64,000 nucleotides of DNA from an uncultured Aliiroseovarius sp. (GTDB taxonomy: Bacteria > Pseudomonadota > Alphaproteobacteria > Rhodobacterales > Rhodobacteraceae): positions 372,001-436,000 of the forward strand of contig NZ_CANLNB010000003.1 of NCBI RefSeq assembly GCF_947492455.1, given 5' to 3'. Shown here piece after piece: positions 1-64,000 of this stretch (position 1 is the stretch's first letter; every line of letters starts with the position of its first letter). The notes beneath the pieces were generated by a model. The model was not told the DNA's origin. It worked only from the letters and a program-made list of their open reading frames with translations, and did not search any database. The translations under genes and the position numbers were made by a program.

Positions 1-549
1 CGCATCGCCTTCGGAATCAGCCAGCACCGCGCGGCTGAGGTCGAGCATGGCTGCAATGTCTGCCGCCACATCATCGTCCGCGCCCTTTTCGGCGACCGAA
101 CGAATGATCAGGCCTTCTTCGGCGTCGCCCATGACTTCATGCGCGATTTCCAGCAGACGCACACGGGCCTCGTCATCGCGAATCGCGCGGCTGACATTTA
201 TGCCAGGCGCGCCGGGGGTGACGATGGCATAGCGGCTTTTAAAGAGAACTTTTTGCGTGACCGGAACAGCCTTGCCGTCTTCGCCAAAGCCCGTGACCTG
301 CACCAGAATGCGTTCGCCTGGTTTCAGACCCTTGCCTTGACGCAGGAAGCCCGTCTGTCCGTCGGGAAGACGCAACATCATACCGCCTTGGCCCTTCAGG
401 GGGCGATCACAGATGGCGCGGAAAATTGCACCGGGCAGCACCACGCCCTCGGGCGGTTCGATCAGCAGATCGGTTAGCGCCCCGTCAGTGATCTGAGCTG
501 CGGCCATGCGGCCTTCATAGGTATCAAGCGCAATCACGCTGCCCTTCAT
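1..549 (-). CDS. Ribonuclease E/G family protein (3' part outside window)
   Basis: An open frame runs from an ATG at 549 off the left edge, giving 183 residues with no stop. It begins [19 protein letters not shown] and continues through a stretch typical of the N-terminal S1-like RNA-binding part of the RNase E/G family ([18 protein letters not shown]). Family members cut single-stranded RNA in rRNA maturation and mRNA turnover. The catalytic part lies beyond the window. The start overlaps the maf stop as ATGA, so the two are translationally coupled, and infA-maf-RNase is a common alphaproteobacterial order. It is probably the short form found in Rhodobacterales, but this cannot be decided here. 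Confidence 0.85.
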
Positions 550-1133
550 GTCTCTGCTCCGTATAGGGGGAAGCCTGCGGCCTGAAGTAGCCCGGCGGTC
601 TCCGCAACGGGCAGCCCGACTACGGCGGTATAGCTGCCCTGAATCCATGGGATGAACGCGCCTGCGGGGCCTTGGATGGCGTAACCGCCCGCTTTGCCCT
701 GCCAGTCGCCGGTGGCCAGATAGCCATTCAGCTCTTCATTCGACAGACGCTTCATTTTGACATCGGTCACCACATCACGCGCCCAGGTGCCGGTGGCATT
801 GCGCACCACGACCGAGGTGATGACCCGGTGACGGCGCCCAGACAGGGCCAGAAGGAACTCGGCGGCCTGGGCTGCATCTTCGGGCTTGCCCATGATGCGG
901 CGGCCCAGCGCGACGGTGGTGTCGGCACACAGCACGACCTCGTCCGCAGCGACAGACATCGCGGCAGCTTTCGAGGCCGCAATCCGGCGGCAATAGTTCA
1001 ATGGAAGCTCGCCCTTTTTGGGCGTCTCATCCACATCCGGCGGGCGGATGTCGTCAGCAACAAGGCCGAGCTGCCCCAGCAACTCGGCCCGTCTTGGGCT
1101 GCCAGAGCCCAGAATCAGTTTAAGACGCGTCAT
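546..1133 (-). CDS. maf: Maf family nucleotide pyrophosphatase
   Basis: The protein has 195 residues, the usual family length. Near the N-terminus is the Maf signature [11 protein letters not shown] (about residues 9-19), and further on are the conserved ADTTVALG and GKPEDAAQA stretches. Maf proteins hydrolyse non-canonical or modified nucleoside triphosphates to monophosphates, a house-cleaning role in the cytoplasm; whether this one prefers dTTP/UTP or m7GTP cannot be read from the sequence. It starts at ATG 1133, 12 bases after infA, and its TGA overlaps the start of the RNase gene, so infA, maf and the RNase form one transcription unit. Confidence 0.92.
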
Positions 1134-1145
1134 GCGCGACGGCGC

Positions 1146-1364
1146 TTACTTGAAGCGATAGTTGATCCGACCTTTGGTCAGATCATAGGGGGTCATTTCG
1201 ACCTGCACCTTGTCGCCAGCCAGAACGCGGATGCGGTTCTTGCGCATCTTACCTGCCGTGTGAGCGATGATCGTATGGCCGTTCTCTAGCTCGACCAGAA
1301 ATGTCGCGTTCGGCAGGAGTTCCTTAACGACACCGGGAAATTCGAGCAGTTCTTCCTTGGCCAT
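1146..1364 (-). CDS. infA: Translation initiation factor IF-1
   Basis: The 72-residue protein is a typical IF-1 ([16 protein letters not shown] at the start, then [12 protein letters not shown] and the conserved C-terminal [13 protein letters not shown]). IF-1 is an OB-fold protein that binds the 30S A site during initiation. The start at 1364 is chosen because AGGAGT lies five bases upstream and family members begin with MAKE. A longer in-frame reading from 1388 would add eight atypical residues. It is the first gene of the infA-maf-RNase unit. Confidence 0.97.
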
Positions 1365-1486
1365 GTTCACTCCTGTATTTTCACCCACCCATCGTGGGCG
1401 CCTACTAAATGGGGGGAAACGTCCCGGTTTTCAAGGGAATTCGGCAGGGAAGCCAGATTTGCTGCCTACGTCATGCGTCGTCGGCG

Positions 1487-1957
1487 TCACGCCGAAGAGT
1501 CATCCTTTGTCGGAGTGCCAAACCGTTCGATTATCCGGTCGCGAATCTGATCCCGCGCTTGCCGGTAATTCATCAGCTTTTCGTCACGTCGTGTGCCCAG
1601 ACCAGTAGGGTCAAGGATGGGCCAGTATTCCACGTCCAGATGGAACACGCGCGTCAATTCCAACGCACGGCGTTGGCTTGCAGGGGACAATGCGATGATC
1701 AGGTCAAAGCTGGACAGGTCGTCGCCCCATTCTTCCATCTGGTCAAAGCTGCGTACCCGGTGGCCGGACAGCTGGATCCCCAACTCTTCGCACACCGCGA
1801 CAGAAAACCCGTCGATATCGAGCTCGCTGTGTACGCCAGCAGATTGCACATAGATGTCATGGCCGTAAAACGCCTTCATCATCCCTTCGGCCATCGGTGA
1901 CCGCACAGAATTGTGGTCACAGCAAAACAGCACGGACTGAGGACGTTCACCGCTCAA
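1487..1957 (-). CDS. Low-molecular-weight protein tyrosine phosphatase family protein
   Basis: The 156-residue protein carries the Cys-x5-Arg phosphatase loop near its N-terminus (C13-D-H-N-S-V-R19-S) and a later DPTG that fits the general-acid Asp loop. Such enzymes dephosphorylate tyrosine residues; related proteins act as arsenate reductases. The start is a TTG at 1957, supported by a GGGGG Shine-Dalgarno five bases upstream. The gene begins two bases after the UPF0262 stop, so the two are probably co-transcribed with hisD. The family assignment is firm but the substrate is not known. Confidence 0.88.
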   Translation of the reverse strand: MSGERPQSVLFCCDHNSVRSPMAEGMMKAFYGHDIYVQSAGVHSELDIDGFSVAVCEELGIQLSGHRVRSFDQMEEWGDDLSSFDLIIALSPASQRRALELTRVFHLDVEYWPILDPTGLGTRRDEKLMNYRQARDQIRDRIIERFGTPTKDDSSA

Positions 1958-1959
1958 GC

Positions 1960-2442
1960 TTACCCCCAGTGCAACACGCAGATCAGGGTGAACAGGCGGC
2001 GGGCGGTGTCGATGTCGATGTCTGCCTTGCCCTCAAGACGTTCCTGCAACACGCGCGCACCTTCATTGTGAATGCCGCGCCGCGCCATGTCGATGGCTTC
2101 GATCTGGCTGGGAGGCAGCTTTTTCACGGCGTCGAAATAGCTTTCGCAGATCGCGAAGTAGTCCTTCACAACCTGACGGAATGGGCCAAGCGACAGGTGG
2201 AATTCACCCGCCGGATCACCCGCTTCGGTCTTGGCGTCGACCACCAGGCGTTTCTCGCGGATTGCTAAGGCCAGATGATAGGGACCATCCGGGGCGGGCT
2301 GATCGCCGCGCGGGGCCAGATCAAAGCTGTTGTCTTCCAACAGATCGAAAATCGCGACTTTGCGCTCCTGCTCGATTTCGGGCGTCGGGGCGGCAAGGCC
2401 GGTATCATCTATTTCGATATGGGTGATGCGGTTCGTGGTCAT
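1960..2442 (-). CDS. UPF0262 family protein
   Basis: The 160-residue protein matches the uncharacterised UPF0262 family by its start (MTTNRITHIEIDD), the central FHLSLGPFRQVVKDYF and the C-terminal AIDMARRGIHNEGA helix region. Start 2442 is chosen because the family begins with a short segment before R-I-x-x-I-E-I-D-D. A start at 2550 would overlap hisD by about 90 bases and add a low-complexity extension. The position just after hisD and before the phosphatase is the usual alphaproteobacterial arrangement. Its biochemical role is unknown, and I see no catalytic motif or membrane segment. Confidence 0.88.
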   Translation of the reverse strand: MTTNRITHIEIDDTGLAAPTPEIEQERKVAIFDLLEDNSFDLAPRGDQPAPDGPYHLALAIREKRLVVDAKTEAGDPAGEFHLSLGPFRQVVKDYFAICESYFDAVKKLPPSQIEAIDMARRGIHNEGARVLQERLEGKADIDIDTARRLFTLICVLHWG

Positions 2443-2458
2443 TGGCACTATCTGAGGG

Positions 2459-3760
2459 TCAATCGTTAAGGGCGTCAAGCCTTGCGCGCACGGATAGGCC
2501 GTGGGCTTCAAGACTTTCGGAAATGGCGAGGGTTTCTGCGGCGGGGCCAATGGCGGCCAGCGCGCCGGGTGTCATACGCGCCAAAGTGGTGCGTTTCAGA
2601 AAATCCATCACCGACAGGCCCGAGCTGAAGCGGGCCGAGCGCGCTGTGGGCAGCACGTGGTTGGGGCCGCCGACATAGTCGCCGATGGCTTCAGGCGTGA
2701 ATTTGCCAATGAAAATGGCGCCTGCGTGGACGCATTTGTCCGACAGGGCTTCAGGGTCGGCTACGCAGAGTTCGAGGTGCTCGGGCGCGATGCGGTTCGA
2801 CAGCGCGGCGGCCTCGTCCAGATCGCGTACTGTGATCACCGCGCCAAAGTCGCGCCAGCTGGCACCTGCGATCTGACGCCGTTCCAGCGTTTCCAGACGT
2901 GCGGTGACCGCATCGGCCACTTTCTGACCGAACGCTTCGTCGGTGGTGATCAGAATCGATTGGGCGCTTTCGTCGTGTTCGGCCTGGCTCATCAGGTCCA
3001 AGGCCAGCCAATCGGGATCATTGTCCGCATCCGCAATGACCAGAATTTCCGAAGGCCCCGCGATCATGTCGATGCCCACCTTGCCGAACACGCGGCGCTT
3101 GGCGGCGGCCACAAAGGCATTGCCCGGTCCGGTGATCTTGTCCACGGGCGCGATGGTGTCGGTGCCATAGGCGAGTGCGGCTACAGCCTGCGCACCGCCA
3201 ATGCGGTAGATCTCGTCGACACCGGCGATCTTCGCGGCCAGCAACACCAACGGGTTCGAGATCCCGTCGGGCGTGGGCACGGTGATCGCCAGACGATCAA
3301 CGCCTGCAACCTTCGCCGGGATGGCGTTCATTAGGACCGAGGAAGGATAGCTCGCCAGCCCGCCGGGGACGTATAGACCCGCGGCAGAGACGGCACTCCA
3401 ACGCCAACCCAAATCGGCCCCGCTGTCGTCGGTCCAGCGCTGATCCTCGGGCATCTGGCGGGTGTGATAGGCGCGGATGCGCTCGGCAGCCAATTCAAGG
3501 GCTGCACGATCTTCGTCCGAGACCTTGGCGCATTCCGCCTCGATCTCGGCTTCCGAGAAGCGCAGCGTGGCGGGTGTCAGCTCCAGCCGGTCGAATTTCG
3601 AGGTCAGGTCGATCACCGCCTGATCCCCACGTTCGCGCACATCGGCAATGATATCCGCTACGGCAGCATCCACATCTGGGCTGTCCTCGCGCTTCATCGA
3701 CAGAAGCGCGGTGAAACGGGCCTCGAAATCGGCGGATGTGCTGTTCAGAAACTGGGGCAT
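2459..3760 (-). CDS. hisD: Histidinol dehydrogenase
   Basis: The 433-residue protein is full length for HisD, which carries out the last two steps of histidine synthesis, oxidising L-histidinol to histidine with two NAD+. Recognisable parts are VPGGLASYPSSVLMNAIPA, the nucleotide-binding GPGNAFVAAAKR, IAGPSEILVIAD and the metal-site stretch SQAEHDESAQ with its Gln and His ligands, then APEHLELC. No other his gene is nearby; hisD upstream of UPF0262 is a conserved isolated location in Rhodobacterales. Confidence 0.97.
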   Translation of the reverse strand: MPQFLNSTSADFEARFTALLSMKREDSPDVDAAVADIIADVRERGDQAVIDLTSKFDRLELTPATLRFSEAEIEAECAKVSDEDRAALELAAERIRAYHTRQMPEDQRWTDDSGADLGWRWSAVSAAGLYVPGGLASYPSSVLMNAIPAKVAGVDRLAITVPTPDGISNPLVLLAAKIAGVDEIYRIGGAQAVAALAYGTDTIAPVDKITGPGNAFVAAAKRRVFGKVGIDMIAGPSEILVIADADNDPDWLALDLMSQAEHDESAQSILITTDEAFGQKVADAVTARLETLERRQIAGASWRDFGAVITVRDLDEAAALSNRIAPEHLELCVADPEALSDKCVHAGAIFIGKFTPEAIGDYVGGPNHVLPTARSARFSSGLSVMDFLKRTTLARMTPGALAAIGPAAETLAISESLEAHGLSVRARLDALND

Positions 3761-3820
3761 GGCGCTCTCCTTTGCGCCGTTTTAGCTGCGGCGCGGCATT
3801 GCTTCAAGCGGGCAGGGGGA

Positions 3821-4303
3821 TCACTCAGTTAGATCGTGCGTCGGCGTGTGTTTCGACGGCGCAATGTAAGGCCGGGTGACGTCTTGAAGGGTCACGTCCA
3901 GCGCTTCGACATCCAATGCAATCGCACCGTCGCCCGCCAGTACCAACTCGATCCGGCCCATCCCGTCGTCGCCGGGCGCGAAGGACAGGGACAAAAGTGA
4001 CAGGATCATGTCCTTGTCGCCCTTCTGAACGCCTTGGCTTTGCACTTTTAGAACATCCGTCACGGACAGCACCGATTGCACGCGTTCGACGGGGCGGCCA
4101 CGTGCCTCGGCGGCTTTTTTGTCTTCCCAGCGGAAACGGTTGATCAGCAGCGCAAAGCGGCGTTGCGCGGGGTTCCACGAGATTTCGGACGCGGGAAATA
4201 CCGCGTCCTGCGTCAGGGCCGAAACCACCGCAAGATCTTCGGCATCCAGCGCCACCAGCTTCAGGGCGTTCTCGCCACCATCTTCGAACCGTGCATCTTG
4301 CAT
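3821..4303 (-). CDS. DUF2948 family protein
   Basis: The 160-residue protein belongs to the alphaproteobacterial DUF2948 family (conserved LVALDAEDLAVVSA, RRFALLINRFRWED and a C-terminal LDVTLQDVTRPY). Its function is unknown, it has no signal peptide, and it is probably cytosolic. I prefer ATG 4303 because an AAGGAG Shine-Dalgarno lies eight bases upstream. An in-frame GTG at 4312 overlaps the murA stop as GTGA but sits inside that ribosome-binding site. The gene directly follows murA and is probably translated from the same message. Confidence 0.85.
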   Translation of the reverse strand: MQDARFEDGGENALKLVALDAEDLAVVSALTQDAVFPASEISWNPAQRRFALLINRFRWEDKKAAEARGRPVERVQSVLSVTDVLKVQSQGVQKGDKDMILSLLSLSFAPGDDGMGRIELVLAGDGAIALDVEALDVTLQDVTRPYIAPSKHTPTHDLTE

Positions 4304-4308
4304 GTCGG

Positions 4309-5574
4309 TCACTCCTTCACGCGTTCGACCTTGGCCCCGATCGAGGACAGTTTGCGCACAACTTTCTCGTATCCGCGATCAAGGTGATACACGCGGCTGA
4401 CGACGGTTTCGCCTTCAGCAGCCAGACCGGCCAGAATCAGCGACACAGACGCACGCAGATCGGTCGCCATCACAGGCGCCCCTTTCAGCTTCTCAACACC
4501 ATGTACGGTGGCCGTGCCGCCATGCACTTCGATATTCGCGCCCATGCGCATCAATTCGGGGGCGTGCATGAAGCGATTCTCGAAGATGGTTTCATGCAGG
4601 GTCGAGGTGCCCTCGGCCGTACACAGCATTGCCATCATCTGCGCCTGAAGGTCGGTGGGGAAGCCGGGGAAGGGTTCGGTCGTGACGTCCACGGCAGAGA
4701 CGCGGCCATTGCGGCGCGCAACCTTCAGGCCGCGTTCGGTCTCTTCCACGTGGATGCCCGCCGCGTCCAGCTTCTCGCAGAAGCTTTTGACCAACGAGAT
4801 CTTCCCGCCCAGGCATTCCACCTCGCCACCCGCAATGGCCGGGGCCAGCATGTAGGTGCCAAGTTCAATACGGTCGGTGACAACGGGGTGAGTCGCGCCG
4901 TGCAGGCGATCCACGCCCTGAATGACGATTTCCGAGGTGCCGTCGCCGTCGATCTGGGCGCCCATCTTGCGCAGGCAGTCAGCCAGATCGACGATTTCCG
5001 GTTCACGAGCGGCGTTGCGAATGACGGTGGTGCCTTTGGCCAGGGTCGAGGCCATCAGGATGTTCTCGGTCGCGCCAACGGAAGCAAAGGCCAGCTCGAT
5101 CTCGGCACCTTTCAGGCCGCGCGGCGCCTTGGCGTGCAGATAGCCGTCTTTCAGCTCGATCTCGGCGCCTAGTTTCTCAAGCCCATGAATGTGCAGGTCC
5201 ATCGGACGGGCGCCAATGGCGCAGCCGCCGGGCAGGGACACAACTGCATGGCCCAGACGGGCCAGCATTGGTCCCAGCACCAGATTCGACGCGCGCATCT
5301 TCCGCACGATGTCATAATCTGCGACGTGGTTGTCGAGGTTATGGCTGGACATGGTCAGAACCTGCCCGTCTTGCATCGAGGCAGCCTCGGCGCCAAGGCT
5401 TTCAAGCAGTTGGGTCATCGTCTTGATGTCCGACAGACGCGGGGCGTTGGTCAGGGTCAGAGGCTCGTCCGACAGAATCGTCGCGGGCATCAGGGTCAGA
5501 CAGGCGTTTTTCGCTCCCGCAATCGGAATTTCTCCACGCAGCTCGCTGCCGCCGGTCACTACAATCGAATCCAT
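4309..5574 (-). CDS. murA: UDP-N-acetylglucosamine 1-carboxyvinyltransferase
   Basis: The 421-residue protein is full-length MurA, which transfers enolpyruvate from PEP to UDP-GlcNAc in the first committed step of peptidoglycan synthesis. Lys22 lies in the AKNA motif and the active-site Cys118 in [13 protein letters not shown], so this enzyme has the Cys form targeted by fosfomycin. The two-fold internal repeat of the EPT fold is visible in the spacing of the glycine-rich loops. It starts at ATG 5574, 15 bases after a conserved 52-residue gene, and is followed by the DUF2948 gene with a near overlap. Confidence 0.97.
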
Positions 5575-5589
5575 GTACCTGCCTTACCT

Positions 5590-5748
5590 TTAATCTTGTT
5601 CATTTTTTGCCGCATCATCGTCGGATGCAGCCCGTGCCTTGGCCTGCGCCTTGCGCCGACCCATATTCGCTTTCAACGCCGCCTTCAGCCGCGCTTCGCG
5701 ATCCGCCCCTTTTTTTGTGGGCTTTTGAGGTGTGTTTTTCCGCTCCAT
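5590..5748 (-). CDS. Small basic protein upstream of murA
   Basis: The open frame encodes 52 residues starting at ATG 5748. It is rich in Lys, Arg and Ala (core LKAALKANMGRRKAQAKARA) with an acidic tail ending KNEQD. A purine-rich AGAAGAG precedes the start, and the stop lies 15 bases before murA on the same strand. I recall similar short ALKANM-RRKAQAKARA proteins annotated near murA in other Rhodobacterales, which would support a real gene; this is memory, not a search. Amphipathic helix and nucleic-acid binding are plausible but unproven. Confidence 0.7.
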   Translation of the reverse strand: MERKNTPQKPTKKGADREARLKAALKANMGRRKAQAKARAASDDDAAKNEQD

Positions 5749-5838
5749 GGGCTCTTCTGTAACGCGGAATGAAAAAAGGGTCCAGAATACCCTTGCACCC
5801 GTCAGCGAATACGTTTAGTCAGCCGCTCACGATAGGAC

Positions 5839-5913
5839 GCTGTGGTAGCTCAGTGGTAGAGCGCACCCTTGGTAAGGGTGAGGTCGGGAGTTCAATCCTC
5901 CCTCACAGCACCA
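5839..5913 (+). tRNA. tRNA-Thr (anticodon GGT)
   Basis: A complete cloverleaf can be drawn: acceptor stem GCTGTGG/TCACAGC, D arm GCTC...GAGC, anticodon stem CACCC/GGGTG around loop TTGGTAA with anticodon GGT at 5871-5873, and T arm GGGAG-TTCAATC-CTCCC. The discriminator A and the CCA end are encoded. It reads ACC (and ACT) threonine codons. It stands alone between murA-side genes and the CBS gene, and no integrase or attachment-site duplication is seen next to it. Confidence 0.96.
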
Positions 5914-5990
5914 TCGTACACTTCCCGAAATGGATGGTTCAGACACAGCGATGCGCACGCATTTCTGGTGTTCTGTGCGCCCAAATAGAA

Positions 5991-6013
5991 ACGCGCGGAC
6001 CATTGCCGCGCGT
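5991..6013 (-). terminator. Probable intrinsic terminator of the CBS gene
   Basis: Perfect 8-bp inverted repeat ACGCGCGG/CCGCGCGT with a 7-base loop. Read on the minus strand it is followed by TTTCTATTT and lies 28 bases after the stop of the CBS-domain gene. Confidence 0.6.
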
Positions 6014-6041
6014 GACTGTGATTCGACCTGTGTCGCGCCCG

Positions 6042-6563
6042 TTAGCCCACGATCAGCTGCTTCAGTTGCAGGGCCTCGTGCTCAACTTCGTTCAAACGAT
6101 GGGTGATGACGTCGCCGATGGTGACCATGCCAATCGGTCCGGTGTCGTCCATCACAGGCATGTGGCGGAACTTCCCGTCGCTCATGCGTTTCAGGACCGA
6201 GACCAAGGGGTCGTCTGTGCCACAGGTCTGCACCTCTTTGGTCATCACGTCTTCGACCAGTTGGGGCAGGGTCTGGCCCGGCGTGTCGGCCAGTTTCCGC
6301 ACAATATCGCGTTCCGACAGGATGCCACACAGCGCGCCGGTGCTGTCGGTCACGACCAAGGCGCCGATTCGTTTGTCGCGCAGGATTTCGACGGCACGGC
6401 CCAAGGTCTCTTGCGGACGAATGGCGATCACATCGCCGCCCTTGTTGCTCAGGATGTCCCCAACCACGGCGGTTTTCGCCTTGAGATTGCTGGATGGATC
6501 CTGGCTTTGGCTTTTCGATCCTTTTTGATCCTGACGCATGGGGGCCTGATACGATGTGGGCAT
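6042..6563 (-). CDS. Tandem CBS-domain protein
   Basis: The 173-residue protein consists of two CBS motifs (about residues 30-90 and 100-165), with GALVVTDSTGALCGILSERDIVRKL in the first and RHMPVMDDTGPIGMVTIGDVI in the second. CBS pairs usually bind adenine nucleotides and act as energy sensors, either regulating a partner or working alone; no partner domain is fused. ATG 6563 is chosen because GGGAGGA lies about nine bases upstream; the longer reading from 6623 adds an unsupported hydrophobic stretch. It is transcribed alone, with a hairpin terminator after it. Confidence 0.85.
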   Translation of the reverse strand: MPTSYQAPMRQDQKGSKSQSQDPSSNLKAKTAVVGDILSNKGGDVIAIRPQETLGRAVEILRDKRIGALVVTDSTGALCGILSERDIVRKLADTPGQTLPQLVEDVMTKEVQTCGTDDPLVSVLKRMSDGKFRHMPVMDDTGPIGMVTIGDVITHRLNEVEHEALQLKQLIVG

Positions 6564-6643
6564 GTTTTGCTGTCCTCCCTGAGCAGTTGCGGTATGCACA
6601 TAGAGGAAGCATAACCCAGCCAATCGATTTCAGGAGATAAAAA

Positions 6644-6829
6644 ATGTCGCAGCTTGCACTTTCATCCCCGGTCGCGACGGTGATCTTCGTGTTGGCCTGC
6701 TTTTGTGGCTATCAATATCGACGGGTTTGGAAGACCGAAGGTCCACGCTATTTGCTGTGGATCTACGGCGTTCTGACAGCCGCTGGGCTGCTTGTTTTGG
6801 GATTTGTCCCCTTGGCTGGGGCAGGCTAG
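6644..6829 (+). CDS. Small two-helix membrane protein
   Basis: The 61-residue protein has two predicted membrane helices (about residues 8-24 and 38-57) separated by a short charged loop (YQYRRVWKTEGPRY). A good ribosome-binding site, AGGAGATAAAAA, precedes ATG 6644. It is divergent from the CBS gene and convergent with nqrM; its only hint of role is proximity to the NQR maturation genes. I do not recognise the family. Length, RBS and helix pattern support a real gene. Confidence 0.65.
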   Translation: MSQLALSSPVATVIFVLACFCGYQYRRVWKTEGPRYLLWIYGVLTAAGLLVLGFVPLAGAG

Positions 6830-6866
6830 GGGTAGGGGCCCCTAAGTCGATATTCCAGCGTGCGGC

Positions 6867-7106
6867 TTAGCTTTCAGCCTGCATCTGCTCCAACATCTTC
6901 TTTTTGCGCGGGCACTGTGTCAGGCGATCGCGAAGGGGGCTGTTGGGATCAATTTCTTTGCTGCACACAACGCATTGATCCGCATCGCTGATGGCGTTCA
7001 GGCCACCGCAACTGCCTTTGATCGTCTTGCCTGCCATGATTACGCCAAGGGCCATGCCCAGCATGATGACAAGAAGCGCGCCGAAGGTCAGAAGGAAGGT
7101 GGCCAT
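6867..7106 (-). CDS. nqrM: Na+-NQR maturation protein NqrM
   Basis: The 79-residue protein has one N-terminal membrane helix (about residues 3-25) followed by a cysteine-containing soluble tail: KGSCGGLNAI, then DQCVVC and a later QCPRKKK. This is the NqrM (formerly DUF539) pattern. NqrM is needed to assemble Na+-NQR and is thought to supply iron for the Fe centre between NqrD and NqrE. It follows apbE by 15 bases on the same strand. In many bacteria apbE and nqrM follow nqrF in the same direction; here the pair is divergent from nqrA. Confidence 0.88.
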   Translation of the reverse strand: MATFLLTFGALLVIMLGMALGVIMAGKTIKGSCGGLNAISDADQCVVCSKEIDPNSPLRDRLTQCPRKKKMLEQMQAES

Positions 7107-7121
7107 GAAGCTCTCCGATTG

Positions 7122-8153
7122 TTACGCGGTCAGGCGCGTGAAGGCGTCGCTTGCGGACGATTTGAACTGCAGGCTCGACGCCTCAGTGTCGCGCTCGACA
7201 AACAGGACAGCAACGTCGTGCGCTGCGGCGATTTCCAGACCACGCTCGCGGCCCAGGATCAGCATCGCGGTTGCCCAAGCGTCTGCCATCATTGAGTTTT
7301 CTGCCAAAACAGTGGACGAGGCCGTGCGGTGCGTGATCGGCTGGCCGGTGGCCGGATCAATCACGTGCGAATAGCGCTGACCGTCTTTCTCGAAATAGTT
7401 GCGATAGTCCCCGGACGAGGCCAGACCCAGACCCGAGATGCCAACCACATCAAAGATGCCGTTGTTCAGCGACGCGGGCGTCTCGATCCCGATCTGCCAG
7501 GGCAGACCATCGGGGTTGCGGCCCGAGGCGTACAGGTCGCCGCCGATCTCAACCAGGTAATCGGTGATGCCGAAGCTTTCCAGCGCCTGACCCACACGGT
7601 CGGCACCATAGCCCTTGCCGATTGCTGCCAGATACACCTGTGCGTCGGCTTGTTTCTTCTGCAGTGCGTCGGCGCCAACGCTGATGGTATTGTGGTGACC
7701 CACAGCGGCCAGCGCGTTGTCGATCTCGGCCTGCTGCGGCATCGGGCGCTTGCCCGGAGCACCAAAGCCCCACAGTTCGATCAGCGGGCCCATCGTGGTG
7801 TCGAAGCGGCCTTCGCTGGCGGTATATACGGTGTCGGCAGCCTTCATCACATGTGCCAGTTCGGGCGAGACCTGAACCGGTGCGGTGTTGGTTGCGGCGT
7901 TGAAGCGCGAGATCTCGGAATTGGCGTCCCAGTTCGACATCTGCTGGTTCACTTCCGCCAGCGCGCCGTTGATGGCGGCCTTTACGTCAGCTTCGTTCAC
8001 GCTTTTCGAAGAATCGATCGCGACCACATTATATGTGGTGCCCATGGTCAGGCCCGACAGGTTAAAGACACGAGCGGCAGACCCTTTGCACGCGGCCAAG
8101 GCCAGCGGCATGAACAGGATGGAACGGCGTGAGAATTTGATCATGTCGGGCAC
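7122..8153 (-). CDS. apbE: FAD:protein FMN transferase (lipoprotein)
   Basis: The protein has 343 residues with a lipoprotein signal (LALAACKG). Family motifs follow: LTMGTTYNV, AAIGKGYGADRV, EIGGDLYASG, SHVIDPATGQPI and the metal-site MMADAWATA. ApbE transfers FMN from FAD to threonines of NqrB and NqrC on the periplasmic side, so its place beside the nqr operon is functional. The GTG at 8153 has AGAGG seven bases upstream; an ATG three codons later is possible. It is divergent from nqrA across 172 bases that should carry both promoters. Confidence 0.93.
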   Translation of the reverse strand: MPDMIKFSRRSILFMPLALAACKGSAARVFNLSGLTMGTTYNVVAIDSSKSVNEADVKAAINGALAEVNQQMSNWDANSEISRFNAATNTAPVQVSPELAHVMKAADTVYTASEGRFDTTMGPLIELWGFGAPGKRPMPQQAEIDNALAAVGHHNTISVGADALQKKQADAQVYLAAIGKGYGADRVGQALESFGITDYLVEIGGDLYASGRNPDGLPWQIGIETPASLNNGIFDVVGISGLGLASSGDYRNYFEKDGQRYSHVIDPATGQPITHRTASSTVLAENSMMADAWATAMLILGRERGLEIAAAHDVAVLFVERDTEASSLQFKSSASDAFTRLTA

Positions 8154-8325
8154 AGGAGAACCTCTTTCAGTCGCGAACTGGTCGTATTTGAATGTTCAGT
8201 GAGGCTTGTCTTAGACAATAATGGTCTTTTCAACAAGAAAATGACCTAAACTTTGTAAAAAGACCCTTTCGACCGCGCCGTACATATTGCATATAGCTGC
8301 AAGTCAATCTGAAGAGGTGAACACT

Positions 8326-9669
8326 GTGCAGCGGTTTAGGCTACGCAAAGGATTGAATATTCCGATCTCTGGTGCGCCCAAGGCGGGCGTCGAACAAGGG
8401 CCGTTACCGCAATCGGTTGCCATTCTTGGTGATGATTACATCGGCTGGAAACCACGTATTCTGGTCGCTGAAGGTGATGTGGTTGGGGCAGGCACCCCGA
8501 TTCTTCTCAGCAAGGACATGCCGGACGTGCAAGTCGTGTCGCCGGTGGCGGGTACAGTCAAAGCCATCAACCGCGGCGCACGTCGTAAGCTGATCAGCAT
8601 CGAGATTGACGTGAAGGACGGCGCAGCGCCTGCCGTTGACTTCTCGTCGGTCGGTGATGTGGCAACGCCTGAAGGTCTGACCCAGCGCCTGTGCGCCGCC
8701 GGTCTGTGGACCGCGTTCCGCACACGTCCTTATTCGAAAGTCCCCGATCCGGGCACCCGCCCGGCTGCGATCTATGTAAACGCTATGGATACCGAGCCGC
8801 TGGCCGCTGATCCTGCCGTGATCATCGCAGAAGATGCCGAGGCATTTGCCAAGGGTTTGGAAGCTGTGGCTTCGCTATGCGACGGCAAGACCTATCTGTG
8901 TCAGGCCGATGGCGTGACCCTGCCGGGTCAAGACATCGCCGGTGTGGACGTTGCGGCCTTCGAAGGCCCGCACCCTGCCGGTCTGGCCGGCACGCATATG
9001 CATTTCCTTGAGCCGCCCCGCGCGGACAAGACGGTTTGGACCATCGGCTATCAGGACGTGATCGTCATTGGCCGTTTGCTGACCACTGGCACTTATGATG
9101 CGTCCTGCATCATCTCGCTGGCGGGTCCTGCCTGCGCCAACCCGCGCCTGATCCGCACCATTGCGGGCGCCTCGATGGCTGATCTGTCGGCTGGCGACAT
9201 TCCCTCCGATCTGCCGGTGCGCATGATCTCGGGTTCGGTCCTTAGCGGTCGGGCAGGCGAGGGCGCAAACGGCTATCTTGGCCGCTATGCCCGCCAGATC
9301 ACCCTGATTGAAGAGGACAAGAAGCAGATCCCGATGGGTTGGATCCGCCCGATGTTCGCCAAATACGCGGTTCAGCCGGTTCTGGGTTCGGCCTTTGCCA
9401 AGCGCGAGTTCCCGCTGACCTCGAACCTGAACGGCGGTCGCCGCGCGATGGTGCCTACCGGCACGTTTGAAGAGCTGATGCCGCAGGACTTCCTGCCCAC
9501 CCAGCTTCTGCGCGCGCTTCTGGTGATGGACACGGATCAGGCACAGGCGCTGGGTGCGCTTGAACTGGACGAAGAGGATCTGGGCCTTGTCGGCTTTGCC
9601 TGTCCTGCGAAATACGAATACGGGATGGCGCTGCGCGACAGCCTGACGAAGATCGAGAAAGAGGGGTAG
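8326..9669 (+). CDS. nqrA: Na+-translocating NADH:quinone reductase subunit A
   Basis: The protein has 447 residues, the usual NqrA length, starting with [16 protein letters not shown] typical of the family. NqrA is the cytoplasmic subunit that contributes to quinone binding in the six-subunit respiratory sodium pump. The GTG at 8326 is chosen because GAAGAGG lies eight bases upstream and the next residues match family N-termini; a TTG at 8287 would add 13 residues. It is the first gene of a tight six-gene operon. Confidence 0.95.
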
Positions 9670-9673
9670 ACCT

Positions 9674-10873
9674 TTGGGCTTGCGTAATTTTTTCGATCGG
9701 ATCGAACCGAACTTTGAAAAAGGCGGTAAATGGGAAAAGTACTTCCCCATCTACGAGATGGTGGAAAGCTTCCTTTATACGCCGAAAACCGTAACGACCG
9801 CAGCACCTCATGCGCGCTCTTACGTGGATATGAAGCGGATCATGACCTATGTGGTCATCGCGACGATCCCCTGTATCCTGATGGCGCTGTATAACACGGG
9901 CTATCAGACCAATATGGCAATTGCCGAGTTCGGCCCCTCGGGCTGGCGCGCGGCGATCATTTCGGCTCTGGGCATTGGGTTTAACCCCGCCAGCGTCTTT
10001 GCCAATATGGCACACGGGCTGCTGTACTTCCTGCCGATCTACATCGTGACGCTGGTTGCAGGTGGTATTTTCGAGGTCATCTTCGCCACCGTGCGCAAGC
10101 ACGAGGTGAACGAAGGTTTCCTTGTTTCCTCAATGCTTTACGCACTGATCGTGCCCGCAACTACGCCACTCTGGCAGGTCGCGCTGGGCATCATCTTCGG
10201 TGTTGTGATCGGCAAAGAGGTCTTCGGTGGTACCGGCAAAAACTTCCTGAACCCGGCTCTGACGGGCCGTGCGTTCCTGTACTTCGCCTATCCGGCCCAG
10301 CTGTCGGGCGACAGCGTCTGGGTGCCGGTGGACGGCTTCACTGGCGCAACCGCTCTAGCCGTATCTGCTTCGGACGGCGTTCAAGCTCTGGCTGCACGTG
10401 GCATCACCTGGTGGGACAGCTTCTATGGCTTCATCCCCGGCTCGATGGGCGAGACGTCGACCCTGGCCGCTATCCTTGGCCTGATCTTCCTTCTGGTCAC
10501 AAAGATCGCAAACTACCGCATGGTCGTGGGCTGTTTGGCCGGGATGATTGGTTTCTCGCTGCTTCTGAACGCCATCGGTTCCGACACCAACCCGATGTTC
10601 GCCATGCCGTGGTACTGGCACCTTGTGCTGGGTGGTTACGCTTTCGGTCTGGTCTTTATGGTGACCGAGCCCGTTTCCGGCGCGCACACCAACATGGGCC
10701 GCTATATCTATGGCGCGCTGATCGGCTTCATGGTCGTGATGATCCGCGTCATCAACCCGGCTTTCCCGGAAGGCATGATGCTGGCGATCCTGTTCGGCAA
10801 CGTCTTCGCTCCGCTGATCGACTATTTCGTCGTTCAGGCCAACATCAAACGCAGGGCAAAACGCCATGTCTGA
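9674..10873 (+). CDS. nqrB: Na+-NQR subunit B
   Basis: The 399-residue integral membrane protein has about ten helices and belongs to the NqrB/RnfD family. It carries covalent FMN and forms the Na+ pathway with the other subunits. The flavinylation motif is seen as [10 protein letters not shown], the T-G-A-T form of the S/T-G-A-T box whose Thr is modified by ApbE. The start is a TTG at 9674 with GAGGGG six bases upstream, just after the nqrA stop. The 3' end overlaps nqrC by 8 bases. Confidence 0.96.
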
Positions 10874-11677
10874 TAACGATCTGAACACCAACAAAGGCGC
10901 CATCCGCCGTTTCCTTGATGCACCGGCTGACTCGGTTGGCAAAACAGTCTTCGTGGCTGTCACGCTCTGCCTTGTCGCCTCGATGATCGTGTCGGCCGCC
11001 GCCGTGGCGCTGCGCCCGCTGCAAGAGGTCAACGCGCTGAAAGACAAGCAGATCAACATTCTGCAAGTCGCAGGCATCTATGATCCCAGCAAAGATGTGG
11101 TCGAGAGCTTCCAAGCTTTTGAGGCCCGCGTTCTTGAACTGGAAACCGGCGCCTTCACCGACGCGTTTGACGTGGCCAGCTTTGACGACCGCGCCGCTGC
11201 AGAAGATCCCGCAACCTCGGTCGCGCTGGACGAAGATCCGGCGGGCATCGTGCGTCAGGGCAAGTTCGTCACCGTTTATCTGCTGCGCGACGACGCGGGC
11301 GCGATCGACAAAGTGATCCTGCCGATCCACGGCTATGGCCTGTGGTCGACACTCTATGGCTTCATTGCGCTGGAAGAGAACGGCAACGACATCTTCGCCC
11401 TGCAATTCTATGAGCATGCCGAGACCCCGGGTCTGGGCGCCGAGGTCGACAACCCACGTTGGAAGTCGCTTTGGAACGGCAAGAAACTGGCCGATGAAAA
11501 CGGTGATCTGCAGATCAGCGTGACCAAGTCGGTTCCGGCAGCGGGTGCAGATTATCACATCGACGCGCTGGCAGGGGCGACCCTGACCACGGTGGGTGTG
11601 CACAACCTTCTGAACTTCTGGATGGGTGAAAGCGGCTATGCTCCCTTCCTGGCAAATCTGAAAGCGGGGGATATCTA

Positions 11678-11678
<1 letters not shown>
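10866..11678 (+). CDS. nqrC: Na+-NQR subunit C
   Basis: The 270-residue protein has one N-terminal membrane helix (about residues 20-43) and a large periplasmic FMN-binding domain. The covalent FMN site is the C-terminal [18 protein letters not shown], an A-G-A-T form of the S/A-G-A-T box. NqrC takes electrons from the NqrD/NqrE iron centre and passes them to the NqrB FMN. The gene starts inside the end of nqrB, and its TAA shares one base with the nqrD ATG. Confidence 0.96.
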
Positions 11679-12330
<652 letters not shown>

Positions 12331-12331
<1 letters not shown>

Positions 12332-12939
12332 TGGAAGCGCTACTTTCCCTCGCCGTGAAGGCGATCTTCGTTGAAAACCTGGCCCTGTCCTTCTTCCTTG
12401 GCATGTGTACCTTCATCGCTGTGTCCAAGAAGATCTCGACCGCCATCGGTCTGGGCATCTCGGTTATGGTAGTGCAGTCGATCACGGTTCCGGCCAACAA
12501 CCTGATCCTGACCTATCTGCTGGCCCCCGGCGCGCTTAGCTGGGCAGGCTTTGCGGATGTCGACCTGACCTTCCTTGGTCTGATTTCCTATATCGGCGTG
12601 ATCGCCGCCCTGGTTCAGATCCTCGAGATGGTCTTGGATAAATACTTCCCGCCGCTTTACAACGCGCTGGGTGTGTTCCTGCCGCTGATCACGGTGAACT
12701 GCGCCATTCTTGGTGGCTCGCTGTTCATGGTGGAGCGTAGCTATGACTTCGCAGAATCGGTGACCTACGGCATCTCGTCGGGCTTCGGTTGGGCGCTGGC
12801 CATCACTGCGATGGCGGGCGTGCGTGAGAAGTTGAAGTACTCGGATATCCCGGATGGCCTGCAAGGGCTGGGGATCACCTTCATCACCGCGGGACTGATG
12901 GCGATGGCCTTCATGTCCTTCTCTGGCGTGAAACTGTAA
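12331..12939 (+). CDS. nqrE: Na+-NQR subunit E
   Basis: The 202-residue protein has six membrane helices and is the inverted-topology paralogue of NqrD. The iron-centre cysteines are Cys26 ([14 protein letters not shown]) and the one in [13 protein letters not shown] near residue 120. Together with NqrD it forms the intramembrane electron relay between the NqrF 2Fe-2S cluster and NqrC FMN. Its ATG overlaps the nqrD TGA; 13 bases separate it from nqrF. Confidence 0.96.
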
Positions 12940-12952
12940 GGGGCAAAAAGAT

Positions 12953-14176
12953 ATGGCAACCTTTAGCCTTGGCATCATCCTTTTCACCCTGATCGTTCTG
13001 GCGCTGGTCTCGATCATTCTGGCCGCCCGTTCGAAACTGGTGTCCACAGGTGACGTGAACATCACCATAAATGGCGAGAAGACAATCGCAGTTCCGGCTG
13101 GTGGTAAGCTTCTGCAAACGCTGGCCGAACAACAGCTGTTCGTGCCCTCGGCCTGTGGTGGTGGCGGGACCTGCGCACAGTGCCGTGTGAAAATCCACTC
13201 GGGTGGCGGATCGATCCTGCCGACCGAGGAAAGCCACATCACCAAACGCGAGGCCGCCTGTGGCGACCGCCTGTCCTGTCAGGTGGCCGTAAAGCAGGAC
13301 ATGGAAATCGAAGTCCCGGAAGAGGTGTTCGGCGTCAAAAAGTGGGAATGCACCGTGCGTTCCAACGACAACGTCGCGACCTTCATCAAGAACCTTGTTC
13401 TTGAACTGCCGGAAGGCGAAGACGTGAACTTCCGCGCGGGTGGTTACATCCAGATCGAAGCGCCTGCTCACAAGCTGAACTATAAAGAGTTCGACATTGG
13501 CGAAGAGTATCACGAGGACTGGGACAAGTTTAACCTGTGGCAGTACGAAAGCACCGTGTCCGAGCCGATCGAACGTGCGTATTCGATGGCGAACTATCCG
13601 GATGAAAAAGGCCTGATCATGCTGAACGTCCGTGTGGCCTCGCCGCCGCCGGGATCGCAGGGCATTCCTCCGGGCCAGATGTCTTCTTACATCTTCAACC
13701 TGAAGCCGGGCGACAAGGTCACCATCTCGGGTCCGTTCGGTGAATTCTTCGCCCGTGAGACCGAGAAGGAAATGGTGTTCATCGGCGGTGGTGCAGGTAT
13801 GGCGCCCATGCGTTCGCACATCTTCGACCAGCTGAAGCGCCTGAAGAACAAGGATCGCAAGATCACGTTCTGGTACGGTGCGCGCTCGAAGAAAGAGATG
13901 TTCTTTGTCGAGGACTTCGACAGCCTTGCCGAAGAATTCCCGAACTTCACCTGGCACGTGGCCCTGTCGGATGCGCTGCCCGAGGACGATTGGGGCGGTT
14001 ACACCGGCTTCATCCACAACGTCCTGCACGACGAGTATCTGAAGGATCACCCGAACCCTGAAGACTGCGAATACTACATGTGTGGTCCGCCCATCATGAA
14101 CCAGTCCGTGATCAACATGCTGCTGGAACTGGGCGTAGATCGCGAAGACATCATGTTGGATGACTTCGGCGGATAA
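12953..14176 (+). CDS. nqrF: Na+-NQR subunit F (NADH dehydrogenase subunit)
   Basis: The 407-residue protein has one N-terminal membrane helix, then a ferredoxin domain with the 2Fe-2S ligands in [12 protein letters not shown] and RLSCQV, then an FAD domain (RAYSMANYP) and an NADH-binding domain ([24 protein letters not shown]). It is the entry point for NADH electrons into the sodium pump. It is the last gene of the operon and is followed by a strong hairpin terminator at 14206-14240. Confidence 0.97.
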
Positions 14177-14205
14177 GCTGCCCGGGGTTCCCGAACAGAC
14201 ACATC

Positions 14206-14240
14206 AAAATGCCCCGGGCAATACTGGCTCGGGGCATTTT
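14206..14240 (+). terminator. Intrinsic terminator of the nqr operon
   Basis: AAAATGCCCCGGGC and GCTCGGGGCATTTT form a long stem with one interior mismatch and a 7-base loop, 30 bases after the nqrF stop. The A/T arms make it usable in both directions, but only nqr ends here. Confidence 0.85.
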
Positions 14241-14343
14241 ACGTTTACGGAACCGTCACTTAAAAGTTGAGCGGTTCTGTTGGCATTTGGTTGACCTTGT
14301 TGCGATGATCCCTAATCTGACAAGACCTTAAATCGGGGATTTC

Positions 14344-15000
14344 ATGGTTTTAAGCTCAATTGGCGCTGGTGCACTGGAAAGGTTGCGTCAACGCGGACAC
14401 ACCCGCATCTACAAGAAGAAGGAAGTGGTGTTTCGCTTTGGCGATCCGGGCTTGACGCTTTTGATCGTCTCATCGGGAACGGTCGAAATCAGCGTTACAA
14501 CAGCGGTTGGGCAGAAATCCATTTTGGGCGTGGCGACAGCCGGCGATGTGCTGGGCGATATCGCCTGTCTGGATGGCGGCCCCCGCAGTGCCGATGTGGT
14601 CGCCTTGGAAACCATGGAAGCGGTCGAGGTGCAGCGCCAAGACGTGTTGCAACTGTTCCGCGAGGATCCAGATAGCGCCATCTTGGTCATTGAAGCGCTT
14701 TGCCAGAAAGCCCGCAATGCCTCGGAAATGTTCGAGGTGCAGACCATGCAAAGCGGGCAGGCGCGTCTTGCGGCCTGTCTGCTAAGGCTGCTTCCGAACG
14801 CTGTACATGGTGAAGACGGTCATCTTGCCGTGAAGGCCAGTCAAAGTTGGCTTGGTGCCTATGCCGGCCTGACGCGCGAGAATGTAAACCGGCAGCTTAA
14901 GGCTTGGGCAAAGGACGATGTTGCCCGGTTTGAGAAGGGTTTCGTTGTGATCGAAGATCAGGATCGCTTGAGAGAGATTGCTCAGGGCGACGATCACTAG
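14344..15000 (+). CDS. Crp/Fnr-family regulator with CRP-like cAMP pocket and DNA-contact residues
   Basis: The 218-residue protein has an N-terminal cyclic-nucleotide-binding fold and a C-terminal winged helix. It lacks the N-terminal cysteine cluster of Fnr. Aligned by eye to E. coli CRP, the phosphate-binding loop reads G71-D-I...P-R81-S82 (CRP has G71-E72...R82-S83), so the Arg-Ser pair is kept and Glu becomes Asp. The recognition helix reads T-R178-E179-N-V-N-R183, matching CRP contact residues R180, E181 and R185. It is therefore expected to bind TGTGA-type sites and may respond to a cyclic nucleotide. GGGGA precedes ATG 14344. A perfect CRP-type palindrome lies 65 bases after its stop. 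Confidence 0.85.
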   Translation: MVLSSIGAGALERLRQRGHTRIYKKKEVVFRFGDPGLTLLIVSSGTVEISVTTAVGQKSILGVATAGDVLGDIACLDGGPRSADVVALETMEAVEVQRQDVLQLFREDPDSAILVIEALCQKARNASEMFEVQTMQSGQARLAACLLRLLPNAVHGEDGHLAVKASQSWLGAYAGLTRENVNRQLKAWAKDDVARFEKGFVVIEDQDRLREIAQGDDH

Positions 15001-15064
15001 GCCTTACTTTCAAAATCGCACCAATAAGTTGAAAATGAATAAAAATCTTTCGATTTTCGCCAAT

Positions 15065-15082
15065 CTGTGACGCGCGTCACAG
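15065..15082. promoter_or_regulatory. Perfect CRP-type operator
   Basis: CTGTGACGCGCGTCACAG is an exact 18-base palindrome containing TGTGA-N6-TCACA, the two CRP half-sites. It lies 65 bases after a regulator gene whose recognition helix has the CRP contact residues. Its centre, 15073.5, is 41.5 bases before a start point predicted at about 15115, the class II activator position. Confidence 0.75.
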
Positions 15083-15114
15083 GTGCGACATGTGCCGCGT
15101 GCTATCCAAAGGTA

Positions 15115-15270
15115 GAAGACGCTGAAAGCTTTTGGGGAAAGTTATTTTAGCACGCTTAGATAGATAGAGCTCGCTTTGGGTGGCGCTGGAAACGGCGTTT
15201 TGGAGTGAGAATTGGTCCCGACCTCCGGGGTGCCTAAGTGTCTTCCCCCGTCAGATGACGGACGGGGTTT
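15115..15270 (+). ncRNA. Candidate CRP-controlled small RNA
   Basis: This is inferred, not a known family. The 5' end is placed about seven bases after TATCCA (15103-15108), at class II distance from the CRP-type operator. The 3' end is the hairpin CCCCGTC/GACGGGG followed by TTTGGTT. Between them is a hairpin CGCTG-GAAA-CGGCG with a GNRA tetraloop (15184-15197) and no open frame with a plausible start. The alternative is that it is simply spacer between converging transcripts. Both ends are predictions. Confidence 0.4.
15246..15270 (+). terminator. Hairpin with short T-rich tail
   Basis: Perfect 7-bp stem CCCCGTC/GACGGGG with loop AGATGACG, followed on the plus strand by TTTGGTTG. On the minus strand there is no T-run after it, so it fits a plus-strand transcript better than the cyclase operon. 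Confidence 0.5.
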
Positions 15271-15351
15271 GGTTGTGCCATTACTGGCTGCCGTGAGTGG
15301 TGAGGCGCTGCGTCAGCTCTGGGTTCTCAGGTCCAGAGGCGCCGACACACC

Positions 15352-18204
15352 TTAAGCCGATTGCGAAAGCTCTGTCCGGATATCGCGGATGGAGCTGTCC
15401 CACTCGTGCTCACCAGCAGACTCAGACAAATGCTCGGCCTGTTCCAACAGTTTTTGCGCTGTTTCGACATCTCCGTTCGCCACATGTGCCTTCGCCAACG
15501 CCGCCTTATAGAAGGGGGCGTTCAGGTTGGCCCCAATCATGCTGGCTTGCTCGGTTAGCATTTCCAGCATGGCCGGGGTTTCGGTCGTATTGCCCTGGTA
15601 AATCTGGATAATCGTCATCCAAACGCGCCCGATCAACGACCAGAATTGCGCTTGTTGTTCATCAGCAATTTCGATCCCGGCCTGAACTTCCTTGGCAGCC
15701 AGATCCAGATACCCACCCGCCAACAGAGCTTGCCCGCCAAAAACATGGATCCATGGGATCTGTGCGATGGCACCGATCGCTTTCAGGTGTTCTTGTGCTT
15801 GCGTCATGGCGGCTTGTGCCCCGTCCAGATCGCCTTCGCGGCTTGCCACATGGGCGTCCGCCGACAGAACCGAGGCCAGCGGATCTGCGCCCAGCTCTAG
15901 GAACAGGCGGCCGTGATCTTCGACGCGATAGATGGATTTCAACTGGGCGCTTCGCTCTGCGGCCAGGTCAAACTGCCCTGAATAGAGTGCATGGGCAGTC
16001 TCGTTCACCAACCACATGACTTTCAGCTCGTCATCGCCGTCGCGTGCAAGCTTCTCCATCATCTCGACATACTCGCCGCTCTCGCGCACGCGTCCATTGA
16101 TGATGCGATGGGCAAACAGACCGTAGAGTGCGGTCATGCGCTGGCGGTCGGTGCCCTCGGCATAGGTGATGGCATCTTCCAGCAGCTGATAACGTTCCAG
16201 CACCACAGGGTGCGAGAAGCCCATGCGTTGCACCGTGGCGCTGGCCAGAAGCGACAGGATGGGCAGGTATTCGGGGCGCGAGACCTGCTCGGGTGCGGCC
16301 TGGTCTTCCATGTTCGCGCGTGCATGATCCAGATAGGCCATCGACTGGTCAAAGTTCACAGCCATCAGCATATGAATGCCCGCGGCGATGCATGCCGCCG
16401 GAAGGTTTTCATGGTCGCGTGCGGCCATGCGGTGGTCCGCGATCAGATGCGGATAGGCGCTGCAATAGTCCGGGTCATGGGTCTGCATGGCGTCCGCAAA
16501 GGACTTATGCAGAGAACGCCGACGTTTTCCCGGGATCATTTCGTAGGCTGCATCGCGCAGCAGGATGTGATCGAAAAAGAGGTTCTCTTCCCCATACGGA
16601 TTGAAGATGCCGCGGATGGTCAAAATCCGCAGCTCATCGGCAAGGGACGGGCGATCAGGCAACAGATGCGCCACGCGTGCAGGGTGAAAATCGCGCCCCA
16701 AGATTGACGCGCATTGGATCACGTCTCGCAGAGCGCCGAAGCTGTTAATAATGGCCTGAAAGGTGGCTTCGATCGTTTGGGGCAGCTGTTGCGATCCGTC
16801 CTCGTTCCCGACCTGACGTGCGTGGGTAGCCAGTGCCGACAGGAACAAGGGATTGCCCTCGGCCGCTTCGATGATCCGGGCGCGCTTGGTATCGTCAAAC
16901 TCGGGATAGGCGGATAGGGCTTCATGTGCGGCCTCCTCCGAAAGCGGAGCTAGATGGACCGCCGTGAGTGGGGCGTTTTCCAGCAATGTATCGATCTTCT
17001 CGGACGGGCGACTGGTAAGCACGATGCGTGGCGCGGTGCCGTCTGCCTGTAAAAGCGCCTGAAGGACTGCAATGGTGTCTTCATCGAACCAGTGAAAGTC
17101 GTCAAAGGTGAGGGCCGCCGTTCGGGTTTGCGCCAGTCCAGCCAGCGCGCGGGACGCCAATGTGATCCTGCGCGATTGCAATTGCTCGGGCGTCAGAAGA
17201 ATGGGCTGAGCGGCCTGCAGGCCAAGCAGCCCGGCCACCACCATGATGTCTTGATCTTCGAGCGTGACCCCGATTGACTTAAACTGCGCCGCCAGGTCCT
17301 CAAGCGAAGATTGTGCATGCAGATCCAGCTCGCGCCGAAGGGTTTCGACCACAGGGAACAGCGCGGATTGCTGTAGGTTGGCACGGGCGTCAACCCGGAC
17401 CACACCAGCGTTCTTCTGGGTGCGGCTGAAGGCGTCCAGCAGCACGGTTTTCCCGATACCCGCCGGGCCGATGATCGCATGGGCGCGGCTGGCGTCGTTT
17501 TGTAGAAGCGCAAGTTCCTTGTCGCGCTCCAACAGGTTAGAGCCCTCGGTGTGATCCTCTTGGAACTGGAAGCCGGTGACCTCGATCAGCTCGACCGGTT
17601 GGTCGATGCCTTTCAGAAGGCGCGTGTCATGCGATGCTTCATCAAGCCGCGCGAGCCGCGATAGGAAAGACTTCGTCTGGCCAGAGATCACAACGCCGCC
17701 CACAGGCGCCTGTTCTTGCAGGCGCGCGGCGCGGTTGACGTGCAGCCCGGTCAGCTGCGGAAACAGCGCGCCCTGCTGGCCGACGCGACACATGATCTGG
17801 CCGGTGTCGATCCCGACCCGGACCTGTTGACCGTTCACTTTCTCAGGCATGGATTTTGCAATCGACAGACCTGCCGCAATGGCCGACAGCGCCGAATCCT
17901 CGCCATCATGGTCCAGCCCGAAGCAAGACAGCACCCCGTCGCCATAGCGCTGTAGGACACGACCGCGATAGGTTTCCACCGTGTCATTCACCAGTTGGTG
18001 AAAGGCGGCGATGGTGTCGTCATAGGTCTCAAGCTCGGTCGAGTTCGCAAAGGCGGTCGAACCGACAAGGTCAATGAACTGAATGGTTAGGATGCGCAGT
18101 TCGGGATTGTCGTCCAAGGCGACGACCTCGGTCCCGCAATGGCTGCAAAACCGCGCGCCCTCATGCAGTGCTTCACCGCATGACATACAATTCATGGCAT
18201 TCAT
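15352..18204 (-). CDS. Class III nucleotide cyclase with zinc ribbon, ATPase and TPR-like regions
   Basis: The 950-residue protein has an N-terminal zinc ribbon (C6, C9, C20, C23) and a class III cyclase domain (about 35-190) with metal aspartates D45 (FIDLVGST) and D89 (RYGDGV) and the transition-state pair N157/R161 (HVNRAARL). An AAA/STAND-type ATPase follows, with Walker A GPAGIGKT and Walker B LTFDDFHW, then helical TPR-like repeats to the end. By alignment the adenine-selecting Lys is Gln85 and the Asp position appears to be Leu154, so ATP preference is not assured. ATG 18204 is chosen because of GATGAGG just upstream. It starts two bases after the oxidoreductase stop, implying an operon. 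Its substrate and trigger are unknown. Confidence 0.88.
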   Translation of the reverse strand: MNAMNCMSCGEALHEGARFCSHCGTEVVALDDNPELRILTIQFIDLVGSTAFANSTELETYDDTIAAFHQLVNDTVETYRGRVLQRYGDGVLSCFGLDHDGEDSALSAIAAGLSIAKSMPEKVNGQQVRVGIDTGQIMCRVGQQGALFPQLTGLHVNRAARLQEQAPVGGVVISGQTKSFLSRLARLDEASHDTRLLKGIDQPVELIEVTGFQFQEDHTEGSNLLERDKELALLQNDASRAHAIIGPAGIGKTVLLDAFSRTQKNAGVVRVDARANLQQSALFPVVETLRRELDLHAQSSLEDLAAQFKSIGVTLEDQDIMVVAGLLGLQAAQPILLTPEQLQSRRITLASRALAGLAQTRTAALTFDDFHWFDEDTIAVLQALLQADGTAPRIVLTSRPSEKIDTLLENAPLTAVHLAPLSEEAAHEALSAYPEFDDTKRARIIEAAEGNPLFLSALATHARQVGNEDGSQQLPQTIEATFQAIINSFGALRDVIQCASILGRDFHPARVAHLLPDRPSLADELRILTIRGIFNPYGEENLFFDHILLRDAAYEMIPGKRRRSLHKSFADAMQTHDPDYCSAYPHLIADHRMAARDHENLPAACIAAGIHMLMAVNFDQSMAYLDHARANMEDQAAPEQVSRPEYLPILSLLASATVQRMGFSHPVVLERYQLLEDAITYAEGTDRQRMTALYGLFAHRIINGRVRESGEYVEMMEKLARDGDDELKVMWLVNETAHALYSGQFDLAAERSAQLKSIYRVEDHGRLFLELGADPLASVLSADAHVASREGDLDGAQAAMTQAQEHLKAIGAIAQIPWIHVFGGQALLAGGYLDLAAKEVQAGIEIADEQQAQFWSLIGRVWMTIIQIYQGNTTETPAMLEMLTEQASMIGANLNAPFYKAALAKAHVANGDVETAQKLLEQAEHLSESAGEHEWDSSIRDIRTELSQSA

Positions 18205-18206
18205 AT

Positions 18207-21125
18207 TTACCTCATCGACCTTTGACGCACCCATTCCCTTGCCATGGCCGCGTGACGGACCCGCTTGCTGTCCAGCGGGTTGGTCATCGCCCATGAGCAC
18301 CATACCCGGAATGCACCGGGAAGGCGTTCACCAGTTTGCAACTGAAGCGGTGCCGCGTCAAACGAAGTTGTTGGAAAACCGTTAGGATCCGGGTCCTTAA
18401 CCTCGATCTGGGCCGACACTGGCGCAACGTAAGCGCGGTCCAGTTGCAGGTCGAACGCGTTGTAGAACAGACGGCCCGACGCATTGCGGGTGACAAAGGT
18501 CATGTTCAGCAGATTCGAGATCGCCCCCTGTGCCGGGTGGCCGGGTAGGGGGTCCGGGTCCATGTGTTGTTGGAACGTGGCCTGCATTTTCATCCCGCGC
18601 GGGCCGGTGGCCGTAAAACGCGTGTTCTCAAGCTTGATGTCGGACCAGACCTTCGGCATCGCGTAGAATACCTTGCCTGCCATGATCGCCGACTTGCTGT
18701 TCACATAAAGCCTGCGTGGATAGAGAAGCGGCGCCTGCCGTGCCTCGGCGGTGCGGGTATAAGGGATGGCGAAGGTGGCCTCTCCATAGGGGGACATCGC
18801 CATGAAATCCGGAATGAACGACCCGCGCACGTTGTGATAGCTGCAGAACGACATGCCGACCGGGTGGTATCCGGGACGGGTCAGGGGGCTTGGCCCCAGC
18901 TCGATCCCCGGTGGCAGCATGGCCTGCACTTCTGCGCGCGGGACTTCGTAGAAGACGAACACGCCCGTCATTTCGCCGCGTGCAAAGAACGGGGTCAGCG
19001 GCCATTTCGTGCCCGAGACCGAGTTCGTCTGGAACATCGCCTTTTCCGACACGGTTTCTTCGCGGGCGATATCCTCGGCCCCGACATTCAACAGTTTCAC
19101 GCCGGTAACGGCAGAGGCACAGGCGATGCCGGACATGGTCGCGCCTTCCACGCAGCCAGCGTTCAACCCGCAGCGCGTCCAGTCACCCGCCAGATAGAGG
19201 TTGGCAAAGCCGCTCTGCGAGGGCGCCAGCCGGTGATAGACGCTGTTTGTGACTGACAGCACATAGCGTTCAGACCCGAACATGTTCACGCGGGAATAAA
19301 TCGCGGCGTCTTCGCTTTCGTGCAGAAGGCTGCGGTCAAACGTGCCGTCCTTTTCCGCCCCCGGCCAGAACTTCACCAGATCCTTGTCCATCCACCGCCC
19401 GAAGCTGTCGCGGAAGTCGTGGATGTCTTCGCCATCTGGTGCGGGTGAGCAAAAATAGGCGATGGATTTGGGATTGTCCGCGCCCCACTCCTCATGCGGG
19501 ATCAGGTGGGACATGTCTGCCCATGTGTCCAGCGGCTCGGCAAAGCCGGTGATGACCGTCCGCATCGGGGAGGGGGGCAGGGATTTTTGCGAGTTATGCG
19601 CTTTCACGCGCTTTTCCCACCCTAGCTGTTTTGGCGTTTTGTTCAGCCACAGTTGCATTGCGTGGGTCGGGACCGTCTTGACCCGGTCCAGCATGTTGCG
19701 CCAACGCTCGGAGGCGATGGACAGCTCTTGTGACATATAGGGCAGCGACCCGATCGAGGCGCCAAGGATGACAAGGTCGAAATCCTCGCCCCGTTTCAGC
19801 GTAAACGGCTCGCCCTTCGGCGGCGTGCGCTCGCTTTCAAAGTTGATGCCGCTGGCTTTCAGGGCCGCTCCGTCCACCAGCTGATCCCACAAGGGTTCCG
19901 AGGGCCAGCAGGGCAGACCATCCACGTCGACCAGCGGTTCGTAGCTGCCGGATTTCACCTTGGCCTGCCGCACCATGCTGATGCGCTCAATATGGGTGCG
20001 GTCTTCGTCCAGATGCAGATTGCGAGCGGCGTTGAAGAACTCGAACTTCACGCCCAGCTCTTTCAAGACCAGATAGTAAGGGCCGAAGATCGTATCACCC
20101 ATCCCGGCCTGCATCTTGTGAAAGATCGCACCGGAATAAGTGAAGATCAGCCGTGTCATGGCCCGCAAGGCCGTGCCCGCGCCAGCATCACCCTGACGTT
20201 CGGTGTTGCCCATCGGGAAGCCAAACACGAAGTCATAGCAGCCTCGGATCGACACCCATTTCAAAGCTTGATCGCTGACCCCGTTCATGCGCAGCCAGTC
20301 CGAGAACTCCCACTGGTCCAGCACGTCATAGCCATTGGTGAACGTGTCCGAGCTGACCACCCCGTGCATATAGCCCAACCCGATATCCAGAAGGTTCAGG
20401 CCCCGGCGCACACTGTCGCGGGCCATGTTTTCAGGCGTCTGCTGGCTGTGCACCTCGGCCTGCACATCTTCGATGATCTCAAGCAACAGGTCCGCGTTGT
20501 GCGGCCCCACAGGAAGGCCGGCCCCCGGCAGGGCCTTCAGATGCGACAGGATGCTTTCATGTCCGTCCAACAGGCCATCCGGAACCTCGATCCCCAAGGG
20601 CCCATCCGCGCCGCCTTCCAGCTCGCCCCGGCGCAGGAACTCGATCATGATCTGCAAAATCCGCATCATCATCTCGAAAGGCGAGGGGACCTCGGTCTCG
20701 TTCCCCGGCACCTCGTCATATTCAGGTAGATCAATTACCCAAGGGCGCCACGGGTTTTCGTTCGGGTCGTCGGTGGGGACGTGTTCGGCCAGGAACAAAT
20801 GCGACAGCGGCTTGAACGCCTTGTCCATCGTGCCAAGAGGGTCACTTTTCTTGCGCAGTCCCAGCTCGACCATCTGTTCATAACAGCGGCGCATGTTGCG
20901 AAAAGCGTTCTGATAAAACCCGGCCCAGACATGCAGCCCGTGTTCCTCGATCCGCTGCCCAAACTCAGCGTTGCGCCCGCTGGCGCCTTTTCCGCCCGTG
21001 CGCCATCCAAGCTGATAGACGGTAATGTCGTATTTCTTGTCCCAATCCGGCGTTTGCGTAATGGCGTAAATGGCCGTCATGGCCCCGACACCGCCACCAA
21101 TCACGGCGATCTTTTGCTTCTCCAT
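18207..21125 (-). CDS. FAD-dependent oxidoreductase fused to acetoacetate-decarboxylase-like domain
   Basis: The 972-residue protein has two parts. Residues 1-690 form an amine-oxidase/phytoene-desaturase-like FAD oxidoreductase with the dinucleotide motif IAVIGGGVGAM, then GWRTGGKGASGR, and the C-terminal FAD stretch NLYLAGDWTRCGLNAGCVEGA. Residues about 705-960 resemble acetoacetate decarboxylase; AMPKVW contains Lys825 at the position of the Schiff-base Lys, with Val in place of the second Lys. There is no signal peptide. It is the first gene of a two-gene operon with the cyclase. The fusion implies linked oxidation and decarboxylation, or use of the ADC fold as a binding domain; the substrate is unknown. 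Confidence 0.8.
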   Translation of the reverse strand: MEKQKIAVIGGGVGAMTAIYAITQTPDWDKKYDITVYQLGWRTGGKGASGRNAEFGQRIEEHGLHVWAGFYQNAFRNMRRCYEQMVELGLRKKSDPLGTMDKAFKPLSHLFLAEHVPTDDPNENPWRPWVIDLPEYDEVPGNETEVPSPFEMMMRILQIMIEFLRRGELEGGADGPLGIEVPDGLLDGHESILSHLKALPGAGLPVGPHNADLLLEIIEDVQAEVHSQQTPENMARDSVRRGLNLLDIGLGYMHGVVSSDTFTNGYDVLDQWEFSDWLRMNGVSDQALKWVSIRGCYDFVFGFPMGNTERQGDAGAGTALRAMTRLIFTYSGAIFHKMQAGMGDTIFGPYYLVLKELGVKFEFFNAARNLHLDEDRTHIERISMVRQAKVKSGSYEPLVDVDGLPCWPSEPLWDQLVDGAALKASGINFESERTPPKGEPFTLKRGEDFDLVILGASIGSLPYMSQELSIASERWRNMLDRVKTVPTHAMQLWLNKTPKQLGWEKRVKAHNSQKSLPPSPMRTVITGFAEPLDTWADMSHLIPHEEWGADNPKSIAYFCSPAPDGEDIHDFRDSFGRWMDKDLVKFWPGAEKDGTFDRSLLHESEDAAIYSRVNMFGSERYVLSVTNSVYHRLAPSQSGFANLYLAGDWTRCGLNAGCVEGATMSGIACASAVTGVKLLNVGAEDIAREETVSEKAMFQTNSVSGTKWPLTPFFARGEMTGVFVFYEVPRAEVQAMLPPGIELGPSPLTRPGYHPVGMSFCSYHNVRGSFIPDFMAMSPYGEATFAIPYTRTAEARQAPLLYPRRLYVNSKSAIMAGKVFYAMPKVWSDIKLENTRFTATGPRGMKMQATFQQHMDPDPLPGHPAQGAISNLLNMTFVTRNASGRLFYNAFDLQLDRAYVAPVSAQIEVKDPDPNGFPTTSFDAAPLQLQTGERLPGAFRVWCSWAMTNPLDSKRVRHAAMAREWVRQRSMR

Positions 21126-21509
21126 ATTGCGTCCCCAATAATTCGATGCTGCATAAAGCGATCATTTCAAACTGTTGATTTTGGTTAACTGGTATTAACC
21201 TTTGCTGATAAGGGCTCATCCACCAACATTTTCGTGTCCAAATGCAGGCGAAAAGCGAATATTTTTAAGGGTTTAGCAACTTAAAATTGAAACATGCGTC
21301 ATGCCGCACGTGGCGCATGTGAAATGTCGGTGGAAGCGTGTTCTCAGAGCGCGGCTGCATACAGAGATGTTTGTCAGCGGGTTTTGGGAAAGAGGATTGG
21401 CTGGCCGCTGATAGGATCGAGCTGACTTGCCCTTCACGCGCAAAGCAGCGGACCGAAGGACCAAAATCCAATCATGGACTAACAATCTAATGGGGCCAAT
21501 CAGGTTGGG
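21126..21509. other. Intergenic region upstream of the oxidoreductase-cyclase operon
   Basis: These 384 bases have no convincing gene. The operon start is at 21125, and the stop of the GT4 gene, also on the minus strand, is at 21510. The region contains an exact GGTTAA-N6-TTAACC repeat at 21183-21200, an FNR-like TTGAT-N4-GTTAA overlapping it, and a looser ATGCG...CGCAT repeat near 21296-21320. It should hold the operon promoter and the end of the EPS transcript. Confidence 0.5.
21183..21200. promoter_or_regulatory. Inverted repeat, possible operator
   Basis: GGTTAA-CTGGTA-TTAACC is a perfect 6-6-6 inverted repeat, 58 bases upstream of the oxidoreductase start codon, a position suited to a repressor or activator site. 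Confidence 0.4.
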
Positions 21510-22580
21510 TTAATCGCGGACGGCCTGCGCAATGACTTGGTCCCAACGCGCCAAGATCTGCTTGGGCGCCAAGCGGTCACGGTTGATCGCCGCTTGTCCA
21601 GCCATATGCGCGCGCAGCGTGCTGTCTTGCATCAAGCGTATCACCGCATCAGCCAAAATGGGCACGTCGTCCACAGGGACCAGCAGCCCGTTTTCTCCGA
21701 CGACGATCATCTCGCGCGGGCCGAAATCGCAATTCGTGGACACGACCGGAAGTCCGGCGACGGTCGCCTCGGCTAAGACATTGGGAAAGCCTTCGAAGCG
21801 CGATGGCATGATTAGAAGATCGGCCTGAGACAGCCAAGCTCCGGGGGTAGGACTGGCGCCGGGAAGGGCGACGTGATCCTCTAAGCCCAATTCAGCGCGC
21901 AGGGCTTCCAAAGCGCCGCGCTGAGACCCTTCGCCATGGATCGTCAGCATTGCCTTGGGCTGTGCTTCCACGATCTCAACCATCGCGCGCAACAGAACAT
22001 CAAAGCCCTTCTGCGTATCAAGCCGCCCAACAGCAACCAGACGATTGCCATGTGGGTCGGGCCGCGCCGGATGGTCTGGATTGGGGGCGCAGGGATTTGG
22101 GATTACGTTGGAGCGGACCTGTGCCGATTTGGGCAAGTCAGCCTGCGCCCGTTCGGTCTGCATAACGGCGCAGGCCGCGCGGCGCACCAACAGGTTCTGC
22201 GCGTGTCGCCAGATGGGATGGGCATTCTGGGCGCGCGGGTTGTTGCGTTCCGATATCACGACGGGTGTCGCAGTGCCGATCGCCGCAATAAGGCTTAGGA
22301 CATTGATCTTGGTTAGAAAGGACAGAACCACGTCGGGGCGGGTGGTTTTGATAGTGCGCCGGATCATACGGAACCGTGCCAAGGGATTGCTTCCCTTGGC
22401 CCCGTCTGGCAGCAGCAAGCGAACGGTTTCGGGATAGGGGAAATAGGACCCGTCATCGGGCATATCGAATCCCATGACCGTCACTTCATCCCCCATTTGG
22501 GCGCGATGTGCGGCGATCATGGCGACGACTTTCTCGGCACCGCCCGCGCCAAATCCACCTTGTACAACCAGGATCTTCAC
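21510..22580 (-). CDS. Glycosyltransferase family 4 protein
   Basis: The 356-residue protein is a GT-B fold glycosyltransferase. The N-terminal glycine loop (VVQGGFGAGGAEKVV) binds acceptor and donor; the C-terminal nucleotide-sugar part has AVGRLDTQKGFDVLL and the E-x7-E motif in PSRFEGFPNVLAEA. It adds a sugar to a lipid-linked polysaccharide unit on the cytoplasmic side; donor and acceptor are not predictable. The GTG at 22580 overlaps the SDR gene stop as GTGA. It is the last gene of the minus-strand EPS run. Confidence 0.9.
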   Translation of the reverse strand: MKILVVQGGFGAGGAEKVVAMIAAHRAQMGDEVTVMGFDMPDDGSYFPYPETVRLLLPDGAKGSNPLARFRMIRRTIKTTRPDVVLSFLTKINVLSLIAAIGTATPVVISERNNPRAQNAHPIWRHAQNLLVRRAACAVMQTERAQADLPKSAQVRSNVIPNPCAPNPDHPARPDPHGNRLVAVGRLDTQKGFDVLLRAMVEIVEAQPKAMLTIHGEGSQRGALEALRAELGLEDHVALPGASPTPGAWLSQADLLIMPSRFEGFPNVLAEATVAGLPVVSTNCDFGPREMIVVGENGLLVPVDDVPILADAVIRLMQDSTLRAHMAGQAAINRDRLAPKQILARWDQVIAQAVRD

Positions 22581-23545
22581 GCGCTTTTCCGCCCAAATGG
22601 CGCCAGTGGATCCAGCTCTTCCATTGCGTCGATCACCCGCGACAGTCCCACGCGCAGATCTAGGCTGGGGCGCCAGCCGATCAGGTCGTGTACCCGGTCC
22701 GAGGTCAAGCAGAGTTCATGACCCGTCTCGGGGTGTTGTGGATGCAGGGTGACAAGGTCCGCTGACGCGCCGGTCAACTCCAGCACCAGTTCGGCCACCT
22801 CGCGCATGCTGTGGGCGGTTGCGGATCCCAAGTTCATGAGGTCGGGAAGCGGGCCATCAACCCGGCCAAGGCTGATCAGGGCCGTGACGATATCAGACAC
22901 ATGCACCAGATCGCGGCGATCCTCGGGCCGTTTGATGTCGAACGGCTCGCCCGCCAGACAGGATTCGATCAGGGACGGGACAATGAAGTCGCCGGCCTGA
23001 TCCGGCCCATAGGTCAGGGCCAAACGCGCGGTTGTGGCTTGGAACGGAAGGTGCGGACGCGCAGCGTTCAGGTAATGGGTGCCCGCCAGCATGGATGCTG
23101 CATAAGCGTTGGTTGGCAGTGTTTGTGTGTTCTCATCTTGCGGTGCCGAGGCGCGTCCATATTCCGCGATGCTGCCTGCGCGGATGAAGGTCTTTGGCGG
23201 GATTTGTAGCGCGTCAGCAGCCCGGATCATGGTCAAAAGCGGCGCGACATTTGCTTCGTGCGCGGTTGTCAAATCACGAAGCGGGTCCGAGGACAGGAAC
23301 CGGGTCTGCGCGCTGAGGTGATAGATCACGTCCGGTGCGATCTGCGCCATCTGCCGCGTGACGCCATCCAGATCCAGCGGGTTGATCCAATAGATCCCGA
23401 TCCGCGCGGCGATGTCTTGCAAGCGTGCAGTGGATGAGCCCGGGCGTGAGAGCACGGCGACCTCGTCGCCGGCCTCGACCAAGGCGCGTACCAAATGCGA
23501 GCCGATAAAGCCCGTGCCGCCAGATATGAGGACGCGACGGCTCAT
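22577..23545 (-). CDS. SDR-type NAD-dependent sugar epimerase/dehydratase, catalytic Lys replaced
   Basis: The 322-residue protein is an extended short-chain dehydrogenase: Rossmann motif SGGTGFIGSH at the N-terminus, then IYHLSAQ, RAGSIAEYG and a sugar-binding C-terminal half. The catalytic Tyr148 is present but the usual Lys of Y-x3-K is Met152 (Y-A-A-S-M; the codon is ATG). Family enzymes convert NDP-sugars to 4-keto, epimerised or reduced forms; without the Lys it may be impaired. ATG 23545 is chosen for the SDR N-terminus and because it overlaps the preceding small gene's stop as ATGA. Confidence 0.82.
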   Translation of the reverse strand: MSRRVLISGGTGFIGSHLVRALVEAGDEVAVLSRPGSSTARLQDIAARIGIYWINPLDLDGVTRQMAQIAPDVIYHLSAQTRFLSSDPLRDLTTAHEANVAPLLTMIRAADALQIPPKTFIRAGSIAEYGRASAPQDENTQTLPTNAYAASMLAGTHYLNAARPHLPFQATTARLALTYGPDQAGDFIVPSLIESCLAGEPFDIKRPEDRRDLVHVSDIVTALISLGRVDGPLPDLMNLGSATAHSMREVAELVLELTGASADLVTLHPQHPETGHELCLTSDRVHDLIGWRPSLDLRVGLSRVIDAMEELDPLAPFGRKSA

Positions 23546-23745
23546 GCGCTCAGACCCTTCTGATGCGTCTCGTCGCGGCTGCGCCATTCGCGAGCCACCG
23601 TGGCGGGCAGATTAGCGCCCAAACACATTGGCTGATGGCTAGCCCGATCGGCAGACGAACAGTAAGATTGAAGAACGGGAAGTCGGACCCTTTCGAACAT
23701 GCCGCCATAGTGTGAAGGAACAGTGTCGAACATCATTTCCCTCAC
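23542..23745 (-). CDS. Small unknown protein between cytidylyltransferase and SDR genes
   Basis: The frame encodes up to 67 residues (63-67 depending on the start used at 23733, 23736 or 23745). It opens as GTGA overlapping the cytidylyltransferase stop, has GAGGGA before the ATGATG pair, and closes as ATGA overlapping the SDR start. This coupling on both sides argues that it is translated. The sequence (MFDTVPSHYGGMFERVRL early, REWRSRDETHQKGLSA late) shows no motif I can name. It could be the joined ends of a larger sugar-modifying enzyme after an internal deletion, or a genuine small protein. Confidence 0.5.
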   Translation of the reverse strand: MREMMFDTVPSHYGGMFERVRLPVLQSYCSSADRASHQPMCLGANLPATVAREWRSRDETHQKGLSA

Positions 23746-24548
23746 ATCGCAAGGGCGGTGATGTCTGACGGACGTTCCTCGTTAAACCGTAACCATGGCG
23801 GAGTTTCCTCTTCGCATAGATCATCCAGCATGTTGCGATCCCGAATTGTGTCCATGGGATGCCAGAAGCCTTCATGTTTGAAAGCCATAAGCTCGCAATC
23901 CTGTGCCATTTGACGCAAAGGGGATTGCTCGAGTGGCTCCATGTCATCGACAAAGTAATCCATGACTTCAGGCTCAAAAATAAAGAATCCGCCATTAATC
24001 CAAGTGTCGCTTTGGCTAACTTTTTCGGTGAAGGCTTCTACGCGCTCTCCATCCAGTTCGATCCCACCGAACCGCGCAGGAGGCTGCACGGCGGTGATGG
24101 TTGCCAGCTTACCGTGCGATTTGTGAAACTCGATCAGCGCGTTGATGTCGATGTTTCCCAGCCCGTCCGAGTAGGTGACCATGAAGGGGCCGGGTCTTAG
24201 CCATTCTTTCAGACGCCGAATGCGCCCACTGCTCATGGTACGGGGGCCTGTGTCCACGACGGAAACATTCCACCCGCCGGGCGAGGCAGGCACGAAGTCC
24301 ATTTTACCGCTGTCCAGGGATACGGTGATGTTGTTGGCGACCAGATGGTAGTTCGCAAAATATTGCTTGATACATAGGGACTTGTATCCTGCCGCGACGA
24401 TGAAATCATTGTGCCCAAAATGACTGTAGATATCCATGACGCGGGTGATGATCGGACGGCCTCCGACCTCGACCATTGGTTTTGGGATAGTGACGGTTTC
24501 CTCAGCCAGACTCGAGCCCAAGCCACCGGCTAGCAAGATTGTCTGCAT
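23742..24548 (-). CDS. Glucose-1-phosphate cytidylyltransferase-like protein, altered signature
   Basis: The 268-residue protein follows the RfbF family along most of its length: PKPMVEVGGRPIITRVMDIYSHFG, VVDTGPRTMSSGRIRRL, WINGGFFIFEPEVMDYF and FKHEGFWHPMDT. RfbF makes CDP-glucose from CTP and glucose-1-phosphate for CDP-hexose pathways. The nucleotide loop usually written G-G-L-G-T-R-L is G-G-L-G-S12-S13-L here, losing the Arg. The C-terminus carries about 15 extra residues. ATG 24548 has AAGGGGGGA eight bases upstream. No CDP-glucose 4,6-dehydratase follows, only the small gene and the altered SDR, so activity is doubtful. Confidence 0.8.
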   Translation of the reverse strand: MQTILLAGGLGSSLAEETVTIPKPMVEVGGRPIITRVMDIYSHFGHNDFIVAAGYKSLCIKQYFANYHLVANNITVSLDSGKMDFVPASPGGWNVSVVDTGPRTMSSGRIRRLKEWLRPGPFMVTYSDGLGNIDINALIEFHKSHGKLATITAVQPPARFGGIELDGERVEAFTEKVSQSDTWINGGFFIFEPEVMDYFVDDMEPLEQSPLRQMAQDCELMAFKHEGFWHPMDTIRDRNMLDDLCEEETPPWLRFNEERPSDITALAM

Positions 24549-24663
24549 AGTTCGGTCCCCCCTTTGAAAGAAGTTTGAACGCAAATGAAATTCGCCCCGA
24601 TCAGTGCCACCCTAGGGACGTGGTGTTGAAAAGTAATTGGTTGAAAAGGTTGATGGATGGGGA

Positions 24664-26313
24664 TCATTCAAAACGTCCCCCGGGTTGAAGAAAAACGCGA
24701 CCCTCGCCGTAGCGATTGCTCAGGCCGTGTACGGAAACCTCGCGATAGCCATGCGCCTTTGCGTAATTCAAAAGCGGTGCTTCCAGTGTGCGTTCATAGC
24801 CCAAAAGGAAGGCGGCGGGCGGTTCCCGGTCAAATACGGATGAGATCTGGTCCGGTCCGGCCATCACATAGTGTTTGGCGAGATCCGGGTCGGTATGTTC
24901 CGCGATGCGATAGGCAAATAGCCCCGTGGCCAGTTCGGGATAGACGTCCAGCCCAGCCTCAAGCGGATAGATCGGCAGGAAGGTTGCGACTTTGCCGTTG
25001 ACGATGCCGTGGTCGGTCATGGTTGTGGCAAGGGCGCGTCCACCGGCAAGCGTACGCTGCGGTGTCGAGGTGCTGGCCCCCAAAGTGGTGCGCAGATCCG
25101 ATGCCAGCCACGGCAGGGCGGTTAGCACACAGAGAAGCGATGCAGCCGCCAGAATCGGGCGGGTATAGTCATGCTTGGACCATGGCACGCGGGCAAATAT
25201 CAACGCGGCTATAATGGGCAGAACCACAATCGGCGTGGTGTAGTCTTGCGGGAAACCGGGCGTCGGCAGAAAGCTCATCGCGGCGGTGGTCATAAGCGTG
25301 CCAAGCGTGACCAGAACCGGGCCTATTGTATGTTGGTCCGCATTGCGCTGCGCTGCCGGTCCGGTAAACGCCATCCAGCCAAAGCACAGAATGACGAAGC
25401 CAATAATCAGCGGCACGCCTTCCAGCCAGATCCCATAGGCAAGTTGTGCTTTTGCGCCCAGTTCCACCGCCAAGCCGGGTTCGGTCAGGCGGTTGACCTC
25501 CCAATTGGAGGCATGGGGGCCGGTGTGGAATTGGATGATATGAGCCAGGAATTGTTGCGGATCGGACAAGAGCAGGGTGAACAGGGGCAGGGCGCCGACC
25601 AGTCCCCCGATCAAGATCGGAAGGGCTACATGGCGGACACGCAGTTTGAAGGGAAGGGCTGCGGGCAACAGGAACGCAGCGATCGCGACGGGCGGGATGA
25701 ACGCAACCGCGCTGACCTTTATGCCCGCCGCGATGGATAGGCACAGGCCCGAGGCAAACAGACGCGCGGTGCGCAGCCGACGCGCGTTCAGCTCGATCAG
25801 GAAGAAGCCAAGCCCGGCAAGGGCGAAAGGCAGTGGCAACAAAATGTTCGAGGCCGCCATGCCGGGTTCGTTCATCAACGGATGACAGGTCAACACAGCG
25901 ACGGCTGAAAACAGCGACAGCCGCGTCGATCCGGACAGTCGCAGGGTCAGCCAGCTGGTCACGCCCGCCAACATCAGCCATGCGGCAAAGATGCCCATCC
26001 GGGCCGAGAACAGAAGCCCTCCGGCCCCGAAGATCAGGTCGAAGCCGCGGAAATACCACGCGGAATAGGGGACGTGGTTATAGAAGATGTCTTGGTAGAG
26101 CGTCAGGTCATCCATCAGGGGGGCAGGGGTGGCGAACATCATCTCGTCATGGCGCAATCCATAGCCCATCAGTCGGCCATAGACCGCCGCCAGAAGCATG
26201 GCCAATCCGAAAACCAGTGCAATCTGTCCCAAGCGGCGGGCGACAGGATCGTCCAGAGAATCTACATTTGCAGAGCCTGATATATCTAACTTAAACAGCT
26301 CGGTGACACTCAT
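24664..26313 (-). CDS. Polytopic membrane protein, GT39/ArnT-like glycosyltransferase candidate
   Basis: The 549-residue protein has about 11-12 predicted membrane helices. The first periplasmic loop has RHDEMMFATPAPLMDD followed by Tyr-rich YNHVPYSAWYF, which resembles the acidic DE loop of lipid-dependent GT-C enzymes of the GT39/PMT group. The C-terminal 130 residues are a soluble periplasmic part. Such enzymes transfer a sugar from a polyprenyl carrier outside the membrane. ATG 26313 is chosen because GGAGAG lies eight bases upstream. The family assignment rests on topology and the loop motif only. Confidence 0.65.
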   Translation of the reverse strand: MSVTELFKLDISGSANVDSLDDPVARRLGQIALVFGLAMLLAAVYGRLMGYGLRHDEMMFATPAPLMDDLTLYQDIFYNHVPYSAWYFRGFDLIFGAGGLLFSARMGIFAAWLMLAGVTSWLTLRLSGSTRLSLFSAVAVLTCHPLMNEPGMAASNILLPLPFALAGLGFFLIELNARRLRTARLFASGLCLSIAAGIKVSAVAFIPPVAIAAFLLPAALPFKLRVRHVALPILIGGLVGALPLFTLLLSDPQQFLAHIIQFHTGPHASNWEVNRLTEPGLAVELGAKAQLAYGIWLEGVPLIIGFVILCFGWMAFTGPAAQRNADQHTIGPVLVTLGTLMTTAAMSFLPTPGFPQDYTTPIVVLPIIAALIFARVPWSKHDYTRPILAAASLLCVLTALPWLASDLRTTLGASTSTPQRTLAGGRALATTMTDHGIVNGKVATFLPIYPLEAGLDVYPELATGLFAYRIAEHTDPDLAKHYVMAGPDQISSVFDREPPAAFLLGYERTLEAPLLNYAKAHGYREVSVHGLSNRYGEGRVFLQPGGRFE

Positions 26314-26416
26314 GAGGGACACTCTCCACCGTTGCCAGCGCTTCCCACAAGATACCCGGTGACAAGGCTGCCGGATCGGCTGCGCCTTGCAAGAAAGGAA
26401 GTAGCGACCGCCCAGA

Positions 26417-27655
26417 TCATGACGCCAACTCGGCATAGTCGAGACCCTTGGGAAGTCTCGCATCACGATCAAGTGGCTCAACGCCCATGTGTTGCATCAA
26501 GATGGAGTTAACAAGATGCACATCATAGGTCCGGCAGGCGTGTTCGCGTGCGGCATGACCCATGGCGGTCGCAAGGGTGGGATCGTCGATGAATCGTTTC
26601 ATCGTCTGCGCAAGGGCGTTTGCGTCCCCTTGAGGATATACCAAACCAGACACGCCGTCTTGGGTGGCTTCGCCACAACCGGGGGCGTCTGTGGTGATCA
26701 CAGCGCGTCCACTGGACATGGCCTCAAGGATCGACCGCGGAACGCCCTCACGCAGCTCGGTCGGCAAGACAAACACGCTGCACTTGGCCAGATACGGACG
26801 TACGTCGCGTGTCTCGCCCAACCAGTTGACCAACCCGCGTTTCTGCCAGTCGGCAAAAAGATCGGGGTCAATGGCGTCAGGGTTGCTGTCTGCCGGTCCC
26901 AAAATGTCGATGTCACACTCATGCCCTTGGGCACGAAGAATTTCAGCGGCTTTGCTAAGGGTCAAAAGCCCTTTGCTGCGCAACAGCCGTCCAATGAATA
27001 GAAACTTCGCACGTCCTTCAGGGACGGGAGTTTCAGCAAAGCGCCGCGTGTCCACGCCGGATCCGGGGACGTCGTGCAGCGGCACGCGGTCCGGAATTAG
27101 GTGAAAGCGGCGGATGTCGCGCCGGTCTGCCGAGTTGTAGCAAAACGCGCCATGAATGCGGCGCAGGGCCAGCCGGTGCAGTAGAATCGACAGGCCGCGG
27201 ACGCGCTTGCGCCGCCCTGTCGGGTTCTCTTCCATGAAGCTATAGCCAAGCCCCGTGAACAGCGCATATCGATGCGGGACGCCTGCGATTTGCGCGGCAA
27301 GGCTGCCGTAGATGTTGGGCTTCATGGTGTAGGATATCACCAGCTCGGGCTTCTCTTTTTGAAAGAAGCGCACAAGTGCCCACAGCGTGCCCAAGTCGCG
27401 TAGGGGATTGGTCCCGGTGCGGTCCATCGGAATGGGGCAGGGCCGCACGCCATTCTCGCGCAGGGTTTGGGCGGTCTCGTCATCGATATCGGCGGCAGCG
27501 GCCAGCACCTCGTAACCATTCGAGGCAAGCCGGCGGATCAGGTCGAGGCGGAAATTCACCAAGGACCAGCCAAGGCTTCCCAGAACCACGGCCTTTTTCG
27601 GCGCGTCATGCGCGGTCGACATATGTGTTTGAGATGCCCCCGACATGGCCGTCAC
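26417..27655 (-). CDS. Glycosyltransferase family 4 protein (PglA/WbpH-like)
   Basis: The 412-residue GT-B protein has AVVLGSLGWSLVNFRLDLI at the start and the GT4 C-terminal set LFIGRLLRSKGLLTL and PTELREGVPRSILEAMSSG with the conserved E-x7-E. TMKPNIYGS is typical of enzymes that extend undecaprenyl-diphosphate-linked sugars with a second residue. The GTG at 27655 overlaps the CapD-like stop as GTGA, although an ATG three codons later is also possible. Being coupled to the epimerase suggests it uses the sugar that enzyme makes. Confidence 0.88.
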   Translation of the reverse strand: MTAMSGASQTHMSTAHDAPKKAVVLGSLGWSLVNFRLDLIRRLASNGYEVLAAAADIDDETAQTLRENGVRPCPIPMDRTGTNPLRDLGTLWALVRFFQKEKPELVISYTMKPNIYGSLAAQIAGVPHRYALFTGLGYSFMEENPTGRRKRVRGLSILLHRLALRRIHGAFCYNSADRRDIRRFHLIPDRVPLHDVPGSGVDTRRFAETPVPEGRAKFLFIGRLLRSKGLLTLSKAAEILRAQGHECDIDILGPADSNPDAIDPDLFADWQKRGLVNWLGETRDVRPYLAKCSVFVLPTELREGVPRSILEAMSSGRAVITTDAPGCGEATQDGVSGLVYPQGDANALAQTMKRFIDDPTLATAMGHAAREHACRTYDVHLVNSILMQHMGVEPLDRDARLPKGLDYAELAS

Positions 27656-29787
27656 TCACCCGCCCACAGGCTTGTGCGGGAGGCGATACCAGTTTGAGCC
27701 AGACGCTGGGGACCAGCAACCGGTGCGGGATAGGACGGACGGTAGCTGCGGATGCAGTGCACGTTCTCGCGCGGGGTATCATCGGCATGGTCGCCATACC
27801 CCGGACACAGGTCGATCAGCTGACGACGCACGGCGGCTTCGTCGCCTGCGCGCGCGGCGGTTTCCAGCGCGACGATTGCAGAGCGCAGATGCGAAATCGG
27901 GATGCCATCCGGCAGGGCGCTTTCGACGGATTCGATGCCACTGTCGCGACGCTCCTCGGCCTTGTCGAACAGCTCTTCAAACAGCTTCTCGCCCGGGCGG
28001 ATGCCGACAAAGTCGATGTCGATATCGCGGTAAGGCTCAAGCCCGGCCATACGGATCATGCGCTCGGCCAGATCGACAATTTTCACCGGCTCACCCATGT
28101 CCAGAACGAAGATCTCGCCCAGACCCGAATTGCGGGCCAGCCCTTTGGCGGCCGCCACCACGGTCAGTTGCACAGCCTCACGGATGGTCATGAAGAACCG
28201 TTCCATCCGGCGGTCGGTCACAGTCAGCGGACCACCCTCTGAGATCTGCTTTTGGAACAGCGGGATCAGCGAGCCAGACGAGCCCAGAACATTGCCGAAG
28301 CGGACCGAGAAGAACCGCGTCTGCGCGTTCGATTTCTGGCTTTGCTTCTGATAAGTGATGCGGTCCTGTGCCTGAGCATAGAACTCGGCCACACGTTTGG
28401 TGGCGCCCATCACATTAGTGGTGTTCACCGCTTTGTCGGTCGAGATCTGGACCATCGCAATGGCGCCCACATCGCGTGCGGCATCTGCCACGTTGCGCGT
28501 GCCAATGACGTTGGTCAGCACACCTTCGCAGGGGTTCAGCTCGACCATCGGAACGTGCTTCAGGGCCGCGGCGTTGAAGACCAATTCGGGCTTATAGCGC
28601 TGGAATACGGACTGGACGCGCTGGGCGTCACGGATGCAGCCCACATGCACTTGACGGTTCACATCGGGATAGTTTTTCCCAAGATCCATATCAATCGAGT
28701 AGGCGTTGAACTCGCAATTGTCTAACAGCACCAAAAGAGACGGGTCGAAGGATGCGATCTGGCGCGACAACTCGCTTCCGATCGATCCACCTGCCCCAGT
28801 AATCAGCACCCGGCGCCCTTCGATCATCTGCCGCAGCAGCGACCGCTCCACGGCTTTCTGCGGACGGTTCAGGATGTCTTCTGGATCGATCGCGCAGAGC
28901 TTGATTTCGGTGTCCCCCGCGTGATCCAGCGCCGGATCGGCAAGGCCCGGAAGGCGCGAGATCTTGATGCCATTCGAGGTCGCCCATGACAGCAATTCGA
29001 AGATGCCTTTGTTATCGAAATAGGACACGTCCTCGGTCAGTAGGATTTGCTTCGCCTGCAGATCGCAGTCTTCCAGCGCCTGGATGGCCCGTTTGGGTTC
29101 GCGGATCGACCCCAGAATGCGCGCGCTGTGGAAATGCAAACCGGTCGAACCGGCTGCGTCGTCAATGATCCCAACCGGAACATAGGTCGAGCTGGTCCGG
29201 TCAAGTGAGCGCAGAAACAGGTCACAATTCGTGCCGGTGCCAACAAGAACAACAGGTATCTGTTGCTCTGCAATGCGATCGGCCTGCTTGGTGCGGCGCA
29301 CCAGCTCGCGGTGGCGTGCCACAATACGCAAGGCACCGGTGAACGGGATCGTTGCGAGGAACTGAATAATGAAGATCGAGAAAGTGATCGGTGCCAGCGC
29401 TGGAATTTGCGTGGCGATCAGGATCTGAACGCAGATGGCCACAATTGCCCCGCGTGAAATCACCATCACATCGTTCAACGAGGTCGAGCGCGAATGGCGC
29501 GTATAGAACCCCATCACGGTAAACACGACAAGATTCACGATGCTTGCCAAAAGCATCATCGGCACCATCACCGCAAACAATTCCGAACTGACCGATCCGC
29601 CTTGCGACAGGCTGATCGCGGCAAACACAGCTGACGCCGAGGCAATCATGTCTCCGGCGACGAGTTTGCGGTTGGCACATAGCTCGATCTTTTTCTGAGC
29701 GAACCAGTACTTCAGTGCTTTTTGTATTCCGGTGCGAGCAGACGCATTGCCTTCACGAGAAGGCCCGAACCCCATTCCATCAAGCAT
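27652..29787 (-). CDS. CapD/WbpM-type UDP-sugar 4,6-dehydratase/epimerase
   Basis: The 711-residue protein has four N-terminal membrane helices (about residues 40-165), a nucleotide-binding CoA-like region, and a C-terminal extended SDR domain with LITGAGGSIGSELSRQI, AALKHVPMVE, the catalytic QISTDKAVNTTNVMGATKR and GIRPGEKLFEEL. This is the full-length membrane form that acts on UDP-GlcNAc or related sugars at the start of polysaccharide repeat synthesis. A 43-base perfect-armed hairpin lies about 100 bases upstream of ATG 29787. It leads the GT4 gene with a GTGA overlap. Confidence 0.92.
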   Translation of the reverse strand: MLDGMGFGPSREGNASARTGIQKALKYWFAQKKIELCANRKLVAGDMIASASAVFAAISLSQGGSVSSELFAVMVPMMLLASIVNLVVFTVMGFYTRHSRSTSLNDVMVISRGAIVAICVQILIATQIPALAPITFSIFIIQFLATIPFTGALRIVARHRELVRRTKQADRIAEQQIPVVLVGTGTNCDLFLRSLDRTSSTYVPVGIIDDAAGSTGLHFHSARILGSIREPKRAIQALEDCDLQAKQILLTEDVSYFDNKGIFELLSWATSNGIKISRLPGLADPALDHAGDTEIKLCAIDPEDILNRPQKAVERSLLRQMIEGRRVLITGAGGSIGSELSRQIASFDPSLLVLLDNCEFNAYSIDMDLGKNYPDVNRQVHVGCIRDAQRVQSVFQRYKPELVFNAAALKHVPMVELNPCEGVLTNVIGTRNVADAARDVGAIAMVQISTDKAVNTTNVMGATKRVAEFYAQAQDRITYQKQSQKSNAQTRFFSVRFGNVLGSSGSLIPLFQKQISEGGPLTVTDRRMERFFMTIREAVQLTVVAAAKGLARNSGLGEIFVLDMGEPVKIVDLAERMIRMAGLEPYRDIDIDFVGIRPGEKLFEELFDKAEERRDSGIESVESALPDGIPISHLRSAIVALETAARAGDEAAVRRQLIDLCPGYGDHADDTPRENVHCIRSYRPSYPAPVAGPQRLAQTGIASRTSLWAGE

Positions 29788-30486
29788 TTTTAGAACCCTT
29801 TTCGGCTCTGAGAGAAAAACATTTTTAAAATTTCGTGACGCTCCAGGGGCGCACGACAGAAATCCATACCTTCAGTGATGTTGAACCGGCTGACATTTTC
29901 CGACGCGGGTGGCCGGACAATGTCAGCCGTAGAGTCTAACAAATAAAATTGTTCAACATCTCTTCACACTCGTTACTACGTGCCCTCACCAAAACCATTT
30001 ACTGTGCCAAAATCTGGCAAACACAAAACCGCACTTAAAAATGCGCGCGGATATACAACTGGGGCGGAGAGCACAGACACAAAATTCTTTTGCTATTGAG
30101 AAACAGACCCACCCCTGGAAGCTTCGATGAAAAATCAAAACGTAACCTGTTTCAGCGAGATTCAGCTTAGCGCAAGTTTCGCCTTATTTCTAACAAATTG
30201 TAGACACGTACTGTTTCCTTTTTTGAAACTTACAATGATAACAGTGCCTTACGTTTCATTCAAAGCGGGTTGTGGGAGCGGCTTGCGCCGTAATGGCGCC
30301 CTCGGATGGCATGAAAAATCTAGAATACGAAAAGGTGCCAATAGGTGAATCAACCATAAGTTTGTCTCGAAAGAATCGGTTCTTGGCACTCACCAGAGGG
30401 GATTTTCAGTTGATTAGCTGACCCCGTGCTGACTTGTCATGAGCGTGAAGGCTCAAATCCATTCTTCCTGAACAAGGTGTGTGAAA
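29788..30486. other. Long AT-rich non-coding region within the EPS locus
   Basis: Almost 700 bases without a credible gene. The base composition is clearly more AT-rich than the surroundings. It holds a long hairpin (29887-29929) and probably the promoter of the CapD-like gene, plus the end of the export-protein transcript. A plus-strand 73-codon frame (30127-30348) has no RBS and unconvincing residue use. Confidence 0.6.
29887..29929 (-). promoter_or_regulatory. Long hairpin in the leader of the CapD-like gene
   Basis: CGGCTGACATT and AATGTCAGCCG are exact 11-base inverted arms; after one mismatch, TCCG/CGGA continues the stem to an 11-base loop. There is no T-run on either side, so it is not a simple terminator. 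It lies 100-142 bases upstream of the CapD-like start and may be a leader structure or protein-binding site. Confidence 0.5.
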
Positions 30487-31716
30487 CTACTGAGAGTTGG
30501 TGGTCAACGAAGTGGCGCGTGAGACTTCTATTGTGTCACCTGGCCAAAGCGGATCGGTGGGGGCGATGACCAGCGTGAGGGGCGTGCCGTCGACCATCCG
30601 TGTGACGCGATACTCGGTCAGTTCCTCTGCCAAGGGGTCAGGGACGGCCAAGCCGCTTGCGACCGCTTGGGCGCGCAGGGCCTCGGACGTGGCAAGGCGG
30701 ATATCCAGACGGGCAATATCGCGGTCGACTCGGTTCAACTGTTCCAGAGTGCGCGCGCGGGCGTCATCGGTCAGGGCCAGCGTGTCGCGCTCGGCGCGGT
30801 TTAGCTGTTGGCGGGCAGTCAGGCGCGCGATTTCAAGCTGAAGCTTTTTGCTTTCCAGATCGTTCAGCGCGGTGGTCAGCGCGTTCACCCGCGTGTTCAC
30901 GGTCAGCCCACGTTCTTTCAGCGAGGTCACATCGGCAAGTTCGGCCGTGGTGCGTTCGATCTGTTCGGTTCGCAGAGTAATCTGCTCGGTCATCCGGTCG
31001 ATCTGTTCGCGCAGAACGTCTTGCAGGTCGCGCAACCGGTCAGCCTGTGCTGCCCGTGCTTTTTGGGTGGCGTTCAGAATATCGCCTTCAATCCCGCGCG
31101 GGCGGGGGCGGATCGACGTGACCAATCCGTCGGACGCGCGATCCAGATCCTCAAGGTCTGCCAGCAACCGGGTTCGTTCTTCCTGAAGGGCTTTGATCTC
31201 GACCTCTAGCCTGCGCACTTCACCGCCCAACCGCATGGTGTCCTGCGCAAATGCGCCTGCATTGCTGGGGCTCAGACGGACCAATCCGCTGGCCAGCGCC
31301 AAGGCCTGCTGTGCTGTCAAACCGGGGCGATAGGCATACGATCCGGGCGACGCGACTTCGCCCAACACGAAAATCGGCTGGTGGCCAGTGATTTCGATCC
31401 CCACACGCGGGGCAGGCGTGATCGCCAATTTACGCTCGATTTCGAGTTCGATTTGCCGCGCCAGCGCGGGCGCGGTTTGTCCAGCCGCGTTGATACTGCC
31501 GATTAGGGGCATGGACAGGACGCCCTCGGTCGAAATGCGATACTCGCCCGAGACACCGTCCAGCACCGTAAAGGCGTTCCGATCTCCGTCCCAGCGCAGC
31601 ACACGCAGGCGCAGTTCGTCCTGCACGTGAAGTTGATACTCGGCGGCTCGGGCATGATCCGAGAGGGCAAGCAGGGAAAGGATCAGGGCCAAAACTAAGG
31701 AAACGATGCGGATCAT
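30487..31716 (-). CDS. Polysaccharide export protein (Wza/ExoF-like)
   Basis: The 409-residue protein has a signal peptide (cleavage near SDHARA-AE), a poly-export domain (YQLHVQDELRLRVLRWD through GEYRISTEGVLSMPLIGSI) and an SLBB-like stretch (GHQPIFVLGEVASPGSYAYRPG). Residues about 180-360 form long coiled coils rich in Glu, Arg and Leu. This layout matches periplasmic/outer-membrane ExoF-type auxiliary proteins that connect the inner-membrane co-polymerase with the export channel. There is no lipobox Cys, unlike classical Wza. It lies downstream of wzx and wzc on the same strand. Confidence 0.88.
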   Translation of the reverse strand: MIRIVSLVLALILSLLALSDHARAAEYQLHVQDELRLRVLRWDGDRNAFTVLDGVSGEYRISTEGVLSMPLIGSINAAGQTAPALARQIELEIERKLAITPAPRVGIEITGHQPIFVLGEVASPGSYAYRPGLTAQQALALASGLVRLSPSNAGAFAQDTMRLGGEVRRLEVEIKALQEERTRLLADLEDLDRASDGLVTSIRPRPRGIEGDILNATQKARAAQADRLRDLQDVLREQIDRMTEQITLRTEQIERTTAELADVTSLKERGLTVNTRVNALTTALNDLESKKLQLEIARLTARQQLNRAERDTLALTDDARARTLEQLNRVDRDIARLDIRLATSEALRAQAVASGLAVPDPLAEELTEYRVTRMVDGTPLTLVIAPTDPLWPGDTIEVSRATSLTTNSQ

Positions 31717-31825
31717 GGGCGTACTCTTTTATTAGGAAGGACCGAGATTTTGGGTTGGTTCAGACCTTCAAATTGATGTGTGATGGACCGACGGAAAGGC
31801 GACTTCGAAGGGGTTTGGTGCTTGG

Positions 31826-33181
31826 TCATGACAGCACCTCGGACGTGGGCACATTTGTGTGACGTGTCTTTTCGCGCAGCGTTTTGATGACCAACCAGCT
31901 GGAGGCTGCCAACCAGAAGGCGTTGCTGAAAAGATGGCTAAGCGCGGCGCCATTTACGCCGAATGCCATGACCAACGGGAATATCAGGGTGAAGAAGAGT
32001 GTTGCCGTCGCCACGCCGATCAACATCAGCTCTCGATCGCGGCCAAGGCTAAGAAGAACCGGGGTCAGGATGACGCCTGCCAAGAAAAGTGCCACCGCCA
32101 CGGCCTGAATTGACACGACGGGGGCGGCAGAAATGAAGGCCTCGCCAAAGGCCGTGTCCAGAATGGGATCGATGTAGATTAACACCGGGACGAGACCTGC
32201 CAGCAGGATTGTGCAGAAGCCAATGCTGATCCAGAGCGCCGTTTTTTTGATGCGGAGATAATTGCCTTCGGCGGCAAGTCGGGTGAATTCGGGAAAGATG
32301 GCCTGTTTGATAGGGCGGCCGAGACGGATTGCGGCGTCTCCGCATCGACGGGCAATGTGGTAATGACCAACGAAAGTTGGCGCGACAAGGGCACCAAGGA
32401 TAATCACATCCAGGCGCTGTGTCGTCTGACGCAGAATTACAGCGATGTTCGCGTTCCACATGAAGCGCAAGAAGCCCGGGTTCTGACGCAGCGTGACAAG
32501 AAGATTTCCGAATTTCGGTTTTTGCCCACGCTGCCGCATCTCGCGCTGCCCAAACAGGAACGCGACCACTCCATCGGCAAAGCTGCACAGCACAAAGATG
32601 ATCACGAAGTGAAGCAACGTGCCGCCGAGCAACCAAGCGATCACGAACAAAGCTAAACGGAACAGCGCCGTTGCGATGTCGATCTTGGCGAGCAGGTCAA
32701 ACCTGTCTTGGAGCCTGAGCAGAGCAATGCCGGTGGCGCGCAGCGAAACGACCATTGCAAGTGCGCCAAGGGGTAACAGATGTGTGCCACTGCCATCCAA
32801 TCCAATGGGGGCAGCCACAATTGGGGCCAGCAACAGGATAAGGGCCGCGGCGGCCAGACCTCCGATCACATCAAGCACGATGGATAGTCCCACCAGTCTT
32901 TCGAAGCGGAGGGTTTCTTCGTTGGTCAGGGCTGCACTGCCAAACTGAATGACGGCCTGCCACGGTTCGAAATGGACGAGCCGCGCGTTGATCCGGGCAA
33001 AGGCCTCGATCAGGGCAAGAGCGCCCAATCCCGCAGCCCCCAGCGCGCGCGCGGACACGGCAAGTGAAAGCATACCCAAAACCGCAATCGCAATCTGCGA
33101 GGAAAATATCCATTTCAGATTGCGAACAAGGCGCTTGGCGATCTTGTCGCGTGGGAGGGTATGAAGCAGACGTTGGATCAT
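31826..33181 (-). CDS. Oligosaccharide flippase (Wzx/MATE-like)
   Basis: The 451-residue integral membrane protein has 12-14 predicted helices of the polysaccharide transporter (MOP) superfamily; LSLAVSARALGAAGLGALALIEAF near the start is typical. It would flip the undecaprenyl-linked repeat unit to the periplasm. ATG 33181 overlaps the lyase stop as ATGA and removes ten unlikely residues present in a longer reading. No Wzy polymerase is obvious in the window. Confidence 0.85.
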   Translation of the reverse strand: MIQRLLHTLPRDKIAKRLVRNLKWIFSSQIAIAVLGMLSLAVSARALGAAGLGALALIEAFARINARLVHFEPWQAVIQFGSAALTNEETLRFERLVGLSIVLDVIGGLAAAALILLLAPIVAAPIGLDGSGTHLLPLGALAMVVSLRATGIALLRLQDRFDLLAKIDIATALFRLALFVIAWLLGGTLLHFVIIFVLCSFADGVVAFLFGQREMRQRGQKPKFGNLLVTLRQNPGFLRFMWNANIAVILRQTTQRLDVIILGALVAPTFVGHYHIARRCGDAAIRLGRPIKQAIFPEFTRLAAEGNYLRIKKTALWISIGFCTILLAGLVPVLIYIDPILDTAFGEAFISAAPVVSIQAVAVALFLAGVILTPVLLSLGRDRELMLIGVATATLFFTLIFPLVMAFGVNGAALSHLFSNAFWLAASSWLVIKTLREKTRHTNVPTSEVLS

Positions 33182-34605
33182 TCGAGGTCTCCGGCACGCA
33201 ACGCCAGCCACGTTTCTACATGGCTAAGCGCACTGCCCGGCGGGCGCGCCCACGGGTTGTTTGGCTGATCTGGCGACAGGCCGGGCGCGGCCGCTTCATA
33301 GCTATCGGGCAATCCGTCCTGATCGCTGTCCACAATACGCGGCGCGCGGGGATACGTGGGCCATCCGCCAACCTCGTCCGGGCTGTTAATCACGCGGCCA
33401 CGGCAGTTCAGAGTGTCATTGATCACCTGCTGATCCAGTGAATCCAAATGGACATCACCGGGCATCCGATCGCCTGCTGTCGCAAGGACTTTTTCAAGCA
33501 CATCCTTTGCGTGGTAAAGCGGAGCCGAAAAAGGGCCACTGGTCGTTGGAATGAGCCGGGCCTTGGCTGTCGGGTTCAGAACGGCAAAAGTCCGTGGGGT
33601 GCACCCGGTGGGCGTGCCGGTTTTGTTGTCGAATGCCATGATAGACAGGCGCCATTTGCGTTTCCACTCAAAGGCCTGAACGGCCTCGGGCGTCTTTGCG
33701 ATCGTGCTTGGACCGCTGAGCGCAACATTGCCCCCATAAACAATCCTTGCATCCCCCAGTAGGTCGTAGAACTCGCCGAACTGGCTTTTGGGATTGTAGA
33801 AAACATTGTTCAAAACTTCGATCGGCCCCACGTCAGTGCCCTTGATGTCCGGCATCCGATCGCGGTGATGTGCAAATAGATTTCGCGCAATCGTGATCCG
33901 GCCGCAAATGCTCGACTTTCCGTCGAACGAGCAGATCAGCGCGCCTTTCGAATGTTTGCCCTTCGGGTGCGTGCTGCGATCCAAACCGTGCGCAAGGATG
34001 CTGTCGGCAAGCGTCACGTCAACGACGCGTCCACCGGAGACATGAATATTGAAGGTCTCGTCTGTGGCGAAGTTCATCGAGAGGTTCCCAAGATACACGT
34101 TCCTAGAGTCTTCAACCGTAATAGCGTCCACATTGGCTGATGGTGTGACGCTTGGGCCGGGGCGGACCTTCAGAAAGCGGATCACCACGTCGCGTGCGTT
34201 TTTTACAATCAAGGGGGTTCGGGTCGAATTTCCGTTGCGAATTTGGATACCCTTGCCGGGCGCAGTTTGTCCCGCGATGTAGATGTTCGAGCCAACGAGG
34301 ATCGGGGTATCTAGCTGGATCGTCCCTGACACGCGGAAAACACAGATGCGTGGACGGTCACCGTTTTGGGCACAGGCGCGCAGACTGCCAGCGCCGCTAT
34401 CCGCCAAGGTTGTTACCTCGATAATGTCGCCCCCTTTCCACGCCACAGCCTTGGCCCCGAAACCAAGTGCACCGGGAAACGCAACACTCTCGGCCAGCGC
34501 TGGACCGCAGTAGGCAAAAAGCCCCAAGCCGGCAACAACCGAGGCGGCTGGAGCAAGTCTTAACCGACGTCTCCCGCGGGGATTACGAATAATATCCCTC
34601 GCCAT
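33178..34605 (-). CDS. Secreted pectate-lyase-like polysaccharide lyase
   Basis: The protein has 475 residues with a long signal sequence (arginine-rich start, hydrophobic VVAGLGLFAYC, cleavage near GPALA-ES). The mature part is a right-handed beta-helix of the pectate lyase type: GFGAKAVAWKGGDIIEVTTLADSGAGSLR, then VVIRFLKVRPG, and the AHHRDRMPDIKG stretch. A Ca-binding-like DSDQDGLPDSYE lies near the end. A periplasmic enzyme that trims the nascent polymer is likely. The start is uncertain: ATG 34605 gives the cleanest signal peptide and overlaps the kinase gene by 23 bases; 34632 is possible. The stop couples to wzx. Confidence 0.8.
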   Translation of the reverse strand: MARDIIRNPRGRRRLRLAPAASVVAGLGLFAYCGPALAESVAFPGALGFGAKAVAWKGGDIIEVTTLADSGAGSLRACAQNGDRPRICVFRVSGTIQLDTPILVGSNIYIAGQTAPGKGIQIRNGNSTRTPLIVKNARDVVIRFLKVRPGPSVTPSANVDAITVEDSRNVYLGNLSMNFATDETFNIHVSGGRVVDVTLADSILAHGLDRSTHPKGKHSKGALICSFDGKSSICGRITIARNLFAHHRDRMPDIKGTDVGPIEVLNNVFYNPKSQFGEFYDLLGDARIVYGGNVALSGPSTIAKTPEAVQAFEWKRKWRLSIMAFDNKTGTPTGCTPRTFAVLNPTAKARLIPTTSGPFSAPLYHAKDVLEKVLATAGDRMPGDVHLDSLDQQVINDTLNCRGRVINSPDEVGGWPTYPRAPRIVDSDQDGLPDSYEAAAPGLSPDQPNNPWARPPGSALSHVETWLALRAGDLE

Positions 34606-36445
34606 AGTTGTAGTATTGAGCATACCCACCATATCCCAATCGTTGATGTCTGCGCGTATCTACGTCGTTGATCAGGGTCGCCGTGATTGGCAGTCCTTCT
34701 CGTTTTAATCGTTCAACAGAATCCACCAGAACGCTTTCCGGCGTGCGCCCCCAGCGCACCACTTGCCAAATTTCGTCCGCCAAAACGCCAATGCGGACCG
34801 TATCGTCCACGACCAGCACGGGCGGTGTGTCGACAATCACCAGATCATATTTTTCCCGCAACTCGGCTCTAAGCGTCGCCAGTTGCGCGCGCTGTGCTTT
34901 CAGGTTGGATCCGCTGCGCGCGTCCACCGAAAGAAACTCCAAGCCCTCGACGGTCTTGCCCCCCAAACTGACGGGGCTGGGGGTGACGTCGCCCGCAAGG
35001 ACGTCGGCGATTTTCGCAGGTTTGGTGTTCGCCTCGAGCAGTTTCGATGCCGCCTCGCGGTGGCTGTCCATGTCGATGATCAAGGTGCGCAGTCCATCCA
35101 GTGCGGCCGACACGCCCAGCGCGACGGTGACCGTGGACTTGCCCTCATGGGGCAGGCCCGAGGTGATCATGACGACCCAGCCTTCATTGTTGTCGTCAAA
35201 CCAAAGACCCGTGGCGCCACGCACCGCTTGGGCAAACATCGTATGGGGTTTGGCGATCAGGAACTTGGCCACGCCCTCGTGGCGCATCGCACCAGCATCG
35301 CGCCCAATGCGCGGCAGGAAACCAGCATTCGGCAGGCCGGAAATGCGCATGGTCTGCGCTTCGTTCCACAGCCGCCGGTTCATCAGGTCCAGAATAAGCG
35401 CGACAACAAAGGCCAGAACCAGCCCGCCAACCGCCGCAATCACCAGCGCAGCTTTCTTGTTCGGCCACGAGGCCGCAACAGGCGGCCGGGCGACCGAGAC
35501 CTGCCGCGCCCCCTGTGAGACCAGATTGATCTGGGTTTCAAGCTCGTTCAGCTTCTCTATAGCCGTTTGATAGCGCAGACGCTGCACGTCCAGCAGACGC
35601 TCGCGGCGCATCTGTTCCAGCTCGGCGCGGGTGCGTTCCTGAAGCTCGGCTTCGACCCTTACCAACTCGCCTTGAAGTTGCTCGGCATCTTGGTTCGCAT
35701 CCGCGGATTTTAGGAACGTGGTCAGATACTGAATCTGCGAGCGCAGCCGGTCCGGAAGCTGGTCATCATCCAGCTTGTTCTCGCGGATGAAATTGGCCAG
35801 CTCGACCTCCGCCACCGTCATCTCTTCCCCCAAGGTCTCGACGCGTTCGCGCAGGAAAACGATGGAGTCTGAAACGCTGGCACGTTGTTCGGCCAGGTTG
35901 TTTTCAATGTAGACCGCTGGGATCGCGTTGGCGATGTCGGCGGCAAGACGTGCCGAGTTCGCGGTGGCAATGACGTCGATTGCCCGGCTCTCGCCCGAGC
36001 GTATTACGTTGTAGGACGCTTGTATTTTATCGATCACCTGTTCTTGACGCAGGGCCGGGTCAATCGCCCGGTCATCGGTTGGCGGCGACACAAAGCTTGG
36101 GTCGTCATATAGGCCCAGATGCTCGGCAAGTTGATTGGCAAAGGCGCGTGATTTCAGGACGTCCATCTCGGTTTCGATCACGGCACGTGACAGTTCGAAG
36201 CTTTCCAGCTGGGTGTCCGTCTGGCGCACACGGGTATCAAGCCCGGTCAAAACCAAGGTCGCGCGCGCGGTAAAGCGTTCTTCCAGTCGTTCGACAACGA
36301 TGTAGGTGACCGCGACGATAGCAAGGACAATCAGAATGATCAGGCGAAGGTACCGACGCAGGATCAGCCAAAAGCCATCCAGCCCAATGCGATCAAAGTC
36401 ATTCGAACCGCTTTCATCGCCACCGATATGTGCGTCGATCTTCAT
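34583..36445 (-). CDS. Polysaccharide co-polymerase/tyrosine autokinase (Wzc/ExoP-like)
   Basis: The 620-residue protein has a Wzz chain-length domain with two membrane helices (about residues 33-52 and 330-350), periplasmic coiled coil between them, and a cytoplasmic BY-kinase domain with Walker A SGLPHEGKSTVTVALG, Walker A' LIIDMDSHRE and Walker B DLVIVDTPPVL. The C-terminus ends in a Tyr cluster (GYGGYAQYYNYGEGYY), the usual autophosphorylation tail. It controls polymer length and export with the Wza-like protein. It leads the lyase-wzx-wza segment of the locus. Confidence 0.93.
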   Translation of the reverse strand: MKIDAHIGGDESGSNDFDRIGLDGFWLILRRYLRLIILIVLAIVAVTYIVVERLEERFTARATLVLTGLDTRVRQTDTQLESFELSRAVIETEMDVLKSRAFANQLAEHLGLYDDPSFVSPPTDDRAIDPALRQEQVIDKIQASYNVIRSGESRAIDVIATANSARLAADIANAIPAVYIENNLAEQRASVSDSIVFLRERVETLGEEMTVAEVELANFIRENKLDDDQLPDRLRSQIQYLTTFLKSADANQDAEQLQGELVRVEAELQERTRAELEQMRRERLLDVQRLRYQTAIEKLNELETQINLVSQGARQVSVARPPVAASWPNKKAALVIAAVGGLVLAFVVALILDLMNRRLWNEAQTMRISGLPNAGFLPRIGRDAGAMRHEGVAKFLIAKPHTMFAQAVRGATGLWFDDNNEGWVVMITSGLPHEGKSTVTVALGVSAALDGLRTLIIDMDSHREAASKLLEANTKPAKIADVLAGDVTPSPVSLGGKTVEGLEFLSVDARSGSNLKAQRAQLATLRAELREKYDLVIVDTPPVLVVDDTVRIGVLADEIWQVVRWGRTPESVLVDSVERLKREGLPITATLINDVDTRRHQRLGYGGYAQYYNYGEGYYS

Positions 36446-36573
36446 GAATCAATCTCCATTCGGGTCACGACTTGTTTCCGAATGGCGAAAACACGATGAC
36501 GACGTTTACAAGAAACGCGCCACATAACCCCTATCAACTTCTTTTCCGCCATCCGGCGGGCCACCCCAACAGC

Positions 36574-36602
36574 CCCTTCCCAAGTTTCCCCCGTGGGAAG
36601 GG
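36574..36602 (-). terminator. Hairpin after the GT4 gene
   Basis: CCCTTCCCA/TGGGAAGGG, 9-bp perfect stem with an 11-base loop, 28 bases beyond the stop of the glycosyltransferase at 36631. No T-run follows, so it may be a weak terminator or 3'-end stabiliser. Confidence 0.35.
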
Positions 36603-36630
36603 ATGTCGTTCTTAAATTGGTTCTCTGTGC

Positions 36631-37770
36631 TTAAATCTTCACAGAGAGTGCGCGCCTATAGGCCGCGTAATGACGGTCGACATAAATGCTTGTCGAAAAA
36701 TTCTTTGTCACGCGTTCCCGCGCGAGTTTCCCCAAGGTTGCCCTAGCCACAGGGCCTTCGTCAATGAGTTCTGCAACCGCAAGTGCTTGTTTTTCAGGCT
36801 GAGCAGGCGGAACAACGCGCCCTGTATCGCCCACAAGTATGGCGCAATCGCCCACATCTGTGACCACGCAGGGGACCTCGGCGGCCATGGCTTCGGACAC
36901 GGCTAGGGGGAACGCCTCGCCCCAGGCCGAGGATAACAGGAAGATGTCAAAACCGGGCACGATGCGGTGAATGTCGGGGCGCGTTTCGATGATGCTGACC
37001 CGATCCGAGATGCCCAGATCCTGTGCCGTTTGCTCGGCCAAACTGCCCCGATGCCCTTCGCCCACCAGTACCGCATGTACGTCATGGCCCATCTTCGCCA
37101 GCTGCGCCGTGGCCTTGACCATGGCAACGTGATCTTTCATCGGATGATTGCGTGCGACGTTTCCGATGACCAGACGACCTTCGGGAATGCCTGCGATTTC
37201 GGACAGGCGGGTGCGGGCGTCCGGGTCTGGCTTGAACACCTCGGTGTCGACGGCATTTGCAATCAGCTCGACCCGGTCAGGACAGAACCCGATGGCCTCG
37301 TGTTGCTGTTGTGAGATGCCCGAGCAATAGGTGATCAGCTCGATCTTGCGCGACAATACGGCCATCGCGCGGACAGCAATTCGGGTCGAGCGTTTCTCGT
37401 TCTGGATATCTTGCAGCGAATGGTGCACGGCCCAGACTTGTGCGGCCCGCTGGCGCTTGGGCAGCAATTTCAGCCCGGCCCACGCCGCAAGACAGCCGTG
37501 GTACATCCAACCATGCACCACATCTGGGCTGGCATCGCGCAGCATGCGCCGCAGACGCCACAGCGCACCCAAAGTGATCCGTCCCGGACTTAGCCCAAGA
37601 TCTGCGACCTCAATCCCCAAGTCTTCGATCTGCGACGCGACCGAACCCGGGGGAACCAACGATATCACGGAATGCGACTGCGCATCATCCTTCAAAGCAG
37701 ATAAATATCTTTGCAACATAATTTGTGCGCCGCCGACATCCGTGGTTGTGACGACATGAATAACTTTCAT
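36631..37770 (-). CDS. Glycosyltransferase family 4 protein
   Basis: The 379-residue GT-B protein begins MKVIHVVTTTDVGGAQIML with the glycine loop of GT4 enzymes; the donor part shows VIGNVARNHPMKDHVAMVKA and LSSAWGEAFPLAVSEAMAAE with the E-x7-E motif. It probably adds one sugar of the EPS repeat. ATG 37770 is chosen because the family starts this way; no strong ribosome-binding site is visible, and starts at 37785 or 37812 remain possible. It is divergent from the sugar transferase gene. Confidence 0.88.
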   Translation of the reverse strand: MKVIHVVTTTDVGGAQIMLQRYLSALKDDAQSHSVISLVPPGSVASQIEDLGIEVADLGLSPGRITLGALWRLRRMLRDASPDVVHGWMYHGCLAAWAGLKLLPKRQRAAQVWAVHHSLQDIQNEKRSTRIAVRAMAVLSRKIELITYCSGISQQQHEAIGFCPDRVELIANAVDTEVFKPDPDARTRLSEIAGIPEGRLVIGNVARNHPMKDHVAMVKATAQLAKMGHDVHAVLVGEGHRGSLAEQTAQDLGISDRVSIIETRPDIHRIVPGFDIFLLSSAWGEAFPLAVSEAMAAEVPCVVTDVGDCAILVGDTGRVVPPAQPEKQALAVAELIDEGPVARATLGKLARERVTKNFSTSIYVDRHYAAYRRALSVKI

Positions 37771-37969
37771 GGGGCAAGCTTGCATGGAATCTGAATGTCT
37801 GGCAAGCTTCATCCATTATGTATGTGCATGTTGGGGCGGGATTTTCTGGCTCAAAGCTGATTTGAAGGCGCGCCGGGAATAGTCTTCCGACATTGATGCG
37901 GCCTCGGCGCTTCGGGGTGTTCTGACAACTTTCTCTGCCTGTTTCAGGCCCTTGTTTGATGGATGCATT

Positions 37970-38581
37970 ATGAATCGATTGCTCGAGATTCTGATCTGCT
38001 TGTGCATGTTGGTGATTGCCGTTCCCCTGTGCGCGGTAACCTTTCTGATTGTCGCAACGACATTGGGTCGTCCTGTAATGTTTCGCCAAACGCGGGCAGG
38101 TAAGGGAGGCGTGCCCTTTGATCTGGTCAAGTTTCGAACCCTCACCGATGAACGTGATGACAACGGAGACTGGTTGCCCGATGAGGATCGCCTGACACCC
38201 GCCGGACATTTTCTGCGTCGTTCACGCTTTGACGAACTGCCCCAACTGTTCATCATATTGGCCGGTCGTATGGCGCTGGTTGGGCCGCGCCCGCTCTGGC
38301 CGGAGACCATTGATGATTTCGGAGCCGACGGCATTACTCGGGGTCACGTCCGGCCGGGGTTGACCGGTTGGTCTCAGGTCAGCGGGGCCACTTTGCTCAA
38401 TAATGACGAAAAGTTGAAACTGGACCTTTGGTATGTCGCACATCGTTCGACGGCCCTGGACCTTCAAATTATGATTGAAACCGTCGGTGTTGTTCTGTCG
38501 GGCGAGCATCGCCGAGAGGACCGAATTGAAGCAGCAGAGCGCTGGAGTGCGACACCGGAGGACGAGCGGGTGCACGCATGA
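37970..38581 (+). CDS. PglC/WcaJ-like undecaprenyl-phosphate sugar phosphotransferase
   Basis: The 203-residue protein is a monotopic phosphoglycosyl transferase: one N-terminal hydrophobic re-entrant helix (LLEILICLCMLVIAVPLC), the FRQTRAGKGG loop, LVKFRTLTDERDD, the catalytic Asp-Glu pair in RRSRFDELPQL, and RPGLTGWSQVSGA. It transfers the first sugar-1-phosphate to undecaprenyl phosphate and so starts repeat-unit synthesis. ATG 37970 is preferred; an upstream TTG at 37952 is possible. It is divergent from the minus-strand EPS genes and is followed by an aminotransferase, which suggests an amino sugar. Confidence 0.9.
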   Translation: MNRLLEILICLCMLVIAVPLCAVTFLIVATTLGRPVMFRQTRAGKGGVPFDLVKFRTLTDERDDNGDWLPDEDRLTPAGHFLRRSRFDELPQLFIILAGRMALVGPRPLWPETIDDFGADGITRGHVRPGLTGWSQVSGATLLNNDEKLKLDLWYVAHRSTALDLQIMIETVGVVLSGEHRREDRIEAAERWSATPEDERVHA

Positions 38582-38618
38582 AGAGTGCGTCGCCAAATGT
38601 CAATTGAGGGGGCGCCGA

Positions 38619-39782
38619 ATGTCCAACTGGCCCGTATTCGATGAAGAACAGATCGCTGCCGTGACCGAGGTTTTGCGCTCGGGCAAAGTGAACGCGTGGA
38701 CCGGCCCAGATGTGTGGGCTTTTGAGGAAGAGTTTGCCGAGTGGTTCGGCGTCCCCCACGCGATTGCGATGGCAAACGGTACCGTCACGCTGGATGCGGC
38801 GCTGCATGTGTTGGGCGTGTCCGAGGGCGACGAGGTCATCGTGACGCCACGCAGCTTCATCGCTTCGGCGAGCTCGGTATCCCTGAAAGGCGGTGTGCCG
38901 GTTTTCGCGGATGTCGACCCAGACAGCCAGAACATCACGGCTGAGACCATCGCCCCCCTGATCACGCCCCGCACCAAGGGGATCATCCCCGTGCATCTGG
39001 GCGGCTGGCCCTGCGATATGCCCGCGATCATGGATCTGGCAAAGGCGCATGATCTGTGGGTGATCGAGGATTGCGCGCAGGCGCATGGCGCGATGATCGG
39101 GGATCAGCATGTGGGTGGCTTTGGAACCTTTGGGTCGTTTTCGTTCTGCCAAGACAAGATCATGACGACAGGCGGCGAGGGCGGCATGCTGACCACCACC
39201 GACCGTGATCTCTGGTCCAAAGCGTGGAGCTTCAAGGATCACGGCAAAGACTATGATGTGGTGTTCAACACCGAGCACCCTCCGGGCTTTCGGTGGCTGC
39301 ATGGGGCTGGTCCGGGTACGAACCTGCGCATGACCGGGCCGTCCGCCGCCATCGGGCGGGTACAGTTGAAGCGGTTGGCTGATTGGCGCACACATCGCAC
39401 GGCGAACGCGGGCATACTGGCGCAGGCGCTGTCAGGGTTGGAGGCGATCCGACTGCCGAACGTTCCGGATGATCTGACCCATGCCTATTACCGGTTCTAT
39501 GCCTTTGTGCGCCCAGATGCGTTGAAAAACGACTGGAGCCGCGACCGTATCATCGCCGAGGTCTCGGGGGCTGGGTTCCCGATCTTCTCGGGCAGTTGTT
39601 CCGAGATCTATCGCGAAGGCACTTTCACGCGCTATGGTTTGGGACCAGACGCGCCGCTTCCGGTGGCGCGGGATTTGGGCGACACCAGCCTGTGTTTCTT
39701 GGTGGATCCGACTTGGGCCACAGAGCGCACGCAGGCGCTGGGTGACTGTTTGCAAACGGTGATTGGTAACGCGACACGGTAA
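38619..39782 (+). CDS. DegT/DnrJ/EryC1/StrS family aminotransferase
   Basis: The 387-residue PLP enzyme has the family order: DEEQIAAVTEVLRSGKVNAWTG near the start, AMANGTVTLDAAL, IPVHLGGWPCDM, VIEDCAQAHGA and the PLP Lys in FSFCQDKIMTTGGEGGML. Such enzymes make amino sugars from 4-keto or 3-keto NDP-sugars, fitting the CapD-like dehydratase. GAGGGGG lies six bases before ATG 38619; the longer frame upstream overlaps the sugar transferase gene and is not needed. Confidence 0.93.
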   Translation: MSNWPVFDEEQIAAVTEVLRSGKVNAWTGPDVWAFEEEFAEWFGVPHAIAMANGTVTLDAALHVLGVSEGDEVIVTPRSFIASASSVSLKGGVPVFADVDPDSQNITAETIAPLITPRTKGIIPVHLGGWPCDMPAIMDLAKAHDLWVIEDCAQAHGAMIGDQHVGGFGTFGSFSFCQDKIMTTGGEGGMLTTTDRDLWSKAWSFKDHGKDYDVVFNTEHPPGFRWLHGAGPGTNLRMTGPSAAIGRVQLKRLADWRTHRTANAGILAQALSGLEAIRLPNVPDDLTHAYYRFYAFVRPDALKNDWSRDRIIAEVSGAGFPIFSGSCSEIYREGTFTRYGLGPDAPLPVARDLGDTSLCFLVDPTWATERTQALGDCLQTVIGNATR

Positions 39783-39793
39783 GAAAGAGCGGA

Positions 39794-40609
39794 ATGGGAA
39801 CGTTTCTAAACAACCTGTTTCAAAAGTTCGGGGGCGGTGCCGCGTTTGACGCGCCGCTAGCCCCGGATCAGCCTTTTTTGGTGATTGGGGATATCCACGG
39901 GCAGCTTGAAGCGCTCGACGCCACATTGGACCGCATCGCAGATGACCCGAAGCATGCCGATCTGCCCCTTGTCTTCGTCGGGGACTACATGGATCGCGGC
40001 CCGCAAAGCGCAGGGGTGCTGAAACGGTTGATGGGGCTTCAGGTCTCGGACCCGCGCGACGTCTATTGTTTGCGCGGCAATCACGAGCAGCTTTTGCTGA
40101 ACTTTCTCGATAACCCGCCAATGAACGCGCCCGTCTGGTTCGCCAATGGCGGGCTTGCCACGTTGAACAGTTTTGGCATTCGTGCCACGAAGCTGGACAT
40201 GCGTGGGGACCGCGTTCTGATGGTGCGTGAGCGGTTGAAGATGGAGATGGGGGACGAGGCATTGGGCTTTCTGCGATCTCTGCCCAACCTGTGGCAAACC
40301 GGAAATGTTGCGGTGGTGCATGCGGGGGCGGACCCGGGGAGGCCTCTGCCGGATCAAGAGGACGACGTGCTGATCTGGGGCCACGCCGATTTCAGGACGC
40401 GGCCGCGGGCCGATGGGGTCTGGGTGGTGCATGGCCACACGATTGTGCCCAATGTGATGGTCCGTCAGGGACGCATCTCGGTCGATACCGGAGCCTTTCA
40501 GACAGGCGCGCTGCCTGCGGTCTCGGTGTCTGCAGGTGGCATTCGCGTTTTGGGGCAGGGGGGCAGTCAGCAGATCTGGCCTGACCGGGACATGCAAGAC
40601 GCCAGTTGA
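39794..40609 (+). CDS. Calcineurin-like metallophosphoesterase (PPP-type phosphatase)
   Basis: The 271-residue protein has the three PPP metal-site motifs in order: GDIHGQ (about residue 33), GDYMDRG (about 64) and RGNHE (about 96), followed by later HAG and GH residues. These bacterial enzymes act on phosphoproteins or diadenosine polyphosphates. It starts 11 bases after the aminotransferase stop and is probably in the same transcript, which raises the possibility that it acts on the phosphorylated EPS machinery; this is inference from position only. Confidence 0.88.
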   Translation: MGTFLNNLFQKFGGGAAFDAPLAPDQPFLVIGDIHGQLEALDATLDRIADDPKHADLPLVFVGDYMDRGPQSAGVLKRLMGLQVSDPRDVYCLRGNHEQLLLNFLDNPPMNAPVWFANGGLATLNSFGIRATKLDMRGDRVLMVRERLKMEMGDEALGFLRSLPNLWQTGNVAVVHAGADPGRPLPDQEDDVLIWGHADFRTRPRADGVWVVHGHTIVPNVMVRQGRISVDTGAFQTGALPAVSVSAGGIRVLGQGGSQQIWPDRDMQDAS

Positions 40610-40777
40610 CAGAATCCACTTTCACGGCCACAACTTCCCCATCCGCAGCGATGGCGTCGCTGCCCTGTGTGCCACATGCACACCGGTCCGGAGATCAACT
40701 GCCCTGGACGCCGGGGAGTTTGGTTGGCCGGGCATATCCCATTCACGTCCCGGCCTCGGAAGATGGAGAGATGTGAT

Positions 40778-41986
40778 ATGTCACGCCCTCAGTATTTTGT
40801 TTGTGAAAACGGTGAAAAAGCCCCGCTGCCCTTCTCGGACGCGGAATATGAACGCCGCCTGGCCGGTCTGCGCAAGATCATGGCCGCCCGTGGTGTCGAA
40901 GCGGTTGTGTTCAGTTCGATGCACAATATCGCCTATTACTCGGGCTTTCTGTACTGCGCCTTCGGCCGTCCCTACGCGTTGGTAGTGACAGCGGATCGCT
41001 CGACCACGGTGTCGGCCAACATCGACGCAGGTCAGCCGTGGCGCCGCTGCTATGGCGACAACGTCATTTACACCGATTGGGAGCGCAACAACTATTGGCG
41101 CGCGGTGAAGAACCTTGTGGGCAACGCCAAGTCGATCGGGATCGAAGGCGACCACATGACTTTGGCGCAGCGTGGTCTGGCCGAAGAGTTCCTGTCGGAC
41201 AGCACCTTTACCGACATTGCCGGTGACACGATGCAAGCCCGCATGATCAAGTCGGCCGAGGAAATCGCGCTGATCCGCGAAGGCGCGCGCATTGCGGATG
41301 TCGGCGGGGCCGCCATTCACGACGCGATACGCGTCGGTGCCCGCGAGATTGATATCGCTATGGCCGGTCGGGACGCGATGGAGTTGGAGATCTCGCGCGC
41401 ACATCCCGACAGCGAAATCCGCGATAGCTGGGTTTGGTTCCAGTCGGGCATCAACACCGACGGTGCCCATAACCCGGTCACCACGCGCAAGTTGGAAGAT
41501 GGCGATATCCTGTCGCTGAACACCTTCCCGATGATCTCGGGCTACTACACCGCGTTGGAACGGACCCTGTTCGTAGGTGAACCGGATGCAGAAAGCCTGC
41601 GCATCTGGGAGGCCAACGTCGCCGCGCACGAGCTGGGGATCAGCCTGATCAAGCCGGGCGCGACCTGCTCGGGCATCACGGCCGAGATCAACAAGTTTTT
41701 TGAGGCCGAAGGCCTGCTGCAGTATCGCTCGTTCGGCTACGGTCACTCGTTTGGCGTGTTGTCGCACTACTATGGCCGCGAGGCTGGGCTGGAGCTGCGC
41801 GAGGACATTGATACCGTGCTGGAACCCGGCATGGTTGTGTCGATGGAGCCGATGCTGTTCCTGCCGGAAGGCACAGCAGGTGCTGGCGGTTATCGTGAAC
41901 ATGATATTCTGGTGGTCGGAGAGGACGGTGCCGAGAACATCACCGGCTTCCCCTATGGCCCGGGTCATAACATCATTTCGCGATAG
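40778..41986 (+). CDS. Creatinase (creatine amidinohydrolase)
   Basis: The 402-residue protein resembles Pseudomonas creatinase, as I recall that sequence, over its full length: YYSGFLYCAFGRPYALVV, NIDAGQPWRR, WFQSGINTDGAHNPVTTRK with catalytic His231 (His232 in P. putida), YTALERTLF with Glu261, and LSHYYGREAGLELREDIDTVLEPGMVVSMEPM. It hydrolyses creatine to sarcosine and urea. It has the pita-bread fold of M24 peptidases without their metal use. GGAGAG lies seven bases before ATG 40778. A polyamine-type ABC transporter follows and may supply the substrate. No sarcosine oxidase is in the window. Confidence 0.93.
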   Translation: MSRPQYFVCENGEKAPLPFSDAEYERRLAGLRKIMAARGVEAVVFSSMHNIAYYSGFLYCAFGRPYALVVTADRSTTVSANIDAGQPWRRCYGDNVIYTDWERNNYWRAVKNLVGNAKSIGIEGDHMTLAQRGLAEEFLSDSTFTDIAGDTMQARMIKSAEEIALIREGARIADVGGAAIHDAIRVGAREIDIAMAGRDAMELEISRAHPDSEIRDSWVWFQSGINTDGAHNPVTTRKLEDGDILSLNTFPMISGYYTALERTLFVGEPDAESLRIWEANVAAHELGISLIKPGATCSGITAEINKFFEAEGLLQYRSFGYGHSFGVLSHYYGREAGLELREDIDTVLEPGMVVSMEPMLFLPEGTAGAGGYREHDILVVGEDGAENITGFPYGPGHNIISR

Positions 41987-42047
41987 GAACTGATTCTGGC
42001 GTAAAATTGCCCCGAAGGGTCGCGAGAGTGTCATCCTGAAGGTGTGA

Positions 42048-42062
42048 TTTACTCAGAGTAAA
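42048..42062. promoter_or_regulatory. Operator-like palindrome after creatinase
   Basis: TTTACTC and GAGTAAA are exact inverted repeats around one base, a compact site typical of dimeric repressors. It lies 61 bases after the creatinase stop. Confidence 0.45.
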
Positions 42063-42071
42063 GAGAGAAAC

Positions 42072-42118
42072 CCGGGCGGCAGAACAGTTGCAAGCGTAGA
42101 TTTGCCCCTGTCGCCCGG
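42072..42118 (+). promoter_or_regulatory. Hairpin, terminator of creatinase or leader structure
   Basis: CCGGGCGGCAG pairs with CTGTCGCCCGG, 11 bp with one G-T wobble and a 25-base loop. No T-run follows, so a leader structure or processed 3' end is as likely as a terminator. Confidence 0.4.
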
Positions 42119-42343
42119 TCACCAATCAACGGCTTTCCCCAAGGTCAGAAAACGGCAGGGTGAAGCGTTTATAAAAAGAGGTTTGGCGCGAACTGACAGT
42201 TAAGCTTTGGTGTGTAATGCACGCGCAGAAAAGCACAAATAATTGTCAGACAGTGGGAATTCAGTCGAATTGACTGTTGATATCGCTCATTTCTTCGTGT
42301 TGGCTGGTGCAAGATAAAAAAGAACATAGACCAGGGGGGTCAC

Positions 42344-43444
42344 TTGGCTGAAGCTGTTACCGACGACGGATTTGTCGTCTTCGATCGTGTCCAAAAAAGC
42401 TACGACGGGGAAACACTGGTTGTTAAAGACCTGAACCTGTCGATCGCAAAGGGCGAGTTTCTTACCATGCTTGGGCCGTCTGGCTCTGGTAAAACCACCT
42501 GCTTGATGATGCTGGCCGGTTTCGAGACTGCAACCCACGGTGATATTCGCCTGGGTGGTCAACCGATCAACAACATCCCGCCGCATAAGCGCGGTATTGG
42601 CATGGTGTTCCAGAACTATGCGCTGTTCCCGCACATGACGATTGCCGAGAACTTGGCCTTCCCGCTGGAAGTCCGGAAGATGGGCAAATCCGAGCGTGAA
42701 GAGAAAATCAAGCGTGCACTGGACATGGTGGAAATGGGGGCCTTTGGTGGCCGTCGTCCGTCGCAATTGTCCGGTGGTCAGCAGCAGCGTGTGGCGCTTG
42801 CTCGCGCACTGGTGTTCGAGCCCGAACTGGTTCTGATGGATGAACCGCTGGGCGCGCTGGACAAGCAACTGCGTGAAAAGATGCAGTTCGAAATCACAGA
42901 TCTGGCACATAATCTGGGTATTACAACGGTCTACGTGACCCACGACCAGACCGAAGCCTTGACCATGTCGGATAACGTCGCCGTGTTTGACGATGGCCGC
43001 ATTCAGCAGCTGGCGCCGCCAGATCTTCTGTATGAAAAGCCGGAAAACAGCTTCGTTGCGCAGTTCATCGGCGAAAACAACACCCTTGAAGGCGTTGTGA
43101 CCGAGATCTCGGGCGATACCTGTGTGGTCCGTCTGGATGACGGGGAAGAGCTGGACGCCACCCCGATCAACGTCTCGAAAGTGGGCGAGCGCACGAAGGT
43201 GTCGATCCGCCCCGAACGTGTTGAGTACAACAAAGAACGCCTGCAGGAAGGTGCCCATACGCTGAAAGCCGAAGTGCTTGAATTCATCTATATGGGCGAC
43301 ATTTTCCGCACCCGCCTGCGCGTTGCTGGCAATGATGAGTTCATTATCAAGACCCGTAACGCACCGGACGTCGAGCGCCTGAAGCCGGGCCAGCAGATCG
43401 AGATCGGCTGGTTGCCGCAGGATTGCCGCGCGCTGGACGCATAA
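42344..43444 (+). CDS. ABC transporter ATP-binding protein (PotA-like)
   Basis: The 366-residue protein has Walker A LGPSGSGKTTCL, Q-loop VFQNYALFPHM, signature LSGGQQQR, Walker B LVLMDEPLGALD and switch VTHDQTEA, then a C-terminal TOBE domain. It belongs to the spermidine/putrescine/opine class. The start is a TTG at 42344 with AGGGGGGT just upstream. It leads a four-gene operon with a binding protein and two permeases. Downstream of creatinase the substrate may be creatine or a related guanidino/polyamine compound, but it cannot be assigned by sequence. Confidence 0.93.
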   Translation: MAEAVTDDGFVVFDRVQKSYDGETLVVKDLNLSIAKGEFLTMLGPSGSGKTTCLMMLAGFETATHGDIRLGGQPINNIPPHKRGIGMVFQNYALFPHMTIAENLAFPLEVRKMGKSEREEKIKRALDMVEMGAFGGRRPSQLSGGQQQRVALARALVFEPELVLMDEPLGALDKQLREKMQFEITDLAHNLGITTVYVTHDQTEALTMSDNVAVFDDGRIQQLAPPDLLYEKPENSFVAQFIGENNTLEGVVTEISGDTCVVRLDDGEELDATPINVSKVGERTKVSIRPERVEYNKERLQEGAHTLKAEVLEFIYMGDIFRTRLRVAGNDEFIIKTRNAPDVERLKPGQQIEIGWLPQDCRALDA

Positions 43445-43561
43445 ACAGAATTGCTGCGGGGGCGTGGCAACACGGCCCCGGGGCATCTAGCCAGGGAACT
43501 GCCATGCAGCCCGTCATGCAGTTCCGACTAATCAAACGGGATAACTAGGGAGAATTAGAGT

Positions 43562-44668
43562 ATGAAACTTGCGAAGATGTTTATGGCCACCTCGGCCCTG
43601 ACGCTTGCCGGTAACGTGGCAACCGCCGAGGATATGGCCAACGAACTGACGCTGGTGTCCTGGGGTGGTGCCTATCAGGCCAGCCAGGTGAAGGCCTATG
43701 TCGAACCGTATCTGGAGATGCACCCCGAGGTTAAAGTGACCTGGGACGAAAGCTCGGCAGAAGCTGTGGCTAAACTGCGTGCCATGAACGAAGCCGGCAA
43801 CGTCACCTGGGACCTGGTCGACGCCGTTGCGTCGGACTCGATGCGTCTGTGTGACGAAGGTCTGGCAGAAGAGCTGAACCACGACGAAGATCTGGCCGCT
43901 GCCCCCGATGGCACCTCGGCGTCGGACGACTTCGGCGACCTGCTGGTATCGGATTGCTTCGTACCGCAGATCGTGTACTCGACCACCTTCGGCTACCGCA
44001 AAGACCTGGTTGGCGACACCAAGCCTGACAGCGTTTGCGCCATCTTCGATTTGGACACCTGGCCGGGCAAACGTGCTCTGCAGAAGCGTCCGATCGACAA
44101 CGTAGAATGGGCTCTGTACTGCGACGGCGTAGCCAAGGACGAGATCTATGACGTTCTGGGTGAAGACGGCGGCATGGAGCGCGCTCTGGCCAAGCTGGAC
44201 ACCATCAAAGACCAGGTTGTCTGGTGGACTGCTGGTGCAGAAACCCCGCAGCTGCTGGCTGACGGCGAAGTTGTCTTCGGTTCGACCTTCAACGGTCGTC
44301 TGTTCTCGGCCATCGCCGAGCAGAACCAGCCGATCGAAATGCTGTGGGACATGCAGTCGTTTGACCTTGACGGTTGGGTTGTACCCGCTGGCCTGCCGGC
44401 AGACCGCAAAGCCCGCGTCATGGACTTCCTGAAGTTCGCAACCGACACCCAGCGTCTGGCTGATCAGGCTGCCTACATCTCGTACGGCCCGGCCCGTGCA
44501 TCGTCGGCACCGCTGGTTGGTAAGCACGCCGAACTGGGCATCGACATGGCGCCGCACATGCCGACCGACCCGGCAAACTCGGGCAACGTTCACGTGTATG
44601 ACTACGAATGGTGGGCAGATAACCGTGACGATCTGAACGCAAAATTCGAAGCTTGGCTGGCCAAGTAA
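43562..44668 (+). CDS. ABC transporter substrate-binding protein (PotD-like)
   Basis: The 368-residue periplasmic protein has a signal peptide (MKLAKMFMATSALTLAG, cleavage near VATA-ED) and a type II binding fold opening with NELTLVSWGGAYQASQVKAYV, as in polyamine-type proteins. Acidic and aromatic residues such as VVWWTAGAETPQ and FNGRL line the expected pocket. GGGAGA precedes ATG 43562. A hairpin just after its stop probably lowers transcription of the permeases relative to this gene. Confidence 0.92.
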   Translation: MKLAKMFMATSALTLAGNVATAEDMANELTLVSWGGAYQASQVKAYVEPYLEMHPEVKVTWDESSAEAVAKLRAMNEAGNVTWDLVDAVASDSMRLCDEGLAEELNHDEDLAAAPDGTSASDDFGDLLVSDCFVPQIVYSTTFGYRKDLVGDTKPDSVCAIFDLDTWPGKRALQKRPIDNVEWALYCDGVAKDEIYDVLGEDGGMERALAKLDTIKDQVVWWTAGAETPQLLADGEVVFGSTFNGRLFSAIAEQNQPIEMLWDMQSFDLDGWVVPAGLPADRKARVMDFLKFATDTQRLADQAAYISYGPARASSAPLVGKHAELGIDMAPHMPTDPANSGNVHVYDYEWWADNRDDLNAKFEAWLAK

Positions 44669-44677
44669 TTTGAATAC

Positions 44678-44701
44678 GAAGGGGGCCTTCGGGCCTCCTT
44701 C
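44678..44701 (+). terminator. Partial terminator/attenuator inside the ABC operon
   Basis: GAAGG-GGGCC-TTCG-GGCC-TCCTTC forms a stable stem with a UUCG-type tetraloop 10 bases after the binding-protein stop. The T-run is weak, suiting differential expression of the binding protein over the permeases. Confidence 0.65.
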
Positions 44702-44781
44702 ATCCCCTATTTTATCTATCTGATTTGTTTGTCAATTTAGCTGACTGAAACCAAGAAACGGCAACAGCCGACAGGGAAGAT

Positions 44782-46056
44782 ATGAGCGATACAACTGATA
44801 CCGGCGGCCCGGTTCTGGCCGCAGATGGAACGCCGCTGAAGCGCAGTCTTGCGCGGGCGCTCCGCCGACAGAAAATGCGAGCGCTGCTGCTGATTGCACC
44901 ATTGTTGCTGTTCATTCTGATCAGTTTCATCCTGCCGGTTGCCGATATGCTGTATCGCTCGGTCAAGAACGGGATCGTGGCCGAGACGCTGCCGCGCACC
45001 GTTGTTGCGATCGCGGATTGGGATGCGGATTCAGGAGAATTGCCAAGCGAGGCCGTCTATGCGGCCATGGCAGCCGACCTGAAAGAGGCCGCCGCCGCCA
45101 AGACCCACACCAAGGTCGGTACGCGCCTGAACTATGAGAACCCGGGGATTTCTTCGCTGTTCCGCAAGACCGGTCGCAAGGCCAAGAAGTTCGACATCGA
45201 GGGCGTCGCCTCGTGGAAAGACGAGCTGATCGACATCAACAAAGACTGGGGTGACATCGATAACTGGCGCACCATCCAGACGTATTCGCCGCGTGTCACT
45301 TCGGGATACTTCCTGAACGCTGTGGATATGCGCGTCGGGACGGACGGGGCAGAACTGCGTCCCGAGGCCGAGCGGATCTATATGAACCTGTTGGGCCGGA
45401 CGCTATGGATGTCGCTGGCGATTACCGTCTGCTGTATCCTGCTGGCCTATCCGGTTGCGTGGATCCTTGCGAACCTGCCAATGCGTCAGGCGAATATCTT
45501 GATGATCCTTGTGCTGTTGCCCTTCTGGACCTCTCTTCTGGTGCGGACCTCGGCATGGAAAATCCTGCTGCAGCAACAGGGCGTGATCAATGACATTCTT
45601 GTCTGGGTCGGCCTTGTGGATGACAGCGCGCGATTGGTGATCATCAACAACCAGTTCGGTACCATCGTGGCGATGACCCACATCCTGCTGCCGTTCATGA
45701 TCCTGCCAATGTATTCGGTGATGCAGACCATTCCGCCTAGCTACCTGCGGGCTGCGAAAAGCCTTGGCGCAACCGATTGGACCGCGTTCTGGAGGGTGTA
45801 CTTCCCGCAGACCGTCCCGGGCATCGGCGCAGGTTCGATCCTCGTGTTCATCCTGGCGATCGGTTACTACATTACACCGGCTCTGGTCGGGGGTACGAAA
45901 GGCACGTTCATCTCGAACCAGATTGCCTTCCACATCTCAAGCTCGTTGAACTGGGGTCTGGCCTCGGCACTGGGCGCAATCCTTCTGGCGGTCGTTCTGG
46001 TCCTGTACTGGGCGTATGACAAAATCGTCGGCATTGACAACGTGAAGCTGGGGTAA
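44782..46056 (+). CDS. ABC transporter permease (PotB-like)
   Basis: The 424-residue membrane protein has one N-terminal helix (about residues 33-55), a long periplasmic insert of about 150 residues, then the permease core of five helices with the EAA-type cytoplasmic loop (LRAAKSLGATDWTAFWRVYFP). The insert makes it longer than typical PotB (about 280 residues); such enlarged permeases occur in opine/polyamine-type systems. It pairs with the next gene, five bases downstream. Confidence 0.92.
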   Translation: MSDTTDTGGPVLAADGTPLKRSLARALRRQKMRALLLIAPLLLFILISFILPVADMLYRSVKNGIVAETLPRTVVAIADWDADSGELPSEAVYAAMAADLKEAAAAKTHTKVGTRLNYENPGISSLFRKTGRKAKKFDIEGVASWKDELIDINKDWGDIDNWRTIQTYSPRVTSGYFLNAVDMRVGTDGAELRPEAERIYMNLLGRTLWMSLAITVCCILLAYPVAWILANLPMRQANILMILVLLPFWTSLLVRTSAWKILLQQQGVINDILVWVGLVDDSARLVIINNQFGTIVAMTHILLPFMILPMYSVMQTIPPSYLRAAKSLGATDWTAFWRVYFPQTVPGIGAGSILVFILAIGYYITPALVGGTKGTFISNQIAFHISSSLNWGLASALGAILLAVVLVLYWAYDKIVGIDNVKLG

Positions 46057-46061
46057 CGGAC

Positions 46062-46913
46062 ATGGCACTTCCTCCATATGCAACCACCGGCCAGCGGGTC
46101 TGGCACTATACCTTCCGCGTGATCTGTGGACTGATCTTCTTCTTCCTGATCGCTCCCATCGTCGTGGTGATCCCGCTTAGCTTCAACTCGCAGGATTTCT
46201 TTACCTTCACGAAAGAGATGCTGAGCTTCGATCCGGCAGGGTATTCGCTGAAGCACTATCGTGACTTCTTCTCGAACCCGGATTGGCAGGACGCCCTGTG
46301 GAACTCGGTCAAGATCGCACCGGCCGCCACGATTTTGTCCGTGTCGCTGGGCACTTTGGCCGCCATCGGTCTAAGCCAGCCGCACGTGCCTGCACGCCGC
46401 GCCATCATGGCCACGCTGATCTCGCCAATGATCGTTCCGTTGATTATCTCGGCGGCTGGGATGTACTTCTTCTATTCCCGCATCGGTCTGGCCGGCACCT
46501 ACTGGGGCGTTGTTCTGGCGCACGCGGCACTGGGCATCCCCTTCGTGATCATCACCGTGACCGCAACGCTGGTGGGCTTCGACCGCTCGCTGACCCGTGC
46601 AGCGGCCAACATGGGCGCGGATCCGGTAACCACCTTCTTCCGCGTGCAGATGCCGCTGATCCTGCCGGGCGTGATCTCGGGTGCGTTGTTTGCCTTCATC
46701 ACCTCGTTCGACGAAGTTGTTGTGGTGATCTTCGTGGGCTCGGCCAAGCAGCAGACGCTGCCATGGCAGATGTTCACCGGCCTGCGCGAGCAGATCAGCC
46801 CGACCATTCTGGCGGTTGCTACGATCCTGGTCGCCATCTCGATCGCGCTGCTGACCACGGTTGAACTTCTGCGCCGCCGCTCGGAGCGCCTGCGCGGGAT
46901 GTCCCCGGGCTGA
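46062..46913 (+). CDS. ABC transporter permease (PotC-like)
   Basis: The 283-residue protein has six predicted membrane helices and the EAA loop with TRAAANMGADPVTTFFRVQMPLILPG. It is the second permease subunit of the transporter. It follows the first permease by five bases and is followed by a good intrinsic terminator at 46940-46966, so the operon ends here. Confidence 0.93.
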   Translation: MALPPYATTGQRVWHYTFRVICGLIFFFLIAPIVVVIPLSFNSQDFFTFTKEMLSFDPAGYSLKHYRDFFSNPDWQDALWNSVKIAPAATILSVSLGTLAAIGLSQPHVPARRAIMATLISPMIVPLIISAAGMYFFYSRIGLAGTYWGVVLAHAALGIPFVIITVTATLVGFDRSLTRAAANMGADPVTTFFRVQMPLILPGVISGALFAFITSFDEVVVVIFVGSAKQQTLPWQMFTGLREQISPTILAVATILVAISIALLTTVELLRRRSERLRGMSPG

Positions 46914-46939
46914 TCGCAGCGGAAAAACTGAAAAAGATC

Positions 46940-46966
46940 AGGCGCCTTTCTGGCGCCTTTTCTTTT
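46940..46966 (+). terminator. Intrinsic terminator of the ABC operon
   Basis: AGGCGCC-TTTCT-GGCGCCT with a following TTTCTTTT, 26 bases after the last permease stop. Confidence 0.9.
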
Positions 46967-47150
46967 GCAAATTGTTGTCGTGACGGCGCCTAGCAAAGGA
47001 ATTTATTAACCGTTTTCCGGCAACTCTGTCCGAAATGTGTGACGGAGTGCGCAGCCGGATTGCTTCGGCCCCTTGCAGCCCCCCAAACACAGGACTAGGT
47101 TGGCATCAGGTGCCCAGAACGGGCTTTGGCGCGAAGAGAAAGCAGGCGAC

Positions 47151-47783
47151 ATGCACGATCCGATTGATACCTATATGAACACCCTTGTCCCGATGGTGGT
47201 CGAGCAGACCTCGCGCGGGGAACGGGCCTATGACATTTTCTCGCGCCTGTTGAAGGAACGGATTATTTTCCTGTCCGGCCCGGTGCATGACGGCATGTCC
47301 AGCCTGATCGTGGCGCAGCTTCTGCACCTCGAGGCTGAGAACCCGAACAAAGAGATTTCGATGTATATCAACTCGCCCGGTGGCGTGGTGACCTCGGGCC
47401 TGTCGATCTATGACACGATGCAGTACATCAAACCCAAAGTGTCGACCTTGGTGATCGGTCAAGCCGCGTCGATGGGCTCGCTGCTGCTGGCGGCTGGTGA
47501 AAGCGGTATGCGCTTCTCACTGCCCAATTCGCGCATCATGGTGCACCAGCCTTCGGGCGGCTATCAGGGGCAGGCGACGGATATCATGATCCACGCACAG
47601 GAAACCCAGAAGCTGAAGGACCGCCTGAACGGGATCTATGTGAAGCACACGGGTCAGAAGATGGAAGCCGTGGTTGACGCGCTGGAGCGTGACAACTTCA
47701 TGGACCCCGAGGCCGCCAAAGACTGGGGTCTGATCGACGAGATCGTCGAGAACCGTGCCAAAGGCGACGACGCCGAGGCCTGA
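47151..47783 (+). CDS. clpP: ATP-dependent Clp protease proteolytic subunit
   Basis: The 210-residue protein is a full-length ClpP with catalytic Ser107 ([14 protein letters not shown]) and His132 (MVHQPSGG); the N-terminus [20 protein letters not shown] includes the usual processing region. ClpP forms the tetradecameric chamber used with ClpX and ClpA. ATG 47151 is chosen because homologues begin here; a longer frame from 47073 has no family support. It precedes clpX with a hairpin between. Confidence 0.97.
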
Positions 47784-47787
47784 TCTT

Positions 47788-47810
47788 GAAAGGCCCTACA
47801 CGGGCCTTTC
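47788..47810 (+). terminator. Hairpin between clpP and clpX
   Basis: GAAAGGCCC-TACAC-GGGCCTTTC, a perfect 9-bp stem directly after the clpP stop. The T-run is short, so read-through into clpX is likely. Confidence 0.6.
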
Positions 47811-47917
47811 AAAAAGCTGATTGTGAATACCCTGACCCTGGCCTAAGCTGGTGGAAGGGGCAAAGACCGCCCGGAAGGGCTTAACGGGGTCGGTATCCGG
47901 CCTAATGGGACTGGACT

Positions 47918-49186
47918 ATGGCGAATAATTCCTCTGGTGACAGCAAGAACACGCTCTACTGCTCGTTCTGCGGCAAAAGCCAGCACGAGGTGCGCAAGCT
48001 GATTGCGGGGCCGACGGTGTTTATCTGTGATGAATGCGTCGAGCTGTGCATGGACATCATCCGTGAAGAAACCAAGTCGTCGGGGCTGAAGTCATCCGAA
48101 GGTGTGCCGACACCTTCCGAGATCTGCCAAGTTCTGGACGATTATGTGATCGGGCAGGGGCATGCGAAGCGCGTGCTGTCTGTGGCCGTGCACAACCACT
48201 ATAAGCGTCTGAACCATGCCGCCGCCAATGGCGACGAAATTGAGCTGGCGAAATCCAACATCATGCTGATCGGCCCGACGGGCTGCGGTAAGACGCTGCT
48301 GGCCCAAACGCTCGCGCGCATTCTGGACGTGCCCTTTACCATGGCCGACGCCACCACGCTGACCGAAGCCGGTTACGTGGGCGAGGACGTGGAAAACATC
48401 ATTCTGAAGCTGCTGCAGGCGTCGGAATACAACGTCGAGCGCGCACAGCGCGGCATCGTTTATATCGACGAGGTCGACAAGATTACCCGCAAGTCGGACA
48501 ACCCCTCGATCACCCGCGACGTGTCGGGCGAGGGTGTGCAGCAAGCGCTCTTGAAGATCATGGAAGGCACCGTTGCCTCGGTTCCGCCGCAAGGTGGCCG
48601 CAAGCACCCGCAGCAGGAATTCCTGCAAGTGGACACCACGAACATTCTGTTCATCTGTGGTGGCGCGTTCGCGGGTCTGGACAAGATCATCGCACAGCGC
48701 GGCAAGGGCTCGGCGATGGGCTTTGGTGCTGACGTGCGCGAAAATGACGACCGTGGCGTGGGCGAGCTGTTCAAAGAGCTTGAGCCCGAGGATCTGCTGA
48801 AATTCGGTCTGATTCCGGAATTCGTTGGCCGTCTGCCGGTGATTGCAACGCTGGAAGACCTGGACGCGGATGCGCTGGTCACCATTCTGACCGCACCGAA
48901 AAACGCTTTGGTTAAGCAGTACCAGCGCCTGTTCGAACTGGAAGATGCGCAGCTGACCTTCACGGAAGACGCGCTGAAAGCCATCGCGAAACGCGCCATT
49001 GAACGCAAGACCGGTGCACGCGGGCTGCGCTCGATCATGGAAGACATCCTGCTGGACACGATGTTCGACCTGCCGGGGCTTGAGAACGTGGACGAAGTGG
49101 TCGTGAATGACGAGGCGGTGACCTCGGACGCGAAGCCGTTGATCATCTATGCGGACACCGCGAAGGAAGAAGTGACCGCCAGCTAA
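47918..49186 (+). CDS. clpX: ATP-dependent Clp protease ATP-binding subunit ClpX
   Basis: The 422-residue protein has the N-terminal zinc domain ([11 protein letters not shown] and CDECVELC), the AAA+ core with Walker [16 protein letters not shown] and Walker [12 protein letters not shown], the sensor region and the C-terminal [14 protein letters not shown]. ClpX unfolds substrates and feeds them to ClpP. It lies 134 bases after clpP with a hairpin between, and a terminator follows at 49216. Confidence 0.98.
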
Positions 49187-49215
49187 GCGCGTAAACTGAT
49201 TCCCAAAATCATTAC

Positions 49216-49250
49216 AAAGCCATCGCCCCACGCGGTGGCTTTTCCTTTTC
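49216..49250 (+). terminator. Intrinsic terminator of clpX
   Basis: AAAGCCATCGC-CCCAC-GCGGTGGCTTTT, an 8-bp stem with one G-T pair flanked by A and T runs, 29 bases after the clpX stop. Confidence 0.85.
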
Positions 49251-49370
49251 TGGCCCGCCTGCATGCGAAACTGGCCTCAAATCGCGCATGGAACGTGGAT
49301 TGGCAGGCAAAGCTCTGGACCTTCGCACCAGCTTGGGCCATATCAAGTGTAAGAAATTTCGGAGATCGAC

Positions 49371-49742
49371 ATGCGGCTTCTTTCGCTTCTGACATGGTAC
49401 CACAGTGAGACGATCGGAACCTGGCTGTTCACCCGCCGTAAAGGCGTGAAAGTCGGGCAGGATGATCAAGGCAACGTCTTCTATCGCAACCAAGACGACA
49501 GCCGCCGCTGGGTGATCTATAACGGCGAGCCAGAGGCAAGCCGCGTCAGCCCTGAATGGCATGGCTGGCTGCACCACACGTTCGACAACTGCCCGGAAGA
49601 CAAGCCGCTGGCCCATAAGGACTGGGAAAAGCCGCATCAGGATAACCTGACCGGCACGGCGATGGCCTATGCGCCTGTTGGGTCCTTGCGTCAGGCCGCT
49701 CCGGCCGAGCGTAGCGACTATGAAGCTTGGCAGCCCGAGTAA
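49371..49742 (+). CDS. NDUFA12-like complex I accessory subunit
   Basis: The 123-residue protein matches the NDUFA12/B17.2 family of alphaproteobacterial and mitochondrial complex I ([18 protein letters not shown] near the start, [25 protein letters not shown] in the middle). It supports proton-pumping NADH dehydrogenase, so the organism very probably has complex I in addition to the sodium-pumping NQR encoded in this window. It is followed 45 bases later by mlaD. Confidence 0.93.
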
Positions 49743-49787
49743 TACGCACAATCTGTCGATCAGCCCCCGGAACGAGGGAATTTTCGC

Positions 49788-50246
49788 ATGAGTGATAGCC
49801 ATACAACTGAAGTCGTGACCGGCAGCATCGTGCTGGCGGTCGCCGTTGGGTTCTTCCTGTATGCCGGCCAGATTGTGGGCCTGTCCGGGTCGGGGACGAC
49901 GGATTCCTATTCGGCTTCTTTCCGCTCGGCGGATGGTATCTCGATCGGGACGGATGTGCGACTGGGTGGCGTTAAGGTTGGCACCGTGACCGATATCACG
50001 TTGAACCCTGACACGTTCCGTGCAGACGCGGATTTCACCGTTTTGTCGGATGTGGCGTTGCCGGAAGATACCGCCGCCATCATCTCGTCCGAGGGCCTTT
50101 TGGGCGGCAATTTCGTCGAGCTTCTGCCCGGCGGATCGCCCTTCAATTTGGAGCCGGGCGCCGAGATTGAAGACACCCAAGGCTCGGTTAGCCTTGTGCA
50201 ACTGCTTTTGAAGTTTGTGGCCGGTAGCGAGGATAGCGCCGAGTGA
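49788..50246 (+). CDS. mlaD: Outer-membrane lipid asymmetry protein MlaD
   Basis: The 152-residue protein has an N-terminal membrane helix (about residues 10-32) and an MCE domain (YSASFRSADGISIGTDVRLGGVKVGTVTDI). MlaD forms a hexameric ring in the inner-membrane phospholipid transporter that keeps the outer leaflet free of phospholipid. It is separate from other mla genes here, the usual location next to NDUFA12 in Rhodobacterales. Its TGA overlaps the GTG of the next gene. Confidence 0.93.
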   Translation: MSDSHTTEVVTGSIVLAVAVGFFLYAGQIVGLSGSGTTDSYSASFRSADGISIGTDVRLGGVKVGTVTDITLNPDTFRADADFTVLSDVALPEDTAAIISSEGLLGGNFVELLPGGSPFNLEPGAEIEDTQGSVSLVQLLLKFVAGSEDSAE

Positions 50247-50602
50247 TCCGCGCAGCTGTCATCCTGTCCACCGCTCTGTTCGCGGCCAGCACGGCTTGGG
50301 CCGAAACCGCCAAGGCGTCGGGTGCCCTGCTGCGTGGATTGGACAAGGTGTCGGGTACGCCCGTGGACTTCAAGATGAATGTGGGTGACACGGTCGAACT
50401 TGGCCGTCTGCGCGTCACTTTGGGCGAATGCCGCTATCCCACCGACAACCCCTCGGGCGACGCTTTTGCGTGGCTTGTCGTGCGCGATGGCAATGCAGAA
50501 GAGACCACGTTCGAAGGCTGGATGATCGCCTCCTCGCCCGCGCTGAATGCCTTGGATCACCCGCGCTATGACGTCTGGGTGTTGCGCTGCGTCACCGAAT
50601 AA
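50243..50602 (+). CDS. DUF2155 family secreted protein
   Basis: The 119-residue protein has a signal peptide (cleavage near STAWA-ET) and the DUF2155 core (ALLRGLDKVSGTPVDFKMNVGDTVELGRL, then FEGWMIASSPALNALDHPRYDVWVLRC). It is predicted to be periplasmic and its function is unknown. The GTG start overlaps the mlaD stop (GTGA). Its last 37 bases overlap the end of aat on the other strand. Confidence 0.88.
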   Translation: MIRAAVILSTALFAASTAWAETAKASGALLRGLDKVSGTPVDFKMNVGDTVELGRLRVTLGECRYPTDNPSGDAFAWLVVRDGNAEETTFEGWMIASSPALNALDHPRYDVWVLRCVTE

Positions 50603-51216
50603 GCGTCGGGCAGGGGGCGACGTGCCAGGTCGGCCTCACCCTCCAGCGCAGTTCTCAACAGCTGATGATAGGCCGCGCGCGGGATCTCGACCGCGCCCAA
50701 ACTGGCCAGATGCGGGGTCAGGAATTGCGTGTCGAACAGCGTGAAGCCGCAGGCCCGTAGGTGGGTCACCAGATAGGCTAGTGCAATCTTTGAGGCATCC
50801 CGACGGCGCGAGAACATGCTTTCCCCAAAGAACGCCCTGCCCAGCGTAACCCCATAGACGCCGCCGATCAGATCGCCGCCCTCCCACAGCTCAAGCGAAT
50901 GGGCGTGGCCCATCCGGTGCAACTGCTCATACAGCGCGAAAATCGTATCGTTGATCCAGGTTTCGTCCCGGTCAGCACATCCTGCAACAGTCCCAGCAAA
51001 ATCCCGGTTCAGTGTGACCTGATAAGGCGTGCGGCGGATCGTGCGGGCAAGGCTGCGCGAGATGTGAAAACTGTCCAACGGAAAGATCCCGCGAAGTTTT
51101 GGGTCGACCCAGAAGATTTCGGGATCATCGCGCCCTTCAGCCATGGGAAAGACGCCCATGGCATAGGCTTTCAAAAGCAACTCAGCGGTGAGAGGTGGAG
51201 GGGTTGGGGGGGCCAA
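50566..51216 (-). CDS. aat: Leucyl/phenylalanyl-tRNA-protein transferase
   Basis: The 216-residue protein is full-length Aat (LTAELLLKAYAMGVFPMAE, FWVDPKLRGIFPLDSFHIS, GGVYGVTLGRAFFGESMFS, FDTQFLTPHLASLGA). It adds Leu or Phe to N-terminal Lys/Arg of proteins and so marks them for ClpAP, which fits loosely with the clp genes nearby. The start is a TTG at 51216, six bases after accC, with AAGGGCC upstream. Confidence 0.94.
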   Translation of the reverse strand: MAPPTPPPLTAELLLKAYAMGVFPMAEGRDDPEIFWVDPKLRGIFPLDSFHISRSLARTIRRTPYQVTLNRDFAGTVAGCADRDETWINDTIFALYEQLHRMGHAHSLELWEGGDLIGGVYGVTLGRAFFGESMFSRRRDASKIALAYLVTHLRACGFTLFDTQFLTPHLASLGAVEIPRAAYHQLLRTALEGEADLARRPLPDAYSVTQRNTQTS

Positions 51217-51222
51217 TGGCCC

Positions 51223-52575
51223 TTACCCCATGTTTTCGTCCAACCAGCGTTCCAGCCAGTGGATATTATAGTCACCCGAATGGATGTCGGCCTCGGCCAG
51301 CAGCATGTCGAACAGCGGAACCGTGGTTTCGATCCCGTCGATGATCAGCTCACCCAAAGCGCGGCTTAGACGCGCCAGAGCTTCAGGCCGGTCGCGGCCA
51401 TGCACGATCAGCTTGCCGATCAGGCTGTCATAATAGGGCGGGATCGAATAGCCGTCATAGAGTGCGCTATCCATCCGTACACCCAGACCGCCGGGGGCGT
51501 GATACTGAGTGATCTTGCCCGGGCTGGGGGTGAAGTTCGGCAGACGCTCGGCGTTCAGACGTACCTCGATCGCGTGGCCGTTCACCACTAGATCCGACTG
51601 GGCAAAGGACAGCTTGTTGCCTTCCGCCACAAGGATCTGTTCGCGGACCAGATCAACGTCGAAGATGTATTCTGTGACCGGGTGTTCCACCTGCAGACGG
51701 GTGTTCATTTCGATGAAATAGAACTCGCCATCTTCATAGAGGAATTCGATCGTACCCGCGCCGGAATAGCCCATCTCGGCCACGGCGTTGGCGCAGATTG
51801 TACCAATCTTTTCACGCTCTTCCGGGCTGATCGAGGGGCCGGGGGCTTCCTCGAACACCTTCTGGTGACGACGCTGCAGCGAGCAGTCACGTTCCGCCAG
51901 ATGCACGCCGCCGCCTTGGCCGTCGCCAAAGACCTGCACTTCGATGTGACGCGGCTTTTGGAGGTATTTCTCCATATAGACTTCGTCATTGCCGAAGGCG
52001 GCTTTCGCTTCCGAGCGCGCGGTCGAGAACGCGGTGTCGATGTCGGCTTCGGTCTCGGCCACTTTCATGCCGCGCCCGCCACCACCTGCGGTGGCTTTGA
52101 TGATGACCGGATAGCCCATCTCGGCCGCGGTTTTGCGCGCGGTTTCGATGTCGGGCACACCACCGTCCGAGCCCGGAACAACCGGAATGCCCAGCTTGAT
52201 CGCGGTGTCTTTCGCGGTGATCTTGTCGCCCATCATGCGGATGTGCTCGGCCGAGGGGCCGATGAAGGTGATCTCGTGATCTTCCAGCGCCTGCACGAAG
52301 GTCGCGTTTTCCGACAGGAAGCCGTAACCGGGGTGCACAGCTTGTGCGCCGGTGATTTCGCAAGCGGCGATGATCGCAGGGATCGACAGATAGCTGTCGG
52401 CGCCGGCGTTGGGGCCGATACAGACGCTTTCATCTGCCATACGCACATGCATCGCGTCCACGTCAGCGGTCGAATGCACGGCAACGGTTTTGATGCCCAT
52501 CTCGCGGGCAGCTCTGATCACGCGCAGCGCAATCTCGCCCCGGTTGGCAATCAGGATTTTATCGAATTGGGCCAT
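51223..52575 (-). CDS. accC: Acetyl-CoA carboxylase biotin carboxylase subunit
   Basis: The 450-residue protein is full-length AccC with [19 protein letters not shown] at the start, the ATP-grasp glycine loop [41 protein letters not shown] and [16 protein letters not shown]. It carboxylates biotin on AccB at the start of fatty acid synthesis. It lies between accB and aat in one minus-strand unit. Confidence 0.98.
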
Positions 52576-52585
52576 GATCCGCCCC

Positions 52586-53092
52586 TTATTCGATGATCAT
52601 CAGCGGCGCGCCAAATTCGACCGGCGAGCCATCTTCGACCAGAATACGGGTCACCTTACCTGCGCGCGGGGCCGGGATCTGGTTCATGGTCTTCATGGCT
52701 TCCACGATCAGCAGGGTCTGGCCTTCGGACACGGTGTCGCCCACGTTGACGAAGGACGGGCTGCCGGGCTCGGCCTGAAGGTAGGCGGTGCCGACCATCG
52801 GCGAGGGAACGGCGCCGGGGTGGCTTGCCGGATCGTCCGAAGCCGCGGCCGGAGCGTCTGCAGCGGGTGCGGCTGCCGGGGCGGCAGCGGCGGCTACGGG
52901 TGCAGGGGCCGCAGCGGCAACGGGGGCTGCGATCTGCTGTACAACCTCTTTCGCGCGGCTGACGCGCACGTTCAGGCTGTCGTTTTCGCCATAGTCGCGC
53001 ATGACTTCCAGCTCGGTCAGGTCGTTTTCCTGAAGCAGTTTCGCCAGCGCTTCGATGAATGCCACATCGGTTTCGTGATTTTTCTTGGCCAT
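52586..53092 (-). CDS. accB: Acetyl-CoA carboxylase biotin carboxyl carrier protein
   Basis: The 168-residue protein has an N-terminal helical segment, a long Ala/Pro-rich linker (about residues 60-100) and the C-terminal biotinyl domain with the biotin-accepting Lys in [10 protein letters not shown]. It carries biotin between AccC and the carboxyltransferase. It is the first gene of accB-accC-aat, with 10 bases to accC. Confidence 0.97.
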
Positions 53093-53220
53093 AGGTCCTC
53101 GCCCTAGATTGTCTGCCTGTCTATCTATGCAGGCTTCACGTCATTGCAACGCTTATAAGACGCTACGTAAGGGGAGAAAAGCAAGAAGGGCGGCGAAATT
53201 GGAGAATCGCCCGATATCTG

Positions 53221-53667
53221 TCAGGAATTCTTGGTAACCTCCGCCGAAATCGGGTCGTCAGTTTGAGGGGAGCTGTCGTCCTGAAGGATCTCGGGCGCAT
53301 CAGTCGCCTCGTCCACCTCGGTGAGTTGTTCAGGCTGGGATTCTTGGCCCTCAGACAGAGACCGTGCCAGTTCGATCTGCGCGAGACGCTGGTGCAACTC
53401 GCGCTCCATTTCCAGCACGTTCATCTGAAAGGTGGGTGGCGGCCCGACCGGCTGGTTCGGGTCCGGGGGTGGCTCGATTGCATTGCGTTCTCGGTCGTCG
53501 GTCAGCGCCTGCGTGTTGCCATGTTCCTGCGTGTTATGGGCATCCGCGCGGGTTTCACCGGCTGCGGGCGATTTTTCCACGCGGTTCGGGTCAGGGGCCG
53601 GACGTATTGGCCTCTGCGCCATCAATGTGGCCTGCGCCCCCAAGGGGGACGGTACTGTAAATTCCAT
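53221..53667 (-). CDS. Unknown Pro/Glu-rich protein
   Basis: The frame encodes 148 residues from ATG 53667, preceded by GGAG six bases upstream. It has a disordered, Pro/Asp-rich first half (RPIRPAPDPNRVE, EPPPDPNQPVGPPP), a short helix FQMNVLEMERELHQRLAQIELA, and an acidic tail. I do not recognise the family. A longer frame upstream overlaps the LuxR gene and is rejected. It may be co-transcribed with that regulator, 119 bases away. Confidence 0.6.
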   Translation of the reverse strand: MEFTVPSPLGAQATLMAQRPIRPAPDPNRVEKSPAAGETRADAHNTQEHGNTQALTDDRERNAIEPPPDPNQPVGPPPTFQMNVLEMERELHQRLAQIELARSLSEGQESQPEQLTEVDEATDAPEILQDDSSPQTDDPISAEVTKNS

Positions 53668-53786
53668 TTCAAGCTCCGTGACTTGCGGAGCCCCCACCAT
53701 GTGGCAGTTTATCCAGCCAAAAGTTGCCAGAGGCTTAAGATCTGGTGGAAAATGTTCACGAAGGTTAACCCGGTCTAAACGAAGTC

Positions 53787-54329
53787 TTACAGCGGCATGC
53801 CCGAGAACTTCGCCACAAGCTCGGGCAGTTTGCGGGCGCCGAACTTTTGCAACAGCCGCGCGCGATGTGCTTCGACCGTGCGATAGCTCAGTCCCAGCGA
53901 CAGGCCGATTTCTTTCGACGTCTTGCCCTGACAGGTCAGGATGGCCACGTCGCGTTCGCGGGGCGTCAGTTCGACCACAGGGCGTTCGGCCGATAGGTCG
54001 GCAAAGCTCCAAACGCCTTGGCGGAACGGGTCGTCAGGCGTCAAGCTGGTGCCGCGTACGCGACACCAGAACATGTCGCCATCCAGCCGTCGCATCACGC
54101 GCTCGTCTTCATAGCGTCCGGTTTCACGCAGGATATCGCCCCCGACTCGCGCCACTTTTTCATAGTCTTTCAGTGACGGGTACAGCCGTTCCAGTGGCAT
54201 GTCTTTGAAGCTGTCGACCTCGGCCCCGAACATCTCGGCAAAGCGCAAGTTGCATTGGCGCACGATCCTGTTTTCGGTCAGCGCAAGCCCCGTGGGCGCG
54301 TACATGAAGGCAAGATCCATCTGCGTCAT
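53787..54329 (-). CDS. PAS-LuxR family transcriptional regulator
   Basis: The 180-residue protein has an N-terminal PAS-like domain (MDLAFMYAPTGLALTENRIVRQCN, then a C-terminal PAS strand MFWCRVRGTSL) and a LuxR-type helix-turn-helix (LTPRERDVAILTCQGKTSKEIGLSLGLSYRTVEAHRARL). It has no receiver domain. It is divergent from the acyl-CoA synthetase gene and may regulate it. ATG 54329 with a GAGTGGGG stretch upstream is preferred to an unsupported longer frame. Confidence 0.85.
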   Translation of the reverse strand: MTQMDLAFMYAPTGLALTENRIVRQCNLRFAEMFGAEVDSFKDMPLERLYPSLKDYEKVARVGGDILRETGRYEDERVMRRLDGDMFWCRVRGTSLTPDDPFRQGVWSFADLSAERPVVELTPRERDVAILTCQGKTSKEIGLSLGLSYRTVEAHRARLLQKFGARKLPELVAKFSGMPL

Positions 54330-54449
54330 GGCCCCACTCTGCCAAAGCTTTGACGACAATTCAAACAGTTGCGTAGTTCTACGGGGCTTGCGAGGATACA
54401 ATTTATCGTCCGATAGTCGTTTGGTCGATCGTGATGAAAGGGAGGTCTC

Positions 54450-55955
54450 ATGAATCTGGCGCATTGGCTAGAGCGTACAGCACAAGTGCATGGCGACCGG
54501 CCAGCAGTGTTTCGCGGGGCCGAGCAGGTCTTTACCTATGATGGGTTTTTCCGGGCTGCACAGGGGCTGGCGGCAGGTTTGGCCGCGCGTGGCGTCGGTC
54601 CGGGCGACCGCGTTGCCCTGTTCATGAAGAACTGTCCGCAATACCTGTTGGGATTCTACGGCGTGTGGGGGCTGGGTGCGGCAGTGGTGCCGATCAACGC
54701 CAAGCTGCACCCGAAAGAGGCCGCTTTTATCGTCGAGAACTCGGGCGCCAAGCTGGTCTTGGTGACGGATGACTTGGCTGATGGGCTTGCCGACGTGGCC
54801 GATGTGCCCCTTGTGCGCGTCGAACGCCCTGAATTTGTCGAGCTGTTCATGCACGAGCCGCTGCCGGTGGCCGAGCGCGCGGGACCTGACTTAGCGTGGC
54901 TGTTCTATACGTCCGGTACAACCGGGCAGCCCAAAGGCGTCTATATCAGTCACGAGATGATCCGCTCGACCTCTTTGTCCTATTTGTTGGATTGCGACGA
55001 CGTTTCGCCCGATGATGGGGTCTTCTATATGGCGCCGATGAGCCACGGGGCCGGGATCTATTCACCGATCCACGTGGCGCGCGGGGCGCGACACATCACG
55101 CCTGCTTCGGGCGGATTTGACGAGATTGAGCTTTTGGACACGGCGGAGGCACAAGGCCCGCTTCAGATGTTCATGGCGCCCACGATGGTGCGGCGGTTTA
55201 CAGATATTGCGAAGGCGGCGGGGCGGCGCGGCGAGGGGATCAAAACCATCGTCTATGGCGGCGGACCCATGTATCTGGCGGATATTGAAGACGCCGTCGA
55301 CTGGTTCGGCCCGCGCTTCGTGCAAATTTACGGGCAAGGCGAATGCCCGATGGCAATCACGGCCCTGTCACGGGGTGAGGTCGCAGACCGCTCGCATCCG
55401 CGGTGGCGTGACCGTCTGGCCTCGGTCGGGCGGGCGCAAAGCGTGGTCGAACTGCGGATCGGGGACGAAGCTGGCCAGCCCTTGCCCCCCGGCGAGGTGG
55501 GCGAGATCATGGTGCGCGGCACCCCCGTCATGCCCGGCTATTGGAATAATCCTGAGGCCACCGCGAAAACGCTGGTGGACGGCTGGCTGATGACCGGAGA
55601 CATGGGGTTTCTGGACGAGGACGGCTATCTGACCATGCGGGATCGGTCGAAGGACGTGATCATCTCGGGCGGGACAAATATCTACCCGCGTGAGGTGGAA
55701 GAGGCGCTGTTGACCCACCCGGATGTGCGCGAGGTCAGCGTGGTGGGGCGCCCCAGCGCGGAATGGGGCGAAGACGTTGTGGCGTTTGTTGTGTTGGCCG
55801 AAGGGGCTGTATTGGACGAGGCCACGCTGGACGCGCATTGTCTTGAAAATATTGCCCGCTTCAAACGGCCCAAAGCCTATGCTGCGCTGCCTGAATTGCC
55901 CAAGAACAACTATGGCAAAGTGCTGAAAACCGAGCTGCGCAAGCTGTGTGAATAG
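54450..55955 (+). CDS. AMP-forming acyl-CoA synthetase
   Basis: The 501-residue adenylate-forming enzyme has the P-loop LFYTSGTTGQPKGVY, the adenine-site YGQGECPMA, GWLMTGDMGFLDEDGYL and the C-terminal catalytic Lys in NNYGKVLKTELR. It activates a carboxylic acid to its CoA thioester; chain length is uncertain, and the size fits medium- or long-chain acids or aryl acids. GGGAGG precedes ATG 54450. Its neighbours ScfR, symporter kinase and enoyl-CoA hydratase point to acid catabolism. A terminator follows. Confidence 0.9.
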   Translation: MNLAHWLERTAQVHGDRPAVFRGAEQVFTYDGFFRAAQGLAAGLAARGVGPGDRVALFMKNCPQYLLGFYGVWGLGAAVVPINAKLHPKEAAFIVENSGAKLVLVTDDLADGLADVADVPLVRVERPEFVELFMHEPLPVAERAGPDLAWLFYTSGTTGQPKGVYISHEMIRSTSLSYLLDCDDVSPDDGVFYMAPMSHGAGIYSPIHVARGARHITPASGGFDEIELLDTAEAQGPLQMFMAPTMVRRFTDIAKAAGRRGEGIKTIVYGGGPMYLADIEDAVDWFGPRFVQIYGQGECPMAITALSRGEVADRSHPRWRDRLASVGRAQSVVELRIGDEAGQPLPPGEVGEIMVRGTPVMPGYWNNPEATAKTLVDGWLMTGDMGFLDEDGYLTMRDRSKDVIISGGTNIYPREVEEALLTHPDVREVSVVGRPSAEWGEDVVAFVVLAEGAVLDEATLDAHCLENIARFKRPKAYAALPELPKNNYGKVLKTELRKLCE

Positions 55956-55960
55956 AAATA

Positions 55961-55986
55961 AAGGCGCGCCGTATCGGGCGCGCCTT
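55961..55986 (+). terminator. Intrinsic terminator of the acyl-CoA synthetase gene
   Basis: AAGGCGCGCC...GGCGCGCCTT hairpin with a small loop directly after the stop, followed by CTTGTGTG. On the minus strand it lies beyond the lipoprotein stop and could serve both converging genes. Confidence 0.75.
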
Positions 55987-56008
55987 CTTGTGTGTCATGC
56001 TGTCCTGA

Positions 56009-56293
56009 TCAGACCGGGCAGGGCTCTTGGCGATAGGTACCGTCACCATTCGAATAGGCGCACATATTGGTGTGATAGTTGCGGGCCACCATGATGCCAG
56101 CGGCAGCGCCGCCCAGCGATGCCAGTACCGTCCAATTTTTATTGGCGCCAATGGCGTTTGCGGTGATCAAGCCAGCGGTGATCCCGGCAACACCGCCGAC
56201 GATAGTTTTTTCCTGATCGGTCAGGGGGCGGCTCATACAGGCGGTCAGCGCCAGCGAGGCCACACAGGCGAGGGTCAATACAGATTTCTTCAT
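56009..56293 (-). CDS. Small glycine-zipper lipoprotein
   Basis: The 94-residue protein has a lipoprotein signal (LALTACMS, lipidated Cys19), a glycine-zipper stretch (IVGGVAGITAGLITANAIGAN and LASLGGAAAGIMVA) and a short C-terminal part with two cysteines. GGAGGA precedes ATG 56293. It is probably an outer-membrane or periplasmic lipoprotein of unknown role. It is convergent with the acyl-CoA synthetase gene. Confidence 0.8.
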   Translation of the reverse strand: MKKSVLTLACVASLALTACMSRPLTDQEKTIVGGVAGITAGLITANAIGANKNWTVLASLGGAAAGIMVARNYHTNMCAYSNGDGTYRQEPCPV

Positions 56294-56456
56294 GTTGTCC
56301 TCCAGAATGAAAGGCTGTTTTCATACACTTCCTAGTGGATTTGAAGGCCAAGCGCACATTTCGGCGCAGTGCGGCTAGAACCCGGCGGGAAATTGCCACC
56401 TGATTTGGGTGATGTCTCCTTTGGGTTTGTTAACGTAGTCGTGCGCCCATGTTCAC

Positions 56457-56539
56457 ATTTGAAAATTGCGTGTTAAGGCGCTACAAAGGCGTGATCTTTT
56501 TGTAAACTCACTTCGGTGGAGGTGGCGTAATTTGAAAAC
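56457..56539. promoter_or_regulatory. Three TTTGnAAA motifs upstream of the ScfR-type gene
   Basis: ATTTGAAAAT (56457-56466), TTTGTAAA (56498-56505) and ATTTGAAAAC (56530-56539) repeat at spacings of about 40 and 33 bases. They resemble the TTTGCAAA sites described for the related RamB-type regulators, so autoregulation is possible. Confidence 0.35.
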
Positions 56540-56578
56540 GCTGCCAAACTCCATAAACGCATTGCAAGGTGACGACCT

Positions 56579-57919
56579 ATGCCACATTCCAGACTGACAG
56601 GAAGCCGAATTCGCGAACGCAGGCTTGTGCTGGGCCTGAAACAGGCTGCGCTTGCCAAGGATGTCGGGATTTCCGCGGCCTATCTGAACCTGATCGAGCA
56701 TAACCGTCGTCGCGTGGGCGATAGTCTGCTCGAGGCGCTTGCAAAGGCGTTGAAGACCGACCCAGCCGTGCTGGCGGAAGGCGCCGAGGCAGCTCTTTTG
56801 GGCGCATTGAGTGAGGCGGATAAACGACTGCCGCAAGCGCAGGCCGAGCTCGACCGGTCCGAGGATTTTGCAGGGCGATTTCCCGGTTGGGCGTCGTTGG
56901 TTATGGCGCAGAACCAGCGGATCCAAGAACTTGAACAGATGGTCGAGGCACTGTCGGATCGCCTGACCCATGACCCCGAACTGGCTGCGTCTCTGCACGA
57001 AGTAATCTCGGCGGTGACGGCCATCCGCTCGACCGCCGCCATTCTTTCCGGCGGTGGCGAGGTTGATCAGGAATGGCAGGATCGCTTCCTGCGAAACATG
57101 CGGGACGAAGGGATGCGCCTGTCCAGTGCCGCGCAGGGTCTGGTCGAGTTTCTGGATGCAGGCAGCAGCGAAGAGGTTGTCCCCATCGGGCCGTCGGAAG
57201 AGCTGGCGACATTTCTGGGCGCCAATGAGCACTTCTTCCCAGACCTTGAAGCCCCATCTGCGTGGAAGGCTGGTGCGCGCGATCAGGCCATTGCGGCGGT
57301 GATTGCGGACAGTTCCGCGCTGACCTCGCGCGAGGCGCAGGACATGGCGCGGCAATTTTTGCTGCAATATGTGCGGGATGCAGAAGCGATGCCCATGCAG
57401 GCCTTCCAGACCGCGCGCACGGCGCATAGGTGGGATCCGGCGGCTCTGGCCCGCGAGTTCCGGCAATCCTTGCCGTCTGTCATGCGACGCATCGCCTTTT
57501 TGCCGCCGATCTCGGATGGAACTGTCGCCGGGTTGATCAGTTGCGATGGCGCGGGTGCCTTGGTGGTCCGCAAAGCTGTCCCGGGGTTTGCCTTGCCGCG
57601 TTTTGGCGCTGCCTGCCCGTACTGGCCGTTGTTCCAAGCTTTGGCGCAGCCAGAACGCCCCATTCGTGCCGTGGTCCGTCAGCCCGGCGGCGCGCGGCGT
57701 CGCCATGTCTGTCAGGCGGTGTGCGTGCAGCAGGATGCGCCGTCTTTTGACCGCCCACCCGTCTATGAGGCTTATATGCTGATCCGCGAGTTGGACGACG
57801 CGCTGGATGGAGATGCGCTGTCCCACGCCACTCCGATCGAGGTCGGTTCCACCTGTCGGGTGTGTCCACGCACCGATTGTGCCGCCCGCCGCGAGGCGAC
57901 GATCCTGTCGGCAGGGTAA
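56579..57919 (+). CDS. XRE-family short-chain fatty acyl regulator (ScfR-type)
   Basis: The 446-residue protein has an N-terminal Cro/XRE helix-turn-helix (SRIRERRLVLGLKQAALAKDVG, SAAYLNLIEHNRR), a middle helical region, and a C-terminal ScfR-type domain ending with a cysteine group (TCRVCPRTDCAARREA). Members of this family control propionate, acetate and glyoxylate metabolism and are thought to bind acyl-CoA. Residues about 135-195 (LHEVISAVTAIRSTAAIL, then RNMRDEGMRLSS) resemble a histidine-kinase dimerisation hairpin without a kinase domain. It lies just upstream of a response regulator and symporter-kinase operon. Confidence 0.85.
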   Translation: MPHSRLTGSRIRERRLVLGLKQAALAKDVGISAAYLNLIEHNRRRVGDSLLEALAKALKTDPAVLAEGAEAALLGALSEADKRLPQAQAELDRSEDFAGRFPGWASLVMAQNQRIQELEQMVEALSDRLTHDPELAASLHEVISAVTAIRSTAAILSGGGEVDQEWQDRFLRNMRDEGMRLSSAAQGLVEFLDAGSSEEVVPIGPSEELATFLGANEHFFPDLEAPSAWKAGARDQAIAAVIADSSALTSREAQDMARQFLLQYVRDAEAMPMQAFQTARTAHRWDPAALAREFRQSLPSVMRRIAFLPPISDGTVAGLISCDGAGALVVRKAVPGFALPRFGAACPYWPLFQALAQPERPIRAVVRQPGGARRRHVCQAVCVQQDAPSFDRPPVYEAYMLIRELDDALDGDALSHATPIEVGSTCRVCPRTDCAARREATILSAG

Positions 57920-58039
57920 TTTTGCCGTTATTTCAAGGACGCATCCCTGCCGTTTGGGCGTGTTTTACTTGATTGCGGCCATGATCTTGGCGATAGTCGC
58001 GGGACGGTGCGGACACGCCGCATCCCGGGGGAGGGGCTT

Positions 58040-58408
58040 ATGACAAAACAGGTGCTGGTCATCGAGGATGAACCGAACATCGCCGAGGCCATCAGCTTTA
58101 TCCTAAGTCGCGATGGCTGGAGCGTTTCAACCCACGCCAGTGGCACCACTGCGGTTCAGGCGGTGCGCGACGCCAAACCCGATGTTCTGATCCTTGACGT
58201 GATGCTGCCCGGCAAGTCGGGCTATGACATTCTGCAGGACCTGCGCAGTGCCGATGACACCCGCGCGCTTCCGGTTCTGATGCTGACCGCACGCGGGCAG
58301 AAAACGGACCGCGATCTTGCCGAGCGGCTGGGTGTGAATCGGTTCATGACCAAACCCTTCTCGAACTCAGAAATGCTGACCAACCTGCGCGAGCTGGTCG
58401 GAGGCTGA
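58040..58408 (+). CDS. Single-domain response regulator
   Basis: The 122-residue protein is a CheY-like receiver alone: acidic pocket VIEDEPN, phospho-Asp in VLILDVMLPGKSG, Thr in MLTARG and Lys in FMTKPFS. No output domain is fused, so it acts by protein contact or in a phosphorelay. GAGGGG before ATG 58040 supports this start over one 11 codons upstream. It is followed seven bases later by a small membrane protein and then the symporter-kinase, which is its likely partner. Confidence 0.92.
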   Translation: MTKQVLVIEDEPNIAEAISFILSRDGWSVSTHASGTTAVQAVRDAKPDVLILDVMLPGKSGYDILQDLRSADDTRALPVLMLTARGQKTDRDLAERLGVNRFMTKPFSNSEMLTNLRELVGG

Positions 58409-58414
58409 CCGCGT

Positions 58415-58708
58415 ATGAGGTCTCCGCGTGAACCCCTTTTTCTGGCGCGCCAAAGCTATCGCCGGCGCCGGGTTGAGGATGCCGCGCGACTGCTGCCCCT
58501 GCTGGGTGTGGTCCTGTTCCTACTGCCCCTGATGGTTGGGGGGGCGATCGGAAATGTGCGCCTTGCCTTTGTCTTTTCGTCTTGGTTCTTTCTGATCCTG
58601 TTTGCGATGTTGTTGGCCCGTCATCTCGGGCGTGATTCAGAACAACAATCCACCGGACCCCAATCTAAACCCGTTCGACCGTCAGAAGATCCCGCAGGAA
58701 CGCGCTGA
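58415..58708 (+). CDS. Small two-helix membrane protein of the symporter-kinase operon
   Basis: The 97-residue protein has a basic N-terminus, two hydrophobic segments (about residues 26-46 and 50-70) and a hydrophilic tail. Small membrane proteins of this kind accompany sodium/solute symporter proteins such as ActP. It begins just after the response regulator stop, and its TGA overlaps the ATG of the symporter-kinase. I cannot name its family with confidence. Confidence 0.75.
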   Translation: MRSPREPLFLARQSYRRRRVEDAARLLPLLGVVLFLLPLMVGGAIGNVRLAFVFSSWFFLILFAMLLARHLGRDSEQQSTGPQSKPVRPSEDPAGTR

Positions 58709-61446
58709 TGCTGACATTCAACACGCTTGTCGGGGTCTGCTTCCTGTATGTCATCATGCTGTTTCTGGTGGCGTTTGTGGCCGACAAACGCGCGCGGCGC
58801 AGCAAGGTGCGGTTCCTGTCGTCCCCGATGATCTACACGCTGTCGCTGTCGGTTTATTGTACCGCGTGGACGTTCTATGGCGCGGTCGGATACGCGGCGC
58901 GCTCGGGGTTGGAGTTCGTGACCATCTATCTTGGCCCGACCTTGGTGATGATCGGTTGGTGGTGGTTTCTGCGCAAACTGGTCCGGGTAGGGCGCAGCCA
59001 GCGTGTGACGTCGATCGCCGACTTGGTGTCGTCCCGCTATGGCAAGTCAAACCTGTTGGGCGTGTTGGTGACTCTGATCGCGGTGATCGGCACCACGCCC
59101 TATATCGCGCTCCAACTGCAATCCGTGACCCTGTCCTTCGCCGTCTTTGCCCGCGACCGGTCTGCGGGGTGGGTCATTCCAGACCTTGAGCAGACCGCCA
59201 TCTGGGTGGCCGGCGGGCTGGCCCTGTTTACAATCCTTTTTGGGACGCGAAACCTTGATGTGAACGAGCGGCACCATGGCGTGGTCACCGCCATCGCGGT
59301 CGAGGCCGTGGTGAAGCTTGTCGCGCTGATGGCGGTCGGGATCTTCGTGGTCTGGGGCATTGGCGGCGGGGCGCAGGGTATCTCGGCGGCGATGAATGAA
59401 GCCATTCAGGCCGCCCCAGAAGGCGCGTGGTCCCTGCAAGGCGGGCGCTGGGTTGGTCTGACCTTCCTATCCGCAGCCGCCTTCCTGACCCTTCCGCGCA
59501 TGTTCCAGGTTCTGGTGGTCGAGAATGTGGATGAACGGCAGCTGGCCACAGCCTCGTGGGCGTTCCCACTGTATCTTTTCCTGATGAGCCTTTTCGTCAT
59601 TCCCATCGCCGTCGTTGGCTTGGCGATCTTGCCGAAGGGCGAAAACCCGGACCTGTTCGTGCTGACCCTGCCACTGTACTTCGAGCGCGACGGGCTGGCG
59701 ATGCTGGCCTTCCTTGGCGGCTTCAGCTCGGCCACCTCGATGGTGATCGTGGCCTCGATCGCGCTGGCGACGATGGTGTCGAACCACATCATCATGCCTT
59801 TGTGGCTGTCGACCCGGCTTGGCGTGGACGCGTCAGAATACCGAGACGCCCGTCAGATCCTGCTCTCAGCCCGTCGCTTGTCCATCGTGGGCATCCTTGC
59901 GCTGGGCTATTTCTATTACCGCATCTCTGGCGGTGGGGCTGCGCTGGCGGCAATCGGTCTGATCTCGTTTGCAGGCGTCGCGCAGGTGTTGCCCGCGATG
60001 GCCGGCGGGTTGTTCTGGCGCGGCGCGTCGCGCAGCGGGGCCGTGGCGGGCCTGATCACGGGCTTTGTCATTTGGGCCTACACGCTGTTCTTGCCCAGCT
60101 TCGGCGAGGCGGGCGTGATGAGCGCCTCGATGTTGGCAGACGGCCCGTGGGGGATCGCGGCCCTGCGCCCGCAGGCCTTGTTCGGTGTAGATGGGCTGGA
60201 CCCGGTCGTGCACGCGCTGTTTTGGTCTTTGATCCTGAACTGCTCGGTGTTCGTCTCGGTCTCGCTTCTGTCCTTCCCCAGCCCGCTGGAGCGTTTGCAA
60301 GCGGCCCAGTTTGTCAATGTGCTGGACCAATCCGGCCCGGCCCGGGGGCGCAGTTTCAACGCGGCCACGTCAGAAGACCTTTTGGTGATGGCGCAAGAAA
60401 TCATGGGCTCGGATCAGGCGCAGGCGTGGTTTCAGGCGCAGGCGGAGCAGCAGGGGAAACAGGGCTATCTGCCAGACACGACCCCGGATTTCATTGGGCG
60501 ATTGGAGCGCGAGCTATCGGGTCTTGTCGGTACCGCAACCGCCCACGCCATGATTGGGCAGATCTTGGGCGGCACAACCGTGTCGGTGGATGACCTGCTG
60601 GCCGTGGCGGATGAAACCCAGCAGATGCTGGAGCAGACCTCGCAGCTGGAAGCCAAGCAGTTGGAGCTGACCACCACAGCGCGCCAGTTGTCCGAGGTGA
60701 ACGAGAAGCTGACCCAGCTGTCGATCCAGAAGGACGCGTTCCTCAGCCAGATCAGCCACGAATTGCGCACGCCCATGACCTCGATCCGAGCGTTTTCGGA
60801 AATCCTGCGGGATGGAGGGGCGAATGATCCCGAGGCCGCCGCGCGACACGCCTCGATCATCCATGACGAAAGCGTGCGCCTGACGCGGCTCTTGGACGAT
60901 CTTCTGGATCTCAGCGTGTTGGAGAACGGTCAGGTGCAGCTCTATCCGCGGCGTGAGGTAATGCGCGATGTGCTGGACCGCGCGATTGCGGCCACAAGCT
61001 CGGTCATTGATCAGGAAAAGATGCATATCCACCGCAATCGTTCGGACGAGGGGGTGGCGCTGTATACGGATACAGACCGGCTGGCGCAGGTGTTCATCAA
61101 CCTGATTTCGAACGCCGCGAAATACTGCGATGCCAAGGACAAGCGGTTGGCGATCCGCGTGCGCCAACGCGGCGGGCGGCTGCAAGTGGATTTCGTCGAC
61201 AATGGCAGTGGTGTGCCCTTGGAAAGCCAGTCGATGATTTTCGAGAAGTTCTCGCGCCTGTCCGATCAGGCGGCCGCAGGCGGTGCGGGCCTTGGCTTGG
61301 CCATTTGCCGCGAGATCATGGACAAATTGGATGGGTCCATCACCTATCTGCCGGGGCAGAGTGGCGCCGCGTTCCGCGTGACCCTGCCAATTGGCACGCA
61401 ATCCCCATTTGGCCGCACATGGCCGTCAGACATCAATCATTTATAA
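58708..61446 (+). CDS. Sodium/solute symporter-histidine kinase hybrid (CbrA-like)
   Basis: The 912-residue protein has an N-terminal SSS-family transporter domain (13 predicted helices, residues about 5-520), a linker/coiled-coil region, and a C-terminal histidine kinase with H-box FLSQISHELRTPMTSIRAFSEIL, N-box FINLISNAAKYC, G1 DNGSGV and G2 GAGLGLAIC. Such hybrids couple uptake or binding of a carbon compound to phosphotransfer, as in CbrA. Its receiver is probably the single-domain regulator encoded two genes upstream. The ligand is unknown; nearby acyl-CoA genes suggest an organic acid. Confidence 0.93.
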   Translation: MLTFNTLVGVCFLYVIMLFLVAFVADKRARRSKVRFLSSPMIYTLSLSVYCTAWTFYGAVGYAARSGLEFVTIYLGPTLVMIGWWWFLRKLVRVGRSQRVTSIADLVSSRYGKSNLLGVLVTLIAVIGTTPYIALQLQSVTLSFAVFARDRSAGWVIPDLEQTAIWVAGGLALFTILFGTRNLDVNERHHGVVTAIAVEAVVKLVALMAVGIFVVWGIGGGAQGISAAMNEAIQAAPEGAWSLQGGRWVGLTFLSAAAFLTLPRMFQVLVVENVDERQLATASWAFPLYLFLMSLFVIPIAVVGLAILPKGENPDLFVLTLPLYFERDGLAMLAFLGGFSSATSMVIVASIALATMVSNHIIMPLWLSTRLGVDASEYRDARQILLSARRLSIVGILALGYFYYRISGGGAALAAIGLISFAGVAQVLPAMAGGLFWRGASRSGAVAGLITGFVIWAYTLFLPSFGEAGVMSASMLADGPWGIAALRPQALFGVDGLDPVVHALFWSLILNCSVFVSVSLLSFPSPLERLQAAQFVNVLDQSGPARGRSFNAATSEDLLVMAQEIMGSDQAQAWFQAQAEQQGKQGYLPDTTPDFIGRLERELSGLVGTATAHAMIGQILGGTTVSVDDLLAVADETQQMLEQTSQLEAKQLELTTTARQLSEVNEKLTQLSIQKDAFLSQISHELRTPMTSIRAFSEILRDGGANDPEAAARHASIIHDESVRLTRLLDDLLDLSVLENGQVQLYPRREVMRDVLDRAIAATSSVIDQEKMHIHRNRSDEGVALYTDTDRLAQVFINLISNAAKYCDAKDKRLAIRVRQRGGRLQVDFVDNGSGVPLESQSMIFEKFSRLSDQAAAGGAGLGLAICREIMDKLDGSITYLPGQSGAAFRVTLPIGTQSPFGRTWPSDINHL

Positions 61447-61491
61447 ACCTTGTCTTGGCAGTGTCGAAGCGATCTATCGCGTGGAACTGAC

Positions 61492-62469
61492 ATGGCCGAT
61501 CCAGACATATTCAGCGTGTTGCAACGCAAAGCCGGGGCAGGGCAGCCGTCTTCGGGTATTCCGCGCCTCTCGGCGACGGGGGCGTTGGGCAATGCACTGC
61601 GACGCGCGGGGCAGGATGTGGCGCGTGTTCTTATCGCGGTGTCGTCAGTCGACCAAGGCAAGGCGGTGCTGGACGAGGTGTTGGGTGATCTGCCAGACAA
61701 CGCGCTTCTGTGTCTGGTCGAAGGGCCGGACAGCAGTTTTGGTCTGGCTGTTCTGGACCTTAATTTAATGGCTGGACTGGTCGAGGCGCAGACCATCGGG
61801 AACGTTTCCAAAGCCGCGGTCACGGATCGTGCGCCGACGCGCACAGATGCCGCCATCTGCGCCGATTTTGTGGATCGCATGATGGAGTGTTTCGAGGTCG
61901 AGGCGCATGGCGCGAAACTGGACATCGTTCCTCAGGTCTCGGGCTATCGCTATGCGTTGCCGATTATGGATCCCGAAGTGATTTCTTTGACGCTGGCAAA
62001 CGTTCACTATCATACGTTTCGGGCCGAACTGGATCTTGCGGGTGGCGCAAAACAGGGCGTGTTGACCGTGATCCTACCGTGCGAAGCCCCGGCCAGCACC
62101 AAGCAAAGCCCTGCGACCGACGGGGACGCGCCAGAGCACACAATCGCAGACGTAGCGATGAGCTGTCGGGCTGAACTTCGGGCAATCTTGCATCAGGTCC
62201 ATCTGCCCGTCACGGACGTGGCAAATCTGGAAGTTGGAATGGTGATCCCCGTGCCGCTTCAGGCGCTTGGTCAAGTGGCGCTGCTGGATCCTGACGATGA
62301 GGTTGTGACCACCTGCAGATTGGGGCGAATGCACGGCCAGCGCGCTTTGCGAATTGGCCCCGCGACCGATCCCCGCGTGGTGCCAATGATGCCTGAGCAG
62401 TCGCTCGCGGGTGCGACCACAGCACCCGCGCCGTCGCCCCCTGCACAGGCAGATATGCCGACCCCCTAA
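61492..62469 (+). CDS. FliM/FliN-like (SpoA-domain) protein outside a flagellar cluster
   Basis: The 325-residue protein resembles alphaproteobacterial FliM-type C-ring proteins: MADPDIFSVLQRKAG at the start, a middle region DAAICADFVDRMMECFEVEAHG, and a C-terminal SpoA part (LRAILHQVHLPVTDVANLEVGMVIPVPLQAL) followed by a Pro-rich tail. FliM links CheY to rotor switching. No flagellar gene is adjacent, and it follows the symporter-kinase on the same strand after 45 bases. It could be the main FliM of a scattered flagellar set or a paralogue. Confidence 0.75.
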   Translation: MADPDIFSVLQRKAGAGQPSSGIPRLSATGALGNALRRAGQDVARVLIAVSSVDQGKAVLDEVLGDLPDNALLCLVEGPDSSFGLAVLDLNLMAGLVEAQTIGNVSKAAVTDRAPTRTDAAICADFVDRMMECFEVEAHGAKLDIVPQVSGYRYALPIMDPEVISLTLANVHYHTFRAELDLAGGAKQGVLTVILPCEAPASTKQSPATDGDAPEHTIADVAMSCRAELRAILHQVHLPVTDVANLEVGMVIPVPLQALGQVALLDPDDEVVTTCRLGRMHGQRALRIGPATDPRVVPMMPEQSLAGATTAPAPSPPAQADMPTP

Positions 62470-62482
62470 AGCCTGAAATTGC

Positions 62483-62496
62483 TTGACCTGTATCAA
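62483..62496. promoter_or_regulatory. FnrL-type box upstream of the dksA-like gene
   Basis: TTGAC-CTGT-ATCAA fits the Rhodobacter FnrL pattern TTGA(T/C)-N4-(A/G)TCAA exactly. Its centre is 54 bases upstream of the DksA-like start codon, inside the only gap available for its promoter. Confidence 0.65.
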
Positions 62497-62543
62497 TGCA
62501 ACGCGCCCTGTCTCGCTTCAAAGTCAGGGCAAAGGAGAACGCT

Positions 62544-62870
62544 ATGGTAGATGTGAACAGGTACCGTGATATTCTGAACGCGCGGATGAAAGAATTGGAC
62601 AAGCGCCTTCACGAGATTGAAGACGAGTTGGACAGCCACCAGTCGAAGGACTGGGAAGAACTGGCAGTTGAGCGCGAAGAAGATGAGGTTTTGGAAGGCC
62701 TGGGGAATTCCGGCCAGAATGAAATCGCCATGATTCAGGCCGCTTTTGCCCGCATGGATGAGGGCGAGTTTGGCTATTGTGTAGAATGTGGCAACGAAAT
62801 CTCGGCCGAGCGGCTGAACGTGCTGCCGCACACGCCTTTCTGCCGCGACTGCGCTGCAAAGCACGCATAA
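62544..62870 (+). CDS. DksA/TraR family zinc-finger protein
   Basis: The 108-residue protein has an N-terminal coiled coil (YRDILNARMKELDKRLHEIEDELDSH) and the C4 zinc finger CVECGNEIS...FCRDCA. Family members enter the RNA polymerase secondary channel and change promoter response, with or without ppGpp. The coiled-coil tip carries acidic residues; whether it acts like DksA is not decided. AAGGAG is six bases before ATG 62544. An FnrL-type box upstream suggests oxygen control. Confidence 0.88.
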   Translation: MVDVNRYRDILNARMKELDKRLHEIEDELDSHQSKDWEELAVEREEDEVLEGLGNSGQNEIAMIQAAFARMDEGEFGYCVECGNEISAERLNVLPHTPFCRDCAAKHA

Positions 62871-62872
62871 GG

Positions 62873-62904
62873 ACGATCGCCGCCAGTGGAGGGGCGGCGA
62901 TCGT
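62873..62904 (+). terminator. Hairpin terminator of the dksA-like gene
   Basis: ACGATCGCCGCC/GGCGGCGATCGT, a 12-bp perfect stem with an 8-base loop, followed by TTCCC. Strong stem, weak T-run. Confidence 0.65.
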
Positions 62905-62950
62905 TTCCCAGATGGGATCGTCCATTTGATTGCATAAAGGAGAGGATGCA

Positions 62951-63163
62951 ATGGCATTTGAAGAGCTTAAAGCCTCGATCAGTTTGATCCTGGACGAAAT
63001 CGCAAAACGTCCCGAGGATCGTCACGTTCTGCAAGAACAGCTGCGCGAAAAGATCGCCGAGCTGGACAAGCTGGGCCTGCCGGTGCCCGAAGATATCCGC
63101 CGTTTTGAGAGCGAACTGGAAGAGGATGATTCCGACGACCTGTTCGACAACATGCCCGTTTAA
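62951..63163 (+). CDS. Small acidic helical protein
   Basis: The 70-residue protein is largely helical (FEELKASISLILDEIAKR, then REKIAELDKLGLPVPEDIRRFE) with an acidic end, EEDDSDDLFDNMPV. GGAGAGG before ATG 62951 is a good ribosome-binding site. I recognise it as a short conserved hypothetical of Rhodobacterales from its form only. It is downstream of the dksA-like gene, beyond a strong hairpin, and may share its message by read-through. Function unknown. Confidence 0.7.
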   Translation: MAFEELKASISLILDEIAKRPEDRHVLQEQLREKIAELDKLGLPVPEDIRRFESELEEDDSDDLFDNMPV

Positions 63164-63194
63164 GCGGGCGCCGCGGTCACTTTTTGTGACAAAT

Positions 63195-63210
63195 CCGACC
63201 AAACGGTCGG
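63195..63210. promoter_or_regulatory. Inverted repeat upstream of the beta-oxidation gene
   Basis: CCGACC-AAAC-GGTCGG is a perfect 6-bp palindrome with a 4-base spacer. Just before it is GTCAC-TTTTT-GTGAC (63176-63190), and after it GTTGCCC...GGGCAAC (63248-63277). The first resembles TetR-family operators; a TTGACA at 63240 may be a -35 element. Confidence 0.45.
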
Positions 63211-63293
63211 GAAAGATGGCGTGACGGTGCCATCAGCCATTGACAAGGTTGCCCCTGTTCTGCCCCTAAAGGGCAACTGATTACGGAGGAACC

Positions 63294-64000
63294 ATGTCCG
63301 AGCCTGTCACCCTGCGCGTCGAAAACACTGTTGCGGTCATCACTATCGAAAACCCGCCAGTCAATGCCCTTAGCCACGCGGTACGTTCCGGCCTGTCCGA
63401 GACCATTCAGGCCGCGATCGCGGACGATACGGTGAAGGCCATCGTACTGACCGCCGCAGGGCGGACCTTCCCGGCAGGTGCGGATGTGCGCGAGTTCGGG
63501 CGACCACGCGAGACGCCGATCCTGTCGCAGGTGTGCGATTTGCTGGAAAACAGCCCAAAACCCACGATTGCGGCCGTACATGGCAACGCGCTTGGCGGCG
63601 GATTTGAGCTGGCGCTGGCGTGCCACTATCGCGTCGTGCTGAAGGGCGCAAAAATGGGTCTTCCCGAGGTGAAACTGGGCGTTCTTCCGGGCGGGGGCGG
63701 GACGCAGCGTGTGCCGCGCATCGTCGGTGCCGACGCCGCTTTGGACCTGATGCTGACGGGCAAGCCCATTCCGGCGCAAAAAGCGCTAACCCTTGGCCTT
63801 GTGGACCAGATCGCGAATGACGATGTAGCGGGCGCCGCTGTCACTATGGCTGAGCAGCTGATCGCAGATGGCAGCAAGACCCGGCCCACGCGTACACGCG
63901 CCGAGGGTCTGCAAGATCCGGTCGGATATGCGAACGCCATCGCCGCCCGACGTGAGAAGATGAAAAACGATCCGCAACCCTCGGTGGCCGAGATCATCAA
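63294..64000 (+). CDS. Enoyl-CoA hydratase/3-hydroxyacyl-CoA dehydrogenase (5' part)
   Basis: The visible 235 residues form a crotonase-fold hydratase domain: NPPVNALSHAVR, the oxyanion-hole stretch GRTFPAGADVREF, AVHGNALGGGFELALACHYRV and GLPEVKLGVLPGGGGTQRVPR with the two catalytic Glu region. The layout matches the N-terminal part of FadJ/FadB-type bifunctional beta-oxidation enzymes of Rhodobacterales; the dehydrogenase part is outside the window, so a single-domain hydratase cannot be excluded. GGAGGA precedes ATG 63294. Confidence 0.9.
   Translation, partial: MSEPVTLRVENTVAVITIENPPVNALSHAVRSGLSETIQAAIADDTVKAIVLTAAGRTFPAGADVREFGRPRETPILSQVCDLLENSPKPTIAAVHGNALGGGFELALACHYRVVLKGAKMGLPEVKLGVLPGGGGTQRVPRIVGADAALDLMLTGKPIPAQKALTLGLVDQIANDDVAGAAVTMAEQLIADGSKTRPTRTRAEGLQDPVGYANAIAARREKMKNDPQPSVAEII

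Follow-up and report, generated by a model that had tools for sequence, protein, structure and literature searches.

The window, that is, the whole 64-kb stretch of DNA analyzed here, lies within a 3.09-Mb genome and contains a 351-bp intergenic space (positions 15001 to 15351), with a Crp-family gene (crp) on one side and a convergent gene encoding a class III cyclase on the other. Between these genes for a Crp-type regulator and a cyclic-nucleotide synthase, marine Aliiroseovarius carries a conserved, folded, apparently non-coding RNA of about 230 bases (Table 1). The locus was compared across the 15 genomes that bear it, own genome (G000) counted, which fall into groups A (n = 8) and B (n = 7), drawn by similarity and without a tree. 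The gene order crp, RNA, cyclase was found in 15/15 loci, and the cyclase gene adjoins crp throughout.

Table 1. Features of the crp-cyclase locus (positions in the window) and founding copies of a second RNA-like element (positions in their own loci).
Feature	Position	Strand	Evidence or remark
Crp/Fnr-family regulator, 218 aa	14344-15000	+	Pfam PF00027 (cNMP-binding), 3.5e-21; PF13545 (HTH_Crp_2), 3.7e-12
Crp-type operator TGTGACGCGCGTCACA	15066-15081	.	Exact in 15/15 loci; sole exact match in own genome
-10 box TATCCA	15103-15108	+	21 nt past operator; same arrangement in 15/15
Conserved structured RNA element, 232 nt	15115-15346	+	Alignments A2/A3; model R1; 15/21 genus genomes; pair counts
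Domain 1, closed by P1 (15115-15120/15240-15245)	15115-15245	+	Consensus fold
P2, in domain 1	15121-15130/15140-15151	+	Consensus fold
P3, in domain 1	15171-15179/15200-15208	+	Consensus fold
P3a, tip of P3	15183-15187/15194-15198	+	Consensus fold; 2 double-changed pairs
P4, in domain 1	15216-15220/15226-15230	+	Single-sequence folds only
P5 hairpin (previously described as terminator)	15246-15267	+	Stem kept with compensatory changes
P6 hairpin	15271-15292	+	Consensus fold, pair counts
Near-invariant unpaired segment GTGAGTGGTGA, between P6 and P7	15293-15303	+	Alignment
P7 3' hairpin (15304-15308/15339-15343 and 15317-15325/15330-15338)	15304-15343	+	Inner stem: 3 double-changed pairs
Class III nucleotide cyclase - AAA - TPR protein, 983 aa	15352-18303	-	Pfam Guanylate_cyc, 1.4e-11; AAA_16, 3.3e-14
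Second element, founding loci	L038 2177-2276; L049 2155-2256; L044 1325-1433 (-); L051 1318-1416 (-)		After exact TGTGA-N6-TCACA

The cyclic-nucleotide pocket motif of the regulator, GDIACLDGGPRSAD, and its recognition helix, LTRENVNRQL, are invariant in all 15 genomes. This helix contains R-E-x3-R, as in CRP, and the best matches of the regulator among solved structures are Crp-family regulators. As the protein scored 59.6 bits on the NCBIfam CRP model, against a cut-off of 266, it is described here as Crp-like and not as a proven orthologue of CRP, and cAMP binding is not assured. The stop codon of crp lies 65 bp before the operator. The cyclase frame and the end of a 972-aa frame (18207 to 21125, minus strand) share 97 bp; the start of the 972-aa frame resembles an FAD-dependent oxidoreductase by eye. 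The two frames look like one operon, and the cyclase may have a later start than 18303.

A preliminary description of this DNA had reported a perfect TGTGA-N6-TCACA palindrome at a class II distance of 41.5 bases from a predicted transcription start. The palindrome was confirmed, although its beginning had been placed one base early (15065), and its center (15073.5) is indeed 41.5 bases from G15115, where the conserved RNA begins. Exact operator matches number one in the window and one in the entire own genome, compared with 0 for a reversed-pattern control. Allowing one mismatch at most, we counted 2 sites in the window versus 1.73 expected, so that within this single sequence only the perfect form and the position are informative. 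The significance of the operator is settled by comparison, because every locus-bearing genome retains the exact palindrome. Its half-sites were 100% identical in all comparisons, versus 34 to 59% identity for the upstream flank and 29 to 63% for the stretch between the operator and the -10 box (33.8% and 29.2%, respectively, between groups A and B). The spacing from the operator to TAT[ACT]CA is 21 nt in all 15 loci, and the distance from the operator center to the RNA start is 41.5 in 8 genomes and 42.5 in 7, i.e., the start is constant within one base. An activating operator position before the RNA start is thus present in 15/15. No sigma-70-type promoter-like site was detected in 14500 to 16000.

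The operator is the sole exact Crp-type site in 7 of the 15 genomes (G000, G002, G004, G006, G010, G015, and the 56% complete G011); the remaining 8 contain 3 to 6 exact palindromes each. When one mismatch was allowed, 55 sites were counted in the own genome versus 9 for the reversed pattern, and weaker operator sites may therefore matter too. Given these near-matches and the extra palindromes in 8 genomes, the adjacent Crp may well act on further targets.

The conserved block downstream of the operator measures 232 to 237 nt across genomes; its predicted 5' end (15115) follows from the class II spacing, and its 3' end (15346) was set by the drop in conservation. A small RNA had been proposed here previously, ending at 15270. 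A conserved element is indeed present there but is bigger than claimed, as conservation continues for another 76 nt. Selective constraint on the block is evident within both groups, where RNA identity was 94.2% (A) and 91.3% (B), compared with 79.5% and 76.9% for all bases of crp and 55.0% and 52.1% for its 4-fold sites. Between groups, the corresponding values were 66.4% for the RNA, 61.2% for crp, and 37.6% for crp 4-fold sites. The RNA is therefore more conserved than the gene of the regulator beside it.

An RNAalifold consensus of the element contains 59 pairs, 14 of them with double compensatory changes; P1 has 3 double-changed pairs. In a separate pair count, 98.9% of 884 pair cells were kept (shuffles averaged 92.7%, with 0/500 as high), and neither the covariation score (0.294 versus 0.178) nor the number of double-changed cells (73 versus 29.6) was equaled in any of 500 shuffles. 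Double-changed pairs numbered 14 versus 10.2 in shuffles, 5 of 500 of which reached 14, and many double changes do no more than separate groups A and B, so that few independent events are represented. Further pair types were not above the shuffles (32 versus 34.8; 500/500 as high or higher). Controls with slid partners gave at most 48.8% paired cells and at most 5 double-changed pairs. When the same cells were read as the minus strand, only 79.4% paired, which favors the plus strand, and 18 pairs exchange Watson-Crick and G-U. Folding energies were unremarkable, both for 15112 to 15275 (z = -1.91) and for the full-length RNA in all 15 genomes (60 shuffles per strand; z = -0.64 to -3.36 for the plus strand and -0.98 to -2.20 for the minus strand). 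Support for the RNA rests on conservation and covariation rather than on folding stability. The untranslated, structured RNA proposed earlier behind a class II Crp-type operator beside crp is supported: the comparison of related genomes suggested at the time revealed both conserved operator spacing and compensatory stem changes across the 15 loci.

Two segments of the element are near-invariant, namely, CAGATGACGG, which spans the P5 loop and 3' strand, and the unpaired GTGAGTGGTGA, at the end of which a one-base indel (GTG-AGG or GTGAAGG) separates the groups. Within P3, tandem wobble pairs UUGG/UUGG (15176 to 15179 with 15200 to 15203; A3 columns 65 to 68 and 89 to 92) are invariant in all 15 genomes. 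As this motif never varies, pairing there is not proven; instead of a plain helix, it may be a conserved internal loop or a motif that binds protein or metal. The GNRA tetraloop noted previously exists in the own genome as GAAA, but it is not conserved (UUUA in G018 and other loops in the second group); a GNRA tertiary contact was rejected for this reason.

The hairpin at 15246 to 15270 had been read as a terminator. A stem with a T-rich tail is found at P5, but the terminator is not conserved and the stem is internal to the element. P5 is terminator-like in 7/8 genomes of one group and 0/7 of the other, its T-rich tail is not conserved, and the region contains 2 terminator-like sites versus 1.7 in shuffles. 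On the plus strand, no conserved terminator-like site was found up to 420 nt from the RNA start across the 15 loci; beyond the P5 sites, there is one other, in G009. A conserved intrinsic terminator with a 3'-terminal U-run, as expected of Hfq-type trans-acting sRNAs, was thus not found.

Model R1 detected the RNA in 15 of the 21 genus genomes, always between crp and the cyclase gene. Under stricter filters, with which weak matches are lost, it matched none of 294 other family genomes, each representing one genus; among the 295 including the own genome, only the latter matched. In the 6 genus genomes without the RNA (one 87% complete), the best Crp matches are 21 to 35% identical, and a cyclase match, 23% identical, occurs in one. 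These 6 genomes thus lack orthologues of both crp and the cyclase gene, and relatives that keep the flanking genes while losing the operator and stems, which would have spoken against the proposed RNA, were not seen. In G008 (87% complete), to which R1 had no match, an operator sequence identical to that of some relatives lies inside an apparent thiamine-synthesis coding stretch, as judged by eye. A strict motif scan of genome contigs returned 10 stretches, 8 of them labeled Aliiroseovarius, 1 from an alphaproteobacterial MAG, and 1 from Pseudomonas; the last had no R1 match and was taken as chance. In two genomes of other genera (loci L134 and L135 of G123 and G115), a 41 to 43% identical Crp is encoded convergent with and abutting a cyclase-matching gene, the product of which is 29% and 26% identical to that of the window. 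Neither R1 matches nor exact operators were detected at these two loci. Such pairs without the RNA suggest a regulator-cyclase partnership.

Another RNA-like element, about 100 nt long, was found behind a different Crp paralogue, 30 to 34% identical to that of the window, in four founding genera (Table 1). The founders have a terminator-like hairpin, and a T-rich tail and a CATCCCCAGTGTTC core are each present in 3/4. Model R2, built from the four founders, matched 11/295 family genomes, founders included; the 7 new matches were weaker (E = 5e-8 to 9e-4). Of the 7, five adjoin the same Crp paralogue, and in 2 of these five an exact palindrome separates the gene from the element; for the other 2 matches, no Crp match was found within the flanks fetched. 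In total, the paralogue-linked element occurs in nine other genera (also at L140, L141, L143, L144, and L145), with an exact TGTGA-N6-TCACA in six. Rfam gave no match in the loci scanned, which comprised the four founders and others. As R2 did not match the window and R1 did not match the second-element loci, the same layout seems to recur with distinct RNAs, and the arrangement of a Crp-family gene, its own operator, and an RNA seems to have arisen more than once in the family.

Taken together, we consider it very probable that the element is a structured, regulatory non-coding RNA (about 232 nt) expressed from a class II promoter that the adjacent Crp activates together with a cyclic nucleotide. 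The convergent class III cyclase would plausibly make the nucleotide, probably cAMP; the adjacent crp product, loaded with it, would bind the operator centered at -41.5; and bound Crp would activate the class II promoter, which has no recognizable -35 box. The RNA would then regulate either by pairing of its conserved unpaired segments with mRNAs or by binding a protein. Regulation in trans is the most usual role of such RNAs. Pairing was tried with the start regions of crp (15), the cyclase gene (1), and nqr (4); in this weak test, with 12 mononucleotide shuffles each, z ranged from -3.4 to 2.4, with no consistent signal. For crp, the values were -3.4 in G002, -2.4 in G003, and -1.6 to 1.8 in the other 13 genomes.

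The main rival to regulation in trans is cis feedback on the cyclase, with the RNA acting mainly as an antisense RNA at the 3' end of the mRNA from the convergent cyclase gene and a negative loop running from cyclic nucleotide through Crp to cyclase. The genes are convergent, crp and the cyclase gene flank the RNA in 15/15, and the cyclase stop lies 246 to 251 nt past the operator start in 11/15, so that 34 to 39 nt of the RNA 3' end, including P7, overlap the cyclase coding end in these genomes. However, in the other 4, the window included, the cyclase frame stops just outside the RNA, yet P7 is kept; the covariation of its pairs is that of an RNA fold, and P1 to P6 lie beyond the overlap. 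We therefore regard this alternative as unlikely. Even less can be said for the block belonging to the crp transcript as a 3' untranslated region or a processed tail, in which case the operator would serve repression or autoregulation. It does lie downstream of crp in the same direction, with the 65 bp given above between stop and operator, but the spacing of operator and -10 box and the position of the RNA at the predicted start are constant within one base in 15/15, and conservation is poor in the flank that precedes the operator, making this reading very improbable.

A small-protein mRNA or a dual-function RNA is hardly to be expected either. The region had been described as lacking an open frame. 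A 47-codon TTG frame (15212 to 15355) is in fact listed, but it is not conserved in frame, and although each genome has frames of 10 to about 70 codons, some of which extend past the RNA, none retains both its start and its phase in all 15 loci by inspection. In addition, the one-base indel in the near-invariant GTG(A)AGG run, together with another at column 158, breaks the phase, and paired columns change in compensation. Given the covarying helices and the lack of a conserved frame, the RNA is apparently non-coding, with conserved structure.

The co-occurrence of crp, the cyclase gene, and the RNA brings together a regulator, its likely signal source, and an RNA. It is a fair possibility, though somewhat less likely than not, that they form a self-contained cassette in which the product of a class III cyclase is read by a Crp whose main or only output is the structured RNA. 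If so, a single RNA may be the main output of one cyclase-Crp pair, a compact system.

The element was compared with known RNAs using Rfam 15 (4227 families, gathering cut-offs). Over the window, the sole match at cut-off was a tRNA (5839 to 5910), with none at the RNA locus. At E <= 5, 15050 to 15400 gave one minus-strand match of 20.9 bits (cut-off 55; E = 0.21), the family of which is neither CyaR nor Spot 42. The RNA is thus a candidate for a family absent from Rfam 15. 6S RNA (RF00013) is likewise structured and of broadly similar length; it was rejected, as RF00013 had no match at the locus and the 6S-like match of the genome lies elsewhere (G000:C3:589548-589701, minus strand; 41 bits, under the Rfam cut-off of 46.4).

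Few small RNAs have been reported under Crp control. The enterobacterial CyaR and Spot 42 are controlled by CRP-cAMP, where CRP is global and unlinked to them. In the accessible portions of the literature searched, which consisted mostly of papers outside subscription (including PMC4809877, PMC10127613, and PMC2864571), an RNA such as the one described here is not reported, and the sole match for small RNAs in Aliiroseovarius concerns, in its available text, denitrification. Crp-controlled small RNAs are named there for Escherichia coli, Salmonella, Vibrionales, and cyanobacteria, in addition to Sinorhizobium meliloti (PMC10127613, available text). In the last, the small non-coding RNA SMelC181 is activated by Clr with cAMP or cGMP, as set out in the same text (PMC10127613). 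It differs in that Clr has GTNNCNNNNGNNAC as its core motif and acts on many targets, and the available text describes no crp-cyclase cassette around it (PMC10127613). Compared by description, SMelC181 nevertheless resembles the RNA of this study in being an alphaproteobacterial small RNA under a Crp-family protein and a cyclic nucleotide (PMC10127613, available text), and by biology it is the closest known system.
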